From positions 1-33,828 of IMG/VR virus record IMGVR_UViG_3300034418_001924: a DNA stretch of 33,828 bases; one strand, given 5' to 3'. The stretch comes from a virus. The position numbers were made by a program, and so were the translations under genes. This document shows positions 1 through 33,828 of the stretch, one piece after another (position 1 is the first letter of the stretch; each line of letters starts with the position of its first letter). The notes under the pieces are model-generated. The model was given only the letters and a program-made list of their open reading frames with translations, did not search any database and was not told where the DNA came from.

Positions 1-1
1 A

Positions 2-37
2 ACAGATAATAGTTATTACTGTAATAGTAGTTCTACT
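2..37. repeat. Two adjacent short inverted repeats
   Basis: ACAG-a-TAATA at 2-11 pairs with TATTACTGT at 14-22 (nine pairs with one bulged A). It is followed at once by AGTAG-TT-CTACT at 26-37. They could be operator half-sites or the tail of a terminator for a gene outside the window. No long T-run follows on the plus strand, so a terminator is not called. Confidence 0.35.
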
Positions 38-136
38 GTATGTAGTCAATCTTTAAAAACTTACTACAGCAAGTAGATAGTTTTAATACAGTTTGTTACA
101 CATAAATATTGTGGTCTAAGACATAATATAATAGGG

Positions 137-150
137 TGTCAACATTGACA
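137..150. promoter_or_regulatory. Candidate operator: TGTCAA-CA-TTGACA palindrome
   Basis: A perfect 6+6 bp inverted repeat with a 2-bp centre. A TATAAT hexamer ends five bases upstream (127-132), so the palindrome would cover the transcription start of any promoter using it. The right arm is itself a consensus -35 hexamer, but no good -10 follows at 16-18 bp. This suggests a repressor or activator site; the protein that binds it is unknown. The HTH protein at 3553-3831 is one candidate. Confidence 0.35.
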
Positions 151-368
151 TATGCATTTATTTTATTGACTATATCCTATATAAATAACCTTATGATAAA
201 TTCTGAAATAATCTAAGTGTTAGATGTTATATTGTGAAGTGTTATGGAGTGCGATTGCTAAAGACTGATTAGAAAAAATTTAATTCAACATACCCACCAT
301 TATTAAAACCCAGCGAAAAAAATATACATTCAATGTATAAAATAATATGCTTGATTATGTAAATTGAC

Positions 369-397
369 TTGACATATATTTAATTATGTTCTACAAT
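369..397 (+). promoter_or_regulatory. Sigma70-type promoter TTGACA-N17-TACAAT
   Basis: TTGACA at 369-374, exactly 17 bp, then TACAAT at 392-397. Transcription should start near 404, giving a leader of about 35 nt that contains the GGGAG ribosome site just ahead of the gene starting at 439. It is the best-formed classical promoter in the window. Confidence 0.75.
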
Positions 398-438
398 TCT
401 ATTAAGAATAAATTAACTAATAAAGGGAGTTAAACAAA

Positions 439-669
439 ATGACTACTACAGAAAATAAACTAAATAGATATATTGTATTAGATGACAGAGCATCTAATTA
501 TTATGAGTTTAGTGCTTATACTCAAATAGAGTTCTGGACTTGTGATGGTTGTAATACAGTTTATTCATATGCTGAACCATATAGAAAATTAACTGATTAC
601 AGTTCTTTTGAATCTAATATAAATAATTATTATTGTGAATCTAATTGCAGAGATTCGTGGGAAAACTAG
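439..669 (+). CDS. Small zinc-finger-like protein (76 aa)
   Basis: Unrecognised family. The protein is short, acidic and rich in aromatic residues. It carries two cysteine pairs, C35/C38 and C66/C70, spaced as in a four-cysteine zinc site. The start is set by the GGGAG ribosome site about 8 nt upstream, and the gene lies directly behind the promoter at 369-397, so it is probably the first gene of a two-gene transcript that stops at the terminator near 1030. As a first, strongly expressed small protein it could be a regulator or a host take-over factor; that is inference only. Confidence 0.75.
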   Translation: MTTTENKLNRYIVLDDRASNYYEFSAYTQIEFWTCDGCNTVYSYAEPYRKLTDYSSFESNINNYYCESNCRDSWEN

Positions 670-683
670 AGGAGATAAATAAA

Positions 684-998
684 ATGATAATAAAAGAACT
701 AAGTAAGCAAGATTTCATTGAAGAATTTAATTTCGGTGAACACTCAAGCTATAACGGCCAATTTAGTTATGAAGGGCTAGAATCTCTTTATGATTTCATT
801 ATGGAAGATTACACCGAAGATAATCCATTCACAATGGACGCCATCGGTTTAATCGTACAATTTACAGAATACGAAAATCTTCAGGAGTGTTTACAAGAAG
901 TTGGTAACGATGACATAAAAACATTAGAAGATTTATTTGATGTGACAATGGTCATACAAGTAGAAAATTCTGAAAGAATAATAATATCAGAATTTTAA
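684..998 (+). CDS. Small acidic phage protein of a recurrent 'FSYEGL' type (104 aa)
   Basis: ATG at 684 is preferred over earlier possible starts because AGAGGAG lies about 8 nt upstream and the upstream gene ends at 669. The protein is strongly acidic. It has a central F-S-Y-E-G-L-E-S-L segment followed by an F-T-E-Y-E segment; from memory this pair of motifs recurs in short proteins of unknown function in many phages and plasmids. No catalytic residues or membrane segments are seen. It is second in the 439-998 unit and is followed by an intrinsic terminator. An acidic DNA-mimic or inhibitor role is possible but unproven. Confidence 0.75.
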   Translation: MIIKELSKQDFIEEFNFGEHSSYNGQFSYEGLESLYDFIMEDYTEDNPFTMDAIGLIVQFTEYENLQECLQEVGNDDIKTLEDLFDVTMVIQVENSERIIISEF

Positions 999-1028
999 TA
1001 TAACTCCCTAGTTATATAGTACGGAGGA

Positions 1029-1060
1029 AAGCCCACTAAATAAGTGGGTTTTTCTTTTAT
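1029..1060 (+). terminator. Intrinsic terminator
   Basis: Stem AAGCCCACT (1029-1037) and AGTGGGTTT (1043-1051), nine pairs including one G-U, with a 5-nt loop, running into TTTTTCTTTT. It sits about 30 nt after the stop of the gene ending at 998 and should end the first forward transcript. Confidence 0.85.
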
Positions 1061-1379
1061 GTAGCTTGTGAATAATTTCACATAGTATTATTAAAATAGA
1101 TTCTCTTTAAAGAATCTAAATTATATCTATAAGCCATTTAAAGCCGATTTAAGACGACTAACTTCATTATAGAACTGTCTACCCTATTTACATATACTAG
1201 CCCTTAAAACGCATTTAAAAGCATACTATATCTAGTGGTATGTGAGCCTAAGATGAGCCTAAGAATCTAGAACAAATAAATCAGAGTTGTCAAATCAATG
1301 GACAAAAAAAGTTTTATTTAATTTTGTATATCTTTTAAATCTGTTAAGCTGGTTTACAGATACAAACAAAGGAGGAATA
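1061..1379. other. Non-coding spacer with short repeats
   Basis: No gene seen. It contains an 8+8 bp inverted repeat TAGATTCT-N6-AGAATCTA (1097-1118), a further AGAATCTA copy at 1262-1269, a tandem AAGCC-ATTT / AAGCCGATTT near 1131-1150, and a perfect 11-bp tandem duplication TGAGCCTAAGA (1243-1253 and 1254-1264). A promoter for the downstream operon is expected here, but no hexamer pair with good spacing was found. The region may bind a regulator. Confidence 0.5.
1243..1264. repeat. 11-bp perfect tandem duplication
   Basis: TGAGCCTAAGA occurs twice with no gap, 116 bp upstream of the first gene of the long forward operon. Eleven base pairs is about one helical turn, so a protein binding both copies would contact the same DNA face. 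Function unknown. Confidence 0.6.
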
Positions 1380-1577
1380 ATGGGTAAGAAAACAGTAGAA
1401 GTAGCAGTAGTTAAGACTTATGTAATTGAGAACTTAGACAATAGAGAATCTTGGGACTTAATTAACAGAGAGGAAACACAAGAGCAATTATTAGAAGATA
1501 TTAAGCAAGGTTACTTTAATGATGACGATGTTATCAACGAAGAAATCAGAATCGTAAGTGTAATGGAGGAGGAATAA
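1380..1577 (+). CDS. Small acidic protein (65 aa), first gene of long forward operon
   Basis: Not recognised. ATG at 1380 is chosen because AAAGGAGG lies 7-8 nt upstream; an in-frame extension to 1287 would begin without a ribosome site. The N-terminal third looks beta-rich (alternating valines), and the rest is acidic. The C-terminus runs M-E-E-E because the next gene's GGAGGAATAATG initiation site is embedded in it. The stop overlaps the next start (TAATG), so translation is probably coupled. Confidence 0.7.
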   Translation: MGKKTVEVAVVKTYVIENLDNRESWDLINREETQEQLLEDIKQGYFNDDDVINEEIRIVSVMEEE

Positions 1578-1789
1578 TGGATAAATATTGGTGGATAATT
1601 AGAACTAATAAAAATTATGGTTTACCATACGACACATTTGTTGAGTGGTACAACATACCTAGATTGATTTATTGTTTGTCATTTTATATATACAAACGAG
1701 CAGACTATTCATTAACTTTTACATGGGTAGATATGGATAGCAACATAGGAGAGAGTAGTTTATTTGTACTAAGGAGGAATAATGGCTAG
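1577..1789 (+). CDS. Small aromatic-rich protein (70 aa)
   Basis: Not recognised. Rich in Trp and Tyr, with a short hydrophobic stretch near residues 28-40 that may be a weak membrane-associated helix. It starts within TAATG at the stop of the preceding gene, behind GGAGG. It overlaps the next gene by 8 nt. Coding status rests on its packing and strong ribosome site. Confidence 0.6.
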   Translation: MDKYWWIIRTNKNYGLPYDTFVEWYNIPRLIYCLSFYIYKRADYSLTFTWVDMDSNIGESSLFVLRRNNG

Positions 1790-1934
1790 ATATAGAATTA
1801 CATATCAAGTTGAAAGAATTGGATTTGGAGATAATTTAGAACAAGCTATCAAAGATAGTAAATGTTATGAGGAAAACCCATACTCTAATCCTTTAGATAG
1901 TGCAGAAGTAATTGCAATAGAGGAGGAGGAATAA
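1782..1934 (+). CDS. Small protein (50 aa)
   Basis: Starts at ATG 1782 directly behind AAGGAGGAATA inside the end of the previous gene. The start reads M-A-R-Y-R-I-T-Y-Q-V, a beta-strand-like opening, then an acidic helix-like region ending in E-E-E-E. The final codons double as the GGAGG site of the next gene, whose ATG overlaps the TAA (TAATG at 1932-1936). No family recognised. Confidence 0.6.
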   Translation: MARYRITYQVERIGFGDNLEQAIKDSKCYEENPYSNPLDSAEVIAIEEEE

Positions 1935-2155
1935 TGAAACCAAATACATTAACTTGGAAACAAGTACAAAAAAAATATGGTAATAAAGATATACAATTAA
2001 ATTTATCTAGAGAGCCATTTTTTAACTGGAAAGATAGAAATATTCCAGAATTTACTATTCATAAAACAAGTAAATTAGTGAGAGAAAACTTTATGAGTGT
2101 TAGTGAATGGGAAGATTTTTATTCAAGCCAAAGATTAAATTTGTTTAAAAGATAA
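1934..2155 (+). CDS. Small basic protein (73 aa)
   Basis: Unrecognised. Lys/Arg-rich with several Trp residues, which suits a nucleic-acid- or protein-binding role, but no motif is seen. It starts in a TAATG overlap behind GAGGAGGAATA, so its ribosome site is the 3' end of the upstream gene. A 19-nt gap separates it from the next mini-gene. Confidence 0.65.
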   Translation: MKPNTLTWKQVQKKYGNKDIQLNLSREPFFNWKDRNIPEFTIHKTSKLVRENFMSVSEWEDFYSSQRLNLFKR

Positions 2156-2174
2156 TAAGGAAAGTAGGTAAGAT

Positions 2175-2306
2175 ATGAATTGTATAACTTGTATGGAAGT
2201 CCTGGACCAAGAGTTAGGATGTGTAAATTGTTTTTGTGTTCAGTATTGGAACTTAAACGAAAGCAGCATACCAACTGATATAAAACATTTGAGAATAGAA
2301 AAGTAA
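2175..2306 (+). CDS. Zinc-ribbon mini-protein (43 aa)
   Basis: Two CxxC knuckles (C3/C6 and C16/C19, with C21 nearby) in a 43-residue protein, as expected for a single zinc site. A GGAAAGTAGGTAAG stretch lies upstream of ATG 2175, giving a moderate ribosome site. It fits between the gene ending at 2155 and the GGAGG-led gene at 2318. Its partner is unknown. It is one of several such mini-proteins here. Confidence 0.6.
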   Translation: MNCITCMEVLDQELGCVNCFCVQYWNLNESSIPTDIKHLRIEK

Positions 2307-2317
2307 AAGGAGGAATA

Positions 2318-2917
2318 ATGTCTAAAGCAATTTGTAAAACTTGTCATAGACAAGATGTAGTATTACTAAATCCTATGACTAATCACAGAGGTAATATGTG
2401 CAGAGATTGTTTCAATGATTTACTAGATTACTTTAGCTTAACAATACTATCAGAATATCCTAAACACTCTGAAGATAAGTTTGTTGTCAAGTGTAATCAA
2501 GGGCATAAAGTACAGACTTGTAGAGCATATTTACGCAACAATAAAAGAGAACAACAGGGCAGTTGTAGTAGATGTGCGATACCTAAACAATCTATGAACA
2601 AAGACTGTGCGTGGATTTATCTAGGTAAAGACAGATATAATTATAAGATAGGTTTTACAACTAACATAAAACATAGAACAAGAGATTTAAAAACAAACAA
2701 CATACAAATAATAGAATACAAATTTTATAATGATGTATCTGTAGCAGATAGATTAGAAATAGAGATACACAATTATTTAGATGAGCAACAAGTAAGACCT
2801 AACAAACCAAGATATTTAACTTGTGGTGGATATACAGAATTAGTATCAAGAAAGAAATTAAATAAGATTTTTAATGACCAAGCTATAACTTTAGATTGGT
2901 TTTTAGAAAAGATATAA
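2318..2917 (+). CDS. GIY-YIG-like (T5orf172/MUG113 type) protein with N-terminal zinc-binding region
   Basis: 199 aa. Residues 1-90 hold cysteine pairs C6/C9, C28/C31 and C83/C86, plus C59, H63 and C68, so one or two zinc sites. Residues 98-180 resemble the GIY-YIG fold: W-I-Y-L-G at 99-103, Y-K-I-G-F-T at 109-114, a candidate catalytic Arg near 120, an E-x-E-I-H helix near 147-151 and a G-Y-T-E segment at 171-174. In this family the first motif anchors the sheet, and Arg and Glu act in phosphodiester cleavage. Likely a DNA-binding nuclease: a homing-type enzyme, a host-DNA degrader or a repair factor. AAAAGGAGG precedes the start. Fold confidence is moderate; activity is inferred. Confidence 0.6.
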   Translation: MSKAICKTCHRQDVVLLNPMTNHRGNMCRDCFNDLLDYFSLTILSEYPKHSEDKFVVKCNQGHKVQTCRAYLRNNKREQQGSCSRCAIPKQSMNKDCAWIYLGKDRYNYKIGFTTNIKHRTRDLKTNNIQIIEYKFYNDVSVADRLEIEIHNYLDEQQVRPNKPRYLTCGGYTELVSRKKLNKIFNDQAITLDWFLEKI

Positions 2918-2927
2918 AGGAGAAACA

Positions 2928-3104
2928 ATGGAAGATATAAAGATAGAGGAGATTAAGATAGTTATTTCTTATAATCCTAACGAAACTAGTAAGGCATTTC
3001 ATGACCTTATACAATGGGTATACGAGGGAGAAGTATATAGCGAATACAAAGTATTAGCTTATAGTAATCCACTTGAATATAAATTAACAAAAAAAGGAGA
3101 ATAA
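2928..3104 (+). CDS. Small protein (58 aa)
   Basis: Unrecognised. ATG 2928 follows AAAGGAGAAACA, a good ribosome site 7 nt upstream, ten bases after the previous stop. It opens with an acidic, Ile-rich strand-helix pattern, then has an aromatic-rich middle. The TAA overlaps the next start as TAATG, behind AAAGGAGA. Confidence 0.6.
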   Translation: MEDIKIEEIKIVISYNPNETSKAFHDLIQWVYEGEVYSEYKVLAYSNPLEYKLTKKGE

Positions 3105-3271
3105 TGTTTAGTGTATTTGGATTAGTACTTGTGAGTATGTTTGCTGTATTAGTGTACATAATCTTTGAAGGATTATTACAAATGTATAGAGAACATAGGG
3201 CATTAAAAGAATACGATAACTTGAAAGATGAACTGTATTTAGCACGACTAACAGGTGTCTTAGATGAGTAA
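3104..3271 (+). CDS. Small single-pass membrane protein (55 aa)
   Basis: Residues 1-22 form one hydrophobic segment (F-S-V-F-G-L-V-L-V and on), followed by a charged helical tail with Arg, Lys, Glu and Asp. This is the layout of a tiny inner-membrane protein with an N-terminal anchor and cytoplasmic tail. The start overlaps the upstream stop (TAATG). Phage early membrane peptides of this size often modify the host envelope or block superinfection, but nothing specific can be claimed. Confidence 0.6.
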   Translation: MFSVFGLVLVSMFAVLVYIIFEGLLQMYREHRALKEYDNLKDELYLARLTGVLDE

Positions 3272-3289
3272 AAGTAATTGATAAAGTGA

Positions 3290-3318
3290 TTGTACAAAGT
3301 AAAACTATTTGATATACT
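3290..3318 (+). promoter_or_regulatory. Promoter TTGTAC-N17-TATACT abutting a start codon
   Basis: TTGTAC at 3290-3295, 17 bp, TATACT at 3313-3318. The ATG at 3319 touches the -10 box and a second in-frame ATG lies at 3325, where transcription should begin. The downstream gene lacks a ribosome site, unlike almost every other forward gene. Together these predict an internal operon promoter making a leaderless mRNA. Confidence 0.6.
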
Positions 3319-3519
3319 ATGAGTATGGACACAATTAGGCTTGACATACCAAGCGATTGTAAATATATTGTAATGTTACTTAATGATGTTGCTATTAATT
3401 TCAACAACACTAAGGCATTACAACATTACTGCGAAAAGATGAGATTGCGTATAACAGGAACATCTAAGCAGGGGCAATTATATTTGGTACAAGTTCAAAG
3501 AGAAGATAGCAGTTTATAA
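3319..3519 (+). CDS. Small protein, probably translated from a leaderless mRNA (64-66 aa)
   Basis: Unrecognised. Two in-frame ATGs, at 3319 and 3325. The second is favoured because it coincides with the predicted transcription start of the promoter ending at 3318, and no purine-rich ribosome site precedes either. The sequence alternates beta-like segments with an amphipathic middle. It is followed by a new GGAG-led gene, so this unit may begin a sub-operon that includes the HTH and annealing-type proteins. Confidence 0.6.
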   Translation: MSMDTIRLDIPSDCKYIVMLLNDVAINFNNTKALQHYCEKMRLRITGTSKQGQLYLVQVQREDSSL

Positions 3520-3552
3520 CTGCTAATTAATACAACTTAACAAAGGAGATAT

Positions 3553-3831
3553 ATGACAAATGATGTTGATGATTTATTGCTACAAGCAAGACAATCAATA
3601 GAACATAATAATCAAGAAAGAGATTACGAAGCTACTCAAAGTGGTTTAACTGAAACTATAAAAGAGCTGGATAATCTAAAGAAAATGTCAGAGGAATTTA
3701 CTATGATTAGAAATAATTTATTAAAGAAATTATATAATCAACACTCTGTATCAGCACTTAAATTGAGTGCAGTCACAGGGTTAAGTAGACAAATGGTACA
3801 TTTAATCGTAAAGGAGGACAACAATGGCTAA
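3553..3831 (+). CDS. Helix-turn-helix DNA-binding protein (92 aa)
   Basis: Residues 1-60 are highly charged and helical, probably a coiled-coil dimerisation arm (leucines around 32-57). Residues 65-87 fit a helix-turn-helix: S-A-L-K-L-S-A-V-T-G-L-S-R-Q, with the glycine at the turn and a Ser-Arg-Gln start of the recognition helix. AAAGGAG sits upstream of ATG 3553. The last codons overlap the next gene (start at 3824). A local transcription regulator is the natural reading; the palindrome at 137-150 or the repeats at 1097-1264 are possible targets. Confidence 0.65.
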   Translation: MTNDVDDLLLQARQSIEHNNQERDYEATQSGLTETIKELDNLKKMSEEFTMIRNNLLKKLYNQHSVSALKLSAVTGLSRQMVHLIVKEDNNG

Positions 3832-4630
3832 GTTTAACTTAGAAAATTATGAAACAGTAGAGGATAGATTAAAAGTATTCTGGAAAGAAAATCCAGAGGG
3901 TCGTATCTTTACAGAAGTAGTACACGAAACTGAAGATGGTAGTTGTGTAACAATCAGAGCTTTTGTATACAAGAACGAGGGTGACAGTAATCCAATATCT
4001 ACAGGAATAGCACAGGAAACAAAAGGACAGGGTGGTTTTGCTAATACGGATGCTTGGGTAGAAAACTGCGAAACATCTGCTATAGGTAGAGCATTAGCTA
4101 ATTGGAAATATCAAGGCAGCAATAAGCCTAGACCTAGCCAACAAGAGATGAGTAAAGTTGTTAAATCTACACCAAAAGTAGAGGAGGAATTAACTTTTGA
4201 TGTTGGTGAACCTGTAAATAATGCACAGGAAATTAACGAAATCATTAAAGGTATGGAACCTGATGATAAGTTAATGAAAAAGTATAAGAAAACTGCTTAT
4301 GACAAGATGATTGCAGATGGATTTTCAAAAGATGTTAATGATTGGAGTGAAGAACAGGTCAAAGACTTTATTGAAGCGTTTGCAGACGCTAAAAACAATA
4401 GCAGTATCATAGATGAGATTGAAGCAGAGCTTGGTGAGGTCAAAGTCATCACTAAGAACTGTCCTGAATGTGGAAAGTCTGAATATATAGAGGACAACAG
4501 AGAGAAAAAGCAATCTGACCCACAGAAATTTGGAAAGATACCATCTTGGTCTTGTAGTAAATACAATGGTGCTAATGGTTGTGGTTGGGCAGGTTGGGAT
4601 GATACTGATTGCCCAACAGAATGGCTTTAG
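3824..4630 (+). CDS. Phage recombination-type (ssDNA-annealing-like) protein with C-terminal zinc ribbon
   Basis: 268 aa. The N-terminal domain (1-100) contains E-N-C-E-T-S-A-I-G-R-A-L-A at 80-92. This resembles the ETSAIGRALA signature that I associate with phage single-strand-annealing or ssDNA-binding proteins, especially in actinobacterial phages; that association is from memory. A flexible acidic middle (115-205) leads to a zinc ribbon with C213, C216, C244 and C253. The role would be pairing or protecting single strands in replication or recombination. ATG 3824 follows AAAGGAGG inside the HTH gene. A close variant without the ribbon would be more usual, so the ribbon may add DNA or partner contact. 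Confidence 0.55.
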   Translation: MAKFNLENYETVEDRLKVFWKENPEGRIFTEVVHETEDGSCVTIRAFVYKNEGDSNPISTGIAQETKGQGGFANTDAWVENCETSAIGRALANWKYQGSNKPRPSQQEMSKVVKSTPKVEEELTFDVGEPVNNAQEINEIIKGMEPDDKLMKKYKKTAYDKMIADGFSKDVNDWSEEQVKDFIEAFADAKNNSSIIDEIEAELGEVKVITKNCPECGKSEYIEDNREKKQSDPQKFGKIPSWSCSKYNGANGCGWAGWDDTDCPTEWL

Positions 4631-4929
4631 AACAAGCAGGAGAGCTGTTTAACATAACTAAATTAAAAGCTAAGTTAAAACAGCGTTATCCTGACCATAA
4701 TTTTGATATTCCACAAGAGCCTGATAGAAAATGTAAGGTAAGTTATTTGTGTAATAAATCAGATAAAATTAAATATTCAGATGTGGAGGGTAATTTGTAC
4801 TGTGGTCAACGATATAAGTTAACTGATAAGAACAATCCTTATAAATGGGAATGGGCAACTTGTCACGCATTACTTGAAACAACTGATGAACAAAAGAAAT
4901 TTAAGGATATGCAAGAGGATATCTTTTGA
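4621..4929 (+). CDS. Unknown protein (102 aa) paired with the annealing-type protein
   Basis: ATG 4621 lies within the last codons of the upstream gene (10-nt overlap). An in-frame TTG at 4609 would start without benefit, so ATG is chosen. The protein is Lys-rich with scattered cysteines (for example Y-L-C-N-K and Y-C-G-Q-R, then T-C-H), which may form an irregular zinc site. The overlap ties it to the annealing-type protein in expression. No family recognised. Confidence 0.6.
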   Translation: MALEQAGELFNITKLKAKLKQRYPDHNFDIPQEPDRKCKVSYLCNKSDKIKYSDVEGNLYCGQRYKLTDKNNPYKWEWATCHALLETTDEQKKFKDMQEDIF

Positions 4930-5027
4930 AATGTAAAAGCTGCAATATTGGTGAGTATGATTTGTTTGGAGAACCAAGCCAAATTGTAGATGGATATTGC
5001 AAAGAATGTAAGGAGTATATTAAATGA
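4926..5027 (+). CDS. Zinc-ribbon mini-protein with TTG start (33 aa)
   Basis: TTG at 4926 overlaps the preceding TGA and is led by AAGAGG about 8 nt upstream; the TGA overlaps the next ATG (ATGA at 5024). Cysteines C3/C6 and C25/C28 form a textbook CxxC-CxxC site. No ATG is available in frame. The packing on both sides and the cysteine pattern make it likely to be real despite its size. Confidence 0.5.
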   Translation: MKCKSCNIGEYDLFGEPSQIVDGYCKECKEYIK

Positions 5028-5686
5028 AATCACTTGAACAAGTGTTGGAAGAATATTCTAAAAGTAAATGGAATAATTATTCTTATACTTATGATATTGA
5101 AAACTTTGATAAGAGATTATCTAAAGAAAAAAGGATAAAATTTCTTCTTGAAGGTGCAGAAAGAAAAAGATATTGGGGTGGGTATAGATATTTTTATAGA
5201 GTTGAAGAAGATAAAGATATATTTTATAATAAAGATATACCTATATCAGATAGAATAATTACTTTTATATGTCAATTTCACTACGAGTATCTTTATTTGC
5301 ACAGTAAAGATAAAAGATATACACGATATGGACATACTTTACGAACATACTATAAAGAAGCTATTGAAAGAATTGATAAACTAAGAAGTGGTAAAGAAAA
5401 AAGAAATGGTTTAGAAGAAGCATTAAATACTTTACCAAAAGATGAGTTAATTCAATTACTTATTCTGAAAAATAGACAACTACAAGACCAAACAGAGATG
5501 TTTCAATCTTTAGAGCAAGAAGTAGTTTTTGCAAACAATAGAGCTAAAAAAATGTGGCAAAAGATGAACGCATATAGAGGATTATCTTGTGTTGTTATGG
5601 ATATGGATATAAAATCTGTAAATAAAATATTAGACAGAGTAAAGAAAAACAAAACTACTTTACAAAAAGCATTAATGAAAGGATAG
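5024..5686 (+). CDS. Unknown helical basic protein (220 aa)
   Basis: Not recognised. The first 120 residues are rich in Tyr, Lys and Arg. Residues 125-185 look like a coiled coil (A-L-N-T-L-P-K-D-E-L-I-Q-L-L-I-L-K, then Q-L-Q-D-Q-T). The C-terminal 35 residues are strongly basic. No nuclease, polymerase or helicase motif is visible. A DNA-associated scaffold or regulator is possible. It starts by ATGA overlap with the zinc mini-gene. Confidence 0.65.
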   Translation: MKSLEQVLEEYSKSKWNNYSYTYDIENFDKRLSKEKRIKFLLEGAERKRYWGGYRYFYRVEEDKDIFYNKDIPISDRIITFICQFHYEYLYLHSKDKRYTRYGHTLRTYYKEAIERIDKLRSGKEKRNGLEEALNTLPKDELIQLLILKNRQLQDQTEMFQSLEQEVVFANNRAKKMWQKMNAYRGLSCVVMDMDIKSVNKILDRVKKNKTTLQKALMKG

Positions 5687-5688
5687 AT

Positions 5689-5874
5689 ATGATTGATGTA
5701 ATGTTAAGCAAAGCTACAACTGGAATGGTTATAGCAGAGTTATTAAATAGAAAAGATGATAAAGGAACACCTTTATTTATGGGTAAAAGTATAATGCTGT
5801 CCAATGGTCAGCAACAATTACTTGCTATCCTACCTAATGTTCAGATACTTACAAAAATAGAAGAAGAAGAATGA
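5689..5874 (+). CDS. Small protein (61 aa)
   Basis: Unrecognised. Mildly hydrophobic, with a short central L-N-G-Q-Q-Q-L-L-A-I-L segment and an acidic E-E-E-E tail that again encodes the GAAGAAGAAG purine tract preceding the next ATG. GAAAGGA lies just upstream of ATG 5689. The TGA overlaps the following mini-gene (ATGA). Confidence 0.6.
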   Translation: MIDVMLSKATTGMVIAELLNRKDDKGTPLFMGKSIMLSNGQQQLLAILPNVQILTKIEEEE

Positions 5875-5990
5875 ACGATTTAAGAATGTTAGATAACTGC
5901 GTTGAATGTGGTTCAGATAGAGAAACAACATTAACTTATGATGGTAAATGTGTTGGCTGTATTGCATATATGATAGAGGACTGCGTATGA
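5871..5990 (+). CDS. Zinc-ribbon mini-protein (39 aa)
   Basis: C10/C13 and C27/C30 make two CxxC knuckles, with C38 extra. The start codon overlaps the previous stop and its own stop overlaps the next start (ATGA at both ends), so it sits in a translationally coupled chain. Unknown function. Confidence 0.55.
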   Translation: MNDLRMLDNCVECGSDRETTLTYDGKCVGCIAYMIEDCV

Positions 5991-6079
5991 ATAAAGTAAT
6001 ATGCAGTAATTGTAAAGAAAAAAAATATTTAGATGGAGATACAGGACTTTGCTATGACTGTAACAGAGGACAAATATAG
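5987..6079 (+). CDS. Zinc-ribbon mini-protein (30 aa)
   Basis: C6/C9 and C22/C25 give CxxC-N12-CxxC. The ATG overlaps the preceding TGA, and the gene overlaps the SET-domain gene start at 6054 by 26 nt in another frame. It immediately follows another mini-protein of the same type, so the pair may be a duplication that has diverged. Confidence 0.5.
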   Translation: MNKVICSNCKEKKYLDGDTGLCYDCNRGQI

Positions 6080-6371
6080 ACCATTGCCTGAATATCTTAC
6101 TATTAAACCTAGTGAGATAGAAGGGCTAGGTTTATTTACATTAAAAGATTTAGAAGAAGATAAGTCACTAGGAATGACACATCTTTACAGACATTCAGAA
6201 CCTAATCACTATTTAAGAACACCACTTGGTGGATTTATAAACCATAGTAAAGAACCTAATTGTCATTTAGTAACAGTAACTAGCTTTGGTCCTAGAAAAT
6301 TTCTTTATACCAAAAGAAAAATAAAAGCTGGTGAAGAACTCACAGTAAAGTACACAATGTATGAAGTATAA
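6054..6371 (+). CDS. Minimal SET-domain protein (putative protein lysine methyltransferase)
   Basis: 105 aa. Visible SET signatures, in order: G-L-G-L-F at 24-28; G-G-F-I-N-H-S-K-E-P-N-C at 59-70, matching the NHSxxPN cofactor-binding loop; and G-E-E-L-T-V-K-Y at 93-100, ending in the catalytic Tyr. SET enzymes transfer methyl from AdoMet to protein lysines. The size is close to the shortest known viral SET proteins; there is no pre- or post-SET cysteine cluster, although the zinc mini-proteins upstream are adjacent. ATG 6054 is chosen because AGGA lies 7 nt upstream; ATG 6033 has no ribosome site. The substrate is unknown: a host DNA-binding, ribosomal or phage protein is possible. Confidence 0.75.
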   Translation: MTVTEDKYRPLPEYLTIKPSEIEGLGLFTLKDLEEDKSLGMTHLYRHSEPNHYLRTPLGGFINHSKEPNCHLVTVTSFGPRKFLYTKRKIKAGEELTVKYTMYEV

Positions 6372-6735
6372 TAAATTCTACGATATTGATTTACCTTTTG
6401 GTGAAGTCTACGAGCAGCAGCTTAAAGAGTTCTTTGAGGGTAAGAATATAGAAGTCAAAACAGAACGAGATATATGGAAAACAACTGGCAATCACGCTGT
6501 TGAGTTCAGATGTAGGGGCAATTTAAGTGGTATCAGTACTACTAAAGCAGAATATTGGGGCATAGTATTAACAATAGAGAGTAAGGCAGTAATGTTTTAT
6601 GTAATACCAGTAGAAGAATTAAAAAAACTTACTAGGAAATATTATTATATGAATCGTATAGTAAATGGTGGTGATGACAACGCTTCTGAAATGGTATTAG
6701 TTCCATTAAAAGAGATTGCAACTTATTGTTTATAA
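6361..6735 (+). CDS. PD-(D/E)XK-like nuclease (124 aa)
   Basis: Residues 8-70 look like the core of a small restriction-type nuclease fold: a helix with E15 in F-G-E-x-Y-E, then I-E-V-K at 30-33 (the E-x-K of the active site), K-T-T-G-N at 40-44, E48, and S-G-I-S-T-T-K-A-E-Y-W at 56-66. This pattern recurs in small phage proteins annotated as nucleases, some suggested as Holliday-junction resolvases. It starts inside the end of the SET gene (11-nt overlap) and is the last forward gene, ending 6 nt into the 3' end of the opposing gene. Fold moderately sure; substrate unknown. Confidence 0.55.
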   Translation: MKYNKFYDIDLPFGEVYEQQLKEFFEGKNIEVKTERDIWKTTGNHAVEFRCRGNLSGISTTKAEYWGIVLTIESKAVMFYVIPVEELKKLTRKYYYMNRIVNGGDDNASEMVLVPLKEIATYCL

Positions 6736-7878
6736 TATCTTGTAGTTATCCCAACCATCTTTATCAACAGTAAAACAAAGAACTCCAGGTTTACTCCACA
6801 TACCTGTTCTTGCTGTGAAATCTATACTTGCATCAATACTAGGACATTGAAACCAGGTTCTTGCACCTTGTTGTAACATTCTTGGGTGGTGGTAATGACC
6901 AGTAACAAGTATCTCTGCATCTCCACTAGGCAATTCACCAAACATCTGACCTTGCCACCACTTCATTATCTTACCTTCTGGTCCAGAACCACCTGCTGTC
7001 ATATGTCCGTGTGTAAAAGCTACAGTCTTACCTTTAATATCTAGCGTGTGATGAAATCCTTTTGGTATAGATACTTCTACTTTCTTATATCTAGGATTTT
7101 GTTCCATAATCTCACCACAAATCTCTATGTGCATAGTATCAGAGTTGTCTAATCGTGTTGTAACAACCTGTCCTTTACCACTTCTTGACATTTCTCCGTG
7201 ATTAGCAGGAACTCCAGACAAAGTTATCTTGTTTGCATAAGGTAAAAATGTATCAACAGTTTTCATAATTAGTTTTCTTGCTAGATGATACTGTTGTTGG
7301 AGTGTGAGAGATATATTAAAGGCTTGTGAGTCATAAAATCCATAACAACCTTCTGTTAAATCGCCCATAGAAAGCAAATAAATTTCATCTACGCCACCTA
7401 GTGCCTTAACCTGCTCTACTCCTCTCTGAAGTGCCAAATCGTAGCGTTTAAGGGTATTTTCTACTCCAAGGTCATCTTTTCCTAGCTGCCAGTCACTCAT
7501 ACACCATATGAACGCTTGACTGCTAGTGATTTTCTTTTTCTTTAGAGCTTTTTTCTTAGATACTTCCTTTAATAGAACATCAAACCACTCATCACGAGCA
7601 GGATGCTTCCTTCTGACTACTCCTTTAAAGGCATAAAAGGTTTCAACCTGTCCACCTTTGAGTTGTGCGTTCCAAGATGATGCTCTTACTTTCCCATCTA
7701 TCTCATAAACAGCAGGGTCAAACCCCCATTCTCTTAATATTGAATCAAATTTAGATTTATAATTGGGGTCAGTCCCAATGTGTGTGATTTCACCTACGCC
7801 AGATTGCTCATCAAACTCTGCTGATGGTTGCCAACCTGAACGAAAGTAATTATTTCCTAAGTCTTTTTTATCTTTCAT
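6730..7878 (-). CDS. Calcineurin-like metallophosphoesterase
   Basis: 382 aa. The binuclear-metal motifs appear in order: S-D-W-Q at 128-131 (His commonly replaced by Gln), G-D-L-T-E at 172-176, A-N-H at 225-227, T-H-G-H at 289-292 and G-H-Y-H-H at 327-331. The N-terminal ~115 residues are an extra domain ending in a Lys-rich linker. Family members hydrolyse phosphoesters of DNA or nucleotides; phage versions are often labelled Mre11-like exonuclease or phosphatase. It is the last reverse gene, after the holin, and its 3' end overlaps the last forward gene tail to tail. It has a GAAAGGG ribosome site. Placement at the end of the late operon is odd for a DNA-metabolism enzyme. Confidence 0.8.
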   Translation of the reverse strand: MKDKKDLGNNYFRSGWQPSAEFDEQSGVGEITHIGTDPNYKSKFDSILREWGFDPAVYEIDGKVRASSWNAQLKGGQVETFYAFKGVVRRKHPARDEWFDVLLKEVSKKKALKKKKITSSQAFIWCMSDWQLGKDDLGVENTLKRYDLALQRGVEQVKALGGVDEIYLLSMGDLTEGCYGFYDSQAFNISLTLQQQYHLARKLIMKTVDTFLPYANKITLSGVPANHGEMSRSGKGQVVTTRLDNSDTMHIEICGEIMEQNPRYKKVEVSIPKGFHHTLDIKGKTVAFTHGHMTAGGSGPEGKIMKWWQGQMFGELPSGDAEILVTGHYHHPRMLQQGARTWFQCPSIDASIDFTARTGMWSKPGVLCFTVDKDGWDNYKIL

Positions 7879-7927
7879 ACGCAGCCCTTTCTGTTATGGC
7901 TAGTATAACAAGTTGACAGGACTATTT

Positions 7928-8116
7928 CTACTTACTTAATTTTTTCTTAGCGAATTCCTTGACAACTACTAAAGCAGCAGATGCACCTGATAGTGCAGCA
8001 AGTTGAATAGCATTGACATCAAGTCCAACTAATGGTGCAACAGTTAAAGCACCAAGAAATGCTTGAACAAATGTCCAAAGAGTTTTCTCTAAAACAATTT
8101 TATATTCTTCGCTCAT
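7928..8116 (-). CDS. Holin, r1t-like (62 aa)
   Basis: Two hydrophobic segments: roughly residues 14-32 (F-V-Q-A-F-L-G-A-L-T-V-A-P-L) and 36-53 (I-Q-L-A-A-L-S-G-A-S-A-A-L-V-V-V). They are followed by a basic tail, K-E-F-A-K-K-K-L. The N-terminal K-T-L-W-T-F-V-Q-A-F pattern resembles r1t-type holins. The ATG overlaps the amidase stop (ATGA), so expression is coupled to the endolysin. Its role would be membrane permeabilisation at the time of lysis. Confidence 0.7.
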   Translation of the reverse strand: MSEEYKIVLEKTLWTFVQAFLGALTVAPLVGLDVNAIQLAALSGASAALVVVKEFAKKKLSK

Positions 8117-8769
8117 TGTATTATTCTTCCTAACTTTAATTTATTTTCTATATTCTCTAGTTTAGCAATAATTGTATCTAATTTTCTTTGAATAAACTGT
8201 GGATGTATCATCTCTGGACCTGTTGCATTAGATAAATCTTCAGCAGTTATGTTAGTAGTACTCTTTAATAATGAAGTATCTACTTTATCCCATTCAATAA
8301 TCCATTGTCGCCAAGCATCTCCAGGACAAGCAGTTTGTTTAAAGGAACTATGAGGTCTTAGTTCTCCTTTGACTTGTGAGTAGAGCCACTTAACACATTC
8401 AATAGCTTTAGCTGATGGTTTGTCGGCAGGATTGATACCACCCAACCAACACACAGCAACATAATGCTTGTTATTAAAGTTAATTTCTTCCCTACTATTG
8501 CCACCTTGTGCAGCACTTCTGTTTCCCCAGCCTCTGCCTTCATAAATCTGACCTGTATCTCCTACTAAAAAATTATACGCTATGTCGTTCCAACCTCTAT
8601 CGTTCTGATGTAGAGCTTGTATCTTCTTAACTTGGTCCATCTCTGCTTGATTACCTACAGCTATAGGATAAGCAGACCAATGTACCACTAAACCTTTGAC
8701 TTCTCCTAGCTTACTAAACTTTGTCTTATTAGGTTTAGCACCCCACATATCACGAGTTATCACATTCAC
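8113..8769 (-). CDS. N-acetylmuramoyl-L-alanine amidase endolysin (PGRP/Amidase_2)
   Basis: 218 aa. Zinc ligands fit H30 (V-V-H-W-S-A), H140 and C148 (T-A-C-P-G-D), with candidate catalytic Y65 in A-Y-N-F-L-V-G; G-R-G-W-G follows as in the family. It cleaves the amide between MurNAc and L-Ala. After the ~160-residue catalytic domain come a linker and a charged coiled coil (about 190-215) in place of a wall-binding repeat. The start is GTG at 8769, supported by GGAG 9 nt upstream; the ATG nearby is out of frame. It is flanked by small membrane proteins and the holin. Confidence 0.9.
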   Translation of the reverse strand: MNVITRDMWGAKPNKTKFSKLGEVKGLVVHWSAYPIAVGNQAEMDQVKKIQALHQNDRGWNDIAYNFLVGDTGQIYEGRGWGNRSAAQGGNSREEINFNNKHYVAVCWLGGINPADKPSAKAIECVKWLYSQVKGELRPHSSFKQTACPGDAWRQWIIEWDKVDTSLLKSTTNITAEDLSNATGPEMIHPQFIQRKLDTIIAKLENIENKLKLGRIIQ

Positions 8770-8842
8770 AGTTTATATCTCCATTCTTACAGTTGCAGGT
8801 TCTTAAAAATGAACCATCATCTGCTACACATATTTTACACAT
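8750..8842 (-). CDS. Cysteine-rich mini-protein in the lysis cassette (30 aa)
   Basis: Six cysteines, C2, C5, C16, C18, C25 and C27, in 30 residues. It begins 2 nt after the stop of the upstream membrane protein and ends 20 nt inside the amidase gene in another frame. No ribosome site of its own is seen, so it would depend on coupling. It could be a zinc-binding peptide or chance coding in a tight gap. Confidence 0.4.
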   Translation of the reverse strand: MCKICVADDGSFLRTCNCKNGDINCECDNS

Positions 8843-8844
8843 AA

Positions 8845-9021
8845 CTACATTACAAATGCAGCTATAACTATAGCTACTGTTCCTACTAATCCTAGTATCT
8901 TATGAAACTCTGACTTATCTAATTTTGTACCTAATTGATTTTCTATCTTGTCTAACTTTTCTAATATCATTATATTTAATTCCTTCTGTGTGAAGCCATT
9001 ACTATATTTTTCGTTAGACAT
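8845..9021 (-). CDS. Small tail-anchored coiled-coil protein, XhlA/holin-like (58 aa)
   Basis: Residues 10-40 are amphipathic (E-L-N-I-M-I-L-E-K-L-D-K-I-E-N-Q-L). Residues 42-58 form one C-terminal membrane helix (I-L-G-L-V-G-T-V-A-I-V-I-A-A-F-V-M). This is the layout of XhlA-type haemolysin or antiholin partners found beside endolysins. The ATG overlaps the previous gene's TAA (TAATG). Together with the r1t-like holin it suggests a two-component hole-forming or timing system. Confidence 0.6.
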   Translation of the reverse strand: MSNEKYSNGFTQKELNIMILEKLDKIENQLGTKLDKSEFHKILGLVGTVAIVIAAFVM

Positions 9022-9170
9022 TATGGTAGGTCATCCTCTCTAAGTGAGATAAATTCCCATTCCTTATCAAAGGATGAACGATTATCCCAATCCCAGTTAC
9101 TTAATCTTTTAATATAAGAACTAATCTCTTTTAAAAAATAACCTATTAAAAATCCTATTATGAAGTCCAT
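9021..9170 (-). CDS. Small N-anchored membrane protein, first gene of lysis cassette (49 aa)
   Basis: One hydrophobic segment at residues 2-13 (D-F-I-I-G-F-L-I-G-Y-F-L) followed by a charged, Trp-containing cytoplasmic tail. The ATG has no ribosome site but lies 7 nt after an extended -10 box (TGC-TACAAT), so the mRNA is probably leaderless. The stop overlaps the next start (TAATG). Likely a lysis accessory. Confidence 0.55.
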   Translation of the reverse strand: MDFIIGFLIGYFLKEISSYIKRLSNWDWDNRSSFDKEWEFISLREDDLP

Positions 9171-9177
9171 AAGAAAG

Positions 9178-9186
9178 ATTGTAGCA
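9178..9186 (-). promoter_or_regulatory. Extended -10 promoter for the lysis cassette
   Basis: Read on the minus strand: TGC-TACAAT, then 7 nt, then the ATG at 9170. No clear -35 hexamer is seen, but the TGn element can compensate. The spacing puts transcription start at or next to the A of ATG. This would let the lysis genes be timed apart from the long structural transcript. Confidence 0.5.
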
Positions 9187-9193
9187 CAGAAGT

Positions 9194-9493
9194 TTAAACA
9201 GGTTTTGGATTATCAGATTTGACTTGTGCTATATGGTCTGCCCAAACAGTAGTTCCATTAACGCCATCCCAGTACATCATATCTAACTGGTCTGCAATAG
9301 AACCATAACCTTCTTGTCTAGCTTGAATATAACCAAATTGTTGGTCATTCCATTTGCTATTAGCAAGGTCTGTAATAGCTTGTGCATAATCAGCATCAGT
9401 AAACTCTAGTCTTTCATTGTTGACTTGTTTATATAAAGGTTTAGCAGCTTCTATCTCTGCTGTTGCCTCTGCTGTTAATTCTTCTAATGTCAT
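9194..9493 (-). CDS. Small tail-associated protein of the 'NPKP' family (99 aa)
   Basis: Shares its plan with the genes at 11560-11871 and 12441-12755: an acidic helical N-terminus, then R-Q-E-G-Y-G-S-I-A-D-Q-L-D, a hydrophobic turn with N-G-T, and a C-terminal V-K-S-D-N-P-K-P. Such small proteins commonly sit next to fibre genes in aquatic phages and could act as fibre chaperones or baseplate caps; this is inference. AGGAGAG precedes the start. It lies downstream of the last appendage gene. Confidence 0.6.
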   Translation of the reverse strand: MTLEELTAEATAEIEAAKPLYKQVNNERLEFTDADYAQAITDLANSKWNDQQFGYIQARQEGYGSIADQLDMMYWDGVNGTTVWADHIAQVKSDNPKPV

Positions 9494-9525
9494 ATCTCTC
9501 CTATCTTACTATATATTTCTTATAC

Positions 9526-10050
9526 TTACTTCTTTAAACCATATAAAGTGAATGTTCCACTTGCTATGTTGCCACTACCTGCAAAAAATTGCACTCCATT
9601 GTGTGCTTCTGCAACTGTATAAACACTTCCACCCTGACTACCCTCTAACACACCTGTGTATTGAAAAGTAGATATTTCAAATGTATTAAAACTGTACTCA
9701 CTAGCATTGTTCATATTAAACAAATAAATTACTGCATTTAAACTTTCAGTTGCAACATTACTTCCACCAATATATGTTAAATAAGTTCTGTCATAATTAG
9801 GTAAAGCATTGTTTGCAAAAGCTGCATTACTTCTTAACACCTTTGCAGCAGTATCATAATCACTTGTTGTTTTAGGACTACCACTTGCTAATACTCTCAT
9901 ACCTAAAGAAGCATTATCAGTAGCAAATTGCATATCATTTATCTTTACCATATAGACATCATAAGAACTATCCCAATCAGTAGCACCTAAAGATATACTT
10001 GCACTTGAACTTGCTATTTCTTCATCTATTTTTATTAAGCTACCTGCCAT
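9526..10050 (-). CDS. Tail appendage / receptor-binding-like protein, paralogue A (174 aa)
   Basis: Beta-rich, Ser/Thr/Asn-rich protein. An S-S-Y-D-V-Y-M-V-K-I core sits near residues 28-37, and the C-terminal segment I-A-S-G-T-F-T-L-Y-G closes the domain. Both are shared with the genes at 10050, 10581 and 12759. Likely a jelly-roll-like domain on a tail fibre or head decoration that contacts the host surface. It overlaps the upstream gene by one base. No enzymatic motif. Confidence 0.6.
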   Translation of the reverse strand: MAGSLIKIDEEIASSSASISLGATDWDSSYDVYMVKINDMQFATDNASLGMRVLASGSPKTTSDYDTAAKVLRSNAAFANNALPNYDRTYLTYIGGSNVATESLNAVIYLFNMNNASEYSFNTFEISTFQYTGVLEGSQGGSVYTVAEAHNGVQFFAGSGNIASGTFTLYGLKK

Positions 10051-10577
10051 TATTTAACTCCATATACTGATACTTGGGCTTCAGTCAAATTATTTACACC
10101 ATTAGAAGTAAAAGCTAGTCCTGTTATTTCAGTAGTTAATTTTAAAACACCAATACCTTTTATTGATGACATACCATTTCCTACATCGTGAAAAGAAGAT
10201 TGCCATTGACAAAATGTATAACTACTTGTATCTGTTGGATTATAAACATATAAAACAGTTCCAATATTATCAGCAGTATTTCTCATATCAAGTCCAAATG
10301 TTGTTATCCAAGAATTATTTACGTACCTATCTTCTGAAGTATTGCTATTATATGACTTTAATCTAATATCAGCAGTATCATAATTAAGAGTTGAGATTTT
10401 TGTATTAGTGTTGTCTATAAATCTAAGTCTTGTGTCATCAGCAGTAACACTTGATGTCCATTTAGTTATTACAACTTTATAAACATCATAATTTGAATTG
10501 AAACAATCAATTATTTCAAGATATGGTGTTGGAGTAATAAGTGTTCCAGATTTTATAAATTCTAAATTACCTGCCAT
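10050..10577 (-). CDS. Tail appendage / receptor-binding-like protein, paralogue B (175 aa)
   Basis: Same family as the 174-residue neighbour: N-S-N-Y-D-V-Y-K-V-V-I core near residues 28-38, an L-R-F-I strand, and a C-terminal V-S-V-Y-G-V ending. The middle is divergent and Asn/Thr/Ser-rich, as expected for variable surface loops. It starts 3 nt after the previous gene ends. Function is inferred from position behind the fibre genes. Confidence 0.6.
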   Translation of the reverse strand: MAGNLEFIKSGTLITPTPYLEIIDCFNSNYDVYKVVITKWTSSVTADDTRLRFIDNTNTKISTLNYDTADIRLKSYNSNTSEDRYVNNSWITTFGLDMRNTADNIGTVLYVYNPTDTSSYTFCQWQSSFHDVGNGMSSIKGIGVLKLTTEITGLAFTSNGVNNLTEAQVSVYGVK

Positions 10578-10580
10578 AAT

Positions 10581-11153
10581 CTAACTTTCTGCAATTCCAT
10601 ATAAAGATATATCATAATCTGTAAAGTTATTAGTTACATTTGATTGCAACCTAAAAGCATTAATAGTATTTGTTTGTAATAAAGCACCACCTCCAAAAGA
10701 ACTAATTGCAACTCCACTTATCATATAATTATTGTGCATTGTTACATAACTATATTTTGTATTATCCCCTAAGTTATAGAAGTAAGCATAAAAGTTACAA
10801 GTTTCCCCTGTTCCATTTCCTGCAAAATATACAAATTGCAAACTACTTGTTCCTACTGATTTATCATCTGCAAAAGTACCATTTGCTTGACACCTTTGTT
10901 GTGCATATTGATATTGTGTATTGATATAACTAGTTCCACCATTAGTTGAGAATTGACTTTGAACTAAGCTACTGTTATTTGCTAAATGTAAATTATTAAC
11001 AGTTAATAAATGAACATTATATGTACTTTCTTGTAAATTAGTAAATTCAATAAATTCTACAGTTCCACTTGCAGTTTGAGTTTCAATTAATTCTAATTTG
11101 CCTAAGTCTGCAACTCCACCAAGTAGTCCAAACTTTGCTTGTCCTATTGGCAT
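10581..11153 (-). CDS. Tail appendage / receptor-binding-like protein, paralogue C (190 aa)
   Basis: Third member of the family: E-S-T-Y-N-V-H-L-L-T-V core near residues 42-52, and C-terminal Y-D-I-S-L-Y-G-I-A. The N-terminus (P-I-G-Q-A-K-F-G-L-L-G) differs from its relatives and may be an attachment segment. Many aromatic and Asn residues fit carbohydrate contact. One-base gap to the upstream gene. Confidence 0.6.
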   Translation of the reverse strand: MPIGQAKFGLLGGVADLGKLELIETQTASGTVEFIEFTNLQESTYNVHLLTVNNLHLANNSSLVQSQFSTNGGTSYINTQYQYAQQRCQANGTFADDKSVGTSSLQFVYFAGNGTGETCNFYAYFYNLGDNTKYSYVTMHNNYMISGVAISSFGGGALLQTNTINAFRLQSNVTNNFTDYDISLYGIAES

Positions 11154-11154
11154 A

Positions 11155-11556
11155 TTAACTCCAGGCTTGTTGAGGTATTAAATAATAATTTGTTCCATCA
11201 TAAAGAACTGTAACTATATCAATAACTCCAGAACCTGTGGACATTGTCCAACCTGCTCCACCTGCTGTCTTAGCAGCAACTGTATTGATAGTAGAAACAA
11301 CTGTTCTATCTGTACTGTCTTGTGTAAATCTTACTGTAATAACTGTGGCTCTACCTGCTGGAAGATTATTAATTGTCCAAGTAGTTATGTTTTCTGATAA
11401 TGCAACTGTAAAGAAACCACCTACACTTGCATCTAAAGTTAATGTACCAGAGCTAGAAGTAGCAGCAGTAACATCTTCTGATACTGTATGACCTAGTTGT
11501 ATAGTATTACCTAGAGTTTTTTCTTCTATGTTATCTACTTTTAATGTACTAGCCAT
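11155..11556 (-). CDS. Small beta-rich fibre or appendage protein (133 aa)
   Basis: Begins M-A-S-T-L-K-V-D-N-I, a common opening of phage fibre tips. A G-T-L-T-L-D-A and G-F-F-T-V-A-L-S-E-N-I core and a Y-D-G-T-N-Y-Y-L-I-P-Q end follow. The latter resembles short fibre domains of aquatic phages that end in a 'VSNGTNWYVI'-like strand. Probably trimeric. Lies between a small NPKP-type protein and the appendage run. Confidence 0.6.
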   Translation of the reverse strand: MASTLKVDNIEEKTLGNTIQLGHTVSEDVTAATSSSGTLTLDASVGGFFTVALSENITTWTINNLPAGRATVITVRFTQDSTDRTVVSTINTVAAKTAGGAGWTMSTGSGVIDIVTVLYDGTNYYLIPQQAWS

Positions 11557-11559
11557 AAT

Positions 11560-11871
11560 CTATTCTCCTGGTTTAGGGTACTTGTCTTTTACTGCTTGTC
11601 TTGCTGCTTGTAAATCTGTAAGAGTATCGCCACCATCTAGTAATGCGTGTATGCAATCTTGTAATGATGGATATTCTGTAAGTCTATCTCTTTGATATTG
11701 TTTAGCATCTTCAACAGCTTGTAGCTCATCTAATTTAGTTTGTATTGCTTCTTTACTAGGTTGTGTTACATCCTCTGAATACCAATCTATTTGGTCTATA
11801 TTTTCATCAATAACACCAAAACTTGCTGTTGGTTCTAATGCTTTTATAGCTTCAGATATATTAACTTTCAT
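11560..11871 (-). CDS. Small tail-associated protein of the 'NPKP' family (103 aa)
   Basis: Paralogue of the 99- and 104-residue genes: D-R-L-T-E-Y-P-S-L-Q-D in the middle and V-K-D-K-Y-P-K-P-G-E at the end. It starts in a one-base overlap with the 189-residue fibre protein, so the pair is co-translated. This supports a role tied to that fibre, for example folding or attachment. The domain label is inference. Confidence 0.6.
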   Translation of the reverse strand: MKVNISEAIKALEPTASFGVIDENIDQIDWYSEDVTQPSKEAIQTKLDELQAVEDAKQYQRDRLTEYPSLQDCIHALLDGGDTLTDLQAARQAVKDKYPKPGE

Positions 11872-12440
11872 TACCCACCTATTTCCATAGCAACAATATG
11901 AGATACACCTCTAACTATATAAGCTGCATCTGTGTTATCCTCTGGTCTATTATAAAATACATCATCTGATAAGTATCTCCTAGTAACTTGAACAGAGTAA
12001 GTAATAGATGATGTACTAGATGGACTATCAACATATTGCATAGCAGTTGATAACATTTGAAAAGTAATACCAGTAAAAGCACCACCATTAAGATAAACAC
12101 CAATGTTTGTTTGATTACCAGTTGCTGCTGTACTCATACCTAATACTGTGCTATCTCTAAAAAAGTTTAGTGAATTGTATCTTTGTGCATTAGTGTTTAC
12201 TGTTGCCATTAAAAGTATTTTGCTTGATGTAGAACTAGGTGTAATTGACACTTCTAAACTACCTAATTTTTGTGAAGCATCTGCTGCTATAGTATATGAT
12301 GCTACAGTTGCATCACTAGCACTAACAACTTGTAATACAGGACTAGCTAATGTAAATGTCTTGTCTGAACCCAATGAAGTAGGGCTAGTTAATATGGTAT
12401 AGTTACCTGCACCATCATCTATTTTTATTTGTCCTGGCAT
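11871..12440 (-). CDS. Fibre-tip-like protein (189 aa)
   Basis: The N-terminus reads P-G-Q-I-K-I-D-D-G-A-G-N-Y-T. The body contains L-G-S-L-E-V-S-I-T-P-S-S-T-S-S-K-I-L-L, a motif typical of beta-sandwich tip domains in fibre proteins of marine phages, and the end is S-H-I-V-A-M-E-I-G-G. No enzymatic motif. It sits between two small NPKP-type proteins, one of which it overlaps. Confidence 0.65.
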   Translation of the reverse strand: MPGQIKIDDGAGNYTILTSPTSLGSDKTFTLASPVLQVVSASDATVASYTIAADASQKLGSLEVSITPSSTSSKILLMATVNTNAQRYNSLNFFRDSTVLGMSTAATGNQTNIGVYLNGGAFTGITFQMLSTAMQYVDSPSSTSSITYSVQVTRRYLSDDVFYNRPEDNTDAAYIVRGVSHIVAMEIGG

Positions 12441-12755
12441 TTACTCTCCTGGCTTAGGGTTGTTGTCTTTTACTTCTTTTAAGGCTGTAAAAAATACACC
12501 TGTGTTATCTAGTGTACCATTATTTATATCGTGCCATAGCTTATCAAATTGTTCTGCAAGAGGTGGATAAGAAGATTGTCTAGCAACTTTATATCCATTA
12601 GCTTCTTCATCTAATTGTCTAGCTAATTCATTTTCTGCCCAAGTATTTAATGTAGCTTCTTTTTCTTCTTCAGAAAGTTCTACCTCTACACCATTAACTA
12701 TAGAATTTCCAACTGGTGGTAATCCTGCTTTAATTTCTTCTATACTCTGTGCCAT
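12441..12755 (-). CDS. Small tail-associated protein of the 'NPKP' family (104 aa)
   Basis: Best-formed copy of the small family: acidic N-terminal half (E-L-S-E-E-E-K-E), then A-R-Q-S-S-Y-P-P-L-A-E-Q-F-D-K-L-W-H-D, N-N-G-T-L, and a V-K-D-N-N-P-K-P-G-E end. It directly abuts the 189-residue fibre and lies 3 nt after the 215-residue appendage. Three copies interleaved with fibre genes suggest one partner per fibre. Confidence 0.65.
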   Translation of the reverse strand: MAQSIEEIKAGLPPVGNSIVNGVEVELSEEEKEATLNTWAENELARQLDEEANGYKVARQSSYPPLAEQFDKLWHDINNGTLDNTGVFFTALKEVKDNNPKPGE

Positions 12756-12758
12756 TAT

Positions 12759-13406
12759 TTATCCTTTAACACCAAATAACCTAAATTTTCCACTTGCTAT
12801 ATTTCCACTTTGCATTGTAATTTTAATACCTGCCATTTGTGTTGCTGTTTCTAATGTACTTGCATCTAAAGCAACATAATTATCCCCATCACTATTTTTA
12901 TATATATTATTATTTATAAGTCTAATTAATTGGTCATTATTATTTGGAAATATATCTATAATGCAAGAAAGACTTTCATTTGCTGTAGTTCCAACACCAG
13001 TTGCTGTTCTTGTAAAATTAGTATCTGCCCCATTTGTATAAAAACTTGAATTAGCACCAGTTGGTTTATACATACTGATATAATAACCAGACCTGTAATA
13101 TGTTCCAGTAATATCAGCAGGTGCTGAACTTCTATGGATAAAATATATAGCTTGTGCATCAGTAGAAGGAGTAATTTCATCAATATATAATTTATAAGAA
13201 ACATAAGTAGAGTTATCTACAAAATTATCAAATGTTATATTTGTACTTGAACTTGCATCAGCACTTCCTAATAAAACTAAGCTACCACTTGTAATAGCAG
13301 AAACATCTACGCCATCTACTTCGCCATCTTTAATTAAAACACCATCAATAGTTACACCATTTGCACTTGTATATTCATTGATTGTGTTTACTTGTATTTC
13401 ACTCAT
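12759..13406 (-). CDS. Tail appendage / receptor-binding-like protein, paralogue D (215 aa)
   Basis: N-terminal ~45 residues begin S-E-I-Q-V-N-T-I-N-E-Y-T, a fibre-style attachment motif followed by a D-G-V repeat-like strand. The remainder matches the 174/175/190-residue family: S-T-Y-V-S-Y-K-L-Y-I core and I-A-S-G-K-F-R-L-F-G-V near the end. The ATG overlaps the long fibre's TGA (ATGA), and no strong ribosome site is seen, so translation is probably coupled. Probable host-recognition protein. Confidence 0.65.
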   Translation of the reverse strand: MSEIQVNTINEYTSANGVTIDGVLIKDGEVDGVDVSAITSGSLVLLGSADASSSTNITFDNFVDNSTYVSYKLYIDEITPSTDAQAIYFIHRSSAPADITGTYYRSGYYISMYKPTGANSSFYTNGADTNFTRTATGVGTTANESLSCIIDIFPNNNDQLIRLINNNIYKNSDGDNYVALDASTLETATQMAGIKITMQSGNIASGKFRLFGVKG

Positions 13407-15388
13407 AATATAACCATTGTACCAGCATTTGTAACTGTTCCTGTTATTGTAATAGGTCCTGCTAATACTGCACCTTCTGTTGCAGCAACTGTGTATGTTG
13501 CAGCTTGTGTCTGATTATGTCTAAAGATACCACCATCAGCAGTTAGTGCAATACCACCTGTATTCCAAGTAGCCATATCTGTACTATCTAAGTTGTAATC
13601 TAAACCATTATTGATACCATCTGTAATTGTTAAATCTGAATCTCCATCTGTTAAAGCGTTAGCAGAACCTGAAGCAATCTGTGATGGTTTAACTTTGTAA
13701 ACTGTGCCATCTGTAACATCTTCTAAAATAAGTAAGTCGTTAGAAGTATCTACTGTTATACCTGAACCATCTGCTAATTGTGATGGGTCAACAACTAATG
13801 AAGCAGAGAAATCTCCTGAAGTAGCACTATCTCCACCTGACAAACCAGAAGTTGCAGAAGTTGTAATTGTTACTCCTGTAATATCTCCTTGTGAAATAAT
13901 GTCAGAGATTAATGCTTTCTTGGTAGAGTTATCTGTTACATCTTCAATAACAACATAGTCAGTTGATACTGCTGTTGCTACAGATAAATCATTTGCATCT
14001 AATACTAAATCAACTGTTTGTCCTTCTCCTGCAACAGAAGTCTTAGTTAAACCTGCACCTGCTGTTACATCTTCTACATAATTACCTGTGGTATCTGTTC
14101 CTAATGCAACGCTATCAGCAGCAATAGTAGTTGTAATACTTGCTGTATCTCCTGCACTTGTGAATGTTGCAGAACCAGTTACATCTCCTGTTAAGGATAC
14201 AGTTACTGCACTAGATAAAGCACCTGCTGTAGTAGCAGTAGCAGCGTTACCTGTTGTATCTGCATTAATTGTTGCAGGTAAACTTATTGTTACTGTTCCT
14301 GCACTTTCTAAAACTGTTACTTCATTTGCAGTTCCAGCAAAAGTTAATGTTCCACCTAAATCTATAGCAGAAGTATTTGGTACTGTTTCACTATCAGATA
14401 CTGTAATGCTTGAATTAGTTAGTGAAGCGTTAGCAATATTAGTTAAAGTATTATCTGGTCCATTAATTGTTTTATTAGTTAATGTTTGTGTACCAGTAAG
14501 TGTTGCTACTGTACTGTCTATTGCAATAGTTACAGTATTGGTTGCAGCAGATGTGTCTATTCCTGTTCCACCTGCAACTGTTAAAATCTCACTATCTAAA
14601 TCTATTGCGATAGTACCACTATCAGTTGTTATATCTAAATCCTCTGCTGTAACTTGTGCATCTACATAAGCAGTTGTTGCTACTTTAGTAGAGTTATCAT
14701 TACTTGCTTGTGTGGTAGCAGTAACACCATCAGATAAAACAGAAGTTCCTGATAAGGTTGTGGTAATTGTACTTGGTAAACCTATGGTTATTGTTTGTGC
14801 TGAAGCAGATGTTTCAATTTCATTTGCTGTACCAGCAATAGTAAATGTCTGGCTATCTAAATCAACTGCACCAGTTCCAGTATCACCTGCGAAGTCTAAG
14901 TCTTGTGCTGTTACCTGGCTATCTACATATGCTTTAATAGATTGTTGAGTTGCTAAATGTACAGCAGAATCAGATGCCATATTATCTTCATCTTTAACTG
15001 CATTTCCTGCAACTATCTGTGTTCCTGCTTCATTAAAGTTAGCATCTACTCTATCGTTTAAATCTTCAAAATGTTGTGCCATAGCAGACATTCTTATAGT
15101 AGAACCTGCTGCGTGTGTTAAACCTGAAGTTGCTGCTGAACCTGCTAAATATCTATTGCCAATAGCAGATATAGTTAATGTTTTAGTTCCTGTATCTATA
15201 GAACTAACTAAAAAATATTCTCTCTGTGTTGCTGAATCTGGTTCAATAACTAAATAACAAGGTGCTGTTAAGGTATCTCCAGCAGCATTAGATACTGCAT
15301 TTACAGTAATTGTTAAAGCTGTGGAACTCATAGCACCAGATATTGTGGTTTCAAATGCGTTCAATAATTTTGTTTCTTGTGCTGTCAT
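13403..15388 (-). CDS. Long tail fibre protein with internal repeats (661 aa)
   Basis: Almost entirely Thr/Ser/Ala/Asp/Val. Residues 14-102 form a small beta domain. Two ~87-residue repeats start at Y154 and Y241 (Y-V-D-S-Q-V-T-A-Q-D-L-D and Y-V-D-A-Q-V-T-A-E-D-L-D), each with D-L-D-S-x-x-x-T-x-A-G. L-T-G-T-Q-T-L-T-N-K-T-I near 297-308 is a common fibre motif. Later, V-I-E-D-V-T-D and L-I-L-E-D-V-T-D mark another repeat pair. Likely a trimeric fibre shaft. It lies between the tail protein and the appendage run. Confidence 0.8.
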   Translation of the reverse strand: MTAQETKLLNAFETTISGAMSSTALTITVNAVSNAAGDTLTAPCYLVIEPDSATQREYFLVSSIDTGTKTLTISAIGNRYLAGSAATSGLTHAAGSTIRMSAMAQHFEDLNDRVDANFNEAGTQIVAGNAVKDEDNMASDSAVHLATQQSIKAYVDSQVTAQDLDFAGDTGTGAVDLDSQTFTIAGTANEIETSASAQTITIGLPSTITTTLSGTSVLSDGVTATTQASNDNSTKVATTAYVDAQVTAEDLDITTDSGTIAIDLDSEILTVAGGTGIDTSAATNTVTIAIDSTVATLTGTQTLTNKTINGPDNTLTNIANASLTNSSITVSDSETVPNTSAIDLGGTLTFAGTANEVTVLESAGTVTISLPATINADTTGNAATATTAGALSSAVTVSLTGDVTGSATFTSAGDTASITTTIAADSVALGTDTTGNYVEDVTAGAGLTKTSVAGEGQTVDLVLDANDLSVATAVSTDYVVIEDVTDNSTKKALISDIISQGDITGVTITTSATSGLSGGDSATSGDFSASLVVDPSQLADGSGITVDTSNDLLILEDVTDGTVYKVKPSQIASGSANALTDGDSDLTITDGINNGLDYNLDSTDMATWNTGGIALTADGGIFRHNQTQAATYTVAATEGAVLAGPITITGTVTNAGTMVIL

Positions 15389-15395
15389 CTACTTT

Positions 15396-17381
15396 CTATC
15401 CTAGTCCACCTACGCCTAAAAGTGCTAAACCTAACCCTTCTCCAGCAGTAGTTTCTGTTGTTACTTTACTACCTCTAAATCTTACTAGACAATAATATGT
15501 TGCAGAACCTCTTAGAGAAATTTCCTCTACAGGTGCTGATACATTCTCTATTATACCTCTTAATAATGTATCTGGTCTGTATATCTCTAATTCAACATTT
15601 TTTCCTTCTTTGTTACGAAGTGCCTGGTATATTAATTCTCCTTGACCTTTAACATTCAATGCTTTTCTATATGGTCTTTCTATTTGGTCTGATACATTAA
15701 CAGGCATTTCAACAATTAAATCTTCTACTAACTGGAAACCTCTAATAGCAAATGCTAATAGTTTAGGTGTCTGTGAATTATCAACAGTAGAGAGAGTTAT
15801 CTTTGCAGTAATCCATCTACCATTAACTAGCTCCATAACTTGTTCATCACCACCAACACCTGAAGTAAGGTGTACTTGTTCTTCCCAAGTAGTAGCATCT
15901 ACATCATCTAAATCTTTTGTAAATGTTGAAGTAAATAATTTAACTGCACCTGATTGTATGCTTTCTGTACTTAACTTTGCACCAACCCATTGTTTCTTTT
16001 CTGATGTATAAAAGTCTGCTAAAGCAGTAATTAAATAGCCATTATCTACATAAGTAGTTTTCTCTTTATAAACACCTACACCTGATATAACATAAACAAA
16101 TAAAGGAGTTGATGTACCAGTTTGTGTAATACCAAGTACTTTTGCAGTTGCACTTGAAGTATGTCCACTAACAACTAAATTTCTAGCTATACCACCTGTT
16201 GGTAGATAATATCGCCACAGATTTGTTTCTGTTGCTGATTCGTGTATTCCCATATACACACTATCTCTAGTAACAAACATAGAATGTGGGCTTTGGTCTA
16301 CGCCATTATCCCATTGTTTAATAAGTTGTCTATTAGTTAAAACATATAAGTTATCTGCAACTGTAAGTTCTGATGTATAAAATCTACCAGTATAACTTTG
16401 AAAACCTTTTGTTCCTATAAATACTAAACCTTCTGTTGCAGCTAAAGAATGTATTTCTTCAAAAGGTATTTTAGTCTGACCTTTTAATGACCAAGTACCA
16501 CCATCAATTTTTAAAGAATAAATATGTCCATCTGTTGAACCTGCAAGAACTACTGCACCACCATCAATAACAGATGTTATCTCGTGTGTTGGTTCTACTT
16601 TAAATAACGCTGAACCTGTAGAAAATGAAGAAGAAAAGCTATCTGCAAATGGGTCGCCATTCCAAAAGTATTCTGCTGTTGATGATATACCTGCTACAAA
16701 TAAAGAACCTTTAGCAAACCATACACCTGTAAAATTATTGTTAGTAAAACCTGTATTATGACTATGCCAAGGTGTTCCTAATGCTGGGTCATAATGTAAG
16801 AATTGTCCATTTGTTCCATCAGATGTTGTGATATATACCGAGTTACCAAATGCAGCAAGTCCAGTAATATCATAACTTATTGTTACAGGAGTAGTAGTCA
16901 TAGCAGACCAAGTTTCACCTGCATCAGTTGATTCATATAAGGTTGTACCATCAGCTAAATATAAATAGCCATTAGTAGTTTGTGCCATATAGTTATTATC
17001 ATTTGTAAGTGTTACACTTTTACTTTCTGTATCGTGTAATAATTGTACACTGTAACTTTGGTCGCTATCTCCAGCAAAAACATTTACACCTTTACTATCC
17101 CAAAATCTTGAATAATCTCTATCTGTACCATTTCTCTTATGTGCTTTATCTAAACCTTCACCACCAGAGAAATCAGTTCTTGAATAAATCTGTCCAAATT
17201 CTTGTTGGAAATCTTCTGGAGTTTCTGATGTATTGATAGATTGTGCCTGTAATGGAGCTGTATCTATACGAAGTTGCCTACCAGGACCAGCAGCCATACG
17301 AAGTAATAAGTTATCTAAGTTAGCTTCGTAACCAAATGCTTGTGGGTTAGATGTGTTATCTGGACTAGGTAAAGTTGCCAT
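15396..17381 (-). CDS. Large tail protein with beta-propeller-like middle (661 aa)
   Basis: N-terminal ~100 residues look like a tail attachment region. The middle (about 120-430) has repeated beta blades with L-Y-E-S-T-D-A-G-E-T-W-S, close to an Asp-box/BNR motif. The C-terminal third (L-L-A-F-A-I-R-G-F-Q-L-V-E-D and L-E-I-Y-R-P-D-T-L-L-R-G) resembles nozzle or hub proteins of short tails. It follows the connector with a one-base overlap, as tail-nozzle genes often do. Sialidase activity is not implied; Asp boxes also occur in structural propellers. Confidence 0.65.
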   Translation of the reverse strand: MATLPSPDNTSNPQAFGYEANLDNLLLRMAAGPGRQLRIDTAPLQAQSINTSETPEDFQQEFGQIYSRTDFSGGEGLDKAHKRNGTDRDYSRFWDSKGVNVFAGDSDQSYSVQLLHDTESKSVTLTNDNNYMAQTTNGYLYLADGTTLYESTDAGETWSAMTTTPVTISYDITGLAAFGNSVYITTSDGTNGQFLHYDPALGTPWHSHNTGFTNNNFTGVWFAKGSLFVAGISSTAEYFWNGDPFADSFSSSFSTGSALFKVEPTHEITSVIDGGAVVLAGSTDGHIYSLKIDGGTWSLKGQTKIPFEEIHSLAATEGLVFIGTKGFQSYTGRFYTSELTVADNLYVLTNRQLIKQWDNGVDQSPHSMFVTRDSVYMGIHESATETNLWRYYLPTGGIARNLVVSGHTSSATAKVLGITQTGTSTPLFVYVISGVGVYKEKTTYVDNGYLITALADFYTSEKKQWVGAKLSTESIQSGAVKLFTSTFTKDLDDVDATTWEEQVHLTSGVGGDEQVMELVNGRWITAKITLSTVDNSQTPKLLAFAIRGFQLVEDLIVEMPVNVSDQIERPYRKALNVKGQGELIYQALRNKEGKNVELEIYRPDTLLRGIIENVSAPVEEISLRGSATYYCLVRFRGSKVTTETTAGEGLGLALLGVGGLG

Positions 17382-18283
17382 TACGCACTATAGTTTATGT
17401 TCATAATTGATACAGGTGCTGGATATAAAGAACGCAAGTTTCCTCTAGCTTCATCTATCAATAATGACCTAAGTCTAAGTAGTGCATTTCTAAGTCTTTC
17501 TCCTGAACCAACTGGGTAGTTTTCAGCAGCTAATCTCTCTGTAATAAACTCTTGTGTTGTAGCATCTATATCTGTTGCACCTACTACATCAGCTACAGCA
17601 CCTACCATTACTATTTGTTCATACTCATCAGCTATTAAACAATCAGTTGCTAGGTCATCTGTTTCAGCAGTTGGTCTAACAAACTTTCTTTTCACAACTA
17701 AATAAACTGTTTTACCTGTTGAAGTGTTATAAAACTGAACAGCAGTATTAGTTGACGATGGTGGAAAATCTCTAAGTAGTTCTGTTCCAGCAGAAGTATA
17801 TAATTCGCCACTAGAGTTTTGTACATAAGAAGTTAATATCTCTACTGTACTTGCAGGTACTTCTACATAAGTTGAAGCAGAAGTAACAGATGTTGTTGTT
17901 ACATTATACAGACTAGGATATAATCTAACAATATTATCTGATACTGCATCAAATACAGTTTTTCTTGGAAAGGTTGGATTAAGTGTCATTGTTGCATTAT
18001 CTGAATGACTTGCAGCAGTTGTACCTTTAAATCCTCTTGCAACAGTTAAAGTTCTTGTTGAATTATTAGCATTAGTAACCAACATTAGTTCTTGGTCTAT
18101 CTCTACTAATCCACCTGCACCTAAAAGGTTTTCTTCTTCAGTTGAGAATAGTCCTGCTTCATACACAATGCTTGTTGTGCTGTTATCTATAGACCCATCT
18201 AACCTAGAAAATGCTGGTAAATCATCTGGTTTGTTTAAATAATCTCTATAAATTCTATCTACGAGTGTGCTTACTGCTGCCAT
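17381..18283 (-). CDS. Head-tail connector / adaptor protein (300 aa)
   Basis: Position immediately after the major capsid gene and before the large tail protein suggests a connector. Residues 34-102 are a small beta domain: E-Q/E-L-M-L-V-T, T-R-T-L-T-V-A-R-G-F-K-G-T-T-A-A-S-H. Residues 110 to the end mix beta strands with helical segments and end in R-L-R-N-A-L-L-R-L-R-S-L-L, consistent with a ring-forming adaptor. No catalytic motif. Confidence 0.65.
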   Translation of the reverse strand: MAAVSTLVDRIYRDYLNKPDDLPAFSRLDGSIDNSTTSIVYEAGLFSTEEENLLGAGGLVEIDQELMLVTNANNSTRTLTVARGFKGTTAASHSDNATMTLNPTFPRKTVFDAVSDNIVRLYPSLYNVTTTSVTSASTYVEVPASTVEILTSYVQNSSGELYTSAGTELLRDFPPSSTNTAVQFYNTSTGKTVYLVVKRKFVRPTAETDDLATDCLIADEYEQIVMVGAVADVVGATDIDATTQEFITERLAAENYPVGSGERLRNALLRLRSLLIDEARGNLRSLYPAPVSIMNINYSA

Positions 18284-18298
18284 ATATCTCCATATTAC

Positions 18299-18326
18299 TA
18301 GAGGGAGAAGTATTTATCTCCCTCTA
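18299..18326. repeat. 10-bp stem-loop between major capsid and connector genes
   Basis: TAGAGGGAGA (18299-18308) pairs perfectly with TCTCCCTCTA (18317-18326) around an 8-nt loop. On the transcribed minus strand no U-run follows, so it is not a standard terminator. It could protect the capsid mRNA 3' end, be an RNase processing site, or lower read-through into the connector. Confidence 0.6.
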
Positions 18327-18350
18327 ATAAATATACTATCCAACTAAAAA

Positions 18351-19301
18351 TTAGGAAGTTGTTAATCCTGTGATTTTAGCGTGGAAAAGTTCTGGACCAT
18401 ATTCAAGTCCAATTTCACCATAAACTTGGTATTTATAAGCAGCACCTGTTTGAGCGAGTGGCTCAACAAAGAAGTGTCCTTTTCCTGGAATATCCAAGAA
18501 TACTGGCTTACAGAAAGCCAAGTCCACGATTGCTACTTGTCCTGCTGGCATATGTCTGTCAAAGACAATTCCAACTTCACCAAAGTCAGTTTCAATAGTT
18601 GAAATATTGACACCACCCATATTTCTATCTCTTGGTGCAAGTGATAATGCACTTGAATAGATTGAGGATAGTTTTTGCTTTTGGAAGCTATTAGCCATAA
18701 TTACAGGCATCTCAAATGGAGCACCTGAATCTGCCATTAACTTCAAAGCACCATCAACTGCTGCTTGGTCTAATACTGTGTCAGACCCTGCTACCTGATT
18801 GTCAAAGACATTGGTAGAAATAGCTGCCAAGATACCTCTTGTTTTTCTTGCTGTTGATACATCTGTATCTGCTACATATGTACCTTGCAAGAAAGAATAT
18901 TCAATATCTCTTGCAGCTCTTTTTAGAGCCATATCCAACTGGAATGCCAATTCATCTTGAACTGGTTGGTTACCAATAATGGATTGTCCATTAAGGTTTC
19001 CTGTTGCTGCTTGTTTGGTATAAGATACCTGTACACCATATTGCATAATTTGAGTAACATTAATTACTTCACTTCTGCTTCTTTCTGCGAAACTTGGGTC
19101 AGCTCCTTCAACTGCTGCTGTTTGTGCAGCTGCTGCGTTATCAACTGTTTGCCAAGTAAATTGTTTTGATGTAACTGATTTTCCACCAGTTAAACCACCA
19201 ATAGCAGAGAGAAAAGGTGTGTCGTTTGGAGTGATGTTAAATAACTCACCCACATAATTAGGGAGGTCATAAGAATCTCCCATTCCTGATACTGCACCCA
19301 T
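18351..19301 (-). CDS. Major capsid protein, HK97-fold
   Basis: 316 aa. N-terminal G-D-S-Y-D-L-P-N-Y-V-G-E-L-F-N-I-T-P-N-D-T-P-F-L is typical of major capsid proteins of the SU10/DUF5309-like type, followed by W-Q-T-V-D and R-S-R-S-E-V-I-N-V-T-Q-I strands. The later P-V-I-M-A-N-S-F-Q-K-Q-K-L and the C-terminal G-E-I-G-L-E-Y-G-P-E-L-F-H-A-K-I fit the same family. Good ribosome site (AAAGGAGA). It lies 14 nt after the scaffold-like gene, and codon use is less extreme than elsewhere, as expected for high expression. Confidence 0.88.
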   Translation of the reverse strand: MGAVSGMGDSYDLPNYVGELFNITPNDTPFLSAIGGLTGGKSVTSKQFTWQTVDNAAAAQTAAVEGADPSFAERSRSEVINVTQIMQYGVQVSYTKQAATGNLNGQSIIGNQPVQDELAFQLDMALKRAARDIEYSFLQGTYVADTDVSTARKTRGILAAISTNVFDNQVAGSDTVLDQAAVDGALKLMADSGAPFEMPVIMANSFQKQKLSSIYSSALSLAPRDRNMGGVNISTIETDFGEVGIVFDRHMPAGQVAIVDLAFCKPVFLDIPGKGHFFVEPLAQTGAAYKYQVYGEIGLEYGPELFHAKITGLTTS

Positions 19302-19315
19302 TTTTTAAATCTCCT

Positions 19316-19774
19316 TTACTTTTTTTCTAATAGGGCTTTTAATTTGTCTGCTTTGAGAGCTGAACTTGTTTTCCAATCACCATCAGCTTGTGCTTGTGCT
19401 ATCTGGTCATCAATGCCAACAGGTTCTACTGGTACTGATGCTTCTATAACAGTATCTAAGTTTGCTTGGCTAGAAACAACTCTTTGCCTTTGCAATTCTT
19501 GTTGAGTTGCTTGTGGTAGGACTTCGCCCCAACCATACTGTGAAGCAAATTCTTTTATTGCATCTACTTCTAACTCACCTTTATACAAGTCTTTTAATGC
19601 TTTACCTGCACCAGTAGCTGGGTCAAAACCTGCATCTTTAATGGCTGATTCCATCTTCACAGATTTATATTCTTTCTCTACTGCTTCAAGTTCTTTAATG
19701 CGTTCACGCATTGACTTAATAGCATTGTTATCTTCTTGCATATCTTCTACTGTATTTTCTACTTCGTTTTCCAT
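19316..19774 (-). CDS. Capsid scaffolding protein (152 aa)
   Basis: Acidic N-terminus, a coiled coil at about 18-45 (I-K-S-M-R-E-R-I-K-E-L-E-A-V-E-K-E), a central domain with G-F-D-P-A-T-G-A-G-K-A-L-K-D-L, and a basic helical end (L-K-A-D-K-L-K-A-L-L-E-K-K). This is the usual plan of scaffold proteins encoded directly before the major capsid protein. GGAGAG lies upstream of the ATG. It is the first gene after the structured leader, so scaffold and capsid would be co-expressed from the promoter at 19991-20017. Confidence 0.75.
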   Translation of the reverse strand: MENEVENTVEDMQEDNNAIKSMRERIKELEAVEKEYKSVKMESAIKDAGFDPATGAGKALKDLYKGELEVDAIKEFASQYGWGEVLPQATQQELQRQRVVSSQANLDTVIEASVPVEPVGIDDQIAQAQADGDWKTSSALKADKLKALLEKK

Positions 19775-19807
19775 TATCTCTCCTACTCCAAGATTTTCTA
19801 CTAACTA

Positions 19808-19988
19808 CATCATCCTTGGGATAATGATGCGATAGGCGACAAAAAATAATTTAAGAATAACTAGAATTGTCAGCCACTTCTGGGCTATTCAGATACTAGG
19901 CGAATTGTAATACGCAGCTTACACGCCAGTTATAAGCTGGAAGGTGCAGAGTCAATTTATATTCGCAGACTACCACTATGCGACAATT
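19808..19988 (-). ncRNA. Structured 5' leader RNA of the scaffold-capsid transcript (candidate)
   Basis: On the minus strand an outer stem AATTGTC (19988-19982) pairs with GACAATT (19871-19865). An inner stem GCGAAT (19966-19961) pairs with ATTCGC (19905-19900). It encloses a hairpin CAGCTTA/TAAGCTG (19939-19933 with 19921-19915, 11-nt loop). A small hairpin AGCC/GGCT (19886-19883 with 19875-19872) lies beside it. A last hairpin CATCAT/ATGATG (19829-19824 with 19813-19808) stands before the ribosome site. This is a branched fold in an otherwise non-coding 245-nt gap. No known RNA family recognised; it could be a cis-regulator, a packaging-related RNA or a stable trans-acting RNA. Confidence 0.45.
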
Positions 19989-19990
19989 TA

Positions 19991-20017
19991 ATTATACCAC
20001 TATATTTAGTATGTCAA
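19991..20017 (-). promoter_or_regulatory. Late promoter for scaffold and capsid genes
   Basis: Minus strand: TTGACA (20017-20012), 15-bp spacer, TATAAT (19996-19991), with TGG directly before the -10, forming an extended -10. The spacer is short but the elements are consensus. Start near 19984-19988 coincides with the 5' end of the outer stem of the leader structure. Confidence 0.65.
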
Positions 20018-20019
20018 GG

Positions 20020-20880
20020 TTATTCTTCTACTAAACCTAGTACCCTACGACCTGCTCTTGCAGCACTAGGAGTAGGTGTAAATTCAGATAATTGTTGTGC
20101 TTCTAATTTTCTTATTCGTTCTCTTTCTTCAGCAGAACCAAACACTTGTGCTTGTACAAATTCTTCAATATCGTAACCAGGTCTTTGTAACATTCCTTCA
20201 GGAGTTAATTCTTCTTCTGGAGTAACAACTTCATCTGGTTGAAATCTTCTAGTTAAAGATGCTATTCTAGGTACTTCTTCTTCAGCAGCAGCAAATAATT
20301 GTCTTGCTTGTGCTTGTGTCAATCCTGCTCTTTCTAAGGCTTGTGCTTCAGCAGCAGATAATTTAAATCCTTTTAATCCTGCTTCTCCACCTATTTGTGC
20401 AGCAGTTATTCTTCCTTCTATTAAACCTTGCCCAATATCTGGGTCAATAATAGAAGCCAATATTGCTTGGTCATTTAAATCAATTCCAAAATTTGCTGAA
20501 TAATAATCTTTTACAGCAGGAATATTTTGTAATATTCCTTCACTTGCTGTAGCTACTCTCTGTCTAAAAGTATTAGGTGATATTCCTTTTTCTATTAAAG
20601 TTGCAAATGTATTTTCAAAATAATCTTTATTCATTCCATAATCTGCAATAGTTAATCCATAAGATTCTTTAACAGCAGCATAATCAGATTCTGATAATCT
20701 AACTGTTCCATCAGTTCTTTTGTTCTTTGGAAAATATTGTTCATAATCTTCAGATTGTCTAACTTCAGCTAATGCTATATCAGTATTTTGATTTTTAGAA
20801 TATGAGTTTGCATATACCATAACTAATGATTCTGGTAACCAAGGAAGTAAAGCTCTAACTTCTTTTAAAAATTCTTCCAT
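20020..20880 (-). CDS. Putative internal virion protein (286 aa)
   Basis: Helical protein opening L-L-P-W-L-P-E-S-L-V-M-V-Y-A-N-S-Y. Similar openings recur, from memory, in phage proteins next to ejection genes. I-P-A-V-K-D-Y-Y-S-A-N-F-G-I-D-L and G-Q-G-L-I-E-G-R-I-T-A-A-Q-I-G-G-E-A follow. The Ala/Gln-rich end is amphipathic and could line a channel. No catalytic motif. It overlaps the upstream gene by one base and is the last of the internal-protein block before the scaffold promoter. Structural role inferred from position. Confidence 0.55.
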   Translation of the reverse strand: MEEFLKEVRALLPWLPESLVMVYANSYSKNQNTDIALAEVRQSEDYEQYFPKNKRTDGTVRLSESDYAAVKESYGLTIADYGMNKDYFENTFATLIEKGISPNTFRQRVATASEGILQNIPAVKDYYSANFGIDLNDQAILASIIDPDIGQGLIEGRITAAQIGGEAGLKGFKLSAAEAQALERAGLTQAQARQLFAAAEEEVPRIASLTRRFQPDEVVTPEEELTPEGMLQRPGYDIEEFVQAQVFGSAEERERIRKLEAQQLSEFTPTPSAARAGRRVLGLVEE

Positions 20881-22391
20881 TATACAATTCTCCTAACACT
20901 TCCACCACCGAATGCACTTACAATATTATTTTTAACTTCAGTTTTAATTTTATCTGAACCACCATTTTGTAATCCTGCACTATATAATAATTCATTTGCT
21001 TTAGTTATATCATTAGCTTTAATTACATTTTGAAACATTGTAGAATTTTCATCTACAGTTCCACCCCATACATTAGTAGTAAAACCTCTCCAAGGACTAG
21101 CTATTTCTTCATATGTAAGTTCATCATCATATCCAGGAAATAAACCTTTTTTCATCTTTAATAATGTTTCTTTTATATTTATTTCTGCATCAGGGTCATT
21201 TCTTATTTGACCTGCCCATTTTTGTAATTGTGTATCTGCAATGTTACCACCAAATACTGGTCCTAAATATTCTTTAACAAGTCTTTTAACCTGCGATTCT
21301 CCAGCTCTTGTAGTATCATAATCTATTGCACCAGAAGTTATAAAGTTATCCAACTCCACATCCATATTGGTTTCTAATGTAGGGTCTGATAATACTTTAA
21401 TTTGTTCTGCTGTATAACTATCTGTCCACAAACCAGTTGTTAGTTTTTGTCCTACCCAAGATACAAGTTCATCAGATGGATTTGCTATACCAGATTGTTC
21501 CATTAAATTCTTTACAGCTAATTTATCTTCTTCTATTTTACTTTCTGCATCAGCAGTTAGAGCTGAAGTAAAATCTGTAGTACCTGTCTGTGCTAATAAT
21601 AGCCAATCTCTTTCTGCTTGTGTGTGTGTTCTCCACCAATTAGTAGATTGCCATTCTGTATCTGTTACAGTTCTTCCTTCTATTGTTGCTTCTGCTAATA
21701 ACAACACCATTTCTTCATCATTTAACCAAGGTCTTATTTTTGCTTCTTTAGCTAAAGTATCAACAAAAGAAACCCAAGGACTTTGTTCTGGATTATAAAT
21801 ATTTGGTTTAGCAAGTTCTAAAGAATCACCAAATCTAATTGCCTTGTTCCATTGTTGTGAAGTAGGTGTTTTTATAGTAGCTTCAACACCAGGAAATTCT
21901 ACTGGCCCAAATATATTTTTTAAATCATCTAAACTTGTGTCATAGTATATTGGCGTACCTGTTCCTGGAATAAAATAAACAATATAATAATTACCATCTA
22001 CATTCCAATACTCTGCTCCTGTAGGTATTGGCATATCTCTTTTAGTTATTGGATTGTATACAGTACCATCTTCATTTTTAATAACTACTTCACCATCTGG
22101 TCCTACATTTGAATAATCTTTTTTGTCATAATCAGTATTACCTATACCGACTACACTTTCTCTCTGGTCCATAGGAGTAGAAGCATCTTCACCACCATAA
22201 TCTCCTGGATAATCTGGTGTTAAGGGCTCTTGTTGACTAGCTCCTTTATAACCTTCTCTACCTGGTATTTCACCAGCAATCAGTCTATCATATTCTGATT
22301 TAGTAAAACCAGCAGCTTTATCTGCTTCTGTAAAAGTTGTATTAGCTGTTGTTCTAGCTCCATTAGGTCCATAAACTACTACTTGTGCCAT
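20880..22391 (-). CDS. Putative internal virion protein (503 aa)
   Basis: Unrecognised as an enzyme. Residues 1-120 are Gly/Asp/Pro-rich and probably flexible. Residues 200-330 contain W-L-N-D-E-E-M-V-L-L-L-A-E-A and a Trp-rich T-N-W-W-R-T-H-T-Q-A-E-R-D-W segment, then a helical repeat-like stretch. The C-terminus (F-G-G-G-S-V-R-R-I-V) is small and basic. The layout and its place between the 814- and 286-residue proteins suggest a core or ejected protein. Confidence 0.5.
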   Translation of the reverse strand: MAQVVVYGPNGARTTANTTFTEADKAAGFTKSEYDRLIAGEIPGREGYKGASQQEPLTPDYPGDYGGEDASTPMDQRESVVGIGNTDYDKKDYSNVGPDGEVVIKNEDGTVYNPITKRDMPIPTGAEYWNVDGNYYIVYFIPGTGTPIYYDTSLDDLKNIFGPVEFPGVEATIKTPTSQQWNKAIRFGDSLELAKPNIYNPEQSPWVSFVDTLAKEAKIRPWLNDEEMVLLLAEATIEGRTVTDTEWQSTNWWRTHTQAERDWLLLAQTGTTDFTSALTADAESKIEEDKLAVKNLMEQSGIANPSDELVSWVGQKLTTGLWTDSYTAEQIKVLSDPTLETNMDVELDNFITSGAIDYDTTRAGESQVKRLVKEYLGPVFGGNIADTQLQKWAGQIRNDPDAEINIKETLLKMKKGLFPGYDDELTYEEIASPWRGFTTNVWGGTVDENSTMFQNVIKANDITKANELLYSAGLQNGGSDKIKTEVKNNIVSAFGGGSVRRIV

Positions 22392-22392
22392 A

Positions 22393-24837
22393 TTATCTCA
22401 TCATACTTTCTGATAAACTTGTAAACATATTTGCATAAATATCGTGTAAATTTTGTTTCTCTTTACTATCATACTCTACTTTTTCTGGTTTATCAGCACT
22501 ATTACTAGGAACTACTTGTATTGGATTTCTTTGAAAATTACTTAATTCACTAGCCGTTATAGGATATGCTGCTTGTGCATTAGATATATTTGTCATTAAG
22601 TTTGTCATAATAGAATTTATATTATCTCTTTCTGGTGTAGATTCTACAGGTGGTTGATAATATTTAGAAGCAGGAACAGTACCAAATCCTGGTAATTCCA
22701 TAGTTGGAGTTGTTGCTTCTATTTCTTGAAACTCCTCTATTACAGGATTTATTGCATAGGATGTAGGTTGTAGTTTGTCAATTATATCTAAACCTTTAAT
22801 TATTCTATCTGTATTAGGAGTATATTCTACTTTCTCTACAGGAGTAAATGGAATATTTAATGATGACAAAAACCCATTATATAAATCTATTCCAAAGTTT
22901 TGTACTACTTTAGGTAACTCATCTACTTCACCAGCAGCCAATAAAGCTGCACCAACAACTAATACTGTTGTTTCCCAAAAGTCTATAGCTTGACCTACAC
23001 CAGGTATAGGTATTTGTCCTGCTGCTTGTCCACCAACTTTTGCTAATTTTTCTGTGATTTCTTTTTTAACTACATTGTCTATATTTAGATTATCTACTAA
23101 TTCTATTGCATCATCTATAACAGAAGGTTGTACTACATCATCTACAACTGTTGTAGGTGCAATAACTAACTCATCTATTTTATTTACTTTGCTTTGATTA
23201 TTTAAAAACTCTACTTCTGTTGCATCTTCAATATTTAATTTACTTCCTATACCTAAATCATCATTAGGGTCTATTAAAACAACTTCTCTCCAATCACCTT
23301 TTAATTCTACAAATCCTTCTATACCTGATTTTCTAAATCCTTCTGCTATGGTTCCATCATCTAAACCTAATTGTTTTAATTCATTAATTAAACTATTTAC
23401 ATTTTGTGTTTTTGGATTTTTTATATCTGATAATGATATACCAGTTTCTTTAGCAAATATATTCCAATCTACTTTATCAATTTGATTTCCTAAAAAGCCA
23501 TCAGGTTGTGTAATTAAAAGATTATTAGTATTTACTTGTACTTTATAATAATTACTAACAGGATTGTCTTGAATTTTAATACCCATAGTTTTAGCAGATA
23601 CATCACCAACTGGTTCTCCATAAAAACCAGGAATAAATTTTTCAGTATCACTTCCTAAATTAGGATTATATCTAATGTCATTAGCTGATACTTGTGTACC
23701 TTGATGCTTAATATAAAATTCTACATTTCCATCTGCTGAATTTAAAGTAGTATCAAATGTAGAAAGTTTATCATCTACTACATTTGTAGGTGTGTCTGGT
23801 ATATTTACACCTGCATCTGATATAGCAGTAAAGTTTATGTTTTCTCCAGACTTTTCTAAACCCTCTACTAAATAAACATAATCTGGTGGTCCAAATGCAG
23901 TAATTTCATTAAGTGTCATACCTGTTATATTTTTTTCACGAAATGCACCAGAGTGTTGCCAGTTTTTCCAAATTTTATAACCTGGGTCTTTTAATTTAGA
24001 ATTATCAACACCATCTTTTAAATCAGGTATAAATGATTTTTTATCATTAATAAGATTATCATTCCCTTTAGCTACATCATATAGAAACTGTCTTAATTTT
24101 CTTTTATCTTTTATATCTAAATTTTGTCCTGTAATCTTTTCTATTTCATCAATAAATGTATTTAATACTGGGTCTGCACTTGTTGTTATTTGTGGACCTG
24201 TAGTTGATATACCTATAGCTTCTGCTCTTGATAGTGATGTATCTACAAAAGGTAATACCTCATTTATTTTTCTTGCCATAATATCATCTACTTGTTCTGC
24301 AACAAACGCATCATTAGCATTTCTTAATTTTTCTATAGTTTCTCTTTGTATACCTTCTATTTCATCTATCACTTCTGCACCAGCTACATTTGTAGGTGTG
24401 TCTATACCTTCTGGAGTATTTGGTATTGTAATATCATTTTCTAATGTAGTTGGCAAGGTAGTTTCTACTGGAAATGTATCATAGTACTCTAATAAAACAC
24501 CTTTCATACCTTTACCTTCTTTTAATATTTTATTAAAGTTTTCTAATGCTTGTACATCTCCACCTTTGCCTTTAGCGTTGAATGAATAATCTATAATAAC
24601 TTCACCATCTGGAAAGACCCTTTGCACATTAACTATTGTGTTATCTAAAGTTTTATTTATATCAACTATTTCTGAACCAGATATACCTGTTTTTGTTGGT
24701 ATGTCATCAGGAAATTCTAAAACAAATTCATATTTAACTCCACCAACATCTTCAACATAAAGTACATTATTATTAATTCCAGATAATTGTTCTAATAAAA
24801 AATCTTTAACTGTTGCTATCCAATCTTTTTCAGCCAT
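22393..24837 (-). CDS. Large putative internal virion protein with possible ADP-ribosyltransferase-like segment (814 aa)
   Basis: Helical and low-complexity parts flank residues 371-530, which resemble phage/plasmid ADP-ribosyltransferase-type domains: F-Y-I-K-H-Q-G-T at 374-381 (compare HGT), G-F-Y-G at 404-407 followed by a helix with A415, Y-K-V-Q-V-N-T-N-N-L-L at 431-441, and G-I-E-G-F-V-E ... R-E-V-V-L-I-D-P at 505-524 (compare the GYDGV ... EVVVFDP ending). Residues 612-635 are hydrophobic (T-T-V-L-V-V-G-A-A-L-L-A-A-G). Overlaps the lysozyme-like gene by 8 nt. If real, it may be delivered with the DNA, like T4 Alt. Domain call tentative; a purely structural role is the alternative. Confidence 0.45.
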   Translation of the reverse strand: MAEKDWIATVKDFLLEQLSGINNNVLYVEDVGGVKYEFVLEFPDDIPTKTGISGSEIVDINKTLDNTIVNVQRVFPDGEVIIDYSFNAKGKGGDVQALENFNKILKEGKGMKGVLLEYYDTFPVETTLPTTLENDITIPNTPEGIDTPTNVAGAEVIDEIEGIQRETIEKLRNANDAFVAEQVDDIMARKINEVLPFVDTSLSRAEAIGISTTGPQITTSADPVLNTFIDEIEKITGQNLDIKDKRKLRQFLYDVAKGNDNLINDKKSFIPDLKDGVDNSKLKDPGYKIWKNWQHSGAFREKNITGMTLNEITAFGPPDYVYLVEGLEKSGENINFTAISDAGVNIPDTPTNVVDDKLSTFDTTLNSADGNVEFYIKHQGTQVSANDIRYNPNLGSDTEKFIPGFYGEPVGDVSAKTMGIKIQDNPVSNYYKVQVNTNNLLITQPDGFLGNQIDKVDWNIFAKETGISLSDIKNPKTQNVNSLINELKQLGLDDGTIAEGFRKSGIEGFVELKGDWREVVLIDPNDDLGIGSKLNIEDATEVEFLNNQSKVNKIDELVIAPTTVVDDVVQPSVIDDAIELVDNLNIDNVVKKEITEKLAKVGGQAAGQIPIPGVGQAIDFWETTVLVVGAALLAAGEVDELPKVVQNFGIDLYNGFLSSLNIPFTPVEKVEYTPNTDRIIKGLDIIDKLQPTSYAINPVIEEFQEIEATTPTMELPGFGTVPASKYYQPPVESTPERDNINSIMTNLMTNISNAQAAYPITASELSNFQRNPIQVVPSNSADKPEKVEYDSKEKQNLHDIYANMFTSLSESMMR

Positions 24838-25402
24838 TGTTATTAGTTATACCTTTTATTTCACTATCTTTAAATTTAAATAATTCTTTCATCTCTTTTG
24901 CTTTAATCTGCATATAAGAATCAACATATGCACCTACTGCATTTATAACGCTTTCGTTATCTCTATCTTCTATTCTATCTCCATTAACAAAAGGTACTAC
25001 ATAATCTTTATAAGCATTCCATTTAGTTAATGGGTCACCACCAGTATCAAATGCTTCTGGATATTTTGTTAATCTATCTATATAATGTGCAACAAATTGT
25101 GATGCAAACTTTTCGTTATTATTTATTAGATTTGTAAATTCTTTTCTTGTATATTTTTTTCCTATTTTTTTAAAAAAGGTTTGTATAGTTGGGTCAGCTA
25201 TACCTTTATCATCATAAAAACTAGCTACATTAACTTGATAAACACCATAATCTTTTGTGCCATTTTTATTTTCACCTATAGTATCGCCAGATAATCCTGA
25301 CTCAAAAGATGCTGTCATTATAAGCAAAGGTATTAAAGCATCTTCAACACCAAAACCTTGTAAGTATTCTACTAAATCTTTAACGCTAACAGGAAATGGC
25401 AT
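24830..25402 (-). CDS. Virion-associated lysozyme/transglycosylase-like protein (190 aa)
   Basis: M-T-A-S-F-E-S-G-L-S at 29-38 places a candidate catalytic glutamate at E34. It is followed by T-K-D-Y-G-V-Y-Q-V-N at 49-58, the usual second motif of lysozyme-like and lytic transglycosylase folds. It cuts the glycan strand so the ejection apparatus can cross the wall. The C-terminal third is Lys-rich. It overlaps neighbours at both ends within the internal-protein block, which supports a particle component over a lysis enzyme. Confidence 0.7.
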   Translation of the reverse strand: MPFPVSVKDLVEYLQGFGVEDALIPLLIMTASFESGLSGDTIGENKNGTKDYGVYQVNVASFYDDKGIADPTIQTFFKKIGKKYTRKEFTNLINNNEKFASQFVAHYIDRLTKYPEAFDTGGDPLTKWNAYKDYVVPFVNGDRIEDRDNESVINAVGAYVDSYMQIKAKEMKELFKFKDSEIKGITNNNG

Positions 25403-26373
25403 TATCCACCTAATGCTTTAAGTCGCATAATAGATTGTGCTATATTTCCAACATTCATTCTTGATATTCCTACATTTTCCTGTCTTTGAATAACACCTGC
25501 AAAATCTGTTTTGATTTGTTCTTGTAGTGAAGATACTGCATCTACTGCTTCTGGCATTGGTTCTACTGAAACTTGTTTTGTAACTTTTTGTATAGGTTTT
25601 TCTGTACCTGGTTCTACACTTGGTGTTCTTTTTTCTGTGACTGTAATTTTAGGTCCTTCTACAGCCATACGAGCTACAGTTTCATCTACACGAAATTCTT
25701 TTTCTTCTAAAGATTCAAGTATTTTTTCATAAAAATTTCTTTCTTTATTAGAAGCAGTTAAACCCAATGAATTAAATATTGCATCTACTTTTTGTAATCT
25801 AGTTACCTTTGGTGATGGCTTATATATTTTTGGTTCATATACAGGAGTAAATGGATTTTGTAACTGTATGTCTATAGCAGCATCGTAACCAATGCCACCT
25901 AAAAAGTTTGATTCTCTTAAAGCATTATATAATGCTGTTCTTGTTTTATTACCAGGCCTACCATATTCAACAGAATAATCTTCTGTATTTAACCAAGGTG
26001 TTTTAACTAATCTATCTTGTAATGTTTTAATTTGATTTACTTTAAGACCATCTAGTATTGTATCTTCTGCTCCAGGATAATAAAAATTGTCTGCTGTTTC
26101 AGGAAAAAATTTATTTAGATATTCACTTATAGGTAAAAAACCACCTTTATATGGAACTGTTGCTGTATATCCAATAGGAGCTATAGCATCTAATTCTTCT
26201 TCTGATATAGTTTTTTGTGCTGCTTTTCCAGCTTCACCAACTTTGCCTAAATAATCTTCTGGCATTACATCTGTCCAGCCTCGTTTTTTGTAGAAATTAT
26301 CAAATTCTTCTTGTGTTACTTTTATTTTATCGTATTCACCTTCAGTATTTTTTTTATATATAGTTATTGTCAT
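25402..26373 (-). CDS. Unknown structural protein with peptidoglycan-binding-like segment (323 aa)
   Basis: Residues 113-155 (I-K-T-L-Q-D-R-L-V-K-T-P-W-L, then G-N-K-T-R-T-A-L-Y-N-A-L) resemble the three-helix PG_binding_1 repeat, with LQxxL, a Gly/Asn turn and TxxAL. The rest is charged and helical. Residues 240-280 are Pro/Val/Thr/Lys-rich and probably disordered. It directly precedes the lysozyme-like gene with a one-base overlap, so it may hold that enzyme to the wall. The binding segment is a weak call. Confidence 0.45.
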   Translation of the reverse strand: MTITIYKKNTEGEYDKIKVTQEEFDNFYKKRGWTDVMPEDYLGKVGEAGKAAQKTISEEELDAIAPIGYTATVPYKGGFLPISEYLNKFFPETADNFYYPGAEDTILDGLKVNQIKTLQDRLVKTPWLNTEDYSVEYGRPGNKTRTALYNALRESNFLGGIGYDAAIDIQLQNPFTPVYEPKIYKPSPKVTRLQKVDAIFNSLGLTASNKERNFYEKILESLEEKEFRVDETVARMAVEGPKITVTEKRTPSVEPGTEKPIQKVTKQVSVEPMPEAVDAVSSLQEQIKTDFAGVIQRQENVGISRMNVGNIAQSIMRLKALGG

Positions 26374-29300
26374 TTATTCTGTATCCTCTACTATTTTTAA
26401 TTCTACATAACCTAAAAGTTTTTCTTTAAATAAAGCACCAAATTCTGGATATTGTGTAGCAATTTGTTGACCCCAGTTTAGCAGTCTATCTCTACCTACT
26501 TGTGTTTTTTTATTTGTAGCTAAGTAACTTAATAAGTCAACTTCTTCTTTGTATATTTTTTTACCTTCTTGTGTTGTTTTAATTAATCGTTCATCATTCT
26601 TAATATCTTCTAGTGAATCTATTAATCCTTTATTATTTTCATCTCCATAAAAGAATAAGTTTAAACCTTTACCAGTTTCAGAGTTTTCTATTAACCAAGG
26701 GTCATTAGCTGCTTCTTTTAATTCTAAAAATATTTCATACTGTGATATATCGCCTTCATATGTAGCCATATTTCTTTTTCCTAAACCATAAGGAAATACT
26801 TGTAATAATTCTGCTTGTATTTCTGCTCTTGCTGCAATAGCATCTGCATCATTCCTATCTTTAAATGGTGCAGTTTTATAATTAAATATCATTTTAAAAG
26901 CTGTTTCTTGTGCTCTTTCTTGAAGTTGTTGTATTGTATAGTTTTTTCTTTCTCCATCTTCTATTTGGTTATAAAAAGTGTTAATATCCAACATATCGTA
27001 TTCTTCTACAACAGGTGCAAAATATGGAAAAATGTTTTTATATTTATCTGCGTGTTCTGGCCATTCTCTTTCCCATCTAACTTCACCCTTTGTAGAAGGT
27101 AGCTTTCTTCCTTTGGTTGTTGTTTTACCTTGTACTAAATATGCTGCTGTATATATAGCATCATAGCTATCAGGGCTACCACCAATTAAACTAGCTATTA
27201 ACTGATAAGCTAGATATTCTTCACCTGGTTCAACAGCATCTAATGCTTGGGCAAATAATGCTGTAATAACAACACTTGTGAAATAATCATCATCATATTT
27301 TCCAAATGATAAATCTTCTGGAAGATATGTTTTAAATATATCTTCTACTAAAGCACCATCAAAAAATTCAGGAGATTCTAACTTATAAGCAACTTGTTCT
27401 CTAGGTGCAGATGGTTGATAGAATTTAGCTAAAGAATTAAATAAGGTTAATCTTTTAGCTAAAGCTACTGTATCTTTTTCAAATTGTATTCTTCCTTCTT
27501 TAGTTCTAGGGTCATAATCTACTTCACCTTTATACCAAGAAACAGTAAGTATTTTAGAAGCATCAGCTAAATTATCATACCATTGGTTTTTATCTAACAA
27601 ACCTTTTGTCATTGCATTTATTGCATTTCTTAAATAAGTAGGAAGTTGACCACCTATTTGTTGTTCTATACTTGAACCACCTAAACCATAAGGAAATAAC
27701 ACATCTTCAATATCTTGCCATTCATTTGATTCTGGAAAATAACTATCTGCTACTTTCACAGACAACTGTATAACAGGTCCAAATCCAGGAAGTAAACTTG
27801 AAGTAAATAGGTTAACTCCAGCTAATGGTGCTGTTTGTCTTAAATCAATATCTTCTGGTAATTCTATACCAAATAATTCTTCCATAGAATCTGTTGCTGG
27901 TGCTACATAAAACAATTCATCAGTTGTTGGGTCTTTCCACAACATACCATTCTGTACTCCAGTAGTTGTAGACATTTGTATTTTTCTTAAACCTGCTGGA
28001 TTTTTTGCAAATAATCTTGGATAGTTTAATGCAACTTCTTTCCAAGGCTCTAAGAATGGAAATATTAATCTCATTGACTCTGCATAAAATCCTTTTTCAG
28101 TTAGGTTATATAACAATCTATTGTGTGCTTCTAATGCAAATGCTTTTGATGCTTCATCAATTTCTTCAATACTTAACTTAGCTAATGGATTAGCTTTAAC
28201 TGCTTCAGCAACAGAACCATATTTTTCTATAGCTGCTTTCTCTGCTGCTTCAAATGTTTCTTTTACACCTTTAGGCAACTTACCCTCATTAGCTAATTTT
28301 CTAAAATGTATTAATGCTTTTTCATCAGCAAAAGGCATTAACTGACCAACATTCATCCATTTATATTGTGCATAAGTTGGTATTCTGTTTAATGCTGCAT
28401 CTGGTGCTTCTCCCAACCAATACCATAGATATTGAGAACCTTTAGCTAAATAATCTTTTTTAGCTGGATTAATAACCCAGTCAGGTGTTGGTAATACTTC
28501 AGGACCAACAGAATATTTTGTATTTAAAAATTCTTTTATTTTTTTCTGATTAGTTCCACTAAATCTATTTATGTTATTTAAAGGAATAATATCACCATCA
28601 GGTGTAAGTATTCTTCTATCTCTAATCATTAAAAGTAAATCCTCATCACCTTTAGTTAAATCCATTATCCATCTTCTGTAATCATCAACATATTTATTTG
28701 CATCATTAAAGTTTGAATATGGATTTATTTTTCTACCTGCTTCATCATATTTAAGATTGTTTAAATCATTTCTAATACTCTTTAAATCACCACTCCAAAA
28801 ACTTTCTTTTGTTCTTGTTAAATCTGTTCCTTCTAATATTTCATCGGCAACTGATTTTGCTAAGTCACTATCTAAAGGCCACTTCAAATTTATTTGCCAC
28901 GAATCTATATATTGTTTTTGTGTCATTTTATTTTTTAATGTAGGATTCCAAGCTGTTTTAACAAAGTCAACTTGTTTACCTTTATCAAATACTGCTGTTG
29001 CTCTCCTTGCAACTATTTTTTCAGCTCCTGCTCCATATGATGCACTCATAGGACCAAGACCTTTTTGAAATGGTGTTCCTGCTAAATCGTAAGAAAAATT
29101 ACCCCAAGCCCACATAGCTGTAGGACTATCTATCCAGTTGTCTAACCCTTCTAATCCCATTCTGAATTGTGATTCTGCAAATATTCTAAGTGGCCAAGCA
29201 ACTCTAGTTACCAACTGTGCTCCTGTCCATATTTTTTGATATGGCCATAAAATATCATCTATAGCATCAAACATAACGCCTGGCACAAATTCTTTAAAGA

Positions 29301-31371
29301 AATCTAATCCTCTAACAGTTGGTCCTAATATATTATCAATAGGAGTTTGCACTCCTTCAGGCAAAGCTCTAATTGCTTCATCTACTAAGTTATACATTTT
29401 GGTTTCTTTAATTGGCAATGTAGCCCACTTATTAATTTTGCTTAACATTCTTCTTATGTCTTGTGGATTACCTAATGACCATACTTCGTCCATATGTTGT
29501 CCTAAATCAAATGGAGTTGGTAATGGTACGCGAGTTCCATCAGCTAAAGCTGTTGTTCTTTGTCCTTGAAATGTAGCTTCCATAGGACTAGAAAATTGTC
29601 CACCTATTCTTTGTTCTAATTGAGCCCAATAAGATTTATTAAGTATTTCTCCGTTTGGCAATACTCCTGCTTGTTCATCTATAGTTTTCTTAAAAGTATC
29701 TATAGCAGATTTACTAAATCCTTCTTTTTTCATTACTTCAATTACTTGTAGTTTTGTGTCGTTATATAATATTTTTCTTTGTAAAGAAGTGTTTTGTATT
29801 ACAGATGCTTCAGCAAATCTTTCAGCTAATTTATTAGCAATAGGTGATGGAACTTTCATTTCTGTTAACCAACGCAAATAATTGTCTACACCACCATTTA
29901 CATCTTTAAATAACGAATCTCGTGAAGGTGTCCATTCTCCAAATTTTGGATAGGCTTTTTGTTTTCCTTTAAGTGCTTTAACTAAATTTTTATTGTAACC
30001 AATACTATTTACTGTTCTTGTAATTTTAGGTAAACCTATGCTCTGATTTTTAATGACAAAATCTGTTACAACATTTTTAACTGCATCTACATTGTTAGCT
30101 TTTGTAAGTTTTAAAGCCATATCAGCATCTTTAGTAGCTTTAAATATTGCTTGAAAATCGTTACTATTAGCTAGTGCTTCTAAATGTTTTTGTGATTTAG
30201 GACTATCTACAAAAGATTGTATTATTCCAGGTATCTTTTCAAAATCACCTTTAGTAAATGCTCTTTCTATATCTGCCATAATAGATTTTCCATATTTAAC
30301 TGCTTTAACCGATTTGCCTATAAGTAACGCAGGGTCTAATGCTAAAGCATTATAAAAATCTATTACACCTGATACACCTCCATATAATACACTATTAGGG
30401 TCTACTCCAACAACATCTTCTATGTATCTTCCTATTGTTATATTTCTTCCTCTGTATTTTTGTGATTCTTGTTCTGCTAATGCTTTTGCAACTATAGGAC
30501 CTTGTGGTATAATACCTTCACCCATACTTTTCCATACATCTCCTATACTTTGACCATCATCAACTGCTGCTTTTGCTTCTCCTAAAATTGATGCACCAGC
30601 TTCATTCCAATTATTTCTAAATGTTTTTTGTGTTTGTTTACTATTTGGCAAAGCTCTACCACCAAGTAGTCCTGTTAAAGCTAAACCTGCACCTAATAAT
30701 CTGCCTTTATTTTCTGTTTTTTGTTGTTGTTCTCTTAACGAAGCAATATCCCACAATGTTACATTTGGGTCACCAGCTTCATACTGTTCAATTAATTTTT
30801 GTTCCTTACTAGACATAGCTTGTACTTGTGCTTGAAATGGTTTTTCAAATGATTCTGCTGTTTTAACAAATGCTCTACCAGCTCTACCCATAGTTACATT
30901 CCATAATGCTTCAAAGCCTAATATTGCAGCTCTTGCTATTCCTTTTAAAGTTCCAGTAACTGGTTCTTCTCTATATGTACCAGATTGATAGGGTTTTGTT
31001 TGAGAAGGTAATTTGTATTGTCTACCAGGAACATTGTAAATATTTCCATACATAGGATTATTTATATAGGCATTAGTTATATCATTTCCTAAAGGATTAG
31101 GGTTATATGGTTTTGATTTAGGTACTGCTTGATATTGTAATTTAAGTAATTCTTCTACTTGTTTATCAGTTAAATTTTTATTAACAGCATTAGATATTAA
31201 ACCTTTCATAGCTGTTGGATATTTAGCTGCTAATTCTTTTGCTCTTTCTACTTGTTCTGGTTGTACAGCAGCTTTTTTTTGATTATAAAGAATATTTGCC
31301 ATACGCTGTTTTTCTTTATTGCGTATGTAATCTTCACCAAATGTATATGGTGTTACGATACCATCAGACAT
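26374..31371 (-). CDS. Very large putative internal/ejection protein (1665 aa)
   Basis: The largest gene of the window. Mostly helical with a charged N-terminus, a hydrophobic segment at about 224-240 (R-L-L-G-A-G-L-A-L-T-G-L-L-G-G), many aromatic and Asn residues, and no polymerase, protease or ART motif I could find. It follows the small genes after the portal and starts the block with the lysozyme-like protein. This is consistent with a large internal virion protein such as T7 gp16 in size class, not in sequence. A tape measure is less likely because no long regular heptad pattern or tail-tube genes are seen. Confidence 0.5.
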   Translation of the reverse strand: MSDGIVTPYTFGEDYIRNKEKQRMANILYNQKKAAVQPEQVERAKELAAKYPTAMKGLISNAVNKNLTDKQVEELLKLQYQAVPKSKPYNPNPLGNDITNAYINNPMYGNIYNVPGRQYKLPSQTKPYQSGTYREEPVTGTLKGIARAAILGFEALWNVTMGRAGRAFVKTAESFEKPFQAQVQAMSSKEQKLIEQYEAGDPNVTLWDIASLREQQQKTENKGRLLGAGLALTGLLGGRALPNSKQTQKTFRNNWNEAGASILGEAKAAVDDGQSIGDVWKSMGEGIIPQGPIVAKALAEQESQKYRGRNITIGRYIEDVVGVDPNSVLYGGVSGVIDFYNALALDPALLIGKSVKAVKYGKSIMADIERAFTKGDFEKIPGIIQSFVDSPKSQKHLEALANSNDFQAIFKATKDADMALKLTKANNVDAVKNVVTDFVIKNQSIGLPKITRTVNSIGYNKNLVKALKGKQKAYPKFGEWTPSRDSLFKDVNGGVDNYLRWLTEMKVPSPIANKLAERFAEASVIQNTSLQRKILYNDTKLQVIEVMKKEGFSKSAIDTFKKTIDEQAGVLPNGEILNKSYWAQLEQRIGGQFSSPMEATFQGQRTTALADGTRVPLPTPFDLGQHMDEVWSLGNPQDIRRMLSKINKWATLPIKETKMYNLVDEAIRALPEGVQTPIDNILGPTVRGLDFFKEFVPGVMFDAIDDILWPYQKIWTGAQLVTRVAWPLRIFAESQFRMGLEGLDNWIDSPTAMWAWGNFSYDLAGTPFQKGLGPMSASYGAGAEKIVARRATAVFDKGKQVDFVKTAWNPTLKNKMTQKQYIDSWQINLKWPLDSDLAKSVADEILEGTDLTRTKESFWSGDLKSIRNDLNNLKYDEAGRKINPYSNFNDANKYVDDYRRWIMDLTKGDEDLLLMIRDRRILTPDGDIIPLNNINRFSGTNQKKIKEFLNTKYSVGPEVLPTPDWVINPAKKDYLAKGSQYLWYWLGEAPDAALNRIPTYAQYKWMNVGQLMPFADEKALIHFRKLANEGKLPKGVKETFEAAEKAAIEKYGSVAEAVKANPLAKLSIEEIDEASKAFALEAHNRLLYNLTEKGFYAESMRLIFPFLEPWKEVALNYPRLFAKNPAGLRKIQMSTTTGVQNGMLWKDPTTDELFYVAPATDSMEELFGIELPEDIDLRQTAPLAGVNLFTSSLLPGFGPVIQLSVKVADSYFPESNEWQDIEDVLFPYGLGGSSIEQQIGGQLPTYLRNAINAMTKGLLDKNQWYDNLADASKILTVSWYKGEVDYDPRTKEGRIQFEKDTVALAKRLTLFNSLAKFYQPSAPREQVAYKLESPEFFDGALVEDIFKTYLPEDLSFGKYDDDYFTSVVITALFAQALDAVEPGEEYLAYQLIASLIGGSPDSYDAIYTAAYLVQGKTTTKGRKLPSTKGEVRWEREWPEHADKYKNIFPYFAPVVEEYDMLDINTFYNQIEDGERKNYTIQQLQERAQETAFKMIFNYKTAPFKDRNDADAIAARAEIQAELLQVFPYGLGKRNMATYEGDISQYEIFLELKEAANDPWLIENSETGKGLNLFFYGDENNKGLIDSLEDIKNDERLIKTTQEGKKIYKEEVDLLSYLATNKKTQVGRDRLLNWGQQIATQYPEFGALFKEKLLGYVELKIVEDTE

Positions 31372-31372
31372 A

Positions 31373-31786
31373 CTACAGTCCGAATATTTCTCTAAGAGCT
31401 GATACCTCTGTATTGTCTGCTAAATCTGCTAGGACCTCATAATCCATATCACCTATTTCTTGTGGTGTTAACGATACAGGAGTTGCTCCAAATGTTGGAG
31501 ATTCTGTTGTATCCATATCTCTTAGTATGTCTAAATTTACTCCATTAGGAATAACTACACCTGGTTGTGGTGTTTCTACAGGAATAGCTGCTTCTGCTTT
31601 TTTTGTTGCTAATTCTGCATTTCTTAAATTATCTTGTGTATTTATACCAGCAGGAGGAACATTATTTTTTCTTTTATCTACTGAAGGTAATCCACCAGTA
31701 GCTTCTATTTGTTCTAATAGTTCTTTACCTTTTCCATAAGTCATACCTTTAGCAAGACCTCTGTTACTAGAACTCCTCGTAGCCAT
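31373..31786 (-). CDS. Small protein of unknown function (137 aa)
   Basis: ATG 31786 (M-A-T-R-S-S-S) is chosen because GAGG lies 6 nt upstream; the earlier ATG codons at 31804 lie inside the upstream gene without a ribosome site. Basic N-terminus, acidic second half with D-M-D and E-V-L-A-D-L-A-D. Flexible, Pro-rich middle. Between portal and the large internal protein; could be a portal-associated or scaffold-like factor. Unrecognised. Confidence 0.6.
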   Translation of the reverse strand: MATRSSSNRGLAKGMTYGKGKELLEQIEATGGLPSVDKRKNNVPPAGINTQDNLRNAELATKKAEAAIPVETPQPGVVIPNGVNLDILRDMDTTESPTFGATPVSLTPQEIGDMDYEVLADLADNTEVSALREIFGL

Positions 31787-31988
31787 CTTCATCCTCATCA
31801 TCATAATACATAAAAGTTGAACTGATTATCATATAACCAAATGGAAATACCATTGGTGGCATTTGGTCACGAAATATTCTAGTTCCTCTTTCACCTGCTG
31901 TTTCTTCAAAAATAATATCATCACCTTTTTCATCTACATCATCAAGACAAAAATTAACTATTTCTTCAAATTGTTTGTTGATAGACAT
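31767..31988 (-). CDS. Small acidic protein (73 aa)
   Basis: Unrecognised. Middle segment P-P-M-V-F-P-F-G-Y-M-I-I is hydrophobic; the C-terminus is very acidic (D-D-E-D-E-D-G-Y-E-E-F). It starts in a TAATG overlap with the portal stop and overlaps the next gene by 20 nt. Translational coupling to the portal suggests a portal- or packaging-linked role. Confidence 0.6.
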   Translation of the reverse strand: MSINKQFEEIVNFCLDDVDEKGDDIIFEETAGERGTRIFRDQMPPMVFPFGYMIISSTFMYYDDEDEDGYEEF

Positions 31989-33739
31989 TAGCCACCCATT
32001 CCTGCTAAGAGCTGTGCAATACCTGGTGGTGGACCTTGTGGTGGTAAGGTCTGTCCACCAAGTAATGCTTCTTCAGCTTCTGACATCTCTGGTTCTTCTG
32101 CTGTAAAGAACTTATCCAATATGTTTTGCATATTATCTGGATTCTTTCTTATCTGCACAACAGCCATAGTTGCCTTTGGATTACCCTGTTGGGCTTGTGC
32201 CAACAATGTGTCAAATAGTACACTATCTGCTTTTTCTTTTGTAATTCTATCGTTTACTCTAACAAGATTATCTAATCCATCTAAGTTTTCTTGTAGAGTT
32301 TGTCTGTCAATAATACCAGCTTGTAGTAACTGTAAACCTGTAACAATCTTTTGTGGTTCATCATATCCAGCCATAGCACCATACACTCTGCGTGTTTTGA
32401 AACTATCTGCTATGTCTTTCTCTGGGTCATATGTTTCAGAATAGAAAGTATTATTCATATATCCTGATAATGATTTAGTTTTACCACCATACATTTTTTG
32501 GTCCCACTCTAATCTTTTAGCATCTATCATCTCTATAGCATCAGACATTACTGTATGATATTCTCTAATCATTAATGACATAGATGCACCTAGTTCTTCT
32601 AATCCTCTACCAGTTGCAAAACTAAGTGGTGATTGTGAGTCATCAGATACAGGATAAGAACCACCAACACGAAGTTGTCGTTCTATTCTATCTATCTGTT
32701 GAAAAATCTGATAAGGAACATTTGATGCAGGTTTGCTCACTTGTGTTCCTGGTGCTAGATAGTTTACAGCAAATCTACCTTTACGATATTGTCCACTCTC
32801 TATCTCACCAGAAATGTTTGTTTCTGTAAATACTGCATCTTCCATAGCTATTATTGACATCACATTAATCTTTGCCATTGAAGCCATAAGACCTATGATT
32901 TGGTCATACTGTCCTTGCAATCTATCAAATGCAAATTTCTTGCCAATGACAAATGCTGGACCACTATCAAGTGGGTTAGGTATGAAATCAAGAATAGTTC
33001 CTGAAGTCATATGGAAAATATAAGTTCCTTCTAAGTTGTAATACTCTGCAATTAAATCTCCATCTCCATTGGAGTTAGCCCAAGAACCATTGTATTGGTC
33101 TGTATAAGCAGAAGCATATGCGTTACCTACTCCAAGAATGTTTGTTTGGTAAGCATCTTTTTCTCTTTTCATAATCTTATCTTTTGCTTCAGGATAAGTT
33201 CTAGCTAATGCTTCTTTTGGAACTCTACGAATAATTGCCATTTCTTTTGGTTGTTGGTCTGCACCAAAGTAACCAGGAAAACAGTTATATGGGTCACGAA
33301 GTTCAGCTATAGGATATGGTGTTCCATTAGCATCTTTCTTTTCTCTAATAACCCATACAGCAAAACCATAACCAGGTAGCCATCTACCTACTTGTGGCAT
33401 TTGTAAATCTAATTTTTGTACCTCATCATAAGCATTAACAATACGAGAAATCTTTTCTGCTTTCATTCTTGCTCTATCAGAATCTTTACCATTAGGTACA
33501 TCTACTTTGAGGTTTGGAATACGACCAATCTTTTGTGCTAAGTGTTCAAGTCCTGACATCATTAAGTTAGGAACAGGAATTTGCCAATCTTGGAAACCTT
33601 TAAGTTGGTCACCTAGTAACGCCATAATACCATCAGGTCCACCATTCATAATTGCTCTAATACGACCTCTAGTTGTATATGAACTATTGTTATCAAAGTG
33701 CAACTGTGTAATAGCGTATTGTATTTCTTCTGGTGTCAT
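31988..33739 (-). CDS. Portal protein (583 aa)
   Basis: The length and fold pattern suit a portal: helical N-terminus, a hinge with G-Y-G-F-A-V-W-V-I-R-E-K, then A-E-L-R-D-P-Y-N-C-F-P-G-Y-F-G near 145-160, and a long helical C-terminal part rich in Gln/Asn ending in Pro/Gln-rich P-P-Q-G-P-P-P-G. Portal rings let DNA pass during packaging and ejection. It lies immediately downstream of the presumed terminase end, with a 1-nt gap between stop and ATG. Confidence 0.75.
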   Translation of the reverse strand: MTPEEIQYAITQLHFDNNSSYTTRGRIRAIMNGGPDGIMALLGDQLKGFQDWQIPVPNLMMSGLEHLAQKIGRIPNLKVDVPNGKDSDRARMKAEKISRIVNAYDEVQKLDLQMPQVGRWLPGYGFAVWVIREKKDANGTPYPIAELRDPYNCFPGYFGADQQPKEMAIIRRVPKEALARTYPEAKDKIMKREKDAYQTNILGVGNAYASAYTDQYNGSWANSNGDGDLIAEYYNLEGTYIFHMTSGTILDFIPNPLDSGPAFVIGKKFAFDRLQGQYDQIIGLMASMAKINVMSIIAMEDAVFTETNISGEIESGQYRKGRFAVNYLAPGTQVSKPASNVPYQIFQQIDRIERQLRVGGSYPVSDDSQSPLSFATGRGLEELGASMSLMIREYHTVMSDAIEMIDAKRLEWDQKMYGGKTKSLSGYMNNTFYSETYDPEKDIADSFKTRRVYGAMAGYDEPQKIVTGLQLLQAGIIDRQTLQENLDGLDNLVRVNDRITKEKADSVLFDTLLAQAQQGNPKATMAVVQIRKNPDNMQNILDKFFTAEEPEMSEAEEALLGGQTLPPQGPPPGIAQLLAGMGG

Positions 33740-33740
33740 C

Positions 33741-33828
33741 TTATCCCCAAGGGCTTTCGTTCATATCGCTTAAATTCCATTCTCCAAAACTAGGCTTATA
33801 ATCTAATCCTACCTCAGCTAATCGTTCT
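33741..33828 (-). CDS. C-terminal end of a gene cut by the window edge, probably terminase large subunit
   Basis: The last 28 codons are present, ending ...M-N-E-S-P-W-G and TAA, 1 nt before the portal start. The rest lies beyond the window. The product is inferred only from position: the gene directly upstream of a portal is usually the large terminase. No motif of the ATPase or nuclease domain is inside the window. Confidence 0.5.
   Translation of the reverse strand, partial: ERLAEVGLDYKPSFGEWNLSDMNESPWG

Follow-up and report, generated by a model that had tools for sequence, protein, structure and literature searches.

The virus record IMGVR_UViG_3300034418_001924 (33,828 nt, analysed over its whole length and called the window here) encodes a genuine stand-alone SET domain with the predicted overall fold of SET enzymes, and the protein is probably an active methyltransferase. 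The preferred reading, with a probability of about 0.55, is that it is a mini AdoMet-dependent SET enzyme acting in trans on lysine or another amine of an abundant host or phage protein, in a way that would favour infection. Its fold, its cofactor and tyrosine motifs, the constraint on the gene and the mobility of the gene were established by computation. The SET gene and its two overlapping neighbours are as follows.

5987 to 6079, plus strand: four-Cys mini-ORF of 30 aa, overlapping the start of the SET gene by 26 nt; kept only in near relatives (L002, with a similar one in L003)
6054 to 6371, plus strand: minimal SET-domain protein of 105 aa, recognised by translation, Pfam, PHROG, AlphaFold2 and Foldseek
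6361 to 6735, plus strand: PvuII-like, nuclease-like protein of 124 aa (phrog_13596), overlapping the end of the SET gene by 11 nt; adjacent here but not constantly associated with SET

Identity and fold of the SET protein

The 105-aa protein matches the Pfam SET family (PF00856) with E=1e-11 and 45.6 bits, against a cut-off of 22.4 bits, and a PF00856 search across the whole phage record returns this ORF as its sole SET match (E=2.3e-12). An alternative in-frame ATG at 6033 would lengthen the product to 112 aa. The protein is a member of phrog_28741, which it matches over nearly its full length (E=5e-22). This group, labelled ‘unknown function’ in PHROGs, corresponds to the ‘SET domain containing protein’ of uncultured Caudovirales; no function is recorded for it, and isolate records read hypothetical protein. 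An NCBIfam search gave no match.

A family profile built from 31 sequences matches MLL4 (3e-12) and vSET (2.9e-8) in the PDB, and MLL3 and MLL1 are also matched. With the same alignment as input, AlphaFold2 produces a model (pLDDT 85, pTM 0.76) that Foldseek pairs in the PDB with MLL1 and MLL3 (TM up to 0.74) and vSET (TM 0.68) at probability 1.00; its hits among the viral models of BFVD are SET proteins encoded by uncultured Caudovirales and by giant viruses. The preliminary description had named a minimal SET protein of the vSET type with the signatures GLGLF, FINHSxxPNC and GEELTxxY and nothing else, encoded by a phage. All of this stands: the motifs are present, and the predicted fold has the SET core whose absence would have counted against the reading. 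The protein is a stand-alone domain in the range of about 100-120 aa from which pre-SET and post-SET are absent; Pfam finds no second domain beside SET, and even the SET-I segment is gone. Portal and capsid genes in the same record confirm the phage origin.

Comparison with a relative of 85% identity (L002) gives dN 0.099, dS 0.54 and a dN/dS of about 0.18. Across eleven pairs, dN/dS ranges from 0.07 to 0.4, with nine of the ten remaining pairs at 0.07-0.30 and one at 0.40. Purifying selection acts on the SET gene, which is genuine and constrained.

Motifs and the substrate pocket

Five conserved segments are recognised in the protein.

6075 to 6089, plus strand: N-terminal signature [YWF]-x-P-L-P, residues 8-12; residue 8 is aromatic (Y, W or F) in 85 of 85 representatives
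6123 to 6137, plus strand: GLGLF, the GxG AdoMet motif, residues 24-28, from alignment and profile
6168 to 6182, plus strand: L-G-x-[TS]-H, residues 39-43, aligned with the MLL strand GIYMF that bears lysine-channel aromatics; the His is almost invariant
6216 to 6260, plus strand: R-T-P-L-G-G-F-I-N-H-S-x-x-P-N, residues 55-69, the family signature with the NH AdoMet motif; Arg55 lies at the conserved Asp of ‘D-A’
6330 to 6353, plus strand: G-E-E-L-T-V-K-Y, residues 93-100, the C-terminal (pseudoknot) segment; Glu95 and Tyr100 are invariant

In the window protein, the last two segments include FINHSKEPNC at residues 61-70 and GEELTVKY at 93-100. Eight residues (G26, G40, R55, F61, N63, N69, E95 and Y100) are identical in all 85 representatives, drawn from phages and bacteria alike, while H43 and H64 are conserved in 98-100%, G24 in at least 96%, and about 95% have T or S at position 42. 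Since the AdoMet-binding GxG and NH motifs and the C-terminal Tyr are invariant or nearly so in both the 31-sequence and the 85-sequence sets, the protein is probably catalytically competent.

Among characterised enzymes, vSET (PBCV-1 A612L) is likewise virus-encoded and stand-alone, without pre-SET or post-SET, and the profile matches its whole core. It is a dimeric viral H3K27 methyltransferase that acts on histone H3 (PMC7019647), whereas the host of the phage enzyme is a bacterium without nucleosomes, in which histones are not to be expected. The vSET core is also the longer of the two: 88 profile positions cover 102 vSET residues, which indicates that the SET core of the phage family is the smaller. 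The MLL/KMT2 SET domains are closest in sequence and fold, and have GxG, F/Y-INHS-x-x-PN and EELT-x-x-Y in common with the phage protein. In contrast to them, the phage protein has neither SET-I nor post-SET and lacks one strand, and the distance from GxG to the strand aligned with GIYMF is about 25 residues shorter than in MLL4, a figure counted by hand from the profile alignment and the MLL4 sequence.

The channel aromatics and the D-A pair of MLL/KMT2 are replaced in the phage family. In the MLL alignment, T42 stands opposite the Tyr and residue 44 opposite the Phe of G-I-Y-M-F, positions at which the family has T or S (42) and, for the most part, a non-aromatic residue (44); in MLL1 these are the lysine-channel residues Tyr3883 and Phe3885. 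The strand carrying the third MLL channel aromatic appears deleted, R55-T56 occupies the place of the D-A pair in the profile alignment, and the columns of the lost channel residues hold no substitute aromatics. Of the aromatic lysine channel, as read from a profile alignment and not a structure, Tyr100 alone is kept. It is chiefly these altered positions that call for caution over a lysine substrate.

Another point of comparison is BurB (9L4T, 9L4V), also a small SET enzyme, bacterial and outside chromatin biology, but with 172 aa and a tetrameric assembly against the 105 aa of the phage protein. BurB belongs to a virulence-compound pathway. It is a SET-domain methionine S-methyltransferase acting on free methionine, and its active-site Tyr124 is not catalytic; the Y124F variant retains over 60% activity (PMC12542666). 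Retention of Tyr100 is therefore not decisive for a lysine substrate. Because the nearest relatives with known function are lysine methyltransferases, a protein amine is favoured as the acceptor, and a protein lysine is likely as the substrate.

Genomic neighbours and possible host

The overlaps of the SET gene with the zinc mini-ORF upstream and the ORF downstream, reported earlier, are real. The description of the downstream neighbour as nuclease-like is also fair, since PvuII endonuclease is the best PDB match in Foldseek (E=0.003, probability 0.99, TM 0.44-0.49) of its AlphaFold2 model (pLDDT 86.5). A C-terminal GGDDNASEM motif is invariant in this protein, whose PHROG is labelled ‘unknown function’.

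The proposal that zinc mini-protein, SET protein and nuclease act together is not borne out. Of about 58 phage clusters of SET, only 3 have the nuclease-like family immediately beside it, and a CxxC mini-ORF precedes SET in 3 of 49 clusters, near the 4.4% background before other genes. When the same gene pair is sought in related phages, its members come apart: L210, L211 and L214, with a nuclease 88-90% identical, carry the same 61-aa upstream gene, but there it is directly followed by the nuclease-like gene, and both the zinc ORF and SET are absent from the place; L002 keeps the zinc ORF and SET, but has a different upstream gene and lacks the nuclease on the downstream side. All three genes occur together in L212 and L213. 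Beside the zinc ORF of L002, the nearest relative, a different gene (L002:4178-4669) shows PD...EVK-type nuclease residues by eye and has no Pfam match.

No dominant family emerges among 94 immediate SET neighbours searched for a constant partner; dUTPase, MazG, gp25, PAPS reductase, HNH and terminase subunits each account for 2-4 of them. A phosphoesterase (phrog_284) was rejected as a partner, as it is frequent yet part of the backbone of one phage group. SET itself is kept despite changing neighbours in pelagiphages, cyanophages and other phages. Synteny thus indicates accessory, free-standing cargo that is gained and lost and has no obligatory partner, from which action in trans is inferred.

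Elsewhere in the window, a 268-aa protein (3824-4630; phrog_11717, ‘unknown function’) with a zinc-ribbon-like C-terminal end looks like a single-strand annealing protein. The nearest isolates for the portal (31988-33739) and major capsid protein (18351-19301) are actinobacteria phages of Streptomyces and Mycobacterium, a related SET contig (L108) is binned with a marine actinobacterium, and the GC content of the window is 33%. On these grounds, a low-GC marine actinobacterium is a possible host.

Distribution and exchange between phages and hosts

Searching with the single sequence gave 73 viral loci, and a profile search at least 598 confirmed relatives on IMG/VR contigs; the phages that carry the gene are mostly marine. 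Named carriers include Pelagibacter phage Kolga EXVC016S, cyanophage P-RSM6, Prochlorococcus phage P-SSM7 and Marine virus AG-345-P14, in whose records the gene is a hypothetical protein or left without annotation. Bacterial genome collections contain a further 49 SET loci. Judged by their neighbours, some of these are phage contigs (e.g., L085, L086, L092, L102, L108, L113 and L124) and many are chromosomal, in Flavobacteriaceae, Porticoccaceae, Formosa-like MAGs, SAR86, Saccharibacteria and Pelagibacteraceae. A sample of Flavobacteriaceae, the family of genome G001, has a SET match in 16 of 301 genomes (5%).

The gene names around chromosomal copies come from a reading of translations. In Formosa-like marine flavobacterial MAGs, SET lies within an arginine biosynthesis operon ordered argG-argC-SET-proC-argD-argF (L088:4659-4952, L118:5995-6288 and L093), where start and stop codons almost touch around it. 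In Porticoccaceae, it sits 3' of a fabA-fabB-like pair (L096, L097, L100, L114, L120, L121 and L127) and is convergent with a peroxiredoxin-like gene and SSB. An apparently chromosomal copy from a Pelagibacteraceae single-cell genome (L122:5998-6279) is placed by the tree within cyanophage copies, which suggests capture from a phage.

The SET tree (86 sequences, 106 columns) is weakly resolved and needs eight changes between phage and cell, at least four of them on strongly supported branches. Together with the nesting of the Pelagibacter copy, these changes argue for a mobile gene, one that phages and hosts have by this tree exchanged several times.

Proposed function and alternative explanations

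In the proposed mechanism, the phage would produce the SET methyltransferase during infection. AdoMet would be bound by GxG (residues 24-26) and NH (residues 63-64), and the C-terminal segment with Tyr100 would thread beside the NH loop in the SET pseudoknot, closing the methyl-transfer channel. As free-standing cargo, the enzyme would act in trans and most likely methylate lysine, or another amine, of an abundant and conserved host or phage protein, a modification that would favour infection. The catalytic step itself, the protein acceptor and the advantage gained during infection are inferred. No conserved neighbour gene of the phage family points to the protein substrate. In Cellulophaga baltica under phage infection, methylated peptides roughly double, and the targets include EF-Tu, DnaK and capsid proteins; none of the phages in that study is known to encode a methyltransferase (PMC13288928). 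This rise offers a plausible setting for a phage SET enzyme, not evidence for one.

A bolder and more tentative reading is that marine phages, and the bacteria that acquired the gene, carry the smallest known SET family, with a pocket in which an invariant [T/S]-His plus Arg stand in for the aromatic lysine channel and accept something other than lysine. Phages would then employ a fold best known for histone methylation to modify a metabolite, or an unusual site on a protein, during infection. The main rival to a protein substrate is rather unlikely: an active methyltransferase, BurB-like in kind, that would act on a small molecule such as an amino acid, a polyamine or some other metabolite, and through which the phage would alter host metabolism. 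The loss of the aromatic channel fits this idea, as do His43, Arg55 and [T/S]42, which suggest a polar pocket, although the pocket location of His43 and Arg55 is taken from the profile alignment and not from a structure. SET-I, the usual helper in peptide binding, is absent, and chromosomal copies adjoin metabolic genes in Formosa-like MAGs and Porticoccaceae, but these neighbours vary by clade. BurB provides a precedent, with methionine as substrate, yet it is missing from the best 60 PDB matches of the family profile, in a profile search as distinct from a pairwise alignment.

Many small phage proteins are inhibitors, and the small size of this one and its loss of the substrate-side SET-I would also fit a catalytically dead fold that binds AdoMet or a protein as a decoy or adaptor, perhaps to inhibit a host defence. 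This is improbable, given that no clade has lost any of the AdoMet and Tyr positions, purifying selection acts on the gene and bacterial lineages retain chromosomal copies. Least probable is methylation of the adjacent nuclease-like protein, or a module with it and the zinc mini-protein; despite the overlapping genes, near relatives hold one without the other, and synteny speaks against the three-gene module.

Significance

Viral SET proteins, namely vSET and those of giant viruses, are already known, as is the bare SET annotation in uncultured phages. A search for a paper on the phage SET family found none, with subscription journals outside its coverage, and phages go unmentioned in a review of bacterial SET proteins from 2014. 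As far as the literature was covered, a conserved minimal phage SET family with a changed pocket has not been described before. A widespread family of compact phage methyltransferases gives a direct handle on the methylation rise in phage-infected marine bacteria. Its SET core, the smallest found here, would show what the SET fold can dispense with, and the family may add a second example of SET enzymes working outside lysine chemistry.

Follow-up and report, generated by a model that had tools for sequence, protein, structure and literature searches.

A conserved RNA with three covarying pseudoknots precedes the scaffold-position and major capsid genes in a phage lineage

The locus and its promoter

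We analysed the IMG/VR virus record IMGVR_UViG_3300034418_001924 over its full 33,828 bp (hereafter, the window). On its minus strand, inside a late block of near-touching genes, a 245-nt gap (19775-20019) separates a gene for a 286-aa protein from a gene for a 152-aa protein. The initial annotation had singled out this gap in a tightly packed block, and the gene spacing agrees: among 25 late-block gaps it is the second longest, after that at 8770-9193, with the third at 67 nt and nearly all others below 70 nt. The longest gap (minus strand) contains two neighbouring small ORFs, both about 50 codons long and with hydrophobic stretches, which look holin-like by eye.

The 5′ neighbour of the gap (20020-20880, minus strand) belongs to phrog_8424, a group of unknown function. 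On the other side, the 152-aa gene (19316-19774, minus strand) lies just upstream of the major capsid protein gene (18351-19301, minus strand; phrog_1328 major head protein, E 5.9e-82). No PHROG matches the 152-aa protein, and we refer to its gene as the scaffold gene because of its position, which in Mycobacterium phage Bernal13 is occupied by a gene annotated as head scaffolding. Elsewhere, the plus strand encodes a 199-aa protein with a T5orf172/MUG113 domain (2318-2917) and a 112-aa protein (6033-6371) whose match to the SET domain (PF00856, E 1.2e-11) covers the end of that profile (positions 63-104 of 105); the domain is, to our knowledge, unusual for a phage. ARAGORN found 0 tRNA or tmRNA genes in the window. 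The GC content of 32.8% and the actinobacterial titles on the genomes of 53 of 80 capsid relatives (manual count) suggest that the host may be a marine actinobacterium; phages of Ca. Actinomarinales have been described with 33.6-36.5% GC (PMC7771536).

A sigma-70-type promoter is predicted at 19991-20017 (minus strand, as are all elements described below), with a −35 TTGACA (20012-20017), a 15-nt spacer and TGG-TATAAT, comprising a TG extension (19998-19999) and the −10 hexamer TATAAT (19991-19996). This bears out the extended −10 promoter proposed in the initial annotation. The whole 27-nt string is found once in the window, where 0 copies would be expected; our consensus promoter scan covered spacers of 16-18 nt, so this promoter is not among its matches. 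Transcription is predicted to start at about 19984, one base ahead of the first helix (P1) of the RNA described below. The proposed coincidence of the start with the 5′ end of a fold holds for this predicted start, and the spacing is kept in relatives, where a −10-like hexamer ends 6-8 nt ahead of the first helix in all 76 distinct upstream 50-mers (exact TATAAT in 55/76, the TG extension in 59/76, and a −35 element with at least 5/6 matches in 46/76).

Occurrence among relatives

An IMG/VR search with the capsid protein returned 79 loci, or 80 including the window's own. Both neighbour genes are held by 74 of them, and the RNA is present in 74/74, ahead of the same scaffold-position gene; the gap measures 235-270 nt in 56 of these loci and 417-1232 nt in the other 18. 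Six loci of the L001-L193 set do not contain the RNA: four are truncated within the scaffold gene, one is a short fragment (L066) and one is a distant relative (L073). A capsid-independent pattern search found the RNA on 113 contigs. Pooling gave 187 occurrences, some of them twice on one contig, and in 170 a scaffold homologue lies 53-68 nt downstream; the other 17 lie within 113 nt of a sequence end. The occurrences reduce to 85 distinct leaders, from which an alignment blind to structure (A2) was made. No conserved small ORF is found in the gap: a stop-free run of 60 codons occurs in at most 1/85 sequences in any reading frame.

A leader model (R1), built with the window's row included, recovers the window element and finds no convincing match in 95 further sources (phage and genome loci whose capsids share no more than 54% identity with the window's, relatives of L073, plus five lineage loci that are truncated or partial), the best being a 55-nt match at E 0.13. 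It likewise finds no convincing match in 83 further IMG/VR loci picked by likeness to distant relatives. Nearly all of these 178 loci are more distant relatives, the capsids of the genome loci being 36-54% identical to the window's. Neither blastn of the leader nor tblastn of the scaffold and upstream proteins gave a match among annotated phages. Because R1 has no convincing match in the 178 other loci, the leader appears, on this evidence, to be a feature of one lineage. The gap ahead of the scaffold-position ORF, measured in 71 of 80 genome loci, has a median of 52 nt and reaches at least 200 nt in nine. The distantly related Propionibacterium phage Doucette (L195) has a 258-nt gap before its scaffold-position gene (2594-2851) that R1 does not match.

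In 18 of the 74 loci (L012, L013, L015, L019, L020, L021, L024, L027, L030, L031, L038, L039, L041, L044, L057, L058, L062 and L069), 182-997 nt of other DNA lie between the upstream gene and the leader. These inserts mostly carry small opposite-strand ORFs, and most end, shortly ahead of the −10 element, in an inverted repeat that is symmetrical and terminator-like (AAATAGTGGG..CCCACTATTT). The region upstream thus looks like an insertion hot spot, and the unit of −10 element and leader is intact and still joined to the scaffold gene in all 18 loci. By eye, A2 also shows variants of the 5′ and 3′ leader halves combined differently across the genomes of the 85 leaders, as if recombination had exchanged domains.

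Covarying helices of the leader RNA

Covariation among the 85 distinct sequences supports a fold of three consecutive H-type pseudoknots and two hairpins, running 5′ to 3′ as pseudoknot A (first stem P1), pseudoknot B (first stem P3), hairpins P4 and P5, pseudoknot C (first stem P6), AGGAG and the start codon. The H-type geometry of A, B and C is ordinary: their second loops measure 0-2 nt and their third loops 3-11, 11-12 and 12-14 nt. Twenty-five invariant columns are unpaired in the model.

In pseudoknot A, P1 pairs UCGCA (19979-19983) with UGCGA (19963-19967) and occurs as CGCA/UGCG, CGGA/UCCG or AGCC/GGCU; its inner three pairs form in 85/85 sequences, pair 2 in 80/85 and the outermost in 66/85. 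The second helix, also covarying, joins the P1 loop (GUGGUAGUC, 19968-19976) to GACUCUGC (19946-19953). Its four core pairs form in 85/85 sequences each, in the versions GUGG/CUGC, GCAA/UUGC, GCAG/CUGC, GUAG/CUGC and GUAG/CUAC, and an outer three-pair part is weaker, with one pair in just 61/85. In pseudoknot B, P3 pairs CAGCUUA (19933-19939) with UAAGCUG (19915-19921) and covaries most clearly at its central pair, which is C-G in 42 sequences, U-A in 39, G-C in 2 and A-U in 2. The second helix pairs GGCG of the P3 loop (19924-19927) with CGCC (19899-19902), and RNAalifold also finds it; all four pairs form in 85/85 sequences, G-C, A-U, G-U, U-A and C-G are all seen, and the versions include GGCG/CGCC, GACG/CGUC, AGCG/CGCU, UACG/CGUA and GGGG/CCCU.

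The P4 hairpin (AGCC/GGCU, 19872-19886) has four pairs in 85/85 sequences and little variation. P5, a hairpin with an AU-rich loop, pairs GACAA (19867-19871) with UUGUC (19838-19842); besides GACAA/UUGUC, relatives have GACUA/UAGUC, an A-U to U-A change in 4/85, and GGCAA with a G-U pair. In pseudoknot C, P6 pairs GCAUCAU (19824-19830) with AUGAUGU (19807-19813), with seven pairs in 85/85 sequences; one of them is U-A in 53, C-G in 29 and A-U in 3 (E 0.003), and the terminal pair is G-U, G-C, A-U or C-G. The P6 loop (CCAAG, 19815-19819) pairs in turn with CUUGG (19788-19792), with covarying versions CCAAG/CUUGG, CCCAG/CUGGG and CACAG/CUGUG; the five pairs form in 85/85 sequences of a hand alignment and in 81.0% of cells of the structure-blind A2, where register slips occur. 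A Shine-Dalgarno sequence for the scaffold gene (AGGAG, 19780-19784) follows within a few bases: AGGAG, AGGA or GGAG and then an ATG start codon lie 3′ of pseudoknot C in 85/85 sequences, and the 3′ end of the pseudoknot is 11-20 nt ahead of the start codon. The bounds drawn initially (19808-20017) omit the 3′ half of pseudoknot C and the Shine-Dalgarno sequence.

With the structure taken from the window's row, 95.1% of 3458 cells in A2 pair, against 33-42% when partners are slid by 1-3 columns. Both sides change in 15 of 42 pairs (3-7 slid, shuffled mean 8.3) and in 152 cells (7-28 slid), and unguided RNAalifold on A2 finds the pseudoknot B helix, P4, P5 and the 7-bp P6. The hand alignment, which puts P1 and pseudoknots A and C back in register and is by construction biased towards the structure, pairs 3689 of 3740 cells. 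Over the 22 both-side-variable pairs the covariation sum is 968, whereas permutations average 48.5 with a maximum of 401, and 0 of 5000 reach the observed sum; the pairing of these pairs is likewise reached by 0/5000 random re-pairings. Parsimony on the leader tree gives about 55 events in which both sides change and pairing is kept, and about 17 breaks, compared with 0-5 and 29-77 for slid partners.

In a home-made, R-scape-like phylogenetic null, just 2 of 44 pairs reach E <0.05. The central pair of P3 is the top of 22,366 column pairs (E 6e-5) and the P6 pair named above is the other, followed by pseudoknot C at 0.059 and P1 at 0.08. The second-best column pair overall (E 0.0026) lies outside the proposed pairs. 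In all, non-paired column pairs score 0.003, 0.03 and 0.05, and those that covary outside the helices are columns 107-127, 12-39 and 108-128 of the hand alignment (E 0.003-0.05); such signals could reflect an imperfect null, lineage effects or unmodelled (tertiary) contacts. Overall, we regard P3, P6 and pseudoknots B and C as very well supported by comparison, P1 and pseudoknot A as well supported, P5 as fairly supported and P4, because it hardly varies, as weakly supported.

The leader also changes more slowly than its flanking genes. The 205 nt ahead of the start codon are, in the median, 84% identical to the window (n=73). The corresponding medians, each with n=72, are 77% in scaffold coding DNA, 60% in the upstream gene and 68% at third positions of identical codons. 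Together with the compensating changes in P1, P3, P6 and the three pseudoknot helices, this strongly supports selection on RNA structure, which the initial annotation had suspected, with compensating changes in homologues named as the check.

The branched fold drawn in that annotation is itself only partly retained. Its 7-bp hairpin (P3), 4-bp hairpin (P4) and ribosome-site hairpin (P6) are conserved, with compensating changes in P3 and P6, whereas its outer and inner stems are not. Counted in the 82 of 85 sequences that could be parsed, the outer 7-bp stem AAUUGUC/GACAAUU has 7/7 pairs in just 12 and the inner 6-bp stem GCGAAU/AUUCGC 6/6 in just 21, none of them with a CGGA- or AGCC-type P1. 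Both stems, attractive as they look in the window, are coincidental in that relatives do not keep them, and in these stems the fold as drawn is wrong; their place is taken by P1 and two pseudoknots absent from it. We also rejected as a candidate off-state an RNAalifold pairing between the Shine-Dalgarno sequence and bases 5′ of P3 (columns 229-232 and 65-68), which overlaps P3 and may reflect register slips near the start codon.

Minimum free energy, another proposed check, does not set the leader apart from shuffled sequence (z +0.31; 125 of 200 shuffles are equally stable or more so). Single-sequence folding misses P1 and pseudoknots B and C or sees them in part, the energy model favours another nested fold (−46.8 vs −17.3 kcal/mol for the nested part of ours, pseudoknots unscored), and in an ensemble blind to pseudoknots the pairing probability of P3 is only about 0.16. 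Folding-energy screens can therefore miss pseudoknotted phage leaders.

Proposed function and comparison with known systems

We propose that the RNA is probably a lineage-specific structured leader that acts in cis at the 5′ end of the scaffold-capsid mRNA and controls translation and perhaps stability, a reading whose structural part comes from comparison and whose functional part we infer. The host-type promoter would start the transcript at the first helix, and the leader would then fold into its three consecutive pseudoknots and two hairpins. Because pseudoknot C lies within the expected footprint of the initiating 30S subunit, we infer an action on translation initiation: its folding would set how often ribosomes start on the scaffold gene and, via coupling, on the capsid gene, and a regulator or ligand on the conserved unpaired bases upstream may also set this frequency. 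Feedback by the scaffold or capsid protein is a first, low-confidence guess at that regulator. The 5′-terminal pseudoknot probably also shields the late mRNA from decay. The initial annotation had offered three roles, and tuning of capsid expression seems to fit best because pseudoknot C abuts the Shine-Dalgarno sequence and 170/187 occurrences stand directly before a scaffold homologue; a separate stable RNA and a packaging aid are improbable.

Other readings draw on the same features. Riboswitches usually precede several unrelated metabolic genes, whereas this RNA is found just ahead of one gene, in one phage lineage, and the gene it would control is structural. A riboswitch-like leader, in which a small molecule from the infected cell binds the 5′ pseudoknots while pseudoknot C serves as expression platform, is thus unlikely in our view, the more so as no Rfam family matches, although such a platform by the Shine-Dalgarno sequence is plausible, 25 invariant columns are unpaired in the model and riboswitches have been reported in marine phages (PMC9004378). 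The constant 6-8 nt between the −10 element and P1 in 76/76 distinct upstream sequences, which would put a pseudoknot right at the start of the transcript, would suit an RNA that mainly stabilises the capsid mRNA, its folded 5′ end protecting a highly expressed transcript and initiation going unregulated. A plain 5′ hairpin would do for this, and three pseudoknots, one of them kept 11-20 nt from the start codon, suggest more; we judge mere stabilisation to be improbable.

A compact, conserved fold with its own promoter might equally be a trans-acting or processed small RNA, one that acts as a sponge or in host takeover, for instance, the scaffold gene then being a passenger. No terminator is seen between the RNA and the scaffold gene, however, the RNA is never away from that gene where the sequence continues, and its last pseudoknot is locked to the Shine-Dalgarno sequence, which leaves this reading a slim chance. 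We give very little credence to a packaging or virion RNA like the phi29 prohead RNA: the element is sited with the head genes, but it has no Rfam match, precedes scaffold and capsid genes, and ends at a ribosome site like a leader. Equally far-fetched is conservation as DNA, through regulator binding sites, or by common descent, rather than as RNA. High identity, the promoter at one end and the covariation of some non-paired columns would fit it, but both-sided pair-keeping changes fall in seven helices, with the event counts given above standing against those for slid partners.

For the head genes of tailed phages, studies of regulation usually look to promoters and gene order. With the leader in 74/74 two-neighbour loci, translational control of scaffold/capsid stoichiometry, as in the leader reading that we prefer, becomes directly testable.

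An RNA family search, proposed with the initial fold, yielded no match for the leader: across all families of Rfam 15 the window has 0 matches at gathering score, and up to E 10 the leader region gives nothing except two chance-like plus-strand matches. The phi29 prohead RNA, a separate RNA of the packaging motor, is also a phage-encoded structured RNA tied to head assembly, but it is not an mRNA leader, and the leader here has no Rfam match to it. The translational operator of E. coli rpsO (S15) mRNA acts by entrapment. It is named as a pseudoknot operator in PMC3014915. Like pseudoknot C it lies by the ribosome site, but it comprises a single pseudoknot with a known protein ligand in a cellular ribosomal-protein gene.

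The dicistrovirus intergenic IRES has a three-pseudoknot architecture and initiates without Shine-Dalgarno sequence or AUG, through a P-site-like pseudoknot. It too is a compact RNA directly ahead of a structural-protein gene (on this IRES, see PMC4132737 and PMC6294563), but it is eukaryotic, its topology is overlapping rather than tandem, and its initiation is non-AUG. The leader here has a Shine-Dalgarno-like core in 85/85 sequences and an ATG start codon, and because of these the parallel, the closest of the bold ones, is at most an analogy. One may speculate, with little expectation of being right, that the three tandem pseudoknots gate the ribosome and so direct structural-protein synthesis, free scaffold or capsid protein locking or unlocking them and thereby coupling synthesis to assembly, in a functional parallel to the IRES that is part of the same doubtful claim.

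Among structured RNAs of marine phages, the glutamine riboswitch (PMC9004378) and the manA and wcaG motifs (PMC2864571) belong to families other than this one, which has no Rfam match, and accompany other genes. The gene 32 operator of T4, T2 and RB69, as described in PMC3014915, comprises one pseudoknot, within a region lying 67 nt ahead of the start codon; A+U-rich repeats come next, and the gene it controls encodes an ssDNA-binding autorepressor. Together with the rpsO operator it is a precedent for the mechanism proposed here. It is alike in that its H-type pseudoknot is phage-encoded and lies in a 5′ leader, ahead of the ribosome site for an abundant phage protein, an arrangement that covariation supports three times over here. 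It is unlike in its distance and in the A+U-rich stretch overlapping the ribosome site, since here the last pseudoknot is 11-20 nt from the start codon, and in its downstream gene, which here is the scaffold-position gene followed by that of the major capsid protein.

A literature search at the level of titles found no paper naming such an RNA; among marine motifs, Ocean-VI (Weinberg 2010) is listed with no Rfam number. A covarying structure in a putative 5′ UTR, flanked on the 5′ side by a promoter (with a predicted start) and on the 3′ side by a ribosome site, probably places the element among structured cis-regulatory phage leaders, and we rate it as a new RNA family of this known kind with an unusual architecture.
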